Shown here one piece after another: positions 1 to 47,673 of a stretch of 47,673 nucleotides of DNA. The DNA comes from a virus. The stretch spans positions 1 through 47,673 of the IMG/VR virus record IMGVR_UViG_3300048833_000083; one strand, 5' to 3'. Below the pieces are notes generated by a model. That model did not search any database. It was not told the DNA's origin and was given only the letters and a program-made list of their open reading frames with translations. A program made the translations under genes and the position numbers. Position 1 is the stretch's first letter. Every line of letters starts with the position of its first letter.

Positions 1-75
1 GTTGGTCGCACCCGACGTGGCGTATTCGCCGCTATCGGTGGTAAGTTTGGTGCTATCAAAATCAACTTGAGCTAA
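1..75 (+). CDS. Major capsid protein, C-terminal fragment (duplicate of 3' end)
   Basis: The reading frame is open from base 1 to a TAA at 73-75 and encodes the same last 24 residues as the complete capsid gene at 46588-47589, ending in INLS. It is partial only because the circular map was cut here. It is not a second gene. Confidence 0.9.
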   Translation, partial: VGRTRRGVFAAIGGKFGAIKINLS

Positions 76-99
76 TCAGGTTGACAGTACAGTAGATTA

Positions 100-119
100 G
101 GGGCTTACGAGCCCCTTTT
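100..119 (+). terminator. Rho-independent terminator after major capsid gene
   Basis: GGGGCT (100-105), a four-base loop and AGCCCC (110-115) are followed by four T. It lies 24 bases after the capsid stop codon. It should limit read-through from the highly expressed capsid gene into the fibre and connector genes. The same hairpin recurs in the right-hand copy. Confidence 0.85.
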
Positions 120-209
120 CTATTACTGAAACGTAGTGTGTAGTACAATTAGGATATTGAACGTGACTACGTAGACGTTCAAATAAGTTAAAGCAAGGAG
201 AATAATAAT

Positions 210-476
210 ATGACTGAAAAAGAGTTTAACGCACTTAGTCGTCCAGAGCTTAATGCAATCGCAACTGAGCGTGGTCTGGAAGCTGAAAGCTATAATAACC
301 GTGATGCTGTACGTGCAGCCATTTTGGAAGACGGTTATGAATTAGCTCCAGAGGAAGAAACTCCTCAAGCTCCAGCAACAGAAACTAAAAAGGCAAGCAA
401 GAGCTCGACTCCTGCTGAACAACAGCCTGGACACCCAGTACGTTTCGACGAATCTGGCAACCCAGTATACAAGTAG
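210..476 (+). CDS. Small SAP/HeH-like protein following the capsid gene
   Basis: 88 aa. The first 40 residues resemble the short helix-extended-helix (SAP/HeH/Rho-N) folds often encoded just after phage capsid genes, with FNALSRPELNAIATERGL followed by a second helix. The rest is an acidic then Lys/Ser-rich low-complexity tail. AAGGAG at 195-200 gives a good ribosome binding site nine bases before ATG. The role is unknown. Its position between capsid and connectors suggests a minor head component or assembly factor. Confidence 0.7.
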   Translation: MTEKEFNALSRPELNAIATERGLEAESYNNRDAVRAAILEDGYELAPEEETPQAPATETKKASKSSTPAEQQPGHPVRFDESGNPVYK

Positions 477-484
477 GGTAAATC

Positions 485-3436
485 GTGTCGTATAGAAATC
501 TCGCTACTGCAATCATATACACTGCACCTGGAATCGATGGGGTCACTTTGACTGTCAAAGCAGGACAGGGAGCAAGATTCGATGCAGGAGATTTCTATGC
601 GACAGCCCACCCCGATAACGCAGTCCCGAGCATTGAAAACTCAGAAATAGTATACGTATCGTCCGTTGTGGGCGATGTGTTCACTATTGAACGTGGCGTA
701 CGTGACTCGACAGCTAAGAATATTGCTGTCGGTTGGCGTATTTCACATTCGTTCTATGCGGAAGACATAGAGGCTATTGAGGCTGATGTAGCGGCACTAG
801 AAACAGGCAAGCAACCAGTAGGTGACTATCTGACTATCACGGAAGCGATAGTATTGTACGAGCCGAAAAAGGGAGCTAACGATAACTACGTAACTGATGC
901 CGAGAAAGTGCTCCTCGGCAATACGTCGGGAGTGAACACTGGCGACCAAGATTTGTCTTCATATGAAACCAGCACACAGCTCAATGCACGTGACACTGCT
1001 AACCGTTCACGCTTGAACCATACAGGCGAACAGGCGATTAGCACAGTCATAGGTCTACAGTCAGCCCTAGACGCCAAAGCCAGTGAAGCCTCACTCGCAA
1101 CCCATACGACCGACACGAACAACCCACACGACGTTACAAAGGCTCAGGTTGGACTATCAAATGCTGACGACACGTCCGACATTGACAAGCCGATTAGCAC
1201 AGCAACGCAAGTCGAACTAAATAAGAAGCTCAACAAAGCTGGCGACACGATGACTGGCGACCTCACGCTTGAGTCGAGCTATCCGTCGGACGACATTAAT
1301 GGTGGCACTGATGGCACTAGTCGGCTGAACCTCTACTCGTACCAAAGAGGAAACTTCAATAGCTATGGAGAGAACATTAGACACTTCTTGATGCGAAAAG
1401 ATGCAAAGAGTATGGATACTTGGTATTTCCCTAGCGGTGGCTATGACGCAAACCGTGTACCTGTTGGAACGATGAAACCTGTCGTATGGGCTGGTGCTCA
1501 CTGGGAGGCTAACGACCACAACTCGAATCACAAGCACTGGTCTGTTGAAGTGCCTGACTCGACTGGAGCAATCCAGACTAGGTTTGAGATACGCTTTGGC
1601 GACCCGACAATCGATAACGCAATAGCAGGGCTCGACAAGACGTTGATTATGACGAACCTTGCCGACTTTGTTGTACGAACGTCTAATGGACAAATGCTTA
1701 GGCTTTCATCACCTGCTGGCAATCACAAGCCGATTGAGTTTAATCACGACTCTGGTGGCTCGTCGGCGAGTAGACGATGGACACTAAGGGCTAACTCAAC
1801 AGCTGAAACTGGATTGAACACTGGCACAGATTTCCAGCTTGTACGATATGACGACAATGGAACATTTCTTGATTCGCCTATATTTGTACAAAGAAGCACT
1901 GGCAACGTAGGTATTGGTACAATTACAACGACGGAAAGACTCACGATTGCTGGTGGTGTGTATCTTAACGGTGCACTGAATATGGACAATTCGAATACCG
2001 ATGCAATATTTACAATCACGAGTACAGCTGATACAAGCATTAACAACCGATTCAAGATACGCCACTTTGCGAAGAACAGTGCAGGATTCAGTCGTGAAGC
2101 TATGCAGATTCAGTCCAGGCTTGCCGATACGACGGCTGGCTCAGAACGCTCACAATTCGTCGTGCAAGGCTACGTAGGCGGAACGTTCCAGACGGTGTTC
2201 AATATCGATGGAGGCACTACATTCTACTATGGACGTGTCAGGCCATTTAATACCAACACAACCGACTTGGGTGCTACAACTGCTTACTGGGCGAACATCT
2301 ACGCAAATCGTTATTATCTCAACTCTACCGCCTATATCGACGGAGCTACGGCAGGGACAGTTAACGTCAATGGTGCATTAGGCATTTTAGCTACTTCTGG
2401 GGCTGCTACTCATTCACTGACGCTTGGCTCTGCATCCACTGGTATAGCCCTTTATGAGACTACAGACCAGACGACAAATTACTCTCGTATGCTGACTTGG
2501 TATAACCCAAACACAAACGCATTCACGATTGCTACACAGAACGCAGGTTCGGGAGCGCAACGTACTATGCGTCTGCAAACTGCACTTGGAACAATTTTAG
2601 ATATACGTGGCGACAATATATCTGGTGCGTTTGCGTTTTCTAAAACCGTAAGCCTTAACAACGGTGCTGTGGTCGGTGTGAACGGTGGTTTAGTCAACGG
2701 CTCTAGCTTAGGTATCGGTCTGTATGTCGGTACGAGCATCAACCAATCTGGCAGTGCTGGCTACACAGCTCTCTTGATTAACCCAACCGAAACAGCGACA
2801 GGTACAGGTTTGAAAACCCTGATTGATGCACAAGTCGGCGGTGTGAGTAAGTTCAAGGTGGATAATGCAGGATATGTTACTGCACCTCGAATGTACTTCA
2901 ATTCAACAGCTTATTTGGACGGTGGTACGACAGGGCAACTTGCAGTTATCGGGCGACTGAACGCAAGCGATATTGGCGGCACGAACGGTACAAGAGTCCT
3001 GTCATTGAGCGGAGTAACGAGTGGCGTAAATTACCTAGATATATCTAACTCGGCAGCTGGTCTTGCTCCACTTATTCAGCCAGCAGGTACGGACGCTAAT
3101 ATAGACATATTGATTAAGCCAAAAGGAACTGGTGCAATTAAGATACAGTCTGGCATTAACGGATTTTCTGTCGCAAACTTCGTAGGGGCGGCAAGTGCAG
3201 TCAACTATCTTTATATCCAAAATGCAGCAACAGGAAACCGACCATTGGTTCAGGCATCAGGTACAGACACAAATATAAGCCTTGAGTTAAGAGGAAAAGG
3301 AACAGGAACAGTACTATCGCCTGGCGACTTCGAGGTGTCTGACACTACAAAGGGAGTTATTCTTAAATCGCCTGATGGAACACGCTATAGAATTACTGTA
3401 GCCAACGGTGGTACACTAAATACAGCAGTAGCATAG
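485..3436 (+). CDS. Large phage fibre protein (head or tail fibre)
   Basis: 983 aa from a GTG start behind AGGG; eight bases separate it from the upstream stop. Residues 1-95 look like the N-terminal virion-anchoring domain of phage fibres (VTLTVKAGQGARF, IVYVSSVVGDVFTIERG). Residues 140-200 carry the NTSGVNTGDQDLSSY and NHTGEQAISTVIGLQSALDAK phrases typical of phage fibre shafts. The remainder is Gly/Ser/Thr/Asn-rich beta-repeat sequence with recurring 'YLNSTAYIDG' and 'YFNSTAYLDG' units. It probably projects from the virion and binds the host surface. Its place between the capsid gene and the head-tail connectors, far from the baseplate genes, leaves a head fibre as a real alternative to a tail fibre. 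No intramolecular chaperone motif was recognised at the C-terminus. Confidence 0.85.
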   Translation: MSYRNLATAIIYTAPGIDGVTLTVKAGQGARFDAGDFYATAHPDNAVPSIENSEIVYVSSVVGDVFTIERGVRDSTAKNIAVGWRISHSFYAEDIEAIEADVAALETGKQPVGDYLTITEAIVLYEPKKGANDNYVTDAEKVLLGNTSGVNTGDQDLSSYETSTQLNARDTANRSRLNHTGEQAISTVIGLQSALDAKASEASLATHTTDTNNPHDVTKAQVGLSNADDTSDIDKPISTATQVELNKKLNKAGDTMTGDLTLESSYPSDDINGGTDGTSRLNLYSYQRGNFNSYGENIRHFLMRKDAKSMDTWYFPSGGYDANRVPVGTMKPVVWAGAHWEANDHNSNHKHWSVEVPDSTGAIQTRFEIRFGDPTIDNAIAGLDKTLIMTNLADFVVRTSNGQMLRLSSPAGNHKPIEFNHDSGGSSASRRWTLRANSTAETGLNTGTDFQLVRYDDNGTFLDSPIFVQRSTGNVGIGTITTTERLTIAGGVYLNGALNMDNSNTDAIFTITSTADTSINNRFKIRHFAKNSAGFSREAMQIQSRLADTTAGSERSQFVVQGYVGGTFQTVFNIDGGTTFYYGRVRPFNTNTTDLGATTAYWANIYANRYYLNSTAYIDGATAGTVNVNGALGILATSGAATHSLTLGSASTGIALYETTDQTTNYSRMLTWYNPNTNAFTIATQNAGSGAQRTMRLQTALGTILDIRGDNISGAFAFSKTVSLNNGAVVGVNGGLVNGSSLGIGLYVGTSINQSGSAGYTALLINPTETATGTGLKTLIDAQVGGVSKFKVDNAGYVTAPRMYFNSTAYLDGGTTGQLAVIGRLNASDIGGTNGTRVLSLSGVTSGVNYLDISNSAAGLAPLIQPAGTDANIDILIKPKGTGAIKIQSGINGFSVANFVGAASAVNYLYIQNAATGNRPLVQASGTDTNISLELRGKGTGTVLSPGDFEVSDTTKGVILKSPDGTRYRITVANGGTLNTAVA

Positions 3437-3445
3437 GAGAAAAAT

Positions 3446-3685
3446 ATGAATATTTCGCTAACAATCAAAGACAGTTTATACGCAAAAGAACTTGATGCGG
3501 TGGCTGCTATGGGCGGTTGGACTGACACAGTTCCAGACCCCGTAAACCCCGGTGTTACTATTCCAAACCCTGTTACCAAGGAACAGTTTTTCAAAAGGCA
3601 GGTCAAGCAGTGGGCGAGGAATCAAGCACTTGAACACGCCAACCGAACGGCATTAGCATCAATAGCCTTAGAGGAGGACTCATAA
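3446..3685 (+). CDS. Hypothetical small protein after the fibre gene
   Basis: 79 aa with a GGAG site before ATG. It has an N-terminal beta-like stretch, a Pro/Val/Asn-rich middle (DPVNPGVTIPNPVTKEQFF) and a C-terminal amphipathic helix. It sits nine bases after the fibre gene and is probably co-translated with it. The middle and helix resemble small virion or fibre accessory proteins, but I do not recognise a family. Confidence 0.7.
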   Translation: MNISLTIKDSLYAKELDAVAAMGGWTDTVPDPVNPGVTIPNPVTKEQFFKRQVKQWARNQALEHANRTALASIALEEDS

Positions 3686-3686
3686 T

Positions 3687-3854
3687 ATGGACATCAATGA
3701 AATCAAATCAGTAGAACAAGCCAAAGCACTAGCATTTGATTGTGTACAGCGTCTTGAAATCGAGCAAAATAACTTGAGAATCTTGCATCAGAAAATCCAA
3801 GAATTGTCACAAGTTGAGCAAGAAAAACCAAAAAAGGAAAAGGTTAAGAAATGA
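3687..3854 (+). CDS. Hypothetical 55-aa coiled-coil protein
   Basis: Short gene starting at ATG one base after the preceding TAA, with GAGGAGG upstream. The product is almost entirely helical and charged, with a predicted coiled coil (QRLEIEQNNLRILHQKIQEL) and a Lys-rich tail. Its stop overlaps the next start as ATGA, which supports real coupled translation. Function unknown; probably a small head or fibre accessory protein. Confidence 0.65.
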   Translation: MDINEIKSVEQAKALAFDCVQRLEIEQNNLRILHQKIQELSQVEQEKPKKEKVKK

Positions 3855-4009
3855 TAGGCGGTCTGCCTATCGCTAGTCACAGCATAGGTGGGAGTCTACT
3901 TTCTAATGTCTTCAAAAGGCTAGGCTACTTCGGTAGAGGAGCAGCCTCACGCTTCGTCAGGTCGAGTAAGAACATAGCATCATACGCTTCGAGTAGGACT
4001 AGGAGATAA
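3851..4009 (+). CDS. Hypothetical 52-aa basic protein
   Basis: Starts with ATGATA, overlapping the previous TGA by four bases, and ends two bases before the next ATG, so it fills the gap between two convincing genes. The product is rich in Arg, Ser and Gly (GYFGRGAASRFVRSSKN) with a net positive charge. No family recognised. The overlap and exact packing are the main evidence. Confidence 0.55.
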   Translation: MIGGLPIASHSIGGSLLSNVFKRLGYFGRGAASRFVRSSKNIASYASSRTRR

Positions 4010-4011
4010 TT

Positions 4012-4560
4012 ATGGAAGATTCAATTAAAGTAGTAAGACGTGCAATAGGCGATAGAGAAAAAGCAGACGAGAATCTGCTTGTTGCGAACGCTAGTATTGA
4101 GGATTTTCAATTACGACATCAGAACGTATGGAACGTCAGGGTATACTTTAACGGTGTTATGCAGGAGGCTGGATTTACGGTTAACGAGGAGGCTGGCGTA
4201 TTAGTATTTGTCACACCACCAGCAGACGGTGTTGAAATCCGTGTTACGTATAGCTATGCGGCTCTCAGCGACGCCGAACTGACTGACCTGATAAATAACT
4301 ACGGTGAAGATGCGGCAATCATCACGGCTCTGGAAGCTATCCTTGCTGATGTGTCCAAGCAACGTGACTATAAGGAAGCTGACTCTGAGGTTAAAAACTC
4401 TCAGGTGTTCGAGCAAGTCCGTAAGCTTCTTGATTATCATACGAAGAAAATGTATGAAAACAACCTAGCAAAGAATGGTGGCGTTAGTAAGGGTCGTCGA
4501 ATCAACGACCAGTATAAAAACGGTAAGACTACTCCGCACGACCTATCGAGGTTGATGTAA
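4012..4560 (+). CDS. Head-tail connector / adaptor protein
   Basis: 182 aa. It opens the connector block: the next gene begins on the last A of its stop codon. Residues 30-90 are beta-rich (NVRVYFNGVMQEAGFTV, VEIRVTYSYAAL). Residues 90-160 are helical (LTDLINNYGEDAAIITALEAILADV) as in phage head-tail adaptors, with a basic C-terminus. The assignment rests mainly on synteny between capsid/fibre and tail terminator genes. The beta-rich 'FNGVMQEAGFTVNEEAG' portion could instead belong to a fibre-associated domain. Confidence 0.6.
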   Translation: MEDSIKVVRRAIGDREKADENLLVANASIEDFQLRHQNVWNVRVYFNGVMQEAGFTVNEEAGVLVFVTPPADGVEIRVTYSYAALSDAELTDLINNYGEDAAIITALEAILADVSKQRDYKEADSEVKNSQVFEQVRKLLDYHTKKMYENNLAKNGGVSKGRRINDQYKNGKTTPHDLSRLM

Positions 4561-4916
4561 TGAGCCTATCTCGGAACTTCATAGACCAGTCCGAGCAGGA
4601 TAAACAGGCGGTCAACTATTTACTCGAAGATGGACAAACCATCGATATACTGCGAGCTCAGACGGCAACTGCTACAAATGCTGGCTTTGATTCCGAGTTA
4701 ACTGAACACGCTATTATTGCTACTGTTCTTGGAAGAATTGACCCGAAAGGTGACAAGTTCATCGGTCTGACTGATTATATGGATTGCCAGAAGAACGACA
4801 TATGGAGAAAGCTCAACGTACGTGACGAGCATAAATACTGGCGTGTTGTATCTGTTAAACCTCGAATTGGCGGTTGCCAAGTAGAACTCGAGGAGTATAC
4901 GAAATGGCAAAGGTAA
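4560..4916 (+). CDS. Head closure / head-tail joining protein
   Basis: 118 aa, overlapping the upstream stop by one base and the downstream gene by 13. The C-terminal half (KFIGLTDYMDCQKNDIW, EHKYWRVVSVKPRIGGCQVELEEY) has the small beta-barrel pattern of phage head-closure proteins (SPP1 gp16 / HK97 gp7 class). It would cap the connector and provide the tail docking surface. Family assignment is by order, length and pattern, not by alignment. Confidence 0.6.
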   Translation: MSLSRNFIDQSEQDKQAVNYLLEDGQTIDILRAQTATATNAGFDSELTEHAIIATVLGRIDPKGDKFIGLTDYMDCQKNDIWRKLNVRDEHKYWRVVSVKPRIGGCQVELEEYTKWQR

Positions 4917-5263
4917 ATGGAATCAAGCTTGATGGTATCGAGGAAGTAGTAGACCGACTAGGTGTAGTGGGTCGTGCAACTCTAGATAACGCTATTGGAG
5001 CGGCTAAAGTAACAGCCGCCAATATGGAAAACTACGCCAAGCAGAACCGTGAATGGACTGACCGAACTGGTAACGCACGTCGTTCAATTACTGGCTCGTC
5101 TGAATCGAAGACAGGGGCGGTTGTAGTTTATCTGGCAATTGGTGTCGACTATGGACCACCGCTTGAATTGGGCTTTGGTGGACGCTACGCCATCATTAGA
5201 CCTACAATAGACGTGTACCGTAGCAAATATCTGGAAGAATATAAAGGAATCTTAGGAGATTAG
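4904..5263 (+). CDS. HK97 gp10-like tail component
   Basis: 119 aa from ATG at 4904, with GAGGAG about nine bases upstream; a TTG at 4874 would add ten residues but lacks a site. The pattern (GIEEVVDRLGVV, ANMENYAKQNREWTDRTGNARRSI, YGPPLELGFGGRYAIIRP) is characteristic of the HK97 gp10 family, small proteins at the head-tail interface that are sometimes annotated as neck protein or tail completion. Position between head closure and tail terminator fits. Confidence 0.75.
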   Translation: MAKVNGIKLDGIEEVVDRLGVVGRATLDNAIGAAKVTAANMENYAKQNREWTDRTGNARRSITGSSESKTGAVVVYLAIGVDYGPPLELGFGGRYAIIRPTIDVYRSKYLEEYKGILGD

Positions 5264-5266
5264 CCA

Positions 5267-5707
5267 ATGTTGACTCACGAAAACGTATTAGAAATAGTGA
5301 AAGTGCTCAAGGACGACCCTGTTTTGGTTGCTATGCTTGCCGAGAATCCACCGTATTATCAGCCTGACGCTCCAAAGGCTAAAGCCAACTCGATTGTACC
5401 GACAGATTTCATTCCTGAGCTCAAGAATATGCCAGCAATAGGCGTAAGGGCTGGTGTTACCACGAGGCGAGGGGTTAGTATGATTGATGCTATTATACTT
5501 GTGAGATGCTACAATAATATGGACAAGGCGTTTGTTGACATCAATAAGGTCTTGAGCAGAGTCGAAACGCTCGTGAACGGTAAACTTTTTGAGCTAACAG
5601 GTATGGTGAACATAGCCACCACATTTGAAACAATTAGCCAAGAATCGGTTGACGATGCATATCAACTGAGATTCCGTGAAGCGGCATTTCGACTACAGTT
5701 AATCTAA
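5267..5707 (+). CDS. Tail terminator / tail completion protein
   Basis: 146 aa, GGAG before ATG. Mixed alpha/beta sequence with conserved-looking tail-terminator features: helical N-terminus, then strands (IDAIILVRCYNN, MVNIATTFETISQESVDDAYQLRF). Members cap the tail tube and attach it to the head. The gene lies directly before the major tail protein, the usual position. Call based on order, length and fold pattern. Confidence 0.65.
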   Translation: MLTHENVLEIVKVLKDDPVLVAMLAENPPYYQPDAPKAKANSIVPTDFIPELKNMPAIGVRAGVTTRRGVSMIDAIILVRCYNNMDKAFVDINKVLSRVETLVNGKLFELTGMVNIATTFETISQESVDDAYQLRFREAAFRLQLI

Positions 5708-5726
5708 CATCGAGGAGAAATGAATT

Positions 5727-6290
5727 ATGGCTAATATAGCTTTAGGTGCTGGCGTTCGCCACGCTGAAATCACAGACTCGACTGGTGCAGTTTTCGACAT
5801 TAACGCAGTTATAAATGTTGAGGGTTCATTAGAAATCGAGTCTACCGAAATTAAAGGTGATGACGAAGTAAAGGTTACGTTTTTCAGTAGCCAAAAAGCT
5901 TCGCTTACCGTTGAGGCTAACGCTTGGTCGTTGCCAGTCCTTGCGGCTGTCACAGGCGAAGACGTAGTAACAATAGCGGCTGGTGCAGGAGTAGACGGTT
6001 CTAATGAAATCGCTCTCGGTACAAGTGCGTCCACGAATCCACCATTTGTTCAGCTCAAGTCACAGACTCGTGCAAAAGCATCTGATGGTACTGTCGTAAC
6101 TATTGAGGTCACATTCCACAAGGTTCAGTTGATGGTTGAAAACCTGACACAAGCCCTTGAAAGCGAGTTCCCACAGCCTCTTGCTGGTACAGCTTACAAA
6201 ACTGCTACCGACATTGAGGGTGGTGCTCTTGCATCAAGCCGAATCGCAACAGTGCGAATCGTCGACGCAGATACGACTCCAGCAGTTTAG
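5727..6290 (+). CDS. Major tail protein (tail tube)
   Basis: 187 aa, rich in beta strands and small residues, with GAGGAG upstream. Its position between terminator and chaperone genes, length and pattern (AVINVEGSLEIESTEIKGDDEVKVTFFSS, then GTVVTIEVTFHKVQLMVENL) fit a siphovirus tube subunit that stacks in rings around the tape measure. Expected to be abundant in virions. Confidence 0.75.
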   Translation: MANIALGAGVRHAEITDSTGAVFDINAVINVEGSLEIESTEIKGDDEVKVTFFSSQKASLTVEANAWSLPVLAAVTGEDVVTIAAGAGVDGSNEIALGTSASTNPPFVQLKSQTRAKASDGTVVTIEVTFHKVQLMVENLTQALESEFPQPLAGTAYKTATDIEGGALASSRIATVRIVDADTTPAV

Positions 6291-6321
6291 TTAATAGTTA
6301 AGATGTAAAGGAATCAGCATT

Positions 6322-6864
6322 ATGAACGAAGAAAACGCTCAGAACACAGAACAAACTCAGAACGCAGGGGTAGGTGGAAATCCTGCTCCTGCTCCTGAGA
6401 TTCAGCAACCGAAGCCAACTGGTGCTTCGTATTTCCGTCAACGTACGGAAAAAGACAGACAAGGTGAGCCAGTGCAAATTGGTGAAGTGACGTTCCTAGT
6501 AGGTCGTCCTAGCCTTGCTTCATTAACAGATAAGAAAATCATTCCGAGTGAATTGGCTGCTGCCGCAACAAACGTCCAGCAAAAAATGTCCAAAGGATTA
6601 CCGATTAGCCCGAAAGAGTACGAGGGTTATAGTAGGTTCGAGCAACTGATGGTAATGAACTCAGTCCGTAGTCCGAAGATTGTGGAACGTGACGCTGATT
6701 ACGATAGTGGTCAGATTAGCATAAGCGACCTGTCTGATACTGAAACGACAGAACTGATGATGTTCATTCAAGGGGGTCTTGAAGCTCTCCGCTCCTTTCG
6801 TGTCCAGCGACAAAGGGCGATTGCTCGACTTGGTAGCGACACGGTATCCAGGGACGAAGCCTAG
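6322..6864 (+). CDS. Tail assembly chaperone (gpG-like)
   Basis: 180 aa, behind AAAGGAATCAGC. The N-terminal 40 residues are Gln/Asn/Pro-rich and disordered; the rest is helical. It is located just before the tape measure gene, where lambda-type phages encode gpG and the frameshifted gpGT that bind the tape measure and recruit tube subunits. Its 3' end overlaps an open frame continuing to 7123, which is how the chaperone pair is normally arranged. Confidence 0.75.
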   Translation: MNEENAQNTEQTQNAGVGGNPAPAPEIQQPKPTGASYFRQRTEKDRQGEPVQIGEVTFLVGRPSLASLTDKKIIPSELAAAATNVQQKMSKGLPISPKEYEGYSRFEQLMVMNSVRSPKIVERDADYDSGQISISDLSDTETTELMMFIQGGLEALRSFRVQRQRAIARLGSDTVSRDEA

Positions 6865-7123
6865 TGACTTTATGCCAAGCCTCTCAGACTATGATGCTTG
6901 GCAACTAGACTCGTCATTAGCGTTCAGGTACGACGCTATCGAGCGTGAAGACCAAGACGAGAAGATTCATATACTCATTCAGCACATTAAAGCTTTGATG
7001 AAAATCAACGGTGCTAAAGGCGTAAAAATCGATAAGTTCAAGCGGTCAATTAAATCTCAGAGTGAATCCGAAGATGATGCTTTACCGCAATTGTCGGATA
7101 TACTAAAGATGTCAGGAGATTAA
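6779..7123 (+). CDS. Tail assembly chaperone extension (gpT-like, by frameshift)
   Basis: Frame open from 6761 to a TAA at 7121-7123, overlapping the gpG-like gene. In this frame, sequence after the overlap is clearly coding (TKPSDFMPSLSDYDAWQLDSS, IHILIQHIKALMKINGAKG). No good ribosome binding site precedes the first ATG in it (6872), so production as a fused gpGT product is more likely than independent initiation. The required shift is +1 (or -2), not the common -1. A candidate slip site is GGGGGT at 6772-6777, where a glycyl tRNA on GGG could re-pair one base forward. Confidence 0.7.
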   Translation: MKLSAPFVSSDKGRLLDLVATRYPGTKPSDFMPSLSDYDAWQLDSSLAFRYDAIEREDQDEKIHILIQHIKALMKINGAKGVKIDKFKRSIKSQSESEDDALPQLSDILKMSGD

Positions 7124-7126
7124 ACA

Positions 7127-9598
7127 ATGGCTGGAGTATTTCTCGGTTCAATATACGCAAGACTCGAACTGGAAACAGGGAAGTTTAGCTCTGCTATTGG
7201 TAACGCTCAAAAAGAAATGGGCGGTATGACTGGTGCATCAAAGAAAGTCGCTACTGCATTTGCTCCGATTGGGGCGGCTGCTGGTGCGGCTTTCACCTAC
7301 GCTGGTGTTCAGGCTATGAACTTTGAAACGCAGATGAGTAACATCAGTACCGTGATTAACGGTGATGCGACTCAAGCTATCGCTACTATGAGCGATGGTA
7401 TTTTGGAACTGTCACGCAATATGCCTAAGTCTGCTGAGGATTTAGGTTCTTCTGCGTATGATATTTTCTCGGCTGGTATTACCGACACGTCACAGGCATT
7501 GTCTGTGCTCGATTCATCTGCACGTCTAGCGACTACAGGTCTATCGACTACAGAGGAAGCAACGGACATTATGACCTCGGCTATCAACGCTTTCGGTCTT
7601 GATGCGAATGACTCCGCAAAGATAGCAGATACGCTGTTTAAGACAGTGAACTACGGTAAAACGACTGTGGCTGAAATGTCACAAGCCTTTGGTGCATCAG
7701 CTCCGATTATTGCGGCTGCTGGAGTATCGCTTGAGGAGTTCTCAGCGGCTACTGCGGCTCTGACGACCACTGGTATGCCAGCGGCTCAGGCTCAAAACTC
7801 ACTACGACAAGCAGTGGTATCGCTCAGTAAGCCAACGGCTGATATGGCTGAATTGCTCAAAGCGGCTGGATATGAATCAGGACAAGCGGCTCTCGAACAA
7901 GATGGACTCGTCAAGGTTATGCAGAAAGTCGATAAAGCGGCTAATGGTAGTGCCGAGAAACTAGGTAAAGCGTGGGGTTCTGTTGAGGGACTTTCAGCGG
8001 CAACGTCATTAGTTGGACCTGTGGCTGATACGTTCACCAGTACCCTGTACGAGATGGAGGGTGGAGCGAACGCAATCAATGACGCATTTGAAAAGCAGAA
8101 AGCGACAACCGCATCGTCACTGCAACTGCTCAAGAACGAAGTAAATGCGGCTGCTATTCAGGTAGGCTCGCATCTTTTGCCATACGTAGTGAAGTTTGCT
8201 CAGTTCTTGACTGAAAAAGTTGGACCTGCAATCGTAGCGACGACCAAGTTCCTGCTCGACCATAAAGAAATACTCGTATTCATCGGGGCGTTCATCACAG
8301 CGGCTATAATCCCTGCTATGTATGCGTTTGGTAAAGCGGCAATCATTAACGGTGCGAAGATGATGATTGCATTAGGACCAATACCACTGATTATCGGTAT
8401 AATTGCGGCTCTCGCATACCTCATCATCACCAACTGGGACTCAATCTCAGCGTTCTTCGTGAGCCTATGGGGTAGCGTAGTACAAGTATTCAACGGATTC
8501 GTGACTTGGGTGAGTGCGTTGTTTGCTCCTGTGATAGCTGGCATTACGACAGCGTGGAACGCCATTGTTACGTTCTTCTCGGGGCTGTGGGCTGGTGTCG
8601 TAGGAATATTCAATGGAGTCGTGTCATTTATCCAGCAATGGGGCTTGACCATAATAGCGGTCATCTTCTGGCCTTTCAGCTTGGCTCTTGGACTCATTAT
8701 CGCTAACTGGAGTACGATAACCGCTTTCTTTACTGGAGTGTGGAACGGAATCACGGCAGTATTCAGTGTTGTTGCCGAATGGTTCAGCGGTGTATTCCAA
8801 GCGGCTTGGAATGGCATCGTAGCTATATGGGACTTCGTAGTTGCGTACTATACAGGCATCTGGAACGGCATTGTGACCATATTCTCGCCTGTTGTGAGCT
8901 GGTTTAGCGATATGTTCGGACTTGCGTGGCAAGGCATCGTAGCTATCTGGAACTTTGCAGTAAGTTACTATACTGGCGTATGGAATGGCATCGTAGCGGT
9001 CTTCTCGGTGGTGGCTGGCTGGTTTGGTGGTATATTCAGCGATGCGTGGAATCGAATCACTGGAGTATTTGCGGCTGTTGGTGGCTTCTTTAGGGGAGTA
9101 TGGGACACGATTGTAGGAATCTTTGGAAGTATCGGTACAGCAGTAGGTGACGCTATCGGTAGTGCGTTTAAGTCAGTGGTCAACGGAATCATCAGTGGTG
9201 CTGTGAGCATCATTAACGGATTCATCGATACGATTAACGGTGCTATCGGCATTATAAATAACATTCCAGGCGTGAGCATACCTGAAATTGGTCGGCTAGG
9301 AGTCCCTGCCCTTGCGTCAGGTGGTATTGCGACAAAAGCAACTCTGGCTATGATTGGTGAGGGTAGCGAATCTGAGGCTATCCTGCCATTGAGCAAGCTT
9401 GGTAAACTTATGCGTAGTGAACTACCGAATGGTCGTACTGGTCTTGGTATCGGTAGCGATGTCAGCGGTCTTGAGGGTGAAACGACAGCAAGTGGTGATA
9501 CGTTCTATATCGACCGAGTAGAATTGCCAAATGTACAGAATCCTGACGACTTCGGACGTGAGTTCAAATTAAAGTTTGCTTCAATGAGGGGAGTTTAG
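7127..9598 (+). CDS. Tape measure protein
   Basis: 823 aa, GGAG before ATG. It has a TP901-type tape measure core at residues 60-330 (FETQMSNISTVI, GLSTTEEATDIMTSAINAFGLD, AAGVSLEEFSAATAALTTTG), a long hydrophobic helical region at about 375-690 and a C-terminal Gly/Ala-rich part (PALASGGIATKATLAMIGEG). It sets tail length, fills the tube and may help DNA cross the envelope. By the usual rule of roughly 0.15 nm per residue the tail would be near 120 nm. Residues about 538-658 contain a regular Trp repeat described separately. Confidence 0.93.
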   Translation: MAGVFLGSIYARLELETGKFSSAIGNAQKEMGGMTGASKKVATAFAPIGAAAGAAFTYAGVQAMNFETQMSNISTVINGDATQAIATMSDGILELSRNMPKSAEDLGSSAYDIFSAGITDTSQALSVLDSSARLATTGLSTTEEATDIMTSAINAFGLDANDSAKIADTLFKTVNYGKTTVAEMSQAFGASAPIIAAAGVSLEEFSAATAALTTTGMPAAQAQNSLRQAVVSLSKPTADMAELLKAAGYESGQAALEQDGLVKVMQKVDKAANGSAEKLGKAWGSVEGLSAATSLVGPVADTFTSTLYEMEGGANAINDAFEKQKATTASSLQLLKNEVNAAAIQVGSHLLPYVVKFAQFLTEKVGPAIVATTKFLLDHKEILVFIGAFITAAIIPAMYAFGKAAIINGAKMMIALGPIPLIIGIIAALAYLIITNWDSISAFFVSLWGSVVQVFNGFVTWVSALFAPVIAGITTAWNAIVTFFSGLWAGVVGIFNGVVSFIQQWGLTIIAVIFWPFSLALGLIIANWSTITAFFTGVWNGITAVFSVVAEWFSGVFQAAWNGIVAIWDFVVAYYTGIWNGIVTIFSPVVSWFSDMFGLAWQGIVAIWNFAVSYYTGVWNGIVAVFSVVAGWFGGIFSDAWNRITGVFAAVGGFFRGVWDTIVGIFGSIGTAVGDAIGSAFKSVVNGIISGAVSIINGFIDTINGAIGIINNIPGVSIPEIGRLGVPALASGGIATKATLAMIGEGSESEAILPLSKLGKLMRSELPNGRTGLGIGSDVSGLEGETTASGDTFYIDRVELPNVQNPDDFGREFKLKFASMRGV
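8741..9100 (+). repeat. Three 120-bp tandem units within the tape measure gene
   Basis: In-frame TGG codons opening 'W-N/Q/D-x-I' motifs fall at 8741, 8807, 8861, 8927, 8981, 9047 and 9101. Spacing alternates exactly 66 and 54 bases, i.e. 22 then 18 residues, three times. Each 40-residue unit reads roughly WNGI-(V/T)A-(V/I)FSVV-WF-G-F-A then WNGIVAIW-F-V-YYTG. Such duplication is a common way tape measures change length. Confidence 0.85.
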
Positions 9599-9601
9599 GT
9601 T

Positions 9602-12600
9602 ATGGCGACAAGTGGTTCGTTTGATACTAGCGATGCAGGAAATATGGGCGGTTCGCCAGACCGTATGCACTTTGAGTGGGGGTTGGCAAGTCAGAATCAG
9701 GGCGGTAACTATTCAACGATTAACTGGAACATACGAGGCTGGGGAGGTCTGAACGGCTACTGGACTCAAAACTATCAAGCAATCGTAGATATTCACGGAC
9801 AACGAGTTCAAACGACTGGTTCGTTCCAGATGTACCAGAACAGCATCTTTGGTAGTGGCTCGTTGAATATCGGACACGATGGAGCTGGAAATGCATCATT
9901 CGGTGCTTCTGCGTCAGGACGTATTTACTATAACACCGTAAACTCATCAGGCTCAGGCTCGTGGTCATTGCCACGTATTCCGAAAGCTCCGTCAGTAGGC
10001 TCGAATAACGTATCGAACGTAAACACGACCAGTGTAGTAATGGGTGGTAACGTATCAGACGAGGGTGGCTCTGGTGTATCGTCCAGAGGTGTCGTTTATA
10101 GCTCTGCAACATCGAACCCGACTACTGGTAACTCACGTGTCAATATGGGCGGCGGCGGCGGTGGATTCAGCGGTACGATTAGCGGTCTTGCTCCGAATAC
10201 GACGTATTATATGCGAGCATTTGCACAGAACGGTGTTGGCACGTCATACGGTGCTGTGCGAACAGTTACGACTTACGAATTGCCGACAATTACGACTGAC
10301 TCGATTTCAAATATTGCTGGAACGTCTGTTACCGCAAATGGTACGCTCACGAACAACGGTAATCCCGACATCGTAGAAAAAGGATTTGTTTATGCGACAA
10401 CTCCGAACCCGACAACCGCAAATTTGAAAGTCAGCGTATCTGGTGTAACCACTGGTGCGTTCTCGGGAAACCTGACTGGACTTACGCCATCGTCTGTTTA
10501 TTACATACGAGCATTTGCACGTAACTCAGCAGGAACGGTCTACGGCTCTGAGCTATCGTTTCAGACGGTCGTGCTTTCGACATTGACCACAGAAGCACCT
10601 GCAAACGTCACGACAACGACAGTAGATATGTCAGGTGAAGTCACCAGTGATGGTGGTGGTACGGTTTCTGAGCGTGGTTTCGTATATGGAACGACTGCTA
10701 ATCCGACAACCGCAAACTCGAAGTTAGTGGTAGGTTCAGGACTCGGTGAGTTCGCTGGTCAGATTACTGGTCTTACGCCAAGTGCAACGTACTACGTACG
10801 GTCGTACGGCATCAACGAGGGCGGTACTGGTTACGGTAATGAAGTAAGCTTCACGGCTGAACAGACTGCTCCGCTACAGCCTAGCAACCTGAGTCCTGCT
10901 AACGGCATTGCTACGGACGATTTGACTCCGACATTGGCTTGGCAGTATAACGCTGGCTCTGCAAACGATGACCAGTCTGCTTATCAGATAATTGTTGTGC
11001 GACAATCCGACTCAGCTCCGATGTGGGATAGCGGTAAGGTAGTGTCGACCGATAAATCTGTCGCTTATGGTGGAACTGCACTCGTTTATAACGAAGTGTA
11101 CCAGTGGCAAGTACGTACGTATAATCAGGCTGACTTGGCTAGTCCGTATTCAGGAGCGGTTACGTTCAAAACGTCACAACTGCCAGTGGCTACAATTACG
11201 TACCCGACAGACACCGCTACGATAGCCTCTAACACGCCTACGGTCACGTGGACGTATTCTGACGCTGAATCGACTCCGCAGGTCAAATACAGGCTTGTGG
11301 TGCTTGCTGAGAACGGTGTGACAGTGCTTCACGATACTGGCGAAGTACTCGGCACTGCTACTAGCTATCAGATTCCTGACGCTATTCTGGATAATCTGAG
11401 CACGTATTACGTCACGATTGAGCTTTGGGACGGTGATGGATTGTCATCTGGTGTTATATCGCATCAATTCAGCATTGAGTTCCTTGCTCCTGCACAGCCG
11501 TCAATATCGACTACGGTTGCTGGCTCTGGTGTAGTGGACGTAAACGTGACGATAAATCGACCTCCGCTTGAGGGTTGGTTTGCTGACCGAGTATCTATTT
11601 TCAAGAAAACGGTTGGTGGACTTGAATGGAAAGAAATCATCGATGACTACAATCTCGAAGTATTTGTACTTGATGATGGTGAAAATCTTGCATCGTTCAC
11701 GCAAACGAATGAAGCGACTGCACCTGTAGCTGGTGCTGCGAAGTACGGTGAGCAATCGCTAGGTCTTGGTGCATCTGGAGCTGGTAATGCATTTTACGTA
11801 AAGAATATCGATATTCCGAACGTAGAAAACTATGACGCACTACAGGCTTGGATAAATGTGGTCGACAATACGAAGTTCACGTCAATTGATATACGTATCG
11901 AAGTAGATAGTACGAACTATTACGAGGCGAGTATTCCGTCAGGTAACTTGGTGAATGGTACGTGGACACCGCTACACGTAGACTCTGACAACTGGACAGT
12001 AGTAGGTACTCCGCAACCTGATAAGCTGACTAGGCTTAATGTCGTGGTATCGAACACGAATGGAGCTATAACGGCTGGAAATATTTTGGTAGACCAGATT
12101 CGACTCCTGAAAACGAACTATACGTTTAAGGACTACGAAACAGCGAACGGTGAAAATTTGATGTATGGTGTTACTGCATTTGCCGTAGAGCCTGAAATTA
12201 GCACTGGTATGGTCGTTAGTACCGATACGCTCATTGCGTTCACAGAGTCACGATTCAATACCTATCTTGTTCCTCCTGGCGATGAACAACTGATGGTAGG
12301 TGCGTGGCACGATGGCTCAAATGGTGTCCAGATAGAAGACAAAACTGAAACTCAGTACTACGAACCGAAAGGTGCTAAAAAGCCTATTGTTCTGGTGAAC
12401 GCAAACCAGCAGTACAAAACTGGCTCGATGGAGCTTTGGTTCTTCGATGAGAAGTTTGACGGTAACGGAATCACTGGTGTTGAAGTGCTTGAATCTATCA
12501 AGAATCGCAAGCCACTGCTTCTGCGTACTTGGTGGGGTCGTAACTACTGGGTATCGATTGATGGTCAGCTAGTGACTGGTCGAAAGCCAGGTGTGTACTG

Positions 12601-12643
12601 GTCAGTATCATTTGCATTTACGGAGATTCAGCATAATGAATAG
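9602..12643 (+). CDS. Distal tail protein with Fn3-like repeats
   Basis: 1013 aa. Residues 1-125 resemble the DUF859 type of siphovirus structural protein (HFEWGLASQNQGGNYSTINW). Residues about 131-224, 225-324 and 325-419 are three related fibronectin-III-like repeats sharing 'NPTT-N' and 'GL-P-TYY-RAF-N--GT-YG' (bases 9992-10858). Two further beta-sandwich-like domains follow (about 425-530 and 530-630), then a carbohydrate-binding-like segment and a C-terminal domain ending in YWSVSFAFTEIQ, which resembles distal tail proteins. It probably forms part of the tail tip and contacts surface glycans. The order tape measure / this protein / baseplate gene matches Dit-Tal blocks. Confidence 0.75.
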   Translation: MATSGSFDTSDAGNMGGSPDRMHFEWGLASQNQGGNYSTINWNIRGWGGLNGYWTQNYQAIVDIHGQRVQTTGSFQMYQNSIFGSGSLNIGHDGAGNASFGASASGRIYYNTVNSSGSGSWSLPRIPKAPSVGSNNVSNVNTTSVVMGGNVSDEGGSGVSSRGVVYSSATSNPTTGNSRVNMGGGGGGFSGTISGLAPNTTYYMRAFAQNGVGTSYGAVRTVTTYELPTITTDSISNIAGTSVTANGTLTNNGNPDIVEKGFVYATTPNPTTANLKVSVSGVTTGAFSGNLTGLTPSSVYYIRAFARNSAGTVYGSELSFQTVVLSTLTTEAPANVTTTTVDMSGEVTSDGGGTVSERGFVYGTTANPTTANSKLVVGSGLGEFAGQITGLTPSATYYVRSYGINEGGTGYGNEVSFTAEQTAPLQPSNLSPANGIATDDLTPTLAWQYNAGSANDDQSAYQIIVVRQSDSAPMWDSGKVVSTDKSVAYGGTALVYNEVYQWQVRTYNQADLASPYSGAVTFKTSQLPVATITYPTDTATIASNTPTVTWTYSDAESTPQVKYRLVVLAENGVTVLHDTGEVLGTATSYQIPDAILDNLSTYYVTIELWDGDGLSSGVISHQFSIEFLAPAQPSISTTVAGSGVVDVNVTINRPPLEGWFADRVSIFKKTVGGLEWKEIIDDYNLEVFVLDDGENLASFTQTNEATAPVAGAAKYGEQSLGLGASGAGNAFYVKNIDIPNVENYDALQAWINVVDNTKFTSIDIRIEVDSTNYYEASIPSGNLVNGTWTPLHVDSDNWTVVGTPQPDKLTRLNVVVSNTNGAITAGNILVDQIRLLKTNYTFKDYETANGENLMYGVTAFAVEPEISTGMVVSTDTLIAFTESRFNTYLVPPGDEQLMVGAWHDGSNGVQIEDKTETQYYEPKGAKKPIVLVNANQQYKTGSMELWFFDEKFDGNGITGVEVLESIKNRKPLLLRTWWGRNYWVSIDGQLVTGRKPGVYWSVSFAFTEIQHNE

Positions 12644-14156
12644 GGAAGTCTATTTCAAAATTGAACGTCTGAATGGTGAGGACGTAGCTATCGAGGAGAA
12701 AACGCCTGTCTTGCTTAGTGGTAACGTCAGTGTCAGTGCTGGCGATAAGCACAGGCGTAAATGTACGTTCACATTAGCCGAGCCACTGCCTGATGCGTGG
12801 TTATTTGACCGATGGCGTTTGTACTATGGATTCAGTGTTAGTGGCGTGGTCGTATATGAATCGCTTGGCGTGTTTGTTCCGCTTGACCCGACCGAGGAAG
12901 ACAAAGGGACTGGCAAGATTACGACATATAGTGGTGTCGACAAAACTCAGCTTCTTATGGACTCGATTGGTATTGCACCGACACAGTTTACGCAAGACCA
13001 GTCATTGAAAGAAGTGGTAGCTCTGCACTTGGACGCTGTTGATGAAACGCACCGAAACCTGAAAGACCTGCCGTATATGCTACCGACGAACTATACGTTT
13101 GCTGATTATCGTGATGCCGAACATACGCTCAATACGTTTGTGAGCTCTTTTGCTTGTGATTTCTATTATGACCGTAATGGTATTGCCGTATTAGAAGAAA
13201 TGCCTACGCCAAAGGAACGACCGATAGCCTACACGTTCCAAGAGGGTGAAGCCTCGATACATACGGACACGAAGCGTAAGTTTCAGTCATCGCTTTATTA
13301 CAATAAAGTCATCGTGGTTGGCGGTAATGCCGATACTGGTATTTTCCGTTCGATTCTATCGGACTACAGTAATGACAGTGTAGAGGTTGCCTATGACCAG
13401 CTTGTAGCGGATAGCGAAACTGTTATATTCGATGGCGGTGGATTCAAGCGAGTTGGACAAGACTTTATCGTACCCGAGGGTGTCGACAATATACGTTCGA
13501 TTAAATTGCAACTCGAAAACCCATCAGCAGATACCGAATGTAAAATACGTATACTGGCGTACAGTACGTACACCGATTTTAATAATGACTTGTGGTACGA
13601 CCCGACTTTGCATCGAGCATATGCCGACTTGGTAGTACCTTTTGCTACAGGCTATCTGGAGTATGATTTCGTATTTGATACGCCATTTGGTGTCGTCCCT
13701 GGCGAATCGATATTCTTTGTGGCAGTAGCCGATGCTCCTGGCGACAAGACTGGTGCGAGCTGTTATACAAAATGGAATACGACCAGTGTTGACCCGAATA
13801 GTCAGTACTATGAAATTGGCTATGGTGGTGCTGGTGGTTCATCGGCAATCGCTCCTGCTACTGGTGAATTGTACTTTGAAGCAACGACATTTACGCCTGA
13901 TGAGGGTGCTCGACGTATCACTCGATATTTCAAGGACGATGCGGCAGCTTCACAAGACCAAGTGGACGCTCAGGCTGTGAAGTATCTGGACGAGGGTATC
14001 AGAATCCCGAGCACAATAAACATCGAGAATGTTCCGCTTATTGACCTCGAAGCAAAAGACATCATCGTAAAAGACGGTGTAAAATACGAAGTGTTAAGCT
14101 TCAATATTCCGCTCGACTTGAGCTTGCAGTCAATTGAGGCAGGAGTGATTCAATGA
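12636..14156 (+). CDS. Baseplate / tail-associated protein (Tal-like)
   Basis: 506 aa from ATG at 12636, which overlaps the previous stop by eight bases and has GGAG upstream; an earlier in-frame start at 12591 lacks a site. The N-terminal half has the hub-like beta structure of siphovirus Tal/gp27-type proteins (EEKTPVLLSGNVSVSAGDKHRRKCTFTL, KITTYSGVDKTQLLMDSIG). A beta-sandwich insertion at about 270-425 could be a glycan-binding module. The end (INIENVPLIDLEAKDIIVKDGVKYEVLSF) resembles hub C-termini. No peptidase motif seen. Confidence 0.7.
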   Translation: MNREVYFKIERLNGEDVAIEEKTPVLLSGNVSVSAGDKHRRKCTFTLAEPLPDAWLFDRWRLYYGFSVSGVVVYESLGVFVPLDPTEEDKGTGKITTYSGVDKTQLLMDSIGIAPTQFTQDQSLKEVVALHLDAVDETHRNLKDLPYMLPTNYTFADYRDAEHTLNTFVSSFACDFYYDRNGIAVLEEMPTPKERPIAYTFQEGEASIHTDTKRKFQSSLYYNKVIVVGGNADTGIFRSILSDYSNDSVEVAYDQLVADSETVIFDGGGFKRVGQDFIVPEGVDNIRSIKLQLENPSADTECKIRILAYSTYTDFNNDLWYDPTLHRAYADLVVPFATGYLEYDFVFDTPFGVVPGESIFFVAVADAPGDKTGASCYTKWNTTSVDPNSQYYEIGYGGAGGSSAIAPATGELYFEATTFTPDEGARRITRYFKDDAAASQDQVDAQAVKYLDEGIRIPSTINIENVPLIDLEAKDIIVKDGVKYEVLSFNIPLDLSLQSIEAGVIQ

Positions 14157-14743
14157 ACCCAGCAGAAATAGCTCAAATTATCAGCCGTGAAATAGACCGT
14201 AGACTCGGTAGTTATATCGATAATCAATATTTGCGAGGAATCGTAGAATCGATACAGGACGTATCTCACGTCAACGTATACGTGGACGGTTCGCTTAACG
14301 TGACAGGAAACTTGCCTGTTATTAAAGGTCTAGTGCCAAAAGTAGGTGAGAAAGTCCTGATATTGAATATGGGACGCTCTGGAGCAAACTTGCTCGTTGT
14401 GGCAAGCTTAGAAACGACCGAAGCGTGGAAAACGCCATCGATGACTGGTGGCTGGTTGTCGTACGATACTGACCCAGGAGGCTGGTCTGCTCCTGGCTAT
14501 TACAAGGATTATGCTGGAACTGTTCATTTGCGTGGATTGATTAGGGCTGGAACGATTGGCTCTGCGGCTTTCACGCTTCCAGCAGGTTATCGACCTACTG
14601 GTGGTGATTTGCTTATCGGTACTATTAGTAACGGTGGTGTAGGTCGTGTGAAAGTAAATACGGCAGGTGGTGTAATCCCTGAAAGCCCTAGTGTGAATAC
14701 GTGGGTTGCTCTCGATGGAATCAGCTTCCGAGGGGACGTATAG
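14153..14743 (+). CDS. Baseplate-associated receptor-binding protein candidate
   Basis: 196 aa, starting in an ATGA overlap. Residues 1-85 form an OB-like, strand-rich domain (NVYVDGSLNVTGNLPVIKGLVPKVGEKVLIL) as in baseplate spikes. The C-terminal half (APGYYKDYAGTVHLRGLIRAG, AFTLPAGYRPTGGDL, WVALDGISF) is the small beta domain widely found at the tips of phage receptor-binding proteins and tail spikes. It likely completes the tail tip and recognises the host surface. Confidence 0.75.
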   Translation: MNPAEIAQIISREIDRRLGSYIDNQYLRGIVESIQDVSHVNVYVDGSLNVTGNLPVIKGLVPKVGEKVLILNMGRSGANLLVVASLETTEAWKTPSMTGGWLSYDTDPGGWSAPGYYKDYAGTVHLRGLIRAGTIGSAAFTLPAGYRPTGGDLLIGTISNGGVGRVKVNTAGGVIPESPSVNTWVALDGISFRGDV

Positions 14744-14833
14744 GGTGGTTACGACATCTATTTTACGATATGCTATAGGCAGGGGTCGGCATTGTTTATG
14801 TCACATAACTATTAAAAGAAACCGAGTAATGAG

Positions 14834-15154
14834 ATGGAACTAACAATGCCACAAGACTATAGAGAAAAATACTTTGATGAGAAGTTCAAAAACATCGACT
14901 CTGGCTTCGAGCGTCTTGAAAAAGTCATAGCAGAAAATACCCGACTTACCCGAGAAGTGAAAGATGAGAACGTAGAAATCGACAATAGGCTCGGTGTTCT
15001 TGAGCGTGATAAAACTGGTGAAGTTAAGAAAAAAGACCTCCCACCGTTCCTTTCTGACCCAATTGTAAGAAAAACGCTATTTATTTTATCGCTTTCGTTG
15101 TTAGCTATAGTGATAGCGGCTACACAAGTCGACGTACTGGAGTTTATTAAATGA
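14834..15154 (+). CDS. XhlA-like membrane protein (lysis cassette)
   Basis: 106 aa. Charged coiled-coil N-terminal two thirds (FKNIDSGFERLEKVIAENT, VEIDNRLGVLERD) and one C-terminal membrane segment at about residues 83-100 (TLFILSLSLLAIVIAATQV). This is the architecture of XhlA/hemolysin-type phage proteins that act with holin and amidase. Placed upstream of the endolysin. An alternative start is the ATG at 14846, four codons later. The 90 bases before it hold no recognised element. Confidence 0.65.
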   Translation: MELTMPQDYREKYFDEKFKNIDSGFERLEKVIAENTRLTREVKDENVEIDNRLGVLERDKTGEVKKKDLPPFLSDPIVRKTLFILSLSLLAIVIAATQVDVLEFIK

Positions 15155-15735
15155 GAAATACACAAATGGCGATTCAATTATTCTTACGTAGATATTACGA
15201 TGTTATTAAATTAGTACTGTTGGTATTCATAGCAGCTATGGCTGTGTACTTTTTGGTCAATGCGACTACGACACAAACACGAAACACCAGAGAACGTATC
15301 CAGAATACTGAAAAGATTGTTCAATCGATACAAGAGGAGTCACGGTTGCAGACTGAAATTATCAACGACCAGTTCCGTGCTTTATGTATCGTCATATTCC
15401 AAACGTCAGGACAGGAGGGGCTGGAAAAGCTAGACCCACCGCTAGAAACTATCTGTAAGAACCTATCCGTAGATAATGAGCAGAATCAGGACGGTACTCG
15501 ACCAACGGCTGAAAACGAAAGCAGTGCTTTTTTCCCACCAGCTACACCGCAATCATCTGAACCGCAAGCTCAGTCCGAGCAACCAGCGGCACGTCCAACA
15601 CCGACACAGCCAACGCCACGCCCCCAGCCTGTAGATGAACCTGAGCCAAATCCTGAACCTGAAACGCCTCCACGAGCAGTAGTTGACCCTGTGACACGTA
15701 CCATACGTGGTGTATTCGATGCAATAGGTTTGTAG
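15151..15735 (+). CDS. Single-pass membrane protein with proline-rich tail
   Basis: 194 aa, ATGA overlap with the upstream gene. A membrane segment at about residues 19-37 (IKLVLLVFIAAMAVYFLVN) is followed by a coiled coil (TRNTRERIQNTEKIVQSIQEE), two Cys (74 and 101), and a long Pro/Gln/Glu region with PTPTQPTPRPQPVDEPEP. The layout suggests an inner-membrane-anchored protein reaching into the wall, perhaps a holin accessory or a spanin-like factor. No family recognised. Confidence 0.65.
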   Translation: MRNTQMAIQLFLRRYYDVIKLVLLVFIAAMAVYFLVNATTTQTRNTRERIQNTEKIVQSIQEESRLQTEIINDQFRALCIVIFQTSGQEGLEKLDPPLETICKNLSVDNEQNQDGTRPTAENESSAFFPPATPQSSEPQAQSEQPAARPTPTQPTPRPQPVDEPEPNPEPETPPRAVVDPVTRTIRGVFDAIGL

Positions 15736-15768
15736 TATACTGAGCATAGAAAGAAAGGAACAGCCACA

Positions 15769-16944
15769 ATGCGAATAGCAGGAATACCGTTTTATCAAGC
15801 CAATGGAACGAACTTTAGTAGAGGTCGCACTCGACCAATTAAAAAGTTCACTGTTCACCATTCCGCAGGATATGAAGATACGCTTCGATACCTGTGGGCT
15901 GACCCGAATAGAAACGCATCGTCTACGTTTTGGGTTGGAAACCGTGCAGGGCAGATTGAGCAGTACGTTGATACCGATGACACGCCTTGGACGAACGGCA
16001 ATTTTAACAGCAACAGCGAAAGCTTGACCTGTGAAGTACGTGGTGACTGGCGAGGCTTTTATGACAAAGCTACGCTCGATAACCTGTATACGCTTATCGT
16101 CAAATGTTTGCGTATCTGGCCTCATTTAGTACTTGAGTTTCATCAGGACGTGTCGACAGTGTTTACGCTCTGTCCAGCCGACTTGAAGCACAAGGGATTT
16201 GCACGAGCTGAGTTTGACCGTGCTATGCGTGATTTGTTTACGCCACCGCCAGCTCCGAAGCCGACTCCTGCACCAGTCAAGCCGATTACTTATGCTCCGA
16301 TTGCTCCGAAACGTGTGAAGCTCAAGAACGCAGCTAGTTTGTGGAACTTTAATTTCAGTTCTTGGGGAACAGCTAAATCTGTCGGTGAGTATCCTGCTGG
16401 TCACTTGGTAGACGTTGTAGCGGTTGCGACCAATGGATTAGGTGGAAAGTATTATATGACTGCCTACAGCTACAATAACGGAAGCATTAGGGCGACAAAC
16501 GGATTCAATATAAATGACTGTGTTGATTACGTCCCTGCTGTTACTCAGCCACCGACTGTTGAATTGAAGTGGGAAGACTTTATAAATCCACGAGATATGC
16601 GTCTGACGATTGATACGAAAGTAGTCAACCTGAATGATATGAAAGAGTTTGGTGATACGATTGCCAAGGGGACGGACATCGCACTCGTTGACAAGAAAAC
16701 TGTTAAGCCAGGCGAAGTGTATGCTCGAAGCAAATGGGCGAAAGAAAACGGCAAGAACTGGGGAATTAAGCTGGAGTATTTCACGGAAGTACCTGCAACG
16801 CCAGAAGTGCCTCGTGAACCAGTACCAGAACCGCCAATTGATGTTGACCCCGATGTGCCTAGTGATTCTGATATACTGGGAAGACTAAGCATATTGGAAT
16901 ATTTAGTACGTAAAATAATGTCGTTCTTCGGCATAAAGGAGTAG
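15769..16944 (+). CDS. Endolysin: N-acetylmuramoyl-L-alanine amidase with SH3-like domain
   Basis: 391 aa. Residues about 20-150 are an Amidase_2/PGRP domain: zinc ligands are likely H30 or H31 (FTVHHSAG), H125 (EFHQDV) and C135 (TLCPADL). It cleaves the amide between MurNAc and L-Ala of the stem peptide. After a Pro-rich linker, residues about 175-255 resemble a bacterial SH3 wall-binding domain, and a second linker leads to a short C-terminal helix (ILEYLVRKIMSFFG). No signal peptide, so release should depend on the holin. GAAAGGA precedes ATG. Confidence 0.9.
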   Translation: MRIAGIPFYQANGTNFSRGRTRPIKKFTVHHSAGYEDTLRYLWADPNRNASSTFWVGNRAGQIEQYVDTDDTPWTNGNFNSNSESLTCEVRGDWRGFYDKATLDNLYTLIVKCLRIWPHLVLEFHQDVSTVFTLCPADLKHKGFARAEFDRAMRDLFTPPPAPKPTPAPVKPITYAPIAPKRVKLKNAASLWNFNFSSWGTAKSVGEYPAGHLVDVVAVATNGLGGKYYMTAYSYNNGSIRATNGFNINDCVDYVPAVTQPPTVELKWEDFINPRDMRLTIDTKVVNLNDMKEFGDTIAKGTDIALVDKKTVKPGEVYARSKWAKENGKNWGIKLEYFTEVPATPEVPREPVPEPPIDVDPDVPSDSDILGRLSILEYLVRKIMSFFGIKE

Positions 16945-16948
16945 AGAT

Positions 16949-17194
16949 ATGGAAGAAAATCGAACACCAGCATTGTTTGACAAAACAACGCCAGCAGGAA
17001 AAGGATTCCGTACGTTCTGGCAATCTGTGTTAGGTACGGTTGTAGCGTTCTTGTACGGTCTTTGGGAACTGCCTGGAGTCAGTGAATACGTCAGCAACTT
17101 TGTGGCAACGGAGGGCTTTAGCCTACTCGTTTTACTGGCGGCTACTATCGGTATTCCAGCAGGACTTATCGCCTACTTTGTCAACCGCAAATAG
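16949..17194 (+). CDS. Holin candidate
   Basis: 81 aa with AAAGGAG before ATG, four bases after the endolysin. Two hydrophobic segments (about 25-42, WQSVLGTVVAFLYGLW, and about 57-76, FSLLVLLAATIGIPAGLIAY) and a short basic end (VNRK) fit a small two-span holin that opens the membrane for the endolysin. It closes the late operon, immediately before a strong terminator. Confidence 0.75.
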   Translation: MEENRTPALFDKTTPAGKGFRTFWQSVLGTVVAFLYGLWELPGVSEYVSNFVATEGFSLLVLLAATIGIPAGLIAYFVNRK

Positions 17195-17215
17195 GGCAAC
17201 ACACTGGTCTATGGG

Positions 17216-17250
17216 GAGGGGTAACTACACAATATAGTTATCCCTCTTTT
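17216..17250 (+). terminator. Strong terminator ending the late (structural/lysis) operon
   Basis: GAGGG-GTAACTA (17216-17227) pairs with TAGTTA-TCCCTC (17235-17246), with a short A/C-rich loop, followed by TTTT. It is 21 bases after the holin stop. Long, almost uninterrupted stem. It should separate late genes from the early region. Confidence 0.88.
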
Positions 17251-17468
17251 GCTATTAGCAAGACCTAAGCATTGCTCTAGCCAACTCCCCTGCTTGGCAC
17301 AAGAACACGCATTTCGTTGCAGTAACACCTTGAGGGGGACTCCCCTGCCCTATGCAGGTATCACGGTTTTTTTTGGAGTAACACCTAGTTAAAGAGTATT
17401 AGTCCCCCCTGTCGAGCAGACTGTCCAAAACACGATGGGGGACTACGTTTTGGGTGTACAATCGAGGT
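17251..17468. other. Non-coding stretch with GC-rich palindromes between late and early regions
   Basis: No convincing gene. It contains a GGGGACTCCCC palindrome near 17333-17345, a CTGC/GCAG hairpin near 17345-17357 with a run of eight T soon after (17367-17374), and an inverted repeat TAGTCCCCC (17400-17408) / GGGGGACTA (17437-17445). CCCCT/GGGGA blocks recur several times. It could be a structured RNA, a terminator complex or a protein-binding site at the operon boundary. Confidence 0.5.
17400..17445. repeat. 9-bp inverted repeat upstream of the first early gene
   Basis: TAGTCCCCC at 17400-17408 is the perfect reverse complement of GGGGGACTA at 17437-17445, with 28 bases between. The right arm lies 24 bases before the small gene at 17469. 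It could form an RNA hairpin or be a bipartite operator. Confidence 0.6.
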
Positions 17469-17612
17469 ATGGAACAAGAACAAATATCTGGTTCACAAAA
17501 ATCAAAAAGGGAGCTGGAAGACTGGGTTGATAATTATTGTGATGCCTACGAAGTAGCGTTCCATTCACTAATGAACAAAATACTGGAAAGGGTACGTAAT
17601 GAGTCGTCATAA
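17469..17612 (+). CDS. Hypothetical 47-aa acidic protein
   Basis: ATG at 17469, TAA at 17610-17612, overlapping the next gene by 14 bases. The product is helical and charged with one Cys (KSKRELEDWVDNYCDAYEVA). GAGG lies only one base from ATG, so its translation signal is imperfect; TACAAT at 17457-17462 raises the possibility of an almost leaderless transcript. Function unknown. Confidence 0.5.
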   Translation: MEQEQISGSQKSKRELEDWVDNYCDAYEVAFHSLMNKILERVRNESS

Positions 17613-17982
17613 TCAGCATCTTGAAAGACATCATATTTTACACGAGGGAGCTCAGTGGGAGTCCCAGATAGAGTTCAAGCGGTTGCGACGTGCGTTTGGA
17701 ATGATTGCTCTGTTGCACACTGACTATCATCGACCAGTGCTACACGCAGAAACGCCAGCGATACCGTTACCGCCACGCATCGTGGCTGGACGAGCTCACA
17801 AATTATACGAACCGTCAGGCGACAACGTACAAGCCATCGATAATATGATGGGTGCTATTCAGGACGCAGCATACGAAACGTCACGGCACGACATTGAACT
17901 GCAACAGGGCTTGCTCTGTGTACAGGGTCTTGAGCTGGTACGACCTTATATTAAAGAGGGTCTGGATTTCCACAGGAAGTAA
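17599..17982 (+). CDS. Hypothetical early protein with His-rich N-terminus
   Basis: 127 aa. Residues 1-60 contain HNQHLERHHILHEG and LLHTDYHRPVLH, a spacing of histidines that loosely recalls HNH-type nucleases, but no cysteine clusters or complete HNH signature are visible. The C-terminal half is helical (NVQAIDNMMGAIQDAAYETSRHD). First substantial gene of the early region. Family not recognised; the nuclease idea is weak. Confidence 0.65.
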   Translation: MSRHNQHLERHHILHEGAQWESQIEFKRLRRAFGMIALLHTDYHRPVLHAETPAIPLPPRIVAGRAHKLYEPSGDNVQAIDNMMGAIQDAAYETSRHDIELQQGLLCVQGLELVRPYIKEGLDFHRK

Positions 17983-18001
17983 AAAACAAACTCGAATAAA
18001 C

Positions 18002-18030
18002 TTGCATAAACTCGAACAACGGGCTATACT
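18002..18030 (+). promoter_or_regulatory. Promoter, ACTCGA class
   Basis: TTGCAT (18002-18007), 17 bases, TATACT (18025-18030). AACTCGAA follows the -35 hexamer and a second AACTCGAATAA lies just upstream (from 17989), so the -35 is flanked by a direct repeat. AAAGGAG and the gene at 18067 follow. Confidence 0.8.
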
Positions 18031-18066
18031 TAAAGTACTATCAAATAAAGCAAAGGAGTCACTAAA

Positions 18067-18282
18067 ATGACTGATGAAGCTCAAAGGAATAAACTGGAAG
18101 TTAAGCAAATTAACGCACAGTATAGCAACGGTGAGCTCAGTTACGACGAAGCCGTAGAAAAGCTCGAAGTAATCGCTGACCGTATCAACGTAAAAGGACG
18201 AGCAATAGCAAAGAAGTATAACAAACGCTACTCGAACTATACCGCAAAGATGCTACTCGCACACTCAGGGAGGGCTGCATAA
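18067..18282 (+). CDS. Hypothetical early protein (helical, basic)
   Basis: 71 aa behind the promoter at 18002 and an AAAGGAG site. Fully helical and charged (VKQINAQYSNGELSYDEAVEKLEVIADRINVKGRAIAKKY), ending with a basic segment. It is the first gene of an operon whose members overlap by one to 17 bases. Function unknown; size and position suggest an early regulatory or host-takeover protein. Confidence 0.7.
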   Translation: MTDEAQRNKLEVKQINAQYSNGELSYDEAVEKLEVIADRINVKGRAIAKKYNKRYSNYTAKMLLAHSGRAA

Positions 18283-18479
18283 TGAAAGTTGTAATCAGCT
18301 TCAATATCGACAACCACGCATTTCAAGAAGATATGCACGGAGAAGTAAATCAAATCCTCAGTAACGCTTGTGAAAAGCTGATGTCTGGTGATTGTGACTA
18401 TCACCCGATGACCCTGATGGATAGTAACGGTAACACGGTTGGCACTGTATCAATCGAGGAGGACGAATCCGATGAATAA
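18282..18479 (+). CDS. Hypothetical early protein
   Basis: 65 aa, starting on the last base of the previous stop (TAATG). Strand-helix-strand pattern (MKVVISFNIDNHAF, VNQILSNACEKLMSGD, GNTVGTVSIEEDE) with two Cys. Small alpha/beta protein with acidic C-terminus; family not recognised. Confidence 0.7.
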   Translation: MKVVISFNIDNHAFQEDMHGEVNQILSNACEKLMSGDCDYHPMTLMDSNGNTVGTVSIEEDESDE

Positions 18480-18636
18480 GCCGAATACTTGGAACGAGAT
18501 GATGATGTTAATTGCAAAATATGACTGGGCGGTGGAGGGATTCCCTGCACCTGCTGGTGAAAAATTAAGCCGAGAGGAGGCAACGAATATCAGAAACGGT
18601 CTAGTAAAGCTAACAAAGGAGCTGTGCAGTGAATAA
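18472..18636 (+). CDS. Hypothetical early protein
   Basis: 54 aa from the ATG at 18472, which follows GAGGAGG and overlaps the preceding gene by eight bases. Helical, with an aromatic centre (MMMLIAKYDWAVEGFPAP) and a helical end (SREEATNIRNGLVKLTKEL). Function unknown. Confidence 0.65.
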   Translation: MNKPNTWNEMMMLIAKYDWAVEGFPAPAGEKLSREEATNIRNGLVKLTKELCSE

Positions 18637-18883
18637 TTTTGATAGATGTCCAGCTTGCGGTGTAAGCGTTTGCCTCGGTGAATGTGGTATGCCGATTCAA
18701 GATGGCACGACTCACGAGGACGGTGAAATCCTGAAATGTGATGAATGTCTTGCCGAAGATAACGCCTGTCCTGGCTGTGGGGACTACCGCTACGACTCAG
18801 ATGAATGTCCAAGCTGTGACGAGTTAATGAACGCAATCGTAGAAGATAGCAAGAAAAGGAGAAGCGATGAAACTGCTAACTAA
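18629..18883 (+). CDS. Small multi-zinc-ribbon protein
   Basis: 84 aa from GTG overlapping the previous stop. Ten Cys in pairs: CPAC, CLGEC, CDEC, CPGC and CPSC, probably two or three zinc-binding knuckles. Proteins of this size often bind nucleic acids or host polymerase, but no family can be named. The last codons overlap the next gene by 17 bases. Confidence 0.7.
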   Translation: MNNFDRCPACGVSVCLGECGMPIQDGTTHEDGEILKCDECLAEDNACPGCGDYRYDSDECPSCDELMNAIVEDSKKRRSDETAN

Positions 18884-19178
18884 AAAACTAGAAATGGAAT
18901 TGTTGGTAGACCAATCCGAAGTAGCTGACCCGATAGTAAAGTGCCACTGGTTTAATCCAGTAGGTCGAGGTGACTGGTTTGGAATCCAGTTCACGGACAT
19001 AAACCACGACATCGTGTTCGGTTACGTATCGCTGTTTGGCGACCACAACGACGAGCTTGGCGACTTTAGCCTAGCTGAACTTGAAAATGTAACGCTACCG
19101 ATGGGTATGAAAATTGAACGTGACTTGCACTGGACACCGACACTGTTGAGTGCTGTGAAAGGTAGGTATACGGTATGA
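18867..19178 (+). CDS. DUF2958-like protein
   Basis: 103 aa. The pattern KLLTKKLEMEL ... CHWFNPVGRGDWFGIQF ... IVFGYVSLFGDHNDELGDFSLAEL ... MGMKIERDLHW matches the DUF2958 family, found in plasmids, conjugative elements and phages. Molecular role unknown. Preceded by AAAAGGAGAAGCG. Its stop overlaps the next start as ATGA. Confidence 0.8.
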   Translation: MKLLTKKLEMELLVDQSEVADPIVKCHWFNPVGRGDWFGIQFTDINHDIVFGYVSLFGDHNDELGDFSLAELENVTLPMGMKIERDLHWTPTLLSAVKGRYTV

Positions 19179-19603
19179 GTGCATTTATGGTCAGCGACCT
19201 GACATACGACTCTGTTGCATTGACTCTCGGACAAATGGCTACGCAACCAGCGGAAATGTACGCAGTGCTTGAAATGTTCATCGCAGACGACAAACGAAAC
19301 CCGATAAATGTTGTTGATGCGTTCGTGAATAAGTTAAAAGAAATGAATATTGAAGCACTGAAACAACGCTATCCAGACCACGCTGATATGCATAATACGT
19401 TTGAGCCTATACAGCCAACGAAAGGTCGTAGATTGACCAAGGTGGAGCTGTTCAAGCAACTGACCTGCATCAGTTATCAGCTATCGGAGGGCGATGTGCC
19501 ACTGACTCACGTGTATAAGCAACTGGATAAGCTCAGTGAATTGCTGGCATATCACATCGTATGTAGCTCGGACGAATATGACCGTGCTGATTGGGGGCTT
19601 TGA
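19175..19603 (+). CDS. Hypothetical early protein (helical)
   Basis: 142 aa, ATGA overlap upstream and TGATG overlap downstream. Mostly helical: LGQMATQPAEMYAVLEMFIAD, VVDAFVNKLKEMNIEALKQRY, then an extended linker and VELFKQLTCISYQLSEG. No catalytic motif recognised. Confidence 0.7.
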   Translation: MSAFMVSDLTYDSVALTLGQMATQPAEMYAVLEMFIADDKRNPINVVDAFVNKLKEMNIEALKQRYPDHADMHNTFEPIQPTKGRRLTKVELFKQLTCISYQLSEGDVPLTHVYKQLDKLSELLAYHIVCSSDEYDRADWGL

Positions 19604-19893
19604 TGAACGATAAGACAGCACCAATCGACAAAGCTTTAGTTGAAATGTTGAAGCGTAAAAAGTTCGAGTTTAATCAGGTAGATGATGGTGACATTTATAT
19701 CGAAGATGATGAATCGATGTTCCAGCTATCTGTTGGTGAGCTCACTTGTATGCACAAGAATTGGGTGACAGAAACCGATGAGGTGCATCTGCCGCCACCG
19801 CAATCAGATTACGAAGTAAAATACGCTCATTGTCCCGACTGTGACGAAGACGTGACAGACGATGTAGGCTTTAATGAACCCGAGGAGGATTAG
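19603..19893 (+). CDS. Hypothetical early protein with Cys pair
   Basis: 96 aa from the ATG at 19603 overlapping the previous stop; an upstream TTG would add four residues. Acidic, with a strand-rich centre (KFEFNQVDDGDIYIEDD) and CPDC near the end, with a further Cys in ELTCMHKNW, so a small metal site is possible. Function unknown. Confidence 0.65.
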   Translation: MNDKTAPIDKALVEMLKRKKFEFNQVDDGDIYIEDDESMFQLSVGELTCMHKNWVTETDEVHLPPPQSDYEVKYAHCPDCDEDVTDDVGFNEPEED

Positions 19894-19920
19894 TATGGAT
19901 AAATAGTAGGGTTTGACCGT

Positions 19921-20334
19921 ATGTGTCAGAATAATCCTATGGGTGAAATAACTATCGGTAAGAATGAATACGCAAAAGTGCATCAGTGGTTGGTACGTAA
20001 TTACGGTCAGTCAGATGATTGCGAAAAGTGTGGTGGTGAAAAGTCAAAAAAGTATAATTGGGCTTTGATTCACGGAAAGGAATACGAAAAGGTACGCAAT
20101 AATTTTATGAAATTATGTGTAGCTTGCCACCGAGCATACGATATGACTGACGAAAAACGTGAACACTTGCGAAGAATTGCAAAAGGCAATACGAATCGAA
20201 GAAAATTGAATGATAAGCAAGTAAAAGAAATACTTGAATTGCAAACGCAGGGTATTGGCTGTAGAAAGTTAGCTAAAAAATACTCTGTCGATAAGGGAAC
20301 TATACAAAATATATTTAACAGGAGGTATTACTGA
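19921..20334 (+). CDS. HNH-type homing endonuclease-like protein with C-terminal HTH
   Basis: 137 aa. Residues 30-80 have the zinc-bound fold used by small HNH nucleases: CEKCGG ... WALIHGKEYEKVRNNF ... LCVACHRAYD. Residues 95-135 form a resolvase-like helix-turn-helix (LNDKQVKEILELQTQGIGCRKLAKKYS, VDKGTIQNIF), typical of free-standing phage homing endonucleases. Codon usage is more A-rich (AAA/GAA) than its neighbours and it splits the run of small early genes, consistent with insertion. No strong ribosome binding site is visible; a second in-frame ATG is at 19939. Confidence 0.8.
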   Translation: MCQNNPMGEITIGKNEYAKVHQWLVRNYGQSDDCEKCGGEKSKKYNWALIHGKEYEKVRNNFMKLCVACHRAYDMTDEKREHLRRIAKGNTNRRKLNDKQVKEILELQTQGIGCRKLAKKYSVDKGTIQNIFNRRYY

Positions 20335-20678
20335 TGGGAAGTATCGCAGATATGATGCTCGAGGGCGACCTCTGTGAAGCCTGTGGCTCTGCTCTGGACG
20401 GTGAGGGATATGGAATCCCACGCTACTGTGATGATGAATGTGCTCGTGACCGAGGGTTCGATGGAATCCAGTCAGACGGTGCTGGTACGTATCGTGACAA
20501 GAAAAGCAAGGCTGGCAAATATAAACAAAAGCCTTGTCTGTCCATCAAAATCACGTACAACGGTCAGTCAGTCTTGGACGGTCAGAAAACCATAAAGGTA
20601 TTAGATGTGTCAAAGGATAAAGCGGAAATGATTGCTCAAGCAGTCAAAGGTATCGTTGAGGAGGTACGAAATGCGTAG
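20334..20678 (+). CDS. Hypothetical protein with treble-clef-like zinc motif
   Basis: 114 aa, starting in the previous TGA (TGATGG) with AGGAGG upstream. CEACGSAL ... RYCDDECARDRG is a four-Cys knuckle. The C-terminal half is alpha/beta (LSIKITYNGQSVL, IKVLDVSKDKAEMIAQAVKGIVEEV). Probably nucleic-acid related, by analogy only. Confidence 0.7.
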   Translation: MGSIADMMLEGDLCEACGSALDGEGYGIPRYCDDECARDRGFDGIQSDGAGTYRDKKSKAGKYKQKPCLSIKITYNGQSVLDGQKTIKVLDVSKDKAEMIAQAVKGIVEEVRNA

Positions 20679-20931
20679 CAAGTTATTCAAAATAGGTGAA
20701 CGTGCTGTTGGCGGCATCATCGAAGTCAAGCTCGACACCGATGAGCAGGAAGTAACTGTCCGTGCTCTGGATTGGGACACGAAAAAGCAAATCAGTCCGA
20801 TGCATTGTGAAAGTACTGATGACCTCAGCTACTTGCAACGTATCTTGTGGGACTGGACGGATAGCTATCACACAGACCAGATAGTAGATTGGTTAAAAAA
20901 TAACGGATTCAAGGAGGCAACGAAATGGTAA
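20671..20931 (+). CDS. Hypothetical early protein
   Basis: 86 aa from ATG at 20671 (GAGG upstream), overlapping the previous stop by eight bases. Strand-rich start (GGIIEVKLDTDEQEVTVRALDWD) and helical end (LSYLQRILWDWTDSYHTDQIVDWLKNNGF). No recognised family. Confidence 0.65.
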   Translation: MRSKLFKIGERAVGGIIEVKLDTDEQEVTVRALDWDTKKQISPMHCESTDDLSYLQRILWDWTDSYHTDQIVDWLKNNGFKEATKW

Positions 20932-21299
20932 TTGGAAGCATCGTAGCAAATGATTTATTGTACAAGGAACGAAAAGACGAGATTGACTGGTATCTGCCTA
21001 TCAACGGCAAGGAGTTCAACAATATCAAGGTGAAGCTGTATTACGACCTCGGTGGAATGAACTACTTTAGCGGTAGTCCGAAACGACGTGGATTCTATAT
21101 CAGCATACAGCCAGTCAGTAAATCTGAAACCAGTGAGAGTATGACACTGCTCGGAAAAGACTCTGGTGGCTATGTATTCGTGGAGGAAGCTAAACGCTTT
21201 AATCGGAAGCGACTGCTAGAATTAGTAAGTATTGTGCCTGAAACGGCTGAACCGTACGTAGAAGCATTTAAGCATAAATTGGAGGTACAAAATGTATAA
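20925..21299 (+). CDS. Hypothetical early protein
   Basis: 124 aa, AAGGAGG upstream, seven-base overlap. Compact alpha/beta sequence (LPINGKEFNNIKVKLYYDLGG, RRGFYISIQPVSKSETSES, GYVFVEEAKRFNRKRLLELVSIV). Resembles small conserved phage proteins of unknown role; no catalytic residues recognised. Confidence 0.68.
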   Translation: MVIGSIVANDLLYKERKDEIDWYLPINGKEFNNIKVKLYYDLGGMNYFSGSPKRRGFYISIQPVSKSETSESMTLLGKDSGGYVFVEEAKRFNRKRLLELVSIVPETAEPYVEAFKHKLEVQNV

Positions 21300-21498
21300 A
21301 ATCGTCCGTGATAAATCCGCAAAGATAGTTGAGCAAAAAGTATCAAAACTGCAAGATGAGGGCTATGTGCTCATTGGACCATTGCTACTTGATAAGGTAG
21401 GCAAGGACACCATTTATATTCAGCCAGTATCGACACCGATGATGATGGATATGTCCCCGATGCCACCACAGCTTGACCCGAATGACCAAGTTGAGTAG
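21292..21498 (+). CDS. Hypothetical early protein
   Basis: 68 aa, GGAGG before ATG, overlapping the previous gene by eight bases. Helix-strand-strand beginning (VEQKVSKLQDEGYVLIGPLLL) followed by a Met/Pro-rich tail (PMMMDMSPMPPQ). Last gene before a new promoter. Function unknown. Confidence 0.62.
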   Translation: MYKIVRDKSAKIVEQKVSKLQDEGYVLIGPLLLDKVGKDTIYIQPVSTPMMMDMSPMPPQLDPNDQVE

Positions 21499-21500
21499 AC

Positions 21501-21529
21501 TGTACACAACTCTGACAATCCTGTATAAT
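21501..21529 (+). promoter_or_regulatory. Sigma70-type promoter before the HTH gene
   Basis: TGTACA (21501-21506), 17 bases, TATAAT (21524-21529), immediately after the previous stop. The spacer contains ACTCTGA, a weak echo of the ACTCGA motif in other promoters. GAGG and ATG at 21547 follow. Confidence 0.7.
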
Positions 21530-21546
21530 GTAGAGCGAGGTAAGAT

Positions 21547-21771
21547 ATGATTGAACAGAACGGAAAACGCTGGTATAAGCCTAGTGAAATCGCCAAACGA
21601 GAGCTGATTAAAAACAGCGTCGGTAAGGGCGACTACCGTTTCGTGCTTCGCTTAATCAAAGGTGGTCAGTTGAAAGCGGAAACGTGGAATGTATCTGGCG
21701 AGAAGCCATATTTTGTAGTCAGCCAAGATGAAATCGACAGTTTCAATGAAGCTCGATTCGGTGCACGTTAA
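21547..21771 (+). CDS. Small HTH DNA-binding protein (excisionase/MerR-like)
   Basis: 74 aa. KRWYKPSEIAKRELI (first helices) and GDYRFVLRLIKGGQLKAETW (recognition helix and wing) followed by YFVVSQDEIDSFNE fit the HTH_17/excisionase-like winged fold used by small phage regulators. It has its own promoter and is followed by the recT leader, so it may regulate early transcription. With no integrase visible, a regulator is more likely than a true excisionase. Confidence 0.72.
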   Translation: MIEQNGKRWYKPSEIAKRELIKNSVGKGDYRFVLRLIKGGQLKAETWNVSGEKPYFVVSQDEIDSFNEARFGAR

Positions 21772-21793
21772 AAATTAGGCAAGAGTACGTAGT

Positions 21794-21859
21794 CGGCTCA
21801 TTCAGGGTGCAGTTCTCGGGTATGGTGGCTGCCCCCTGCGTTGAGCCGATTACGGCTCG
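21794..21859 (+). promoter_or_regulatory. Structured 5' leader with two mutually exclusive hairpins
   Basis: CGGCTCA (21794-21800) pairs with TGAGCCG (21842-21848), enclosing an inner stem CAGGGTGCAG (21803-21812) / CTGCCCCCTG (21829-21838). The same GAGCCG (21843-21848) can instead pair with CGGCTC (21853-21858) across an ATTA loop. The two folds cannot coexist. AAGGAGGTGA follows at 21870-21879, just before the recT start. Looks like a riboswitch, attenuator or protein-responsive leader; no known class recognised. Confidence 0.65.
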
Positions 21860-21881
21860 ATAACTTAACAAGGAGGTGACA

Positions 21882-22751
21882 ATGGCTGAACCAACAGCAG
21901 AGTCAACTGAGAACGCTACTCAGGGTAAAAAAAGCGGTGATAGTAATAAAAAAGAAGTTAAGATTCTGAGCAACAAGGATATTGCGGAAATGAAGAAACG
22001 CCAACAAGCGTCTATTCAGGAGAAGCAAGACCGTGTTGCGATGCAACGAACTGCGGCACTCGACCCGATTGCCTATGAACAGCTCAAGGTTGTGGCTCAG
22101 GACTATATGGACAGCGATGCACTGCCGTCCAGCTTCAAGAACGTAAATCAGGTGCTTCGTGTACTGCAAGCCGCCAAATCGCTCGGTGTGACGTTCGAGG
22201 ACGCAATGTCTGGTATGTATTACGTGAATGGTCAGTTGAACATTTATGGAAAGCTCACGCCAACCGTGCTCAAGAACGCTGGATATTCGTGGGACTTTTA
22301 CGATGAAGATGACGAGTTTACGACCTGTACGGTTAAAATATGGAAAGGTGGCTCGAAGTTTGACCCAGAAAAAGAAGCGATGCAACCAGACCCCGAAACG
22401 ACAACGGAGTTCTACAAAGACACGTTCACGCTGGCAAACGCCAAAGCATCAGGCTACGGCAACGGTGTAGGATTCAAGGACGGCAAGAACCGACAACGTA
22501 AATTACGCTACGAAGCTCTGAGTCTTTTGATTCATACTCGACTACCGCACGTCTTAAATGGTGTGGCTGGTATCGCTGAGGTATCTGAACGCTATCAGGA
22601 GGAGTTTGACCAGTCGAACCAAGCTCAGTACAAAAAAGTGGATAAGCAATCGATTCAAGACCGTATGGAACGTGCTGACGTAATTGATGTGGACGATGAC
22701 GATGCAAACTTCAAGCCTCGACCAGTACAGCCTGTACAGGAGCAGGGTTGA
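21882..22751 (+). CDS. RecT-like single-strand annealing protein
   Basis: 289 aa from ATG at 21882, five bases after a perfect AAGGAGG; the GTG six bases earlier overlaps that site and is unlikely. The core at about residues 60-225 has RecT-family features (FKNVNQVLRVLQAAKSLGVT, DAMSGMYYVNGQLNIYGKL, KNAGYSWDFYDEDDEF, KNRQRKLRYEALSLLIHTRLP). N- and C-termini are charged and disordered. It would anneal complementary strands exposed by the exonuclease encoded next, one base overlapping. Such pairs drive phage recombination and concatemer formation. Confidence 0.78.
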   Translation: MAEPTAESTENATQGKKSGDSNKKEVKILSNKDIAEMKKRQQASIQEKQDRVAMQRTAALDPIAYEQLKVVAQDYMDSDALPSSFKNVNQVLRVLQAAKSLGVTFEDAMSGMYYVNGQLNIYGKLTPTVLKNAGYSWDFYDEDDEFTTCTVKIWKGGSKFDPEKEAMQPDPETTTEFYKDTFTLANAKASGYGNGVGFKDGKNRQRKLRYEALSLLIHTRLPHVLNGVAGIAEVSERYQEEFDQSNQAQYKKVDKQSIQDRMERADVIDVDDDDANFKPRPVQPVQEQG

Positions 22752-23416
22752 TGAATGGCTATATAATTCCATCAGACGGTAAGATTCATACGCATTTCAG
22801 TGAGCTAATGCGGTGTACTCCAGCTCAGATTCATAGCGCGTTAAATGAACGAGCTGGAATCACGAAACCGTACTCTAGCCCAGGAATGGACTTTGGTACG
22901 GCACGGCACGATGCTTGGCGTGATGAAGCATTGAAGACTGGAAAATCTGCTGAGGTGTTTAAGAAAGCATCTGCATTTTTTCAGGTAAGTGCGGAGAAAG
23001 TTGAAACGGAGTTCGCTTCGGAGATATTGCCAGGAGTCATTCTGCACAGTCGTATGGACTTGTACGGTGACAAGACGGCAGTTGACTACAAAACCACGAC
23101 AATGAGCTTCACGAAAGCCCAGCAATTGTATAACCGTAGTATTCAGCTCAAGATATACGCATATCAGTTGATGCTTCACGACTTGCCAGTAGAACGCATT
23201 GTGTACCTGATTGAGCATTGGGACTACGAGCACACGAAAGTCCTCAGCTATAGCAAGGTTGAAAAGGAGTATTTGCCTCGGTACGTACAGGAAGCTCAAA
23301 GCTGGTTGCAACGTCGGGTGAAAATACTGAAACGTGGTATCGCACTCGGCATAGCAGATGGCAAGCTGGAAGATATTTACTCTAATGTCAAACTGCCTGA
23401 TGTCAGTAAACTCTGA
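22751..23416 (+). CDS. PD-(D/E)XK exonuclease (RecT partner)
   Basis: 221 aa from ATG at 22751. Motifs in order: GTARHDAW (about 49-56), VETEF (E87), RMDLYG (D103), VDYKTT (D112, K114) and QLKIYAYQLM (about 132-141), the PD-(D/E)XK layout of RecB/Cas4/lambda-Exo-type phage exonucleases. It likely resects double-strand ends for the annealase. The gene directly follows recT. Confidence 0.85.
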   Translation: MNGYIIPSDGKIHTHFSELMRCTPAQIHSALNERAGITKPYSSPGMDFGTARHDAWRDEALKTGKSAEVFKKASAFFQVSAEKVETEFASEILPGVILHSRMDLYGDKTAVDYKTTTMSFTKAQQLYNRSIQLKIYAYQLMLHDLPVERIVYLIEHWDYEHTKVLSYSKVEKEYLPRYVQEAQSWLQRRVKILKRGIALGIADGKLEDIYSNVKLPDVSKL

Positions 23417-23421
23417 CAAAC

Positions 23422-23450
23422 TTGCACAAACTCGAATAACGAGTTAGAAT
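23422..23450 (+). promoter_or_regulatory. Promoter, ACTCGA class
   Basis: TTGCAC (23422-23427), 17 bases, TAGAAT (23445-23450). AAACTCGAATAA follows the -35, matching the promoters at 18002 and 26895. Drives the membrane microprotein at 23480 and the genes downstream. Confidence 0.78.
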
Positions 23451-23479
23451 AAGAATATCAATCAAATAAGGAGAAGCAA

Positions 23480-23623
23480 ATGAGAAACAACGACTTTGAA
23501 AAGCAATTCAATCGAATAGCAAAAGTAAGCATCGGTACGATAATTTTTGGCTGGGTAATTTCACTAGCATTTCTTGGATTCATTGTATGGGTCATTTACA
23601 AATTAGTAACGCACTTCTTATAA
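23480..23623 (+). CDS. Membrane microprotein (47 aa)
   Basis: ATG at 23480 after AAGGAG, TAA at 23621-23623. One long hydrophobic span (about residues 18-40, GTIIFGWVISLAFLGFIVWV) behind a basic/polar N-terminus. It is the first gene after a promoter, so expression is likely. Could be a superinfection-exclusion or anti-host membrane factor; this is inference from size and place only. Confidence 0.65.
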   Translation: MRNNDFEKQFNRIAKVSIGTIIFGWVISLAFLGFIVWVIYKLVTHFL

Positions 23624-23646
23624 GAAGTAGAAAAGGAATCAGCTAA

Positions 23647-24267
23647 ATGCCAACTATCGAACAACCTACAGCAAAAAATATCTCGGCTATGAAAGGTCAG
23701 ATTACGAAAGCTCAGAACCTCGGTGCTGAATTAGTAATCGAAACCGATGCTGATGAGCAAAAAGCAGTTGAACTGCTCACAATCATCAAGTCGAACAATA
23801 AAGCAATTACCGCTGAAAAGCGTAAGTTCCTTGACCCGATTAACGCTCTGACAAAACAAACTCGTGACTTTTTCCGACCAGTCGAAACGCAAATGGACGA
23901 AGCTGAACGGCTGATTAAAAGCAAGCTCTCTGCTTATCAGATGGTAAAGCAACGCAAATTGCAGGAGGAGGAAGCCAAGCTCCAAGAACGTATGAAATCT
24001 GAGGAAATGAAACCGTCCGAAGTAGTCCAAGCTATGCAGGATATTCAGCCAGAACGAACCGAGCCGATACGTGCCAAAAAGGGCAGTGCATCGTATCGTA
24101 TCGTGTATCGTGCGACTATCCAGAACCCAGCCCAAGTGCCACAAATGTACTACGAGCTGAATGAATCCCGAGCTAAAAAAGACGCTATTGAAGCTCACAA
24201 GCAAGGTCTTGCTCCGATTCCTGGCGTGACGGTCGTTGAAGAAAAAGACGTATCGGTTAGGGTCTAA
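23647..24267 (+). CDS. Coiled-coil protein of the recombination module
   Basis: 206 aa, AAAAGGAATCAGC upstream. Strongly helical: ADEQKAVELLTIIKSNNKAITAEK, an ALTKQTRDFFRPVETQMDEAE segment and RKLQEEEAKLQERMKSEE, then a strand-rich C-terminal part (SASYRIVYRATIQNPAQVP). Proteins with this outline (DUF1351-like, often beside recT/exonuclease genes) are common in phages of monoderm hosts. Exact role unknown; probably assists the annealase or exonuclease. Confidence 0.68.
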   Translation: MPTIEQPTAKNISAMKGQITKAQNLGAELVIETDADEQKAVELLTIIKSNNKAITAEKRKFLDPINALTKQTRDFFRPVETQMDEAERLIKSKLSAYQMVKQRKLQEEEAKLQERMKSEEMKPSEVVQAMQDIQPERTEPIRAKKGSASYRIVYRATIQNPAQVPQMYYELNESRAKKDAIEAHKQGLAPIPGVTVVEEKDVSVRV

Positions 24268-24269
24268 TT

Positions 24270-24770
24270 ATGGCAAGGTCACGATACGTAAAAAATGCCA
24301 AGCTGAAAAAGACGCTTGATACTTACGCACGTGACATCACGGCTATGACGAACATCAAGCCAAAGCAGTTCGAGGGTGGGGCTATCGCTAATATGATAGC
24401 CTCGCTCCCCGAGCGTAAATGGAACGCAGCTCAAGCCATTGTCGACTTCACTGACGAATCGAAACAGTTGAAGCAGTACATCAAGGGCATACGTGCTACG
24501 AAAATGATGGAAGCAAGCTCTGATGCTCACAAGGCACGGCTCAGTAATGCGGAAGACCGCAAAGCGTACGTTGAAAATGATGAGGAAGTCCAGAAAGCTG
24601 AAATAGATTTAATAAATGCCGAAGCTCAGTTAGTAGCGGCTCGATTAGCCTATGAATGTCTGGACGACTTGTTCACCGCAGGTAAGAAAATTATGGATAC
24701 TATAGTTAAACAAGACTTAGCGGAACGTCAGTATGACCGCTTTAAGCAAGACGGAAGTAACCGTCATTAG
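24270..24770 (+). CDS. Hypothetical helical protein of the recombination module
   Basis: 166 aa, two bases after the preceding stop. Nearly all helical, with a C-terminal coiled coil (EEVQKAEIDLINAEAQLVAARLAYECLDDLF). Ends the operon; its stop is followed at once by the RNA locus. Perhaps a DNA-binding or scaffold factor for recombination. No family recognised. Confidence 0.68.
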   Translation: MARSRYVKNAKLKKTLDTYARDITAMTNIKPKQFEGGAIANMIASLPERKWNAAQAIVDFTDESKQLKQYIKGIRATKMMEASSDAHKARLSNAEDRKAYVENDEEVQKAEIDLINAEAQLVAARLAYECLDDLFTAGKKIMDTIVKQDLAERQYDRFKQDGSNRH

Positions 24771-24778
24771 TCCACAGG

Positions 24779-24787
24779 ATATACACA
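24779..24787. other. DnaA-box-like sequence (near match)
   Basis: ATATACACA differs at one position from the bacterial DnaA box TTATNCACA. A second related string (AGTCCACAGG) lies just upstream. It borders the non-coding locus, which is a possible origin region. Weak alone. Confidence 0.3.
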
Positions 24788-24813
24788 ACCATTTAGTAAA
24801 AATCTGAATCGGC

Positions 24814-24822
24814 TGGTATAAT
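24814..24822 (+). promoter_or_regulatory. Extended -10 promoter of the RNA locus
   Basis: TGGTATAAT: a perfect TATAAT (24817-24822) with a TGn extension. No good -35 hexamer, as expected of extended -10 promoters. Transcription would start near 24829. Same TGGTATAAT as at 28167 and 35175. Confidence 0.7.
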
Positions 24823-24835
24823 AGGTCGTAAGCAA

Positions 24836-24935
24836 GGAATATCGTTACAAGTATCCCTTGCTACAAAAAAATTGTTCTAGCGAGGGTATTGCTGGTGTGT
24901 TTGTTGTGCTATAATGAATAGCGTAACGATATTCC
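24836..24935. repeat. 13-bp perfect inverted repeat
   Basis: GGAATATCGTTAC (24836-24848) is the exact reverse complement of GTAACGATATTCC (24923-24935), 74 bases apart. A TATAAT-like -10 (24910-24915) lies inside, so a short RNA starting near 24922 would begin with the right arm and be complementary to the longer transcript. Confidence 0.85.
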
Positions 24936-24960
24936 GACATCTTAAAACAAATTGTTTTAG

Positions 24961-24981
24961 CCCTCCTAGCGAGGGTTTTTT
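24961..24981 (+). terminator. Rho-independent terminator of the RNA locus
   Basis: CCCTC (24961-24965), CTAGC loop, GAGGG (24971-24975), then seven T up to about 24982. Preceded by AAAAC / GTTTT arms near 24944-24958 that could stack as a second helix. Confidence 0.8.
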
Positions 24982-24984
24982 TGT

Positions 24985-25295
24985 TGTTGTGGGGAGTCCC
25001 TGACTGATGGCTTCTGGTGCAACTTAAAAATAACCAGTAAATCAGCTCATCGTTTTAGGCTATCGTACAAGCTTGCATTTGCACTGATGTAAATGAATAT
25101 CAATCTAGCTACCTTAACAATCAACGGTGTGAATAGGTCATTAGTATACTGAAAACTACTAATTGAACTATGAATTGGTATTCTCTGGACTACTAATCAG
25201 TCACAACGTATATATCCGAGCTTTGCCAGATGATACATCAGGTAATTGCTACAGTAGTAACTCCCCAGCGTAGCCACACGCAAAATGAGGAGGTC
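24985..25295. other. AT-rich non-coding region, possible origin or regulatory site
   Basis: No gene on either strand that I can support. It contains ATTAGTA (25140-25146) and two copies of its complement TACTAAT (25157-25163, 25191-25197), each copy inside ACTACTAAT. Isolated between a terminator and a promoter, it may be an origin of replication or binding site, but no iteron array is obvious. Confidence 0.4.
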
Positions 25296-25323
25296 TTTGA
25301 CGTGCATCAAATAATGGTAAAAT
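25296..25323 (+). promoter_or_regulatory. Promoter of the LysM-CHAP gene
   Basis: TTTGAC (25296-25301), 16 bases, TAAAAT (25318-25323) with a TGG extension before the -10. A GGAG at about 25363 follows. Confidence 0.62.
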
Positions 25324-25374
25324 AGTGAAGCACTGTGGAATAATTCACAGGCATAATAAAGGAGATTACAGGCT

Positions 25375-25446
25375 ATGAGCTCGACCCATATTCCGCAAAG
25401 CCGACAATATGAAACATCTACTAGCTATAGCAGTTTTAGGCGTTAG
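25375..25446 (+). CDS. Possible 23-aa leader peptide overlapping the LysM-CHAP start
   Basis: ATG at 25375 is the only start with an AAAGGAG site upstream (about 10 bases away), yet its frame ends after 23 codons at TAG 25444-25446, past the ATG (25409) of the larger gene in another frame. It may couple or attenuate translation of that gene. Product has no features (SSTHIPQSRQY). Could be fortuitous. Confidence 0.3.
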   Translation: MSSTHIPQSRQYETSTSYSSFRR

Positions 25447-26236
25447 CCTAGCAACTGTGACCACCAGCAACGTGTCAGCAATGAACGTCCTCGGTGGAGA
25501 AAAAAACACTAGCATCAGTAATTTGTTCCAACTTAATTTGACTAAGCCGTTCGTGCTACAGCCAGCAGAGCCGATTGTAGCAACGGACATCGATATACCG
25601 AAAGCTGAGGAGAAAACCCAGCCAGAGGAAAAGAAAACAGAAATTGAAAAACCAAAAGTCGTTGAATATACCGTTGAATCGGGCGATAGCCTTTGGAAAA
25701 TCTCGGAAAAGTTCAGCGTCACGTGGGTACGCATTTGGCAAAAGAATACGAATCTGAGCAATCAGGACGTTATCAACGTAGGCGATAAGCTCATTATCCC
25801 GAACGCTGATGAGGTTTTGGAAGACAGACCACTATTTATACCAGTTGCACCGATAATCGCCCCACAGACGAGCTCAGGCGTTGCGACAACAGCACCAGTT
25901 CGCCAAGCACCTGTCAGTTCGTATCAGAATGGTGGAAATACGTATGACTTTGGCTATTGCACGTGGTACGTAAAAAACCGTCGTCCTGACTTACCGAATC
26001 AACTTGGTAATGCAAATACGTGGTATGCACGTGCTCAGGGTTACGGTTTAGCCACTGGAACGGAAGCTCGGGCTGGAGCGGTCGGTACAACGACACGTGG
26101 AGCACTTGGTCACGTTGTTTATGTCGAAGCAGTACTTGGTGGCGGTAAAATCCGCATCAGTGAAATGAACGCACCGACTTGGGGTGAAACGACCAGCCGA
26201 ACGGCAAACGAATCAGAGTTCGTATATATTTACTAA
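25409..26236 (+). CDS. Secreted LysM-CHAP peptidoglycan hydrolase
   Basis: 275 aa. Residues 1-24 are a signal peptide (KHLLAIAVLGVSLATVTTSNVSA). After a Pro/Glu/Lys linker, residues about 85-132 are a LysM domain (YTVESGDSLWKISEKFSV ... NVGDKLIIP). Residues about 175-275 are a CHAP amidase/endopeptidase: catalytic Cys in YCTWYV and His in LGHVVYVE. Unlike the cytoplasmic endolysin at 15769 it should be exported by the host, so it may remodel wall for entry exclusion, help host growth, or aid release. Its single-gene unit with own promoter in the early region looks like a moron. No clear ribosome binding site directly precedes this ATG. Confidence 0.85.
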   Translation: MKHLLAIAVLGVSLATVTTSNVSAMNVLGGEKNTSISNLFQLNLTKPFVLQPAEPIVATDIDIPKAEEKTQPEEKKTEIEKPKVVEYTVESGDSLWKISEKFSVTWVRIWQKNTNLSNQDVINVGDKLIIPNADEVLEDRPLFIPVAPIIAPQTSSGVATTAPVRQAPVSSYQNGGNTYDFGYCTWYVKNRRPDLPNQLGNANTWYARAQGYGLATGTEARAGAVGTTTRGALGHVVYVEAVLGGGKIRISEMNAPTWGETTSRTANESEFVYIY

Positions 26237-26246
26237 GGAGGTAATT

Positions 26247-26396
26247 ATGGATAATGACAAGAATGTGAAGCCTGGCAACAATAAAGGTCACGCTGACGCT
26301 GAAAGTATCGTGACTGATACGCAAGCTGGCAAGACGACTGATGACCCATCGGTTGATGAAAAAAAGCAGGAAGACTCCGAAGAATCTGAAAAATGA
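26247..26396 (+). CDS. Hypothetical acidic disordered protein (49 aa)
   Basis: ATG at 26247 preceded by AAGGAGG; ten bases after the CHAP gene. Composition is almost wholly D, E, K, S, T, G and N (KQEDSEESEK end), with no hydrophobic core, so it is probably disordered. DNA-mimic acidic proteins have this flavour, but that is speculation. Stop overlaps the next start as ATGA. Confidence 0.6.
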   Translation: MDNDKNVKPGNNKGHADAESIVTDTQAGKTTDDPSVDEKKQEDSEESEK

Positions 26397-26791
26397 TTCG
26401 AGTCTGTAAGGATTGTAAGGACGAGTACAGCACGTACTCGTCTTTGCAAACTCGGTGTCCGAAATGTCAGTATGCTCGTGACGCTAAGAAACCGAAGCCA
26501 GTTTATGTGTTGAAGCAACGCAAGCCGATTGCTCAAAAAGGCAAGAAAACAATCGAATATGAAAAATGGCGTGATATTGTAGCCAGACCGTATTTGGACG
26601 AGAAATATGGAATCGGTTGCTTTGACTGCGGCATATTGCCACCACTGAAACCGTACAGCGACACAGAACGCTATCGTCACGATGTCGCTCATATTGTTGG
26701 CAGGGGTCGTGATATTACCAAGAAGATGGTGCTCACGAACGTCAGATACAAATGTCGTAGGTGTCACCAAGCGGAAGATATAGTAGAATGA
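26393..26791 (+). CDS. NinG-like HNH nuclease
   Basis: 132 aa. N-terminal zinc finger (CKDCKDEYSTYSSLQTRCPKC), central helix (EYEKWRDIVARPYLDEKYG), then CFDCG, RHDVAHIVGRG and YKCRRCHQ, the arrangement of the lambda NinG/Rap family of recombination endonucleases, with H residues in DVAHIV as likely catalytic. It probably resolves branched DNA made by RecT/exonuclease. A general HNH nuclease is the alternative. Followed by a strong terminator. Confidence 0.75.
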   Translation: MIRVCKDCKDEYSTYSSLQTRCPKCQYARDAKKPKPVYVLKQRKPIAQKGKKTIEYEKWRDIVARPYLDEKYGIGCFDCGILPPLKPYSDTERYRHDVAHIVGRGRDITKKMVLTNVRYKCRRCHQAEDIVE

Positions 26792-26796
26792 GGGCT

Positions 26797-26851
26797 GAGA
26801 GGTACTACAGGAAATCTTTGGCTGATTCGCCTGGACGTACCTCTCTTTTTT
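26797..26851 (+). terminator. Terminator with long structured loop after the NinG-like gene
   Basis: GAGAGGTAC (26797-26805) and GTACCTCTC (26837-26845) form a perfect 9-bp stem followed by six T. The 31-base loop contains an inner CAGG (26808-26811) / CCTG (26830-26833) pair. The long loop is unusual and could bind a ligand or protein. Confidence 0.8.
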
Positions 26852-26858
26852 GTGTCTA

Positions 26859-26867
26859 TTATCCACA
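26859..26867. other. DnaA box, exact consensus
   Basis: TTATCCACA is the consensus binding site of bacterial DnaA. It sits between a terminator and the promoter at 26895. One site is not an origin, but with a near match at 24779 it suggests host DnaA could act on this phage. Confidence 0.5.
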
Positions 26868-26894
26868 GGACTCAAATTAAAAACTCGATAAAAC

Positions 26895-26923
26895 TTGCAC
26901 AATCTCGGGGGCTATGTCAGTAT
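26895..26923 (+). promoter_or_regulatory. Promoter, ACTCGA class (weaker -10)
   Basis: TTGCAC (26895-26900), 17 bases, CAGTAT (26918-26923). Preceded by AAACTCGATAAAA and followed by AATCTCGG, matching the flanking repeat of the promoters at 18002 and 23422. Leader ends with AAAAAGGAATCAGCC before ATG at 26957. Confidence 0.62.
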
Positions 26924-26956
26924 ATAAACATAACCAAATTAAAAAGGAATCAGCCA

Positions 26957-27181
26957 ATGCACAAACTATCAAATATCGAAGATTTACTCGACGGCATCGC
27001 TACCAAAAATTGCGAAAACTGTCAGAATCCAATCACGAGCAACCGAACGGTGCTCTGTACAGTAAGCGATAATGCTCAGTTCTGCTCAGAACTATGCGAA
27101 CAAGAATACGAAACAAACACACGTGACCAATGGTCAGGAGAAACAAATGAACGACTTATATTCAGTACCAGTAGTTATTAA
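26957..27181 (+). CDS. Small zinc-finger-like protein
   Basis: 74 aa from ATG at 26957. Contains CENCQNP ... LCTVSDNAQFCSELCEQEYE, a Cys-rich knuckle similar to FCS/MYM-like or TRASH-type short fingers. Likely a nucleic-acid or protein adaptor; function unknown. Followed with overlap by the next gene. Confidence 0.65.
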   Translation: MHKLSNIEDLLDGIATKNCENCQNPITSNRTVLCTVSDNAQFCSELCEQEYETNTRDQWSGETNERLIFSTSSY

Positions 27182-27365
27182 TGGTGTCTTGCAGTTTTTG
27201 ACTGTCACCAACATACCGACAACCGTAGGACTTGAAAATGGCAGACACTATCACGTTCCGACACTGCTAACCGTTCTACGCCAAGCTAGGCGACAACTCG
27301 AAAACGATGGACACGACCGCTACCAAATTAGGATAGAAAGGATTGTCAGATGCGTAAACCAATAG
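27147..27365 (+). CDS. Hypothetical early protein
   Basis: 72 aa from ATG at 27147 (AGGAGA upstream), overlapping the previous gene by 35 bases. Strand-rich N-terminus (VPVVINGVLQFLTVTNI), then helix (LLTVLRQARRQLENDGHDRYQI). No family recognised. Confidence 0.6.
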   Translation: MNDLYSVPVVINGVLQFLTVTNIPTTVGLENGRHYHVPTLLTVLRQARRQLENDGHDRYQIRIERIVRCVNQ

Positions 27366-27850
27366 TAATTGAACAGGAGGTAAGCAAAGCTCAGAAAGTT
27401 ACGGTGAAATTGCCAATTGGTCATCAGGTATTCGCTGATGAGGGTTACGAAATAGCAAGGTACATTGATTTTATTGGAAAGGAATCAAACCAAGATGAGC
27501 ATCAAATCAGAGGTGAAAAGCATTATCAGCCAAAACGAATCAGCAAAAGACTACGACGACGTTCTATTGATGGAATGGTGGAAAAAGCAAGGACTGTTCT
27601 TGACCGAGCAACAAGCTTCGATATTCTTATCGGTGTCCAGTCCACAAACCGTGCTACGAGCCAGACGAGAATTGTTGGTGGAATATCCACGAAGCAACTC
27701 CGCAAAGCGTGTATCGTTATCGCTCGGCATTTGGCAGCGTTTGCGAAACAAGTTAGGATTGTAGTAAAGGGATTGGTGTATCCGATAGTCATTCGTTCTC
27801 TGGAGCGAATGGCTACTGGACTCCGCTCAAGCCTAGAAGTTAAGACGTAG
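27350..27850 (+). CDS. Hypothetical protein, overprinted by the next gene
   Basis: 166-codon open frame starting 16 bases before the previous stop. The first 45 residues look like real protein (EVSKAQKVTVKLPIGHQVFADEGYEIA). From about residue 50 the composition becomes Arg/Ile-rich and resembles an out-of-frame reading of the gene at 27495. Either a genuine overlapping gene, or a short gene whose true stop was lost by an indel. Confidence 0.4.
   Translation: MRKPIVIEQEVSKAQKVTVKLPIGHQVFADEGYEIARYIDFIGKESNQDEHQIRGEKHYQPKRISKRLRRRSIDGMVEKARTVLDRATSFDILIGVQSTNRATSQTRIVGGISTKQLRKACIVIARHLAAFAKQVRIVVKGLVYPIVIRSLERMATGLRSSLEVKT
27495..27764 (+). CDS. Hypothetical HTH-like protein
   Basis: 89 aa from ATG at 27495 with AAAGGA upstream. 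Sequence is convincingly protein-like (IKSEVKSIISQNESAKDYDD, LLMEWWKKQGLFLTEQQASIFL, SPQTVLRARREL), similar in outline to small phage DNA-binding proteins with a winged-helix pattern. It lies entirely inside the frame-shifted open frame 27350-27850. I regard this as the real gene after 27495. Confidence 0.62.
   Translation: MSIKSEVKSIISQNESAKDYDDVLLMEWWKKQGLFLTEQQASIFLSVSSPQTVLRARRELLVEYPRSNSAKRVSLSLGIWQRLRNKLGL
27789..27810 (+). other. Hairpin CATTCGTTC-TCTG-GAGCGAATG
   Basis: Nine-pair stem with a four-base loop, no T tract. It lies between the end of the HTH-like gene and the next start at 27860. Possibly an RNA processing or stabilising element. Confidence 0.5.
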
Positions 27851-27859
27851 GAGGAATAT

Positions 27860-28162
27860 ATGTCAGACGGAAACCAAGCATTACGTGACACGCTAATGAC
27901 CCGATACGTTCGACAGGTACACGAAGACGTTAGCGGTGAAAAGCTATCGATGCTCGATGTATTTGAAAATGACTTTGCATCATTTGCGAATCATAAAGCC
28001 GAAGACGACGTGCCAATGCCACGACGAAAGCATTTGCTAAATTACACGGAAGCAGCGTACATAGCAGGTGCAGAATCGTGGGATAAAATGTCCGATATGT
28101 TCTTGGCTGATGCGAATCGAGTGCTTGCTCTCGCCTCTGATATTCTCCGTAAAACTCAGTAG
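27860..28162 (+). CDS. Hypothetical early protein (helical)
   Basis: 100 aa, AGGAGG before ATG. Helical throughout (ALRDTLMTRYVRQVHEDVSG, YTEAAYIAGAESWDKMSDMFLADANRVLALASDIL). The middle AYIAGAESW resembles a segment of small conserved phage proteins whose role is not known. Followed by an extended -10 promoter. Confidence 0.68.
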   Translation: MSDGNQALRDTLMTRYVRQVHEDVSGEKLSMLDVFENDFASFANHKAEDDVPMPRRKHLLNYTEAAYIAGAESWDKMSDMFLADANRVLALASDILRKTQ

Positions 28163-28166
28163 ATTA

Positions 28167-28175
28167 TGGTATAAT
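28167..28175 (+). promoter_or_regulatory. Extended -10 promoter before the 316-aa gene
   Basis: TGGTATAAT (TATAAT at 28170-28175) right after the previous stop. The leader ACATAACC-AAAAAGGAATCAGCC before ATG is shared with the transcript starting near 26930. Confidence 0.72.
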
Positions 28176-28203
28176 AAGTACATAACCAAAAAGGAATCAG
28201 CCA

Positions 28204-29154
28204 ATGCAAGAATCATTATTTGTGCCAACAACTCGCCACGAGCTTAATACCCATATATCGCTCGACAAGGGAGTATTGAAATCAGGACTTCAAAAAGCAA
28301 TTCGACAGAATAAAGTAAACGAAGCTGTCCGAATCGCCAAATCATTTATGGCACTCGACCCGACCGAATGTCTAAGGCGTTTGCCAGTCATTACATTAGA
28401 AGATGTGACGCTCCACGCTGACATCGATGAATTGGTAGCAATCTATCGTCGAAGCTCAAAAAAGGATTATGTCCTGACTGACGATGAACGTAACCTTGTG
28501 CTCAATTACGTCTATCAAATCGCTGGCTCTGAATGGCGTGACAATTTCTGGAAAAATAATCCAGACGGTCAGCAAGTACCCGACTTGACCAAGCTAACGG
28601 ATAAAATGAAATCGATTAGCGAAGCGGTTGAATATCGTGCATCTGCTGGTGGTTTGGCAGAAGACCCACCGATGATGCGACATCAGCTTCGAGCTTGGCA
28701 GTATCGATGGACGGTTAAGGAAATGGGAATTGATGACGTTATGCAATTTTTCCCAGAATCGCCAAATCTCGACTGGAATGACGTTGAATATGCTCAGGTG
28801 CAGGACATACCGCTGAACGCTTTTGACTTTCACATTATTGGTCAGACGTTCAATAAGCTCATTGCTCAAAAGCCGTATGTTAAATCAGCCGTATTGAGCG
28901 AATACCCGAACTCGACCGATAGCCAAATACAATTTACCGTAATGAATATGGTATGGCGTAATTGGGTAGCTCTGAACGTCAAAAAGCAAATATTATCTGG
29001 TCGTACGATTGACTGGTTTATCGATGATGGCGTACGTAACGCTTTTCCTGAATCGGAACGTGAAAAGATGGAGCGAATCTGGCTAGTGATGGCTGAGGAC
29101 GTTGAGAACCTATCAAAATGGGTATGCAAGAAACGCACAGGTGGTCAGCGATGA
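28204..29154 (+). CDS. Putative replication-related helical protein
   Basis: 316 aa. The start (HISLDKGVLKSGLQKAIRQNKVNEAVRIAKSF) followed by LDPTECLRRLPVITLEDVTLHADI recalls the helical C-terminal domain of RarA/MgsA and clamp-loader-type ATPases ('A-R-LP-I--EDV'). No Walker motif is present, so this is that domain without the ATPase. The rest is helical with many Trp. The presence of a clamp-like protein (38195) makes a clamp-loader or replication adaptor role attractive but unproven. Confidence 0.6.
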   Translation: MQESLFVPTTRHELNTHISLDKGVLKSGLQKAIRQNKVNEAVRIAKSFMALDPTECLRRLPVITLEDVTLHADIDELVAIYRRSSKKDYVLTDDERNLVLNYVYQIAGSEWRDNFWKNNPDGQQVPDLTKLTDKMKSISEAVEYRASAGGLAEDPPMMRHQLRAWQYRWTVKEMGIDDVMQFFPESPNLDWNDVEYAQVQDIPLNAFDFHIIGQTFNKLIAQKPYVKSAVLSEYPNSTDSQIQFTVMNMVWRNWVALNVKKQILSGRTIDWFIDDGVRNAFPESEREKMERIWLVMAEDVENLSKWVCKKRTGGQR

Positions 29155-29393
29155 CATTCTACGAAGATGGTGACGTAGTTATCGATGATGATGGTCGTGA
29201 GCTCGTTATAACGGCTGGAAATAAAAAATACGATACCGACAATGTATACGACAAAATGGTGAATCAGCATTACGTCCGAGCTCGTCACGCAAATGCAGAA
29301 GCTACGACAATACTTGAAATGGTTGATGGACTGCCAGATTTTCTCTGGTTTGAGAATCGAATAGTAGGTAAAAAGGAGGAAGTTACAGTATGA
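29151..29393 (+). CDS. Hypothetical early protein
   Basis: 80 aa from the ATG at 29151, overlapping the previous TGA (ATGACA). Acidic N-terminus (FYEDGDVVIDDDGRELVI) and helical middle (VNQHYVRARHANAEATTILEMVD). Overlaps the next gene by four bases. Function unknown. Confidence 0.65.
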   Translation: MTFYEDGDVVIDDDGRELVITAGNKKYDTDNVYDKMVNQHYVRARHANAEATTILEMVDGLPDFLWFENRIVGKKEEVTV

Positions 29394-29968
29394 GCACTTA
29401 TTTACGATGGACAAAGCACCCCGAAACGCACCACTGGCATCACGCAGTATGGCTAGACGACCATTTTGGTCATCATCATTACGGTGTGAAGTTCAATGAT
29501 GATAAGATATTCGACCCGAGCAAAGAAACGCTTGAAACCAGCGACAAGAAGCCTGGCGACGATGAAATAATTGATGCGACTCGTGACCTGCATAAAGAAA
29601 TGTTTGGTTACTCGTACGGTCAAACGCCACCGCACCCCGAGGGCAAATCGTATGAATACGGCAAGAAAATATCCGCTGAACTTGTTGACGACATTATGTG
29701 TGCCGCTATGGAGGGCGGTATTAGCTACTGGTGTACATCTGCTCTACCGCTCAAGAACGACTATCGGGGCTGTCAATATGCTCACGAAATCCTGACTCGT
29801 GGCGGTACGCTACTGGTTAAGCCTGATGGTGAACGTGAAATTGAACTGACGCTGGAAAAGTTCCTGAAAGGGCTGTCGATGTTCGATGGCGACCCAGAAC
29901 AGCACGACGCTGGCGATGCTGATGCAATTGTTCAATATGCGGTATTCGGGGAGATAGTATATGGGTGA
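29390..29968 (+). CDS. Conserved phage-type hypothetical protein
   Basis: 192 aa. The N-terminus is His/Trp-rich (HPETHHWHHAVWLDDHFGHHHY). The C-terminal 115 residues (SAELVDDIMCAAMEGGISYWC, GGTLLVKPDGEREIELTLEKFLKG, DADAIVQYAVFGEIVYG) resemble a domain I recall from phage and plasmid genomes, with no known function. The His cluster could bind metal. Confidence 0.7.
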   Translation: MSTYLRWTKHPETHHWHHAVWLDDHFGHHHYGVKFNDDKIFDPSKETLETSDKKPGDDEIIDATRDLHKEMFGYSYGQTPPHPEGKSYEYGKKISAELVDDIMCAAMEGGISYWCTSALPLKNDYRGCQYAHEILTRGGTLLVKPDGEREIELTLEKFLKGLSMFDGDPEQHDAGDADAIVQYAVFGEIVYG

Positions 29969-30131
29969 ATTATACGGAAAGTTTCTGTGCTTCATCGGCA
30001 AGCATAAATGGAAAGTGATTCCTGGCACTGAGGGTGTCGACTACCGTAGCAAATGGGAGTCATACGATACCGCTGAGGGCATCTGCCAACGCTGTGAAAT
30101 CAAATCTGACATTAGAAAGGAACGCTGGTAA
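29961..30131 (+). CDS. Hypothetical 56-aa protein
   Basis: ATG at 29961, GGGAG upstream, eight-base overlap with the previous gene, and its TAA shares its last base with the next ATG. Contains C-F-I-G-K-H-K-W and CQRCEIKSD; the outline (HKWKVI ... CQRC) resembles small phage zinc-finger proteins. Too short to assign. Confidence 0.6.
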   Translation: MGELYGKFLCFIGKHKWKVIPGTEGVDYRSKWESYDTAEGICQRCEIKSDIRKERW

Positions 30132-30496
30132 TGGGGAAGAACGAAGAACTCGGCTTGCCATTTGGCGGTATGAAAAAAGTAGCGTTCTGCTTTGATGTCG
30201 ATGGCACTTTGATTCAAGAACCGTACGTAGAAAATCGAACTACGGTTGACCTGTTGCTATCGGTTGCTTGGCAGAAATGGAAAAACGTCGATGTCATTGT
30301 ATGGTCAGGCGGTGGGGCAGAATACGCAAGACAGCAAGTATCTCGACTATTGCCCGATGAAATTGTTGAACGTATAAAGTTTCACTCGAAGATTGAGCAT
30401 AGGGCATTACGGCAAAAGTATTCTGCTCTGATTGCTATCGATGATATTCAGGACACAGCAATAGGTGACGTTAATCTGATTGTGAGGAACAAATGA
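30131..30496 (+). CDS. HAD-like phosphatase/nucleotidase
   Basis: 121 aa. Motif I FDVDGTL gives nucleophile D22 and D24; motif II is in VIVWSGGG; the acidic motif IV is ALIAIDDIQD. No cap domain, so it is a minimal HAD fold of the type acting on nucleotides or polynucleotide 3' ends. Overlaps upstream and downstream genes by one and four bases. A nucleotide-pool role beside the DNA-modification candidates is possible. Confidence 0.78.
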   Translation: MGKNEELGLPFGGMKKVAFCFDVDGTLIQEPYVENRTTVDLLLSVAWQKWKNVDVIVWSGGGAEYARQQVSRLLPDEIVERIKFHSKIEHRALRQKYSALIAIDDIQDTAIGDVNLIVRNK

Positions 30497-30792
30497 GCGG
30501 TGGACATTTTAATTACAAAGACGGTGACTTGAAGTCAGAAATATTTGACTACGGTGACAAGCCCAGCAACCAGTTTGATGATATGGAAATCAGCCAGCTT
30601 GTATGGGACGTGCTCACACTGATTCACGAATACGACTGGTATGTATCTGGTGATACTGGAAAAGAAACGTATATGGAAGCGAAAAAAGCGTTTAAGGCTA
30701 AATGGCTTAGTGGCGACCGAAACGCTAATCTGGAAGCAATAATCGACGCTCGATTGCTCGAAGTACGGTCTGAGCTGAAAGAAATGCTATGA
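30493..30792 (+). CDS. Conserved small protein of the SGGHF-Y type
   Basis: 99 aa. The start MSGGHFNYKDGDL is the signature of a small, widespread phage/bacterial protein of unknown function. The rest is helical with LVWDVLTLIHEYDWYVSGDT. ATGA overlaps at both ends mark it as part of one operon. Confidence 0.72.
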   Translation: MSGGHFNYKDGDLKSEIFDYGDKPSNQFDDMEISQLVWDVLTLIHEYDWYVSGDTGKETYMEAKKAFKAKWLSGDRNANLEAIIDARLLEVRSELKEML

Positions 30793-31241
30793 GTTTGCAT
30801 CTGGAGTTTGAACCGCATAGCTGGTATATGGGTTTTGCTATTAAGTATGATGAAAACTATAACGACCCCTGCCAATTTTCTTATGAGCCGTATAGCAAGA
30901 ACTGTATTGTACACGGTGAAAAACGTATGATGGTGACTGACGACTATTGCGATGGCTTCGCATCAAAATGGCAAGCTTTTACTGATGATGGCAATACGTA
31001 TCGAATTGTTGACCTGCAAGCAAAAACGCTCAAGCGACTGCACGAAAAGATACGCAAATACCATTTGAGAAAGCATAACGGCTACGGTGAACGAATCGCC
31101 AAAAGACGACTTGAACAGCTCAGAATCGAGCTACGAGCTGAACGCATTAGCACTGGTGAATTGGCTGAATTGCAAGGTCTGTCAAACTATATAGATAAAG
31201 GCGATGTCGAATTGCTAGAACCAGCAGGAGTACCAGAGTAA
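30789..31241 (+). CDS. Hypothetical early protein
   Basis: 150 aa, ATGA overlap. N-terminal half strand-rich with aromatic residues (LEFEPHSWYMGFAIKYDENY); C-terminal half basic and helical (LKRLHEKIRKYHLRKHNGYGERIAKRRLEQLRIEL). The basic helices suggest nucleic-acid contact. Family not recognised. Confidence 0.65.
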   Translation: MSLHLEFEPHSWYMGFAIKYDENYNDPCQFSYEPYSKNCIVHGEKRMMVTDDYCDGFASKWQAFTDDGNTYRIVDLQAKTLKRLHEKIRKYHLRKHNGYGERIAKRRLEQLRIELRAERISTGELAELQGLSNYIDKGDVELLEPAGVPE

Positions 31242-31759
31242 TGAAGAAAATATCATTACCGAAAGGAGGACACGTACTTGTAGACGATGAAGACTATGCG
31301 ATTCTTTCAAAACATACGCTCATAAAAAATCTACGCTCAGGTTTGGTAATGATTACTCTGTGGGTGAATAATCAGCCTAGATATTTTCCTGTAAGTCACG
31401 TAGTAAAATCAGTCAACGGTAGCTGTGTAGTGGTTTATGATGACGGCAACCATATGAACTTGCAAAAGAATAATCTTTTGGTTGTACCACGCTCAGTGTT
31501 CAACCATAAATACAGTAATTCATATAGCAAGCGTGGAAAAACATCAAAATATCGTGGAATATCGAAATCACACGTAAAATCGACAGGTCAAGTATCTTGG
31601 AAAGCTCAAATAATGCATCAAGGCGTTAGATACGAAAAAAGATTTAAGTATGAACGTCACGCAGTAAATTGGTGGAACGATAAAGCACGTGAATTGTTTG
31701 GCGAACACGCATATCAAAATAAGTTGGAGGATATTGATGAAAATACTATTTGTACCTAA
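31241..31759 (+). CDS. AP2-domain HNH homing-endonuclease relative
   Basis: 172 aa. Residues about 105-165 form an AP2 DNA-binding domain (SKYRGISKSHVKSTGQVSWKAQI, GVRYEKRFKYERHAVNWWNDKARELFGEHA). The preceding part resembles an HNH nuclease (VYDDGNHMNLQKNNLLVV) but the first His of the H-N-H triad looks replaced, so activity may be impaired. It is more AT-rich than neighbours and sits between early genes and the glycosyltransferases, as inserted homing genes do. Confidence 0.75.
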   Translation: MKKISLPKGGHVLVDDEDYAILSKHTLIKNLRSGLVMITLWVNNQPRYFPVSHVVKSVNGSCVVVYDDGNHMNLQKNNLLVVPRSVFNHKYSNSYSKRGKTSKYRGISKSHVKSTGQVSWKAQIMHQGVRYEKRFKYERHAVNWWNDKARELFGEHAYQNKLEDIDENTICT

Positions 31760-33074
31760 GACGCACACCAGTAAGCACATCACCAGTAGTAGCTCAGTAG
31801 CATACTGGATTGATATGTGTGCTCTCAAGCCCGAATTGAAGCTGGACATAATTGTACCCGAGGACACAATAACCGATGATATAACTCTGCCTAACGTGAC
31901 GTTCCTGAAAATTGCTCAGACTCACAATGACCCATTTGTTAATCATTTGAGCTTTGAGGCTTGGGATTACGTCAGACGACGCAATAAGCAATATTCTGCC
32001 GTCCTGACGAACCTGCCGTATTGGGTAGACCCTTTGAACACTGCATTATGGGAACGTATTTGGGGCGGACTCGCTCCACGCTATACGACACCGCTTTTAT
32101 GTGTATCTGATGAATGGGACGATAAAGAATTGCAATGGGCTGAAACCGAATGGGCGAAAGCAACGATGGCATCGATATTGCAACGGCATCGTGTTATGAC
32201 GCTCACCGTACCAGACAAGGCTCGAATCCTGATAGATATTATTCCGTACAAGCCGACTGGTGCATTGAATCACCCTTACGTCATTACGCCAACGGTCTAC
32301 AGCGAAGACGTTGAGCCTATGATTAAACACAATGACGGAAAGCTCCGCATATTTCACGGTGGAACAGTACCGAAGCGAAAGCGAATCGATGAACTGATTG
32401 ATGTGGTCGGCAAAGTTCGAGGAATGTACCCGAACGTCAGCATTATACTAGCGACCCCGAAAGAATTACCTGACAAGTATAAGGATATTGATTACGTTGA
32501 ATATCACGAAAACTGCACACGTGAGGAGTTCAAGAAGTTACAATACACGGCTGACATCGCATATTGTGGACCAAAGTACATTGGAACTGGTCTGGCGTAC
32601 ACACAGAACGTATTTGCTGGACTGCCACTGCTGATATTGCACGGTGACTGGCTACGAGGACGATTGCCTGATGACTACTCGTTCATCGCAAAAGGCAAGC
32701 GTGAACTGGAGCAACAGGTGGCTATGCTGGCTGAAATCTACAAATCGCAAAATGCTGATGAACTGCAATTCGTCAACGAAAACTTTTTGAACCTGCAAAC
32801 GTATATGAACGACAATCAGAATAGCGTTGAAGCGGTCGACCGAATACTGGAGCATTTCCGTGTTGAGGGCGGTGCGGCTATGGGCGAAGCAACGAAAGTC
32901 AAGCATTTTCTTTGGGACATCATACGTGAAAATGAAATATCGTTTACGAGCTATGCAGACTTTTGCAAAGACGTGCAGAAACACATCAAGTCGGATAAAA
33001 TAGACGTAAGAAAGGTCGTCACCGAGGGAATGTATTGGAACATCAAATCGATGGTGAAGCATAGCTGGAAATGA
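31737..33074 (+). CDS. GT-B glycosyltransferase, first of tandem pair
   Basis: 445 aa from ATG at 31737 (GGAGG upstream), overlapping the AP2 gene by 23 bases. N-terminal Rossmann start (MKILFVPKTHTSKH), C-terminal donor-binding half with LRIFHGGTVPKRKRIDELI, YVEYHENCTREEFKKLQYTADI and LAYTQNVFAGLPLLIL, the GT4-like layout. A helical extension follows residue about 360 (VKHFLWDIIRENEIS). Likely moves a sugar from a nucleotide-sugar to DNA bases, a virion protein or a host glycan; context with a ParB-like gene favours DNA. Confidence 0.75.
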   Translation: MKILFVPKTHTSKHITSSSSVAYWIDMCALKPELKLDIIVPEDTITDDITLPNVTFLKIAQTHNDPFVNHLSFEAWDYVRRRNKQYSAVLTNLPYWVDPLNTALWERIWGGLAPRYTTPLLCVSDEWDDKELQWAETEWAKATMASILQRHRVMTLTVPDKARILIDIIPYKPTGALNHPYVITPTVYSEDVEPMIKHNDGKLRIFHGGTVPKRKRIDELIDVVGKVRGMYPNVSIILATPKELPDKYKDIDYVEYHENCTREEFKKLQYTADIAYCGPKYIGTGLAYTQNVFAGLPLLILHGDWLRGRLPDDYSFIAKGKRELEQQVAMLAEIYKSQNADELQFVNENFLNLQTYMNDNQNSVEAVDRILEHFRVEGGAAMGEATKVKHFLWDIIRENEISFTSYADFCKDVQKHIKSDKIDVRKVVTEGMYWNIKSMVKHSWK

Positions 33075-34456
33075 GAATACTAATTGTTCCGCTTATCAGT
33101 ATGTCCGATGCGGTAAAGGACAGTAATTTCAGGGTATTTGAAGACCTGATGCAACACGCACCCGATGACATCTGGTGGTATATGGTCGTTCCTGACCGTA
33201 TGCCTGACGAAAGCATCGAAGCGGCTCAGAAACGCAATCCGAAGACGACATTCGTGAAAGCCGATTGGGTTGATGACTTTTGGACGGAGCAATGTTATGT
33301 GCCTCGTGAATTGTTACGCAACTTTATGCAAAGGGGCGGTAAGTACCCGATTGATGCGGTTGTGACCAGCAAAACGCCAGCGGTTGCGACTATGGCGGCA
33401 ATGCTTGGTGACTTTAGGCGAACCGATATGTTGCCATTTCACATATTTGAACCGCTCGTTCGTTTGGAGCAAACGAAGTATGAACCGTTCCATTGGGCTA
33501 TGACCAGTGCCTACGGACACGCTCAAACGTGGTTTCTGAACCACAGGGAGCGTGAAATAGCTCAGGAGTACTCTCGGGGCTTTACGTCACCGAAACGCTA
33601 TCTCAAGTCACGTGACGATGGCTACGTGGACGGTCTTGGTATTGATACCGAAGCAATCGACAAGGCAATTGCTGGAAAGAAGCCTGGCGACAGGTTTCAG
33701 GTCATTTGGGGCGGTCGTATTACGGCTGAGAAGAACCCCGATGACTTTATCGAACTGATGGATAAGTTCTATTCGTTTGGTCGTGATGTGAAGCATATCG
33801 TTACGAGCCACCAGATTAGTCCGAAGCAAGCGTTCAAAATGAAAGGTGGATTTATCGAGGAGCTTGCTCTGAACTGTCCACGTGATGAGTTTTGGGGCAA
33901 GGTAGCTGAAAGCAATATGTTCTTGTGTACCAGCAAGACTGAGGGTTTTCCAGTAGGGTTTTGGGAGCAACTGTACATAGCAGAGGTTGGTATATTCCCG
34001 AACAACGAATGGGTGAAAAAGTCATTGCCAGCAGATTACCCATATATTTATAACGGCATAAGCGAAGCACACGCTATGATTCGCTGGATTTCGGAGAATT
34101 ACGATGAGGCACGAGCAAAAGTGGGCTGGATTCGACAGTTCATCAGGGAAAGATATGACAGTAAGCTTATTGGTGACAGATTCGCCAATCGGCTTCGTGA
34201 TAGTATCGACAAAGCCAGTCCTGTCACCAGACTCGGAGGAATTGGCGACCTTGTTAAAGAAGTTGTGGACGGAAAAGATGAAATCGTATGGGACGACCTC
34301 ACAGGAGGAATCCGAAAGCTATCTCGGAATTATGACCCCCGAAGAATCAGCAAACTCGGGCAACCAAGCATCTACGACCTCCACCAGTATATGAAGTCGC
34401 TGGGGTATATTGATACCTGTGAAGCAGATAAACCAACGTATAGGAGAGCTAAATGA
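33071..34456 (+). CDS. GT-B glycosyltransferase, second of tandem pair
   Basis: 461 aa, ATGA overlap with the first. N-terminal MRILIVPLISMSDAV, donor half with FQVIWGGRITAEKNPDDFIELM and the retaining-GT-B motif region FLCTSKTEGFPVGFWEQLYIAEVG (the acidic E--G-----E pattern of GT4). C-terminal extension is basic with ISKLGQPSIYDLHQYMKSLGY, a possible HTH-like module. It is related in outline to the preceding enzyme, perhaps by duplication or acting sequentially on the same acceptor. Confidence 0.78.
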   Translation: MRILIVPLISMSDAVKDSNFRVFEDLMQHAPDDIWWYMVVPDRMPDESIEAAQKRNPKTTFVKADWVDDFWTEQCYVPRELLRNFMQRGGKYPIDAVVTSKTPAVATMAAMLGDFRRTDMLPFHIFEPLVRLEQTKYEPFHWAMTSAYGHAQTWFLNHREREIAQEYSRGFTSPKRYLKSRDDGYVDGLGIDTEAIDKAIAGKKPGDRFQVIWGGRITAEKNPDDFIELMDKFYSFGRDVKHIVTSHQISPKQAFKMKGGFIEELALNCPRDEFWGKVAESNMFLCTSKTEGFPVGFWEQLYIAEVGIFPNNEWVKKSLPADYPYIYNGISEAHAMIRWISENYDEARAKVGWIRQFIRERYDSKLIGDRFANRLRDSIDKASPVTRLGGIGDLVKEVVDGKDEIVWDDLTGGIRKLSRNYDPRRISKLGQPSIYDLHQYMKSLGYIDTCEADKPTYRRAK

Positions 34457-35172
34457 GTGAAGTAAAAATTGAGCAAGTAGAACTCAGCAAAATTGTATTG
34501 CTGGCTGATAACGTAAACAAAATGGACGATGTTACGTTCAACGACTTGGTGGAGAAGATTGTCACCAACGGATTCGACCAGCCTATCAAGCTATGGTGGA
34601 ACGAAAGGCTCGAAAAGTATGAAGTGGTCAAGGGCAATCACCGATTCCAAGCTGGAACGTATCTCGATTACAAAACCATTCCAGCGGTCATCGCCTCATA
34701 CGAGGGTGCGACATTTGAAGAACAGCGTGACAATATGCTGGCTGACGCTATGTCTGACAATATTCTCAAGGGCAATATTGACCCCGAATTGTTCACTCAG
34801 CAATGGCAGAAGCTAACGAAACAGTATGGTGTCGAAGCTACGCTAAAGAAAATGAACATTACGACAATGGACCAACTCAAGGGCTTGGTTCGGGAGATTC
34901 GTAAACAGCTACCCGACGAGCTCAAAAAACGTCTTGATGAATCGAAAAAGGAAATCAAAACGATTGAAGACTTGTCACGAGTATTGAATGAAATGTTTGC
35001 CACTTACGGAGATACGCTCAGTCAGCATTTTATGGTATTCAGCTACGGTGGTAAGGAGCATATTTGGATTGAAACTGATGCGGAGCTTTGGGCTACGGTT
35101 CAACTGCTTGTTGAAACTCACAAGGAAAGTAAGGAGGATTTGGCTCAGACACTCAAGACAAAACTCGGATAA
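34453..35172 (+). CDS. ParB-like (sulfiredoxin-fold) protein
   Basis: 239 aa. Residues about 5-85 are a ParB N-terminal domain: ELSKIVLLADNVN, DLVEKIVTNGFDQPIKLWW, YEVVKGNHRFQAG with the G61-N-H-R64 box. Then a helical region (TKQYGVEATLKKMNITTMDQL) and a C-terminal strand-helix part. Phage ParB-like proteins occur beside base-modification enzymes and may load onto DNA, cut it or act as kinases. ATGA overlap makes it part of the glycosyltransferase operon. Confidence 0.8.
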   Translation: MSEVKIEQVELSKIVLLADNVNKMDDVTFNDLVEKIVTNGFDQPIKLWWNERLEKYEVVKGNHRFQAGTYLDYKTIPAVIASYEGATFEEQRDNMLADAMSDNILKGNIDPELFTQQWQKLTKQYGVEATLKKMNITTMDQLKGLVREIRKQLPDELKKRLDESKKEIKTIEDLSRVLNEMFATYGDTLSQHFMVFSYGGKEHIWIETDAELWATVQLLVETHKESKEDLAQTLKTKLG

Positions 35173-35174
35173 TT

Positions 35175-35183
35175 TGGTATAAT
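35175..35183 (+). promoter_or_regulatory. Extended -10 promoter
   Basis: TGGTATAAT (TATAAT at 35178-35183), six bases after the ParB-like stop. Leader ends in AAAAAAGGAGTCAGCC before ATG at 35213, the shared leader seen at 26942 and 28190. Confidence 0.72.
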
Positions 35184-35212
35184 AGAAGCATTATTAAAAA
35201 AGGAGTCAGCCA

Positions 35213-35512
35213 ATGGTAGCATCAGCAGAACAGCCGTCACAAGACGGTGAAAATCAAGTCCCAGAACAAAAGCAACCGTCATTTGCGGAAGTTAAGGAAG
35301 CCATCAGTAAAATGCCGAAAGCACGGTCATTTTTTGGTGTATCAATCGAAAAGTTCAGCCAGAATGATTTGAAACGAATCATCACTTGGCAAGCAGTTAC
35401 ATCGAATCAAATGAAAAACCAGCTTGAGGGTCGTATCAAGTTGATGGAGGAAGACCAAAATGCAAAGTCTAGCACTAAGTCCGATGCGAAAAAGAAAACG
35501 CCTAGCAAGTAG
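35213..35512 (+). CDS. Hypothetical early protein
   Basis: 99 aa; disordered N-terminus (AEQPSQDGENQVPEQKQPS), helical middle (FAEVKEAISKMPKARSFFGVSIEKF, DLKRIITWQAVTSNQMKNQLEGRIKLME) and Lys/Ser-rich tail. First gene of a new transcription unit. Function unknown. Confidence 0.65.
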   Translation: MVASAEQPSQDGENQVPEQKQPSFAEVKEAISKMPKARSFFGVSIEKFSQNDLKRIITWQAVTSNQMKNQLEGRIKLMEEDQNAKSSTKSDAKKKTPSK

Positions 35513-35624
35513 GGCGTTCTGGACGATGATTGCATTGTTCGACTTAGTAGCTCTATATTTTGTCATCATCGCCATCAATAACCCTGTAAAGCTCCTTGAA
35601 TGGACAGATTGGTTGGTTAAATGA
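35460..35624 (+). CDS. Membrane microprotein (54 aa)
   Basis: ATG at 35460 inside the 3' end of the previous gene (other frame), preceded by GGAGGAAG. TGA overlaps the next ATG. Basic N-terminus (MRKRKRLASRAF) followed by a membrane span (WTMIALFDLVALYFVIIAI), so N-in orientation. Could affect the host membrane. Supported by overlaps at both ends. Confidence 0.6.
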   Translation: MQSLALSPMRKRKRLASRAFWTMIALFDLVALYFVIIAINNPVKLLEWTDWLVK

Positions 35625-35968
35625 ATCCGCAAAGAATCACAAAGCTCAAAGACCAGATTGAATACTGCCTCAAGCACAACGAGGCGACACGTAACAGCGA
35701 CATTACGCTCACGATAGCAGTATGGGAGCAATTCTATCCAGACTCGCTTGTAACGGCTCGAAACGGTAGCAAAGCAATCTATCTCGATACGCTGTTCAAC
35801 CTGCCACGAGAAGACAACGTGAAACGTGTACGAGCAAAGCTCCAGAACGAAGACCATTTGTATCTGCCTACCGACCCAGCCGTACATAAGAAGCGTGGCA
35901 TCAATGAAGACGTTTGGCGTGGATATTTAGGCTACCCTGTAGCTGGAGTGGATAATCAAACGCTATGA
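35621..35968 (+). CDS. Conserved phage-type hypothetical protein
   Basis: 115 aa, ATGA overlap. The sequence (RNSDITLTIAVWEQFYPDSL, IYLDTLFNLPREDNVKRVRAKLQNE, YLPTDPAVHKKRGINEDVWRGYLGY) resembles small phage proteins with a winged-helix or HTH outline that bind DNA. No name assigned. Confidence 0.7.
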   Translation: MNPQRITKLKDQIEYCLKHNEATRNSDITLTIAVWEQFYPDSLVTARNGSKAIYLDTLFNLPREDNVKRVRAKLQNEDHLYLPTDPAVHKKRGINEDVWRGYLGYPVAGVDNQTL

Positions 35969-36282
35969 GTAAAGTCTTATACCGATACGAAATTGAATAC
36001 CGTTCTGAGGACGGTGACACTAGCATACATTTGAGAGAACTGCCTGTAATACGAGAAACAGAAAAGTGCTATTTCATCAGTAGAAACTACTACGAGATAC
36101 TCGGAAAAGGTTACGGTGAAAAACGTGTACGCAAGGACGCACACAACACATACGCATTTGATACGAAGCTAAAAGCTAAGGAGCATTTCATTCGCAGAAC
36201 GCACAAACGCATACGCTGGTTTGAGTTCTGGACGGAGGAATGTGAAAAGGCATTGAAGCTGATTGAGGACGAAAAAGTATGA
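35965..36282 (+). CDS. Hypothetical early protein
   Basis: 105 aa, ATGA overlap. Strand-rich first half (YRYEIEYRSEDGDTSIHLREL), then a basic helix (HFIRRTHKRIRWFEFW). Resembles small phage proteins with a single beta-sheet; no family recognised. Confidence 0.65.
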   Translation: MSKVLYRYEIEYRSEDGDTSIHLRELPVIRETEKCYFISRNYYEILGKGYGEKRVRKDAHNTYAFDTKLKAKEHFIRRTHKRIRWFEFWTEECEKALKLIEDEKV

Positions 36283-36707
36283 ATATTGACGAAATAATGC
36301 TGTTTATCGACAAAAATGCTGATAATTTGGAGTATATGCGTCGTATTCGGCTTTCTGCCGACAAGAACATCAAGAACATCAACTCAAGCCTGACATCGAG
36401 TTCCAGCGTGAGCAAAAAGGTCAATACGGAAGCTATTGAAATAGCTATGGCACTCAGAACGATGGTATTGGAAAACTATCCGCACCTCGAACGCTCGACT
36501 GATGCATTGAAATGGGCTGAGGACATCGATAAAATGCACCGACTCGACCAGATTAGCTGGCAAAACATCGAGGGTGTTATGCGATGGTCACAAGAAGACG
36601 ACTTTTGGAAGCAACAGATTCGCTCTGGTAGCAACCTACGCAAGCATTACGACAAAATGCTGGTACGAATCCAGTCCGAACCTCGAAGAATGGAGTTCAT
36701 ATCGTGA
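36279..36707 (+). CDS. Hypothetical early protein (helical)
   Basis: 142 aa, ATGA overlap. Helical: IMLFIDKNADNLEYMRRIRL, VNTEAIEIAMALRTMVLENY, ALKWAEDIDKMHRLDQISW, and SNLRKHYDKMLVRIQSEPRR. The ALKWAEDIDKMHRLD segment recalls DNA-binding replication-module proteins of other phages (helicase-loader or DnaD-like), but evidence is thin. Confidence 0.65.
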   Translation: MNIDEIMLFIDKNADNLEYMRRIRLSADKNIKNINSSLTSSSSVSKKVNTEAIEIAMALRTMVLENYPHLERSTDALKWAEDIDKMHRLDQISWQNIEGVMRWSQEDDFWKQQIRSGSNLRKHYDKMLVRIQSEPRRMEFIS

Positions 36708-37156
36708 ATGAAGTAGTGATGGTATCTGACTTAGGTGATGTCTGGCTTACGGCTGATGAGGCTCGAAAAGCAGCAACCGCTCAGGCAAAAGGAGTCAAGA
36801 ACGTCACTCTGCGTGGCAATATATACGCCACGTTCACGATTAAGGGCTTTTTACAGCCATCAGAATATAAGGCTATGTACACCAGCAAAAAACGCTCGTG
36901 GACTTGTGCAATGCGTAGCGTACATTTGTTTAACGAATCGTGCCGATGCAGAACTGAATTGCCAGCATCAAACGCAAAGCAATTAGCGGCACGAAATGAT
37001 ATGACCCCAGAACAGCAAGCTCAGGCTGATTTGAAAGCATCAGCTAGTCGTGAATGGATTAAGCATTGTCGCAAAGATTTCAAGCTTTTGGCTGACAAAG
37101 AAAAACGTAATGCGTTCATCGCAAAGTATATGGAGGAGCACAATGGGGAAGCGTAA
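36704..37156 (+). CDS. Hypothetical early protein
   Basis: 150 aa from GTG in a GTGA overlap. First half strand-rich (VWLTADEARKAATAQAKGVK, NIYATFTIKGFLQPSEYK), with three Cys in CAMRSVHLFNESCRCRTEL. Second half helical and charged (ASREWIKHCRKDFKLLADKEKRNAFIA). No family recognised. Confidence 0.62.
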   Translation: MNEVVMVSDLGDVWLTADEARKAATAQAKGVKNVTLRGNIYATFTIKGFLQPSEYKAMYTSKKRSWTCAMRSVHLFNESCRCRTELPASNAKQLAARNDMTPEQQAQADLKASASREWIKHCRKDFKLLADKEKRNAFIAKYMEEHNGEA

Positions 37157-37466
37157 AGTAATCACGCCAGTAATGGATTGGCAAATCGATAGTACGCTAT
37201 TGAACCCACGCAATACGTCGTCAAGGCGACTCGATGCGGCAACGAAGCTAATGGACGCTCTGACCGATACGGCAAAGCAAGCAAATATGTATCATATTGA
37301 CGGTGACGAGGGCGATGAAGTCCTGCACTTTCAATTTGTAATGATTGACCCGAACGTGTTTTTTGAAATGGCTCAAAAGCTAGGTATGAAGCACATCGAG
37401 GGTATGGGTGATATTCAGGATTTGATAGATATGTTTAATAACGAGGAGAACGATGATGAAGATTAG
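37143..37466 (+). CDS. Hypothetical early protein
   Basis: 107 aa from the ATG at 37143 with GGAG upstream, 14-base overlap. Mixed alpha/beta (DAATKLMDALTDTAKQANMYHID, VLHFQFVMIDPNVFFEMAQKLG) with a very acidic end. Function unknown. Confidence 0.62.
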   Translation: MGKRKVITPVMDWQIDSTLLNPRNTSSRRLDAATKLMDALTDTAKQANMYHIDGDEGDEVLHFQFVMIDPNVFFEMAQKLGMKHIEGMGDIQDLIDMFNNEENDDED

Positions 37467-37782
37467 TGTGGGAGATTATGTTGGTATCGACTATCTGAGA
37501 GTATTCGGATATGTCATAGCCGACAGAGGCGGTCACGTAGGTAGGTGGACTATCAAAACAACTGATGGTGATACGCATCACGCATCTTCACGTGATTTAC
37601 GAGTCATACGTCAAAAAGAAATGCCAACGCACCCGAATTGTCGTTCTGCGATAGTTTACGTCAACAAGCTCACTACGGAGCAAAAACTAGACTTATTGCT
37701 TGAACACCTCGGTCTGACAATCGAAGATGAGCCAAGGATTATTGAAATTAAAAAGGAGGACGGTGATGGAAGTATTGATTAA
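37453..37782 (+). CDS. Hypothetical early protein with SH3-like start
   Basis: 109 aa, GAGGAG upstream; the start may be the first or second of two adjacent ATGs. VGDYVGIDYLRVFGYVIADRGG and RWTIKTTDGDTHHASSRDLRVI form a small beta barrel (KOW/SH3-like), followed by a helical region (TTEQKLDLLLEHLGL). Could bind nucleic acid; not assigned. Confidence 0.62.
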   Translation: MMKISVGDYVGIDYLRVFGYVIADRGGHVGRWTIKTTDGDTHHASSRDLRVIRQKEMPTHPNCRSAIVYVNKLTTEQKLDLLLEHLGLTIEDEPRIIEIKKEDGDGSID

Positions 37783-37894
37783 TGTATTGGTTTGGGGTCT
37801 GGCTATTCTGTTTGGTGCTACGGTTTTGTTCGTTTTGGCTGCAATGGCTGTTGGTATTTATAAAGGCATTAAGGAGGGTCGTGATGAAGATTAG
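37766..37894 (+). CDS. Membrane microprotein (42 aa)
   Basis: ATG at 37766, preceded by AAAAAGGAGGA at about 37751-37761, TAG at 37892-37894. One membrane span fills most of the protein (INVLVWGLAILFGATVLFVL) before a basic/acidic end (YKGIKEGRDED). Overlaps both neighbours by 17 and 11 bases. The excellent ribosome binding site is the strongest support. Confidence 0.65.
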   Translation: MEVLINVLVWGLAILFGATVLFVLAAMAVGIYKGIKEGRDED

Positions 37895-38195
37895 AAACCT
37901 GATAGCTTGCCTAGCAATTATTGTAGTTGGCTATTCTGGGGGATATTTTCTCGGAATTGTCACTGCGGCAACGCCATACGAATGTCCTGCTGGCTCATAT
38001 GCAATAGGTGACGGTGTATGCAAAAACGAACCGACTGGTTGTCCATACGGTGATAGCATACCGCTCGATAGCCCGAAATGTGCTCCACCGCCAGAACCAG
38101 CTTTGAAAGAAACGATGCCTGAAATACCGCCAACGCCTGTCGACATCGCACCAGTAATGCAAGAACCAACCGTAACAACCTGTGGAGGTAAGTAA
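37884..38195 (+). CDS. Secreted or membrane-anchored Cys-rich protein
   Basis: 103 aa from ATG at 37884 (AGGAGGG upstream). An N-terminal hydrophobic signal or anchor (RNLIACLAIIVVGYSGGYFLG) is followed by an exported part with Cys pairs (YECPAGSYAIGDGVCKNEPTG, CPYGDSIPLDSPKC) and Pro-rich end. Disulfide knots of this kind suit the cell exterior. It may be a surface factor made early; role unknown. Confidence 0.68.
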   Translation: MKIRNLIACLAIIVVGYSGGYFLGIVTAATPYECPAGSYAIGDGVCKNEPTGCPYGDSIPLDSPKCAPPPEPALKETMPEIPPTPVDIAPVMQEPTVTTCGGK

Positions 38196-38773
38196 TGTTG
38201 GTATCGAAACAGCACTTGAGATTAGGCGATTTGGCATCGAATGATGGTAGCCGAACGCTCATTATGCAAATACTGGTCAAGAAAGACGGTGATGAGGTCA
38301 CTGCGGTCGCCACAGACGGCTACATTATGGGTAAGGTCGTCCAAACCGTACCAAGCGTTGATGATTTCCCTCGAATCGATGGGGTTGACAATAAGGAAAT
38401 CACCGAAGCTTACATCGATAGGGACGTGGCACTCAAAGCTATCAAGTCCATACCGAAAAAGACTGCTCTACCAGTGCTCACGTTTGCATTAGTACAGGAG
38501 GAGTTCGTCACGGTCACTGACCTCGATACATACACGACATTCCGCAAGACACCGCCAGAGGGTGATTACCCGAAGCACGATGAATTGATACCTGAACCAG
38601 CGGAAAAGCAGGTGACACTGAATCCGAAGTATTTGATAAAGGCTCTGAAAATGTTTGATAAGCACGAGGGTATGACTATCGAATTTGGAAAGGACAAATT
38701 GTCACCAGTCGTATTACGCTCCAATTCAGGGGGAGTCAAGAAAACAGTATTAGTAATGCCATTGAAAGGCTAG
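38195..38773 (+). CDS. Sliding-clamp-like protein (DNA polymerase III beta-like), short
   Basis: 192 aa. Residues about 45-80 and the end show beta-clamp features: FPRIDGVDNKEITEAYIDRD, LPVLTFALVQEEFVTVTDLD, PKYLIKALKMFD and the terminal PVVLRSNSGGVKKTVLVMPLKG, which parallels the P-VL/Y-IMP end of DnaN. Bacterial DnaN has about 366 residues in three domains; this holds about one and a half to two, so trimer or tetramer rings would be needed. It could tether host polymerase or replace the host clamp. The preceding membrane genes overlap it by one base. Confidence 0.65.
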   Translation: MLVSKQHLRLGDLASNDGSRTLIMQILVKKDGDEVTAVATDGYIMGKVVQTVPSVDDFPRIDGVDNKEITEAYIDRDVALKAIKSIPKKTALPVLTFALVQEEFVTVTDLDTYTTFRKTPPEGDYPKHDELIPEPAEKQVTLNPKYLIKALKMFDKHEGMTIEFGKDKLSPVVLRSNSGGVKKTVLVMPLKG

Positions 38774-38782
38774 GAGGAAATT

Positions 38783-39010
38783 ATGGGAACTATCATCGAC
38801 GACATCAGAGGACGCATAGAAACCACTCAGGAGTACAAGGATATGCTCAAACGCCAGAATGAATGGCGAAACTGCGGTATACGCTCGACCATCGACTACA
38901 AGATTAGCGATGACTTCAAATCGATAACCATTACGCTGATTCCGAACAATGAGGATATGCAAGCATTTTTGGCAAAACTGAAAATGACCGATTGGAAGAT
39001 TGAATCGTGA
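38783..39010 (+). CDS. Hypothetical early protein
   Basis: 75 aa, AGGAGG upstream. Helix (IRGRIETTQEYKDMLKRQNEWR) and beta hairpin (TIDYKISDDFKSITITLIPNN). Follows the clamp-like gene by nine bases and ends the early region. May be functionally linked to it. Confidence 0.65.
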   Translation: MGTIIDDIRGRIETTQEYKDMLKRQNEWRNCGIRSTIDYKISDDFKSITITLIPNNEDMQAFLAKLKMTDWKIES

Positions 39011-39113
39011 TATAGTAATTCCTATGCCGAAACCCAGCAGATGATTCAGGCACCTGGTCATCAGAATGGGTGAGCCATAGCCTTACGGCTGGCATACACT
39101 ACGTTACGTAAGG
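39011..39113 (+). ncRNA. Structured RNA element at end of early region
   Basis: Two hairpins precede a terminator: GATGA-TT-CAG (39040-39049) with CTG-G-TCATC (39054-39062), and GCC-AT-AGCC-TTAC-GGCT-GGC (about 39074-39093). A palindromic TTACGTAA is near 39105. No gene. Either a structured 3' UTR or a small RNA. No known RNA class recognised. Confidence 0.4.
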
Positions 39114-39140
39114 AAAGCCCCATTGCGAGAGGGGCTTTTT
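39114..39140 (+). terminator. Terminator at end of early region
   Basis: AAGCCCC (39115-39121), loop ATTGCGAGA, GGGGCTT (39131-39137), then T tract. Separates the early region from the terminase operon. Confidence 0.85.
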
Positions 39141-39179
39141 GTTTTGGTAGGCTTACGGTTTCATAACAGCTTACAGACC

Positions 39180-39208
39180 GTGCAAAAGTCGAGCAGAGAT
39201 GATAAAAT
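39180..39208 (+). promoter_or_regulatory. Late promoter before terminase genes
   Basis: GTGCAA (39180-39185), 17 bases, TAAAAT (39203-39208). GTCGA in the spacer resembles the ACTCGA motif of other promoters. The gene starts at 39246. Confidence 0.65.
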
Positions 39209-39245
39209 TGTAACGAGTAGACAAGACTAGGGGGTTTAGCTACAG

Positions 39246-39917
39246 ATGTCACGTACCGTCAGTGCTAAGGGTAATTTATCCGAAGCTAAAAAAATTAACG
39301 AATCTCCGTTCAAAACGAAGATAGACAGATACCCCGACGTGGTGGATTTCATCAGGTCGGCTGTTGCTGATGGGAAAGCAGAAGTACAGATATATAAAAC
39401 CCTGCTAGAACGCTACCCGACGTATGACTTAGGTAGTCGTCCGACAATTTACAACTGGATTCGCAAATACGGCAGAATCACTAAAACGGTGGAAGTCACG
39501 CTCTACACGCCAAAGTACTTTGAACATATGCAGGAGTTCGATGCATACAAGGAAATGCTCTGGTCGTTGAAAGAACTGAAAGAACGCTATGAATCTGCTA
39601 AAAAGGCAGAAGCAAATATGCCTATCAAGCAACGTGGAATCACCGAAATGCTTGTACAGCTCATCAGAATGGAAAAGGAAGTAGCTGAACTGGAGATACG
39701 CCTTGGCTTACGTGCTGGCGAATCGAACGTACCGAAAGTCAACTTTAATCAGCAGAACAACACGTTTCAGGTCGATGGGCGTGGAGCAGAACCAGAAAAA
39801 GACGAAGTAGCAGAATTAGCAGGTAGAGTAGATGCAAGCATCGCAAGATTTCTTAAAGGTCAAGGAATACTTGATGAATTACGACAGGTCGAACCTGACG
39901 GAAGTTCTACGAGCTGA
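39246..39917 (+). CDS. Terminase small subunit candidate
   Basis: 223 aa. An N-terminal HTH-type DNA-binding region (DVVDFIRSAVADGKAEVQIYKTLLERYPTYDLG, RPTIYNWIRKYG), a central coiled coil (EMLWSLKELKERYESAKKAEAN, VQLIRMEKEVAELEIRLGL) and a flexible end form the plan of a small terminase, which recognises pac/cos DNA and loads the large subunit. Adjacent to TerL with overlap. Divergent, so assigned by plan and order. Confidence 0.7.
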   Translation: MSRTVSAKGNLSEAKKINESPFKTKIDRYPDVVDFIRSAVADGKAEVQIYKTLLERYPTYDLGSRPTIYNWIRKYGRITKTVEVTLYTPKYFEHMQEFDAYKEMLWSLKELKERYESAKKAEANMPIKQRGITEMLVQLIRMEKEVAELEIRLGLRAGESNVPKVNFNQQNNTFQVDGRGAEPEKDEVAELAGRVDASIARFLKGQGILDELRQVEPDGSSTS

Positions 39918-41424
39918 AAAGCTCATCAAGCAGATTAAAGACAACGTATCGAAAGTAGATTTCAGCTTATTTGTTGAACACGTACTAGGCTTTGAAAACG
40001 GTCGACACCATTACGAATGGCAACAGCTCTTAGCTAACCGTGCGGTACAGGAGGGCAAGAAAATGCGTATCCTGCGACCAGACGAGCCGAGCGTCAAGAA
40101 CAAGAAGATTATGGTGGAAGCCCCACGTGGACACAGTAAAAGCACCACGTTCTCGGTGAACTATCCATTATGGAAAATAGCGGTCGACCGTAACATACGT
40201 ATCATTATCGTCAGTAAGTCAGCGTCACAGGCTGAGTCATTCGTCCGTGAGATTCAAGGACATATAGAACGCAACATCGACTATCAGGAATGGGCTGGGG
40301 ACTTAATACCCGATGAGTCAGTCAAATGGACACAAAGCGAGTTCATCGTTAAGCGTGACAACTACCGCCTGAAAGACCCGACAGTATCAGCGACATCAGT
40401 ATCGGGTGTATTGCTATCGAAACGTGCTGACATCATCATCTGTGACGACATTTTGAACATCGGCAACACCCGAACGTCAGACCAGCGTGACAAGACTCGT
40501 GAATGGTTCTTCGATGTGCTTATGCCAGTGCTAGAGCCAGGTGGACAGCTCATCGTAGTAGGCACGGCTTGGAACTCCGAAGATTTGTATCAGGAGCTAC
40601 TGAAAGACACCACTTTTGACGTGAAAATGGTATACGACGCTATATTGGACGAAAAGAAAGGGCAAGTTCTCTGGCCTGATAAATGGACGTGGGACTTGCT
40701 TATGGAACGTAAGGAATCATCGGGGACGCTCTCGTTCAACAGGGCATACCGCAATAAGGTTACATCGGCAGAAGACCAAGTATTTCAACCTGAATGGCTT
40801 GAGGACGCTAAATCTGGCAACCGACAGCTTATACGTCACCTCGATTACAGTAAATGGGACTTGGGTGCTATGACCGTCACTGGCGGTATGGACTTGGCAA
40901 TCAGTATGCGTGATGGGGCAGACGACAGTGCTATTGCTATCATCGGACGTACTAAGACAGGCGTGAAGATACCGCTTTGGCTTGAAATGGGTAAGTGGAG
41001 TCCTGCTGACCAACGTAAACGCATCGTGGAGGTATTTGAACGATTCCCTATGATGGCTCAGTTCACGGTCGAATCGAACGCATACCAAGCATCACTGCAA
41101 CGTGATATGGCTGAAATGACAGACTTGCCTATCAAGGGCTATGGAACTGGTGGTGAAAAGTTTGACGAAGACATTGGTATCAACTCGATTGCTGTGGAGT
41201 TTGAAAACGGCAAATGGATTCTGCCATACGCATCAGATAGCGATTACACACGTAGAATGATAGACTCATTAGTAGGTGGTATGCTTGACTTTCCATCGGG
41301 TCACACGGCTGATATTCTGATGGCTCTCTGGTTCGCAAATACCGCAATGCGTGACATCACGTACGGCAAGAAACAAGGCAAAGCTTCATTTGGACGTGGC
41401 AATCCGATTAAGCGTAGAAGATGA
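39874..41424 (+). CDS. terL: Terminase large subunit (packaging ATPase-nuclease)
   Basis: 516 aa from the ATG at 39874, chosen because AAGGA lies eight bases upstream; an in-frame ATG at 39832 would add 14 residues with a poor site. Walker A is APRGHSKST (about 84-92), Walker B IIICDDIL (about 187-194) and coupling motif VGTAW follows. The nuclease domain begins at GGMDLAIS (D340) with further acids in TVESNAYQ and HTADILMAL. Motor for DNA packaging into proheads. Overlaps the small subunit by 44 bases. Confidence 0.93.
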   Translation: MNYDRSNLTEVLRAEKLIKQIKDNVSKVDFSLFVEHVLGFENGRHHYEWQQLLANRAVQEGKKMRILRPDEPSVKNKKIMVEAPRGHSKSTTFSVNYPLWKIAVDRNIRIIIVSKSASQAESFVREIQGHIERNIDYQEWAGDLIPDESVKWTQSEFIVKRDNYRLKDPTVSATSVSGVLLSKRADIIICDDILNIGNTRTSDQRDKTREWFFDVLMPVLEPGGQLIVVGTAWNSEDLYQELLKDTTFDVKMVYDAILDEKKGQVLWPDKWTWDLLMERKESSGTLSFNRAYRNKVTSAEDQVFQPEWLEDAKSGNRQLIRHLDYSKWDLGAMTVTGGMDLAISMRDGADDSAIAIIGRTKTGVKIPLWLEMGKWSPADQRKRIVEVFERFPMMAQFTVESNAYQASLQRDMAEMTDLPIKGYGTGGEKFDEDIGINSIAVEFENGKWILPYASDSDYTRRMIDSLVGGMLDFPSGHTADILMALWFANTAMRDITYGKKQGKASFGRGNPIKRRR

Positions 41425-41430
41425 TATAAT
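41422..41430 (+). promoter_or_regulatory. Extended -10 promoter after terL
   Basis: TGATATAAT (TATAAT at 41425-41430) begins in the terL stop codon. AAAGGAG and ATG at 41450 follow. Would boost portal and head gene expression. Confidence 0.6.
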
Positions 41431-41449
41431 TTAGTAAAAGGAGTCTATA

Positions 41450-41842
41450 ATGGCTAAGTCAAAATCTCAAGAACGTCGTGAAAAGGTAATGTCAGAAGCA
41501 ACTCAGGAAAAGAACGACATCGTTCAATGTGCCGAGAAGATTATCGGAACTGAAATTAAAACGAATGGTGCTGGTGGTAAAGACTACACCGCTATCGTAC
41601 GTCGTGAGCTCCGCAAAAAGGGCTTTGACCTCGTGCAAGTCACCACTGAAACAGGTGAGCAACTGCAAGTCATTGTTGTCAACGGTCAGGCTCGGTTTCA
41701 ATCCATCGTGGTCAAGGACGGCGAAGTAACATTCGACCCTAGCGAATCAGTCGACAGCAAAACCAGCTATCAAGTCGTAGCACGTTACGAGCTTAAAAAG
41801 TCAGCTCCAGCTCCACAGTCTGAGCCTGAGAACGAGGAATAA
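41450..41842 (+). CDS. Hypothetical head-region protein
   Basis: 130 aa, AAAGGAG upstream, between terL and portal. Helical N-terminus (SQERREKVMSEATQEKNDIVQCAEKIIG), beta-rich middle (VQVTTETGEQLQVIVVNGQARFQSIVVKDGEVTF) and an acidic tail. Its beta part is similar in style to the protein at 44527 (SLIVKDGKL). Possibly a minor head or assembly protein; family not recognised. Confidence 0.65.
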   Translation: MAKSKSQERREKVMSEATQEKNDIVQCAEKIIGTEIKTNGAGGKDYTAIVRRELRKKGFDLVQVTTETGEQLQVIVVNGQARFQSIVVKDGEVTFDPSESVDSKTSYQVVARYELKKSAPAPQSEPENEE

Positions 41843-41847
41843 TAGCG

Positions 41848-43455
41848 ATGTTTCCGAACATCAAACGACGCATACACGAAATGTCAGGTAAGTCTGACTC
41901 TTGGTTCACTAGAAAGGCTAGTGGACTTTTTGGCAATAGCGACACAGCAACGGTCGACTATACCCGAAACGACTATGACCTGTTCCAGAGCATCTACTGG
42001 GCGAGTGAAATGCCTACTCCGAACAAGAACGAAAAGGTCGGCAAAGAATACATTTTGGCTGCATCGTTAGCAAAGCCAATCATTAACAGTGCCTCAGCGT
42101 TCATAGTGGGCTCAGGCTACACAATCGAACTAGATTCACCATTCCTTACGCCTGAACAGCTCGAAGCGGCTACAAACGAGGTTAATGACTGGCTTGAGGA
42201 GAATAAGCACAATCAGCTCGACCTGACGAAGTTTGGTCTACGTGATGGCGATAGCTACCTGTACATAAATGAAAAGGGTGAGGCTGATATGCTCGACCCA
42301 CGAACCGTTGAAGTTATCCTCGATGCTATGACCAGCGAACAAATCGGCTATGACGTTACTGAAACCGTTGATGAGATTACCGATAATGGTCAAACAAAGG
42401 CAGTCAGCTACATTAAAAAGTATCGTAAGAACCGACTGGAAATATTCCGACTCGAACAGAACGAAGAACTTGCACCAGACAAGCTTTATTACAGCGAAGT
42501 TTATACGACTGAGGGTACGGTCGTTCTATTCAACGGTGGTGCGACACCAGAAGACCTCGAATTGGACGATGACGGCAACGTGACCATCTTTGGCGAGGTT
42601 GTTGAACGTCCTTTGCCTATCGTGGCTATTCACAACGAGGCTGAACCTCGGGCAGTATACGGTAACTCCGAATTGCAAAACGTACTCGTTCATTTCCGAA
42701 ACTACACAGGCGTTATGGACGAAAGTACCAAGAACGTCATTTATAACGGTGCTCCGATTCTTGCCGTAAAGGGTGCTAAGAAAGAGAATATGGAGGACGA
42801 CGAGGACGACAACGGTGACAAGCGAATGAACTTCAACAGCGACACCGTATTGTTCCTAGAGGGCGAAAAGGCAGATGCTAAGTTCCTCGGCACTACGTCT
42901 GTTATGACCGATGCTGGTCAACTGCTTGAGTATTATTTCTACCTGATTCTGCAAGGCTCTGAAACACCTGAGTTTGTATTTGGTGCGGCTGTTAGTTCAA
43001 GCAAAGCATCTGTATCAGAACAAATGCCTATCGTGTCACTGAAAGCTGACCGTAAACGTACTGCGATGACCGATAGTATCAAACATATGGTACGAGTAAT
43101 CATCGACAAGCAGATTCGACTCAGTAATCCAGATATGCTCCCATTAGAGGGCTTTGTTCCGAAGATTAAGGTCAATTTCCCAGACATCACTGACGAAGAC
43201 GGCAACTTGACTCGTGAAACAATCGCTATGCTCCTCGAAGCAGGTGTCATCAGCAATAAGACAGCACTCAAGCTATCTGCAATTGGTGACAAGATTAGTG
43301 ACCTCGACCAAGAAATCAAGGACGCTGAGGCTGATGCGAAAAAGGCAGTAGAGAACTCTGCAATCCTACCAGCACCAGCACCTACGATTACACCGTCAGA
43401 CCCAGAGGACGAGCCTATAGTCCCAGGAGCAGATGACGATGGCGACGAAGACTGA
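41848..43455 (+). CDS. Portal protein (SPP1 gp6-like)
   Basis: 535 aa. Pattern of the gp6 portal family: EYILAASLAKPIINSASAFIVG, DGDSYLYINEKGEADMLDPRTVEVIL, RPLPIVAIHNE, SELQNVLVHFRNYTGVMDES, LILQGSETPEFVFGAAVSS. C-terminal coiled coil and Pro/Asp-rich tail. Forms the dodecameric DNA channel and docks terminase. N-terminal residues 9-12 read IHEM, a possible prohead protease site. Confidence 0.92.
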   Translation: MFPNIKRRIHEMSGKSDSWFTRKASGLFGNSDTATVDYTRNDYDLFQSIYWASEMPTPNKNEKVGKEYILAASLAKPIINSASAFIVGSGYTIELDSPFLTPEQLEAATNEVNDWLEENKHNQLDLTKFGLRDGDSYLYINEKGEADMLDPRTVEVILDAMTSEQIGYDVTETVDEITDNGQTKAVSYIKKYRKNRLEIFRLEQNEELAPDKLYYSEVYTTEGTVVLFNGGATPEDLELDDDGNVTIFGEVVERPLPIVAIHNEAEPRAVYGNSELQNVLVHFRNYTGVMDESTKNVIYNGAPILAVKGAKKENMEDDEDDNGDKRMNFNSDTVLFLEGEKADAKFLGTTSVMTDAGQLLEYYFYLILQGSETPEFVFGAAVSSSKASVSEQMPIVSLKADRKRTAMTDSIKHMVRVIIDKQIRLSNPDMLPLEGFVPKIKVNFPDITDEDGNLTRETIAMLLEAGVISNKTALKLSAIGDKISDLDQEIKDAEADAKKAVENSAILPAPAPTITPSDPEDEPIVPGADDDGDED

Positions 43456-44323
43456 ACTCGATAGAAAGCTCCTTGCGACATTGTTGCGTCTGGAGTACGA
43501 CATCAATGCTGACCTTGAAAAACTTGCGTCTGACTTAGACAAAGCACTCAAGGCGGCTTCTCGTGCTGATAAGGTCACAAAGATTAAGCAGTTTGATACG
43601 CAATCGAAAGCTATTGTTGAAGCATACTTTCGTCAGTACGAGGCTATGGTGGCTGAATACTCGGGGGCGGTAGCTGCGTACAAAGGCACTCAGGCGTTAT
43701 TGGAACTGAAACCCATATTGGCTCAGTATGCCGACACTAATACGCTCAAACGTATGCAGGATAAGCAGAAAGGCTATAGCGTCTACTATCAGGCTGAAAT
43801 GCGTAAGCGTGTCGTTGAAGAATGGGGCGGTTATACATTCACCGAACGAATGAAGACAGCCAAGAACGGCACGACAAAGGTAATCAGGGCTATCGTTGAG
43901 AACGAGGTCAAAAAGGGTACGTCTGCTAAAGACATCGCCAAAAAGATTCAGGTGTACGTCAAGCCTACTGGAAATGCTCGGGTTGCTCCATTGGACGTTA
44001 TTAGGGCAAGCAAAGCACGAAGCACTCGTGGCATACCGTCTGGCTCGATTCAGTCAAACGCTATTCGTATCGCACGAACCGAAACCGCTTACACGTATCG
44101 ACAAGCGGCTGTTGATTATTACAAGGACGAATCATTCGTGGCTGGATTCAAATGGGTGCTCAGTAACAGTCACGGTCACGTTGACCAATGTAATGAATGG
44201 GCTGCTAAAGAACTGTACAAGGCTGATGGCTCAGACCTCCCATCAGGACACCCGAATTGTGTTTGCGACACTCAGGTAGTGCTCAAAAGTAAATCAGAGT
44301 TGAAAAAACTCGGACTAGAGTAG
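43439..44323 (+). CDS. MuF / SPP1 gp7-like head morphogenesis protein
   Basis: 294 aa from ATG at 43439, overlapping the portal stop by 17 bases. N-terminal helical region, then the minor head domain: IARTETAYTYRQAAVDYYKD, GFKWVLSNSHGHVDQCNEWA and the C-terminal SGHPNCVCDTQVV, the signature of Phage Mu protein F-like proteins. Minor capsid component that binds the portal and aids DNA ejection. No toxin domain at the C-terminus. Confidence 0.88.
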   Translation: MATKTELDRKLLATLLRLEYDINADLEKLASDLDKALKAASRADKVTKIKQFDTQSKAIVEAYFRQYEAMVAEYSGAVAAYKGTQALLELKPILAQYADTNTLKRMQDKQKGYSVYYQAEMRKRVVEEWGGYTFTERMKTAKNGTTKVIRAIVENEVKKGTSAKDIAKKIQVYVKPTGNARVAPLDVIRASKARSTRGIPSGSIQSNAIRIARTETAYTYRQAAVDYYKDESFVAGFKWVLSNSHGHVDQCNEWAAKELYKADGSDLPSGHPNCVCDTQVVLKSKSELKKLGLE

Positions 44324-44349
44324 CAGAACTCGACCAAGTACGATACAAT
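44321..44349 (+). promoter_or_regulatory. Candidate promoter, ACTCGA class
   Basis: TAGCAG (44321-44326), 17 bases, TACAAT (44344-44349), with AACTCGA directly after the -35. Begins in the stop codon of the MuF gene. A GGGGG site then ATG at 44375. Confidence 0.6.
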
Positions 44350-44374
44350 TGGAATGACTAATAAAGGGGGTCAT

Positions 44375-44524
44375 ATGAATAACGAACAACAGAAGCCACA
44401 GCAACCAGTAGAGCAAAAACCAGTCAAGGTTGAAACTGGTACTTGGGACAAAAATCAGCAGAAGATGAAGAAAATCATCGGCAACGAGCAAGCTAAAATG
44501 GCTGGCAAGAAAGCGAGTAAATAG
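44375..44524 (+). CDS. Hypothetical Gln/Lys-rich 49-aa protein
   Basis: ATG at 44375 behind AAAGGGGG, TAG at 44522-44524, two bases before the next gene. Low-complexity start (NNEQQKPQQPVEQKPVK) and a basic helix (DKNQQKMKKIIGNEQAKMAGK). Small basic proteins in head operons may be packaged or act in assembly. Not assigned. Confidence 0.6.
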   Translation: MNNEQQKPQQPVEQKPVKVETGTWDKNQQKMKKIIGNEQAKMAGKKASK

Positions 44525-44526
44525 TT

Positions 44527-44838
44527 ATGCCTGAACGCAAGATTCTATCGTCTGACGGTGAGAGTACGTTCGCTATTGCAATCAGCGATAAGACTATTGA
44601 AATCAAGCGTCGTGACCAGAAGTTCACTATTACTGGTAATGACTTTATGGTTGTGGGTACATCACGTAAGGGCGACAAAGCTACATCGCTCATCGTCAAG
44701 GACGGAAAGCTCGATGATTCGACTGTCACGTTCGCTAAGGACGAAGACCTTGATGACAACGGTGAACCGAAGCCAAAGAAAAAGGAAGACGACAAGCCTG
44801 ATGAAAAACAGGACGAAGATTCCGAGGACGACAAATAG
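44527..44838 (+). CDS. Hypothetical head-region protein with acidic tail
   Basis: 103 aa. First 65 residues are beta-rich (STFAIAISDKTIEIKRRDQKFTITGNDFMVVG); the last 35 are Asp/Lys/Glu (DEDLDDNGEPKPKKKEDDKP). Preceded by only two bases after the previous stop. Similar in style to the protein at 41450. Role unknown. Confidence 0.65.
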   Translation: MPERKILSSDGESTFAIAISDKTIEIKRRDQKFTITGNDFMVVGTSRKGDKATSLIVKDGKLDDSTVTFAKDEDLDDNGEPKPKKKEDDKPDEKQDEDSEDDK

Positions 44839-45089
44839 TGTCTGATAAGCAGTGGGGTTTGTTTGAAACCACAAAGGGACGTGCGAGGTATGTATCGCAC
44901 GTCATTCCTTTGGAAGATTTGAAAGAACACGAAGAATCGCTCATCTGCTGGTGCAATCCAAGGTCTGATGTATTTTCAGAACACAAAGTACTGTACGTAC
45001 ACCACGCCTTAGACAAGCGAGAGCACGACGAACCTGACCACGATGACGAGCGTTGTGCCTACTGTATTGCTTACTCGACTAAACGCTGA
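44838..45089 (+). CDS. Hypothetical Cys/His-rich protein
   Basis: 83 aa from GTG sharing a base with the previous stop. CWC at about 37-39, a His/Asp-rich stretch (HHALDKREHDEPDHDDERC) and CAYC suggest a metal-binding site. Unusual inside a head operon. Family not recognised. Confidence 0.58.
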   Translation: MSDKQWGLFETTKGRARYVSHVIPLEDLKEHEESLICWCNPRSDVFSEHKVLYVHHALDKREHDEPDHDDERCAYCIAYSTKR

Positions 45090-45095
45090 TATGCT
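45067..45095 (+). promoter_or_regulatory. Promoter, ACTCGA class, before protease-capsid operon
   Basis: TTGCTT (45067-45072), 17 bases, TATGCT (45090-45095), ACTCGA immediately after the -35. Transcribes protease/scaffold, decoration and capsid genes to the terminator at 47614. Confidence 0.65.
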
Positions 45096-45164
45096 AGAAA
45101 CAAGTAGATTAACTGCTCCATAGTACGTAAAGTACACCGTCAACCATTATCAAAAGAGGATAGA

Positions 45165-46220
45165 ATGAACACTCGTACAGGCAACGTACTTATGGACGCA
45201 CACATCACAGAGATGGACTCCACCATCGCTGATGAACTCGTGGCTATCGATAAAGACGTTCTTAAAAACGTGAGCGAGGGTGATAGTGACCCCTTGTTCG
45301 TTACAATGTCAGTTCTTAGCGAGGGCGTATCTAAGAACCGTCGTAACTATTCACGTGAGCTTGTCGAGGAGGTCGCTAAAGCGATTAACGAGAAACGCCC
45401 CAATGGTTATCAGGGTCATTTGACTAAAGAAGAACGAGCAACTAAAGCACCTGACCCCCTAGTTATGTGGCTTGGTGCTCAGACTAAAGAGGAAAATGGC
45501 AAACTGGTACTATACGCTCGTGGTTATGTTATGCCTTACGCAAGTAAGTTCAAAACGTATCTCCGCAAAGCAAAAGCACTCGGTAAGAACGTAGCTATGT
45601 CCATTCAGGGTACTGCCGAGAAAGCTGTCTACAATGCAAAGACAGCGGCTTATGACCTGCAAGGGTTCGCCCTCGATTCAGTAGACTTTGCTCGTGAGGG
45701 CTCAGAGGGTGTGCCTAACAATGGTACACTTATCCTAGCTTCTGAAATGGAAGATGAAGAAACTAATAAAGGAGATAATGCAGTGGACAAGATTCAAGTT
45801 CTACAAAATGCAACTGTTACTGAAATGCGTGAGCATAACCCAGCTCTCATTAGTGAGATTGAGGCTAATGCTACGAACGACCAGCTCGTTTCAGAAATGG
45901 CAGAAATTACAGAGTTGGTTGGTGAGAATCCAAAGGAAGCTATTGCAGAAATGCAACAGAACCTCCGCAAAGCCGAATTAAAGAACGAGCTTGCAACACA
46001 AGTCAAAGCCAGTGGAGCACGACCTGTCATCGAGAATATGGTATTATCTGAAATGGAAGCTAACGCTGACAAATCAGTTAGTGAAATGGTAGCTGACGTT
46101 CTCCGAACCGACGATGCCAAAGCAGTTCTTGGACAGTTCCAATCAACTGAGCCGAAGATTGCGGCAGGTAAGCAGAAGCCAGAAGCCAAAGCTACACGCC
46201 AATTCACAGTTAAGCGATAA
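45165..46220 (+). CDS. Prohead protease fused to scaffold
   Basis: 351 aa, GAGG upstream. Residues about 40-190 are a prohead serine protease: candidate catalytic H85 (GYQGHLTKEE) and S146 (VAMSIQG), then LDSVDFAREGSEGVPN. From about 200 on the protein is helical, acidic scaffold. The motif hydrophobic-x-E-M occurs at E16, E194, E220, E244, E262, E296 and E307, likely cleavage sites. An internal GTG at 45783 with its own ribosome binding site can yield the scaffold alone. Directs capsid assembly, then matures it. Confidence 0.85.
   Translation: MNTRTGNVLMDAHITEMDSTIADELVAIDKDVLKNVSEGDSDPLFVTMSVLSEGVSKNRRNYSRELVEEVAKAINEKRPNGYQGHLTKEERATKAPDPLVMWLGAQTKEENGKLVLYARGYVMPYASKFKTYLRKAKALGKNVAMSIQGTAEKAVYNAKTAAYDLQGFALDSVDFAREGSEGVPNNGTLILASEMEDEETNKGDNAVDKIQVLQNATVTEMREHNPALISEIEANATNDQLVSEMAEITELVGENPKEAIAEMQQNLRKAELKNELATQVKASGARPVIENMVLSEMEANADKSVSEMVADVLRTDDAKAVLGQFQSTEPKIAAGKQKPEAKATRQFTVKR
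45783..46220 (+). CDS. Internally initiated scaffold protein
   Basis: In-frame GTG at 45783 (residue 207 of the fusion), eight bases after AAAGGAG (45768-45774), gives a 145-aa scaffold-only product starting VDKIQVLQNATV. This mirrors lambda C/Nu3, where a nested gene makes excess scaffold over protease. The site lies exactly at the protease-scaffold junction. The out-of-frame ATG at 45778 would give an implausible product. Confidence 0.6.
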   Translation: MDKIQVLQNATVTEMREHNPALISEIEANATNDQLVSEMAEITELVGENPKEAIAEMQQNLRKAELKNELATQVKASGARPVIENMVLSEMEANADKSVSEMVADVLRTDDAKAVLGQFQSTEPKIAAGKQKPEAKATRQFTVKR

Positions 46221-46243
46221 TAAAAGTAACGAGGAGAAATCAG

Positions 46244-46576
46244 ATGGATAATCTAGTTTCAGACGGAAATGCAGTTAATGTAGTATTAGCTCAAACCGTC
46301 ACAAAAGGTCAGCCTGTCTTTGCCGATGGATTCCACGGTGTAGCGATGACTGATGGTGTCAGTGGCGACACAATCGCTATTGAAACCAGCAACCGTGAAT
46401 TTGAACACGAAGTTGCAGGTGCTTTGGCAGTAGCTAAAGGTGATGTTCTGTACATCACAACCGATGGTACAGACGTAGTTAGCAAAACAAACACTGGTCG
46501 TTTGTTTGGTGTTGCAACTACAGCAAAAGATAGCAACAACGTAATCTGGTACAAGTTACTAGAGAACCGTGGATAA
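46244..46576 (+). CDS. Capsid decoration protein (DUF2190-like)
   Basis: 110 aa, GAGGAG upstream. Beta-barrel pattern AVNVVLAQTVTKGQPVFADGFHGVAM, VAGALAVAKGDVLYITTD, TNTGRLFGVATTAKDSNNVIWYKLL is that of DUF2190/cement proteins, which stud and stabilise HK97-type capsids. Directly precedes the major capsid gene. Confidence 0.82.
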   Translation: MDNLVSDGNAVNVVLAQTVTKGQPVFADGFHGVAMTDGVSGDTIAIETSNREFEHEVAGALAVAKGDVLYITTDGTDVVSKTNTGRLFGVATTAKDSNNVIWYKLLENRG

Positions 46577-46587
46577 GGGGAACTGAA

Positions 46588-47589
46588 ATGAATATTCGAC
46601 AACTCGGTATAGAAGCTCAACGACAAGTCGTTAGCGAAATGGCTGAAAAGGGTAGCGTTCCAGTAATGGAGTTTGCTCCTGATGCAGTCATCAGTGAAAT
46701 GCTCGGTACAGATTCAGGTCCACGTGAGTTCATCGAACAGGTGACTTACTCAGCGTATGCTGGACGTGAAACAGTGCCACTGCTTTACGGTGCGATTTAT
46801 CGTACTGTTAGCGACCCGAACCTACCAAAGTCTTTGACTGAGGAACAGTTTGGTCCACTACAGGCTGTGTTCTTGCAGTTCTGGGAAGGTGGTGAAGTCA
46901 AGTTTGGTGCTCTCGGTGAGGGTTCTGAAAAGACTGTCAAGATTAACACTTGGACAACTGGTATGGAATACAACGAGGACATCGTTGAGTTCAACGAAAC
47001 TTGGAGAGTCACTGAAATCGCTACGGCATTTGGTGAAGCTTACAACAAGCTCTTGAACCACCTGCACCTTGGTCCACTTGTTACCGCTACGTTCACTACT
47101 ACTGGTGGTGGAATTGCGGCTCAGAAAACTGCACAGGACGCTGGTACTGCTCAGGAAATCGTATTCGATACCGACATCGCTACGACTCTTAGCAACGCCC
47201 TCAAGGTTCTCCCTGCTGGTTCTCTGTTGCTCCACAACACGGCAGATGAGCAAGCCATTGACGAAGCGGTTGCAGGTTCTATGCACCTCGATGGTTCACC
47301 GACTATCGTTAAGCGTAAGTTTGGTTCAATGCAACGTCTTGCATATGACGGTGATACCGTTACAGTCCGTAAAAAGACTTATACGTATCCTGGCGTTACT
47401 GCTGGCGAAGCAATCTTGCTTGTTCCAAAGCAACAGTTCGTTGAGTACGAAAAGCACGGTCTTCGTGTCGACAGCAACAACGGTGACTTGACTCGTCTTG
47501 TGCTTGCACAGGTCGTTGGTCGCACCCGACGTGGCGTATTCGCCGCTATCGGTGGTAAGTTTGGTGCTATCAAAATCAACTTGAGCTAA
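46588..47589 (+). CDS. Major capsid protein (HK97 fold)
   Basis: 333 aa, GGGG site before ATG. Expected position after protease and decoration genes. Helical N-terminus with VVSE-M (E17) and VISE-M (E37), possible maturation cleavage sites matching those in the scaffold; cutting after E37 would leave 296 residues. The core includes FWEGGEVKFGALGEGSEKTVKI (E-loop-like), FGEAYNKLLNHLHLG spine helix region and DLTRLVLAQVVGRTRRGVFAAIGG at the end. Forms the icosahedral shell. Confidence 0.9.
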   Translation: MNIRQLGIEAQRQVVSEMAEKGSVPVMEFAPDAVISEMLGTDSGPREFIEQVTYSAYAGRETVPLLYGAIYRTVSDPNLPKSLTEEQFGPLQAVFLQFWEGGEVKFGALGEGSEKTVKINTWTTGMEYNEDIVEFNETWRVTEIATAFGEAYNKLLNHLHLGPLVTATFTTTGGGIAAQKTAQDAGTAQEIVFDTDIATTLSNALKVLPAGSLLLHNTADEQAIDEAVAGSMHLDGSPTIVKRKFGSMQRLAYDGDTVTVRKKTYTYPGVTAGEAILLVPKQQFVEYEKHGLRVDSNNGDLTRLVLAQVVGRTRRGVFAAIGGKFGAIKINLS

Positions 47590-47673
47590 TCAGGTTGACA
47601 GTACAGTAGATTAGGGGCTTACGAGCCCCTTTTCTATTATTGCGACGTAGTGTGTAGTACAATTAGGATATTG
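47515..47673. repeat. Right copy of terminal direct repeat
   Basis: Matches 1-159 except at 47640, 47643 and 47644. Contains the capsid 3' end and terminator. Confirms that the window is a closed circle of about 47,514 bp plus overlap, or a permuted molecule. Confidence 0.9.
47614..47633 (+). terminator. Terminator after major capsid gene (right copy)
   Basis: Same GGGGCT-loop-AGCCCC hairpin and T tract as at 100-119, following the complete capsid gene. Confidence 0.85.

Follow-up and report, generated by a model that had tools for sequence, protein, structure and literature searches.

The glycosyltransferase and ParB-like genes analysed here have counterparts in the Stenotrophomonas phages DLP5 and DLP3 (Delepquintavirus), whose virion DNA resists 32 of 36 restriction enzymes (DLP5; PMC5834331) and 15 of 15 (DLP3; PMC7326821). 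Restriction-resistant DNA is frequent in Stenotrophomonas phages, including those outside this genus, and the authors of both studies proposed that their glycosyltransferase homologue brings about superinfection exclusion via a surface glycan (PMC7326821, PMC5834331). ParB-domain genes also occur alongside other phage base-modification clusters (PMC12783734), Mosigvirus encodes two putative sequential transferases (PMC13390438), and mycobacteriophages with two glycosyltransferase genes have been linked to capsid glycans (PMC11256854).

The present locus lies on the forward strand of a 47,673-nucleotide stretch of viral DNA (the window; IMG/VR record IMGVR_UViG_3300048833_000083). It comprises GT1 (31737–33074, 445 aa), whose ATG at 31737 is preceded by GGAGG, GT2 (33071–34456, 461 aa), and a gene for a ParB-like protein (34453–35172, 239 aa). 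Gene calls, PHROG and Pfam matches, and models of GT2 and the ParB-like protein bear out the preliminary description of 31737–35172 as two tandem GT-B glycosyltransferases, here identified as GT4-like homologues, followed by a ParB-like protein, and also its observation that both junctions are ATGA overlaps, at 33071–33074 (GT1 stop, GT2 start) and 34453–34456 (GT2 stop, ParB start). A small HAD-like protein (30131–30496, forward strand) is a candidate further member: its homologue in the sister contig sits between GT2 and ParB, beside a sugar-nucleotide epimerase that has no counterpart in the window, and its place in the window unit is uncertain. A nucleotide-level search against phage records gave no match, and a PADLOC defence search returned nothing beyond a weak HTH_IX match. 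The relatives of the endolysin suggest Saccharibacteria as the host.

Along its entire length, GT2 matches PHROG glycosyltransferase family 30253 (E 9e-27). Its AlphaFold2 model (pLDDT 83, pTM 0.84) aligns over residues 1–383 with the GT4/GT-B enzymes BshA, a mannosyltransferase, and PglA (Z 26–28), and the comparison with 7qsg (Z 28.3, rmsd 2.8, 338 residues) reveals the two-Rossmann GT-B fold. The GT4 signature is kept as E291-x7-E299, together with the basic donor-binding residues R216 (GGR216) and K221. The preliminary description had named both GT4 enzymes and phage alpha/beta-glycosyltransferase families for comparison; the first kinship holds for the fold of GT2, while no sequence signal connects the module transferases to T4 alpha- or beta-glucosyltransferase. 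Between the window and the sister contig, GT2 is the best conserved of the long proteins (81%) and is under strong constraint (dN 0.14). Each transferase carries a C-terminal extension, as had been noted. In GT2 it is a family-specific domain of approximately residues 384–461 (34220–34453), outside the part aligned with solved folds and alignable in GT1 and relatives. The preliminary description saw a possible HTH-like segment in GT2. The predicted order of the domain is H-E-H-H-H-E-E, helical with short strands and compatible with a winged helix; against Pfam families and PDB sequences it matched no DNA-binding family or solved structure.

Among the folds nearest to GT2 are those of transferases for LPS, teichoic acid, and capsule, which is consistent with transferases that alter a host cell-surface or cell-wall glycan and thereby cause superinfection exclusion, the interpretation that the DLP3 and DLP5 authors themselves gave. 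The surface-contact lifestyle of a Saccharibacteria-like host and the rapid change of GT1 described below would also fit such a role. We nevertheless consider it unlikely, as the same module occurs despite hosts with different envelopes, its proteins have no transmembrane segment (maximum KD19 1.2), GT2 is conserved as a core gene and not as a variable one, and the link to ParB is left unaccounted for.

GT1 matches PHROG 30253 at E 6.5e-4 and is related to the GT2 family by hhalign with a probability of 98% (E 2.5e-13); on these sequence comparisons it is a diverged paralogue of GT2. Searched against solved structures, its sequence gave no match. The second Glu of E-x7-E is replaced by Gln (YIGTGLAYTQ) and the core donor-binding Arg by Thr (GGT), and the sister-contig orthologue has identical changes. 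GT1 is among the worst-conserved proteins between the two contigs (37%), diverging at about the rate of the tape measure. In streptococci, GtfB is a catalytically dead, acceptor-binding partner of GtfA. By the same token, the window transferases might glycosylate a virion or host protein, with GT1 as the acceptor-binding, catalytically dead partner of GT2, a reading suggested by the tandem GT4-like pair of which one lacks the catalytic signature, by the capsid glycans of the two-transferase mycobacteriophages (PMC11256854), and by the detection of DLP3 WcaG in purified virions (PMC7326821). Divergence at tape-measure pace is what would be expected of a partner that tracks a changing surface, and the restriction-site avoidance presented below argues against DNA as the acceptor. 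However, a protein acceptor leaves the tight ParB link across distant phages unexplained, and the transferase family has no matches in mycobacteriophages, such that we regard this reading as somewhat unlikely. Virion proteins and host surface glycans, the alternative acceptors of the preliminary description, each keep support, yet neither explains the ParB link.

The ParB-like protein matches Pfam ParB_N (5e-8) and PHROG 26387 (7e-51). Its model resembles ParB, Noc, and KorB (Z 12–14) and superposes on nucleotide-bound ParB (Z ~13.5, rmsd 1.5–1.6, 93–95 residues), in keeping with a ParB N-terminal fold. In this protein family, P-motif 1 reads GxHR (GNHR/GHHR) and not GERR, lacking the catalytic Glu, the ENxxR position reads N-x-x-K/R-G, and the C-terminal part is family-specific. 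Similarity to SerK (sequence profile E 5e-8, Z ~8) raised a SerK/sulfiredoxin (Srx)-like kinase identity, which was demoted because ParB/Noc folds fit better. ParA (PF13614) is absent from eight genomes, with 14 of 14 controls detected, making plain ParABS partition unlikely. A scan of bacterial genomes for this ParB family found none.

Neighbourhood analysis of homologues reveals that the transferase–ParB pair recurs in distant phages, and that these are the only two families common to all eight phages compared. Of 23 records examined, 20 have the transferase upstream of ParB, at a distance of 0–1.9 kb, and contigs fetched by ParB alone have it just upstream in 13 of 16 informative cases. Phages that carry the module infect Gram-positive, Gram-negative, and, probably, Patescibacteria hosts, whose envelopes differ. 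In one of the 13 contigs, L016, the two genes are intact only under code 25 (TGA=Gly), and an initial view of them as broken was refuted once this code was applied. Diversity in deep mixed alignments was too high for pattern scans. Going beyond the preliminary description, GT2 and ParB make up a conserved two-gene phage module. It could be argued that ParB serves in packaging or replication, with the transferases as functionally unrelated neighbours held by operon inertia, as one lineage has ParB followed by a small gene and TerL, window TerL lies 4.7 kb downstream, and three ParB loci have no adjacent transferase. We find this improbable: the pair is retained where the surrounding gene order differs between lineages, and TerL is not adjacent to ParB in either the window or Arthrobacter phage Kitkat. 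Sugar-nucleotide genes often adjoin the module as well. Six of 14 genomes have an epimerase match, in each case with one such gene no more than 4.4 kb from ParB, and PIG-L, DegT/WecE, and UDP-sugar dehydrogenase genes are also found nearby.

The preliminary description saw a candidate DNA-hypermodification island without a recognisable thymidylate-synthase-like hydroxymethylase, and profile searches with working controls agree on the latter point. Thymidylate synthase (PF00303) is absent from the window and from 20 other, possibly incomplete, records (nine controls detected), C5-methyltransferase (PF00145) is absent from the window (ten controls detected), and the window has no ThyX homologue. 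A TET_JBP profile found no match in the window and did not detect its control either. Across the compared genomes there is no canonical thymidylate synthase or ThyX except a weak ThyX-like match in DLP5 and one in a contig that lacks the transferase (G013). A deazaguanine route was rejected, TGT and QueC being absent from 14 genomes, DLP5 included.

The window is almost devoid of six GC-containing, restriction-type 4-bp palindromes, with GATC found 0 times against ~177 expected, and the module genes contain none of the six sites against ~49 expected. Five of the six are likewise nearly absent from the sister contig. Among comparison phages, unmodified T7 is depleted of GATC and glucosylated T4 shows no such depletion, and neither DLP5 nor DLP3 avoids restriction sites. 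The window virus has lost these sites in the manner of a phage whose DNA is unprotected, and dense protective modification is therefore unlikely there. As such, the suggestion that the module defeats restriction is not supported for the window phage, while the island proposal has partial support from the conserved unit, the resistant DLP3 and DLP5 DNA, and the ParB link, for the recurrence of ParB-like proteins in modification islands is upheld both by the distant-phage pairs and by published clusters (PMC12783734).

Our preferred reading, which we hold as a possibility and tentatively, is that GT2 puts a sugar on the phage's own DNA while the ParB-like protein tethers the transferase. GT2, as a GT4-type enzyme, would move a sugar from a nucleotide-sugar donor onto DNA, to which a nucleotide-dependent ParB-like protein would bring it. 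Donors would come from the host or from exchangeable phage genes (epimerase, aminotransferase, de-N-acetylase, UDP-sugar dehydrogenase), and GT1 may be either a second transferase or a partner that helps to set which acceptor or sugar is used. In the window phage, where it is too thin to block restriction, the mark would be sparse, directed by sequence to places such as those of packaging or replication, or would serve against some other defence. DNA as the acceptor is favoured by the ParB linkage, the lack of ParA, the resistant DLP3 and DLP5 DNA, the nearby sugar genes, and the signature and constraint of GT2. It is weakened by the missing base-hydroxylating or -methylating enzyme and by site avoidance in both contigs, as well as by the acidic ParB-like protein of the window (net −9), the near-neutral charge of GT2, the missing T4 link, and the acceptors of the closest folds, which are small molecules, lipids, and glycans. 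DLP5 resistance is also weaker as support because resistance is common in Stenotrophomonas phages and DLP5 has other candidates, such as its weak ThyX-like gene. We rate as quite unlikely the more specific proposal in which a ParB clamp under nucleotide control directs a GT4 enzyme to place sparse, locus-restricted marks (packaging, replication, defence signalling) without coating the genome, in phages of Patescibacteria as well as of Proteobacteria and Actinobacteria; the base that accepts the sugar would be made by a pathway not yet recognised or would receive it directly.

A transferase with ParB in phages of very different hosts and without a known base-hydroxylating partner is a concrete candidate, open to testing, for a chemistry of glycosylation that has not been described. 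Genetically, it gives access to the unexplained resistance of Delepquintavirus DNA, and it bears on the reason for which phage clusters for DNA modification come with ParB-domain genes. Site avoidance cautions that a phage glycosyltransferase beside ParB does not by itself signify anti-restriction camouflage.

Compared with known systems, GT2 residues 1–383 share the fold of the GT4 enzymes BshA, MshA, PglA, and PimA (Z 26–28) at 10–14% identity, the C-terminal extension lying outside the aligned part. T-even alpha/beta-glucosylation and RB69-type arabinosylation resemble the locus in their phage transferases and sugar genes, but use a thymidylate-synthase-family hydroxylase that the window lacks, and ParB is not reported there. 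The CmoX/CmoY carboxymethylcytosine clusters likewise place a ParBc gene beside a phage DNA-modification set (PMC12783734), yet are built on a C5-methyltransferase and a ligase, the former absent from the window. DLP5 and DLP3 (transferase, small ORF, ParB, gene, TerL) have homologous transferase and ParB genes in the same order, and differ in their single transferase, close TerL, and upstream PIG-L, WcaG, WecE, and methyltransferase genes. In Kitkat (Kelleziovirus; gp88, gp93, gp95; phrog_30253/phrog_26387), gp88 retains the E-x7-E that window GT1 lacks and a small ORF separates gp93 from ParB, unlike the window, where none intervenes; as in the window, two transferase-like genes lie upstream of ParB, with full-length homology to GT2 (25%) and to the ParB-like protein (35%).

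The preliminary description placed two glycosyltransferase (GT) genes and a ParB-fold gene in this region, and the arrangement holds on closer analysis: GT1 (31737–33074, 445 aa), with an ATG start and a GGAGG site, is followed on the plus strand by GT2 (33071–34456, 461 aa) and the ParB-like gene (34453–35172, 239 aa), with ATGA overlaps at both junctions. The families, fold and linkage of the three genes are far beyond chance. An HNH-endonuclease-like gene (31241–31759) lies directly 5′ of GT1 and overlaps it; its best match in IMGVR_UViG_3300033553_000090, a relative hereafter called the sister contig, sits at another place.

GT2 is covered over its full length by PHROG family 30253 (glycosyltransferase, 9e-27), while its Pfam match is weak (0.13). 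In an AlphaFold2 model (alignment of 17 sequences, pLDDT 83, pTM 0.84) the predicted fold is GT-B, with GT4 enzymes as the best structural matches (Z 26–28, residues 1–383). Judged by sequence, GT1 is a diverged paralogue of GT2, and the C-terminal extensions noted earlier on both proteins are a common domain with no match among Pfam families or PDB sequences. Compared with its sister-contig counterpart, window GT2 shows 81% identity, exceeding the major capsid protein (79%), ParB (77%) and TerL (75%), whereas GT1 is 37% identical, a tape-measure-like level (dN 0.14 for GT2 and 0.64 for GT1, with dS saturated). GT2 retains E291-x7-E299, R216 and K221. In both GT1 orthologues the second Glu is replaced by Gln and the Arg by Thr, unlike the counterpart in Arthrobacter phage Kitkat, which retains the signature. 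GT1 may serve as a partner without catalytic activity or have altered chemistry.

The third protein carries a ParB N-terminal domain, and its predicted structure resembles ParB, Noc and KorB; SerK and sulfiredoxin are more distant in fold than ParB/Noc. GxHR stands in place of GERR, so nucleotide use may differ from that of classical ParB. The window protein is acidic, which does not favour DNA binding. No ParA was found in the genomes examined with the module (GT2 plus ParB), making a plain partition role unlikely.

Protein searches of phage records reveal adjoining GT2 and ParB relatives in Arthrobacter, Agrobacterium, Rhodobacter, Rhizobium, Stenotrophomonas and Vibrio phages. In an all-against-all comparison of eight partly related genomes, where the window, the sister contig and Kitkat have a common terminase, tape measure and a few other genes, and JP1, RcTiptonus, PG28, DLP5 and RHph_Y1_11 have their own common core, ParB and GT are the only families common to all eight. 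When IMG/VR was scanned with ParB alone, a GT lay 0–1.9 kb upstream in 13 of 16 informative records; adding phage records and one GT-found locus, and thus records partly found through GT, gives 20 of 23. That GT and ParB are unrelated neighbours is the least probable of the readings weighed, and improbable. One module contig, L016, appears broken under the standard code; its two genes (7712–10720) are intact only under code 25, in which TGA encodes glycine, and give a GT of 510 aa (29% identity to GT2) and a ParB of 264 aa (31%). The host of this phage is therefore probably a member of Gracilibacteria or Absconditabacteria. Nearby is an epimerase gene that contains 17 TGA codons. A SLOG (YAcAr/'DprA-like') gene sits directly 5′ of the GT in four other contigs (L022 62–427, L028 7713–8114, L005 983–1399, L006 8182–8571). 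A ParB homologue without a GT (L014, 4775–10804) is preceded by PhyH-like, PIG-L deacetylase, GNAT-like and PurD-similar ATP-grasp genes, with a ThyX-like gene about 7 kb away, and looks like another ParB-associated modification cluster.

Sugar genes accompany the module. In the sister contig, GT2 and ParB are separated by genes for a HAD protein and an NAD-dependent epimerase; no epimerase is present in the whole window, which has only a HAD-like gene upstream. Other loci carry GDP-mannose-dehydratase-like, UDP-sugar dehydrogenase, DegT aminotransferase or PIG-L genes, and DLP5 and Y1_11 carry part of such a set. An epimerase match occurs in 6 of 14 genomes, in all six within 4.4 kb of ParB (product of six chance estimates ~2e-6, a rough figure and no formal p value). 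As such, the module likely performs real glycosyl transfer, with exchangeable sugars.

That DNA is the acceptor, as proposed earlier, is supported only in part. In its favour are the ParB link without ParA, the presence of ParB genes in other clusters of base-modifying genes (PMC12783734), and the restriction-resistant virion DNA of the module-carrying Stenotrophomonas phages DLP5 (cut by 4 of 36 restriction enzymes; PMC5834331) and DLP3 (0 of 15; PMC7326821), with the caveat that several Stenotrophomonas phages outside their genus are likewise resistant (PMC8228603). Against it count the missing base-modifying enzymes: the window has no thymidylate synthase, as first described, nor ThyX, C5-methyltransferase or deazaguanine genes, and no base-modifying Pfam families among 53 further proteins; TET gave no match, with the positive control silent too. 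DLP5 gp110 (MG189906.1 73334–74227), annotated hypothetical and just 3′ of TerL, has a weak ThyX-like match; gp143, annotated ThyX elsewhere in that genome, matches neither ThyX nor TS models. Protein glycosylation, ranked second, is a doubtful alternative, and modification of surface glycans, ranked third, somewhat less likely still.

Site avoidance also stands against dense DNA modification in the window phage. GATC (0 of ~177 expected), CATG (0 of 153), CCGG (1 of 75), CGCG (1 of 70), GCGC (2 of 68) and GGCC (4 of 87) are the six lowest of all 256 tetramers (z −8 to −15.5, synonymous-codon shuffles). GT1, GT2 and ParB contain none of these sites (49 ± 6 expected), so the module has long been under restriction pressure. 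The sister contig has lost the same sites, CATG excepted, and module contigs L012 and L016 show the same kind of palindrome loss. For comparison, GATC is almost gone from T7 (6 of 143), and in T4 no site is depleted. DLP5, JP1, Kitkat and Y1_11 show no loss; PG28 is without GGCC and RcTiptonus without GTAC. The window pattern is most simply explained by phage DNA that is restrictable on cell entry, which makes dense protective modification unlikely there; it may be present in DLP-like relatives. A search of bacterial genomes gave eight relatives for the endolysin (LysM-CHAP, 25409–26236), of which five carry the label Candidatus Saccharibacteria, so by this one gene the host is probably a Saccharibacterium, and the avoidance suggests that Patescibacteria hosts exert very heavy restriction pressure.

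We tentatively rank first ParB-assisted DNA glycosylation, which would be sparse or site-directed in the window lineage. The folds, and a PHROG family for each gene, are already known; no description of the GT-ParB pair as a unit was found in the open-access literature searched. The T-even and RB69 systems are defined by a thymidylate-synthase-family hydroxylating enzyme, which the module lacks; the module is best placed among phage glycosyltransferase modules, and like those systems it combines phage transferases with sugar genes.
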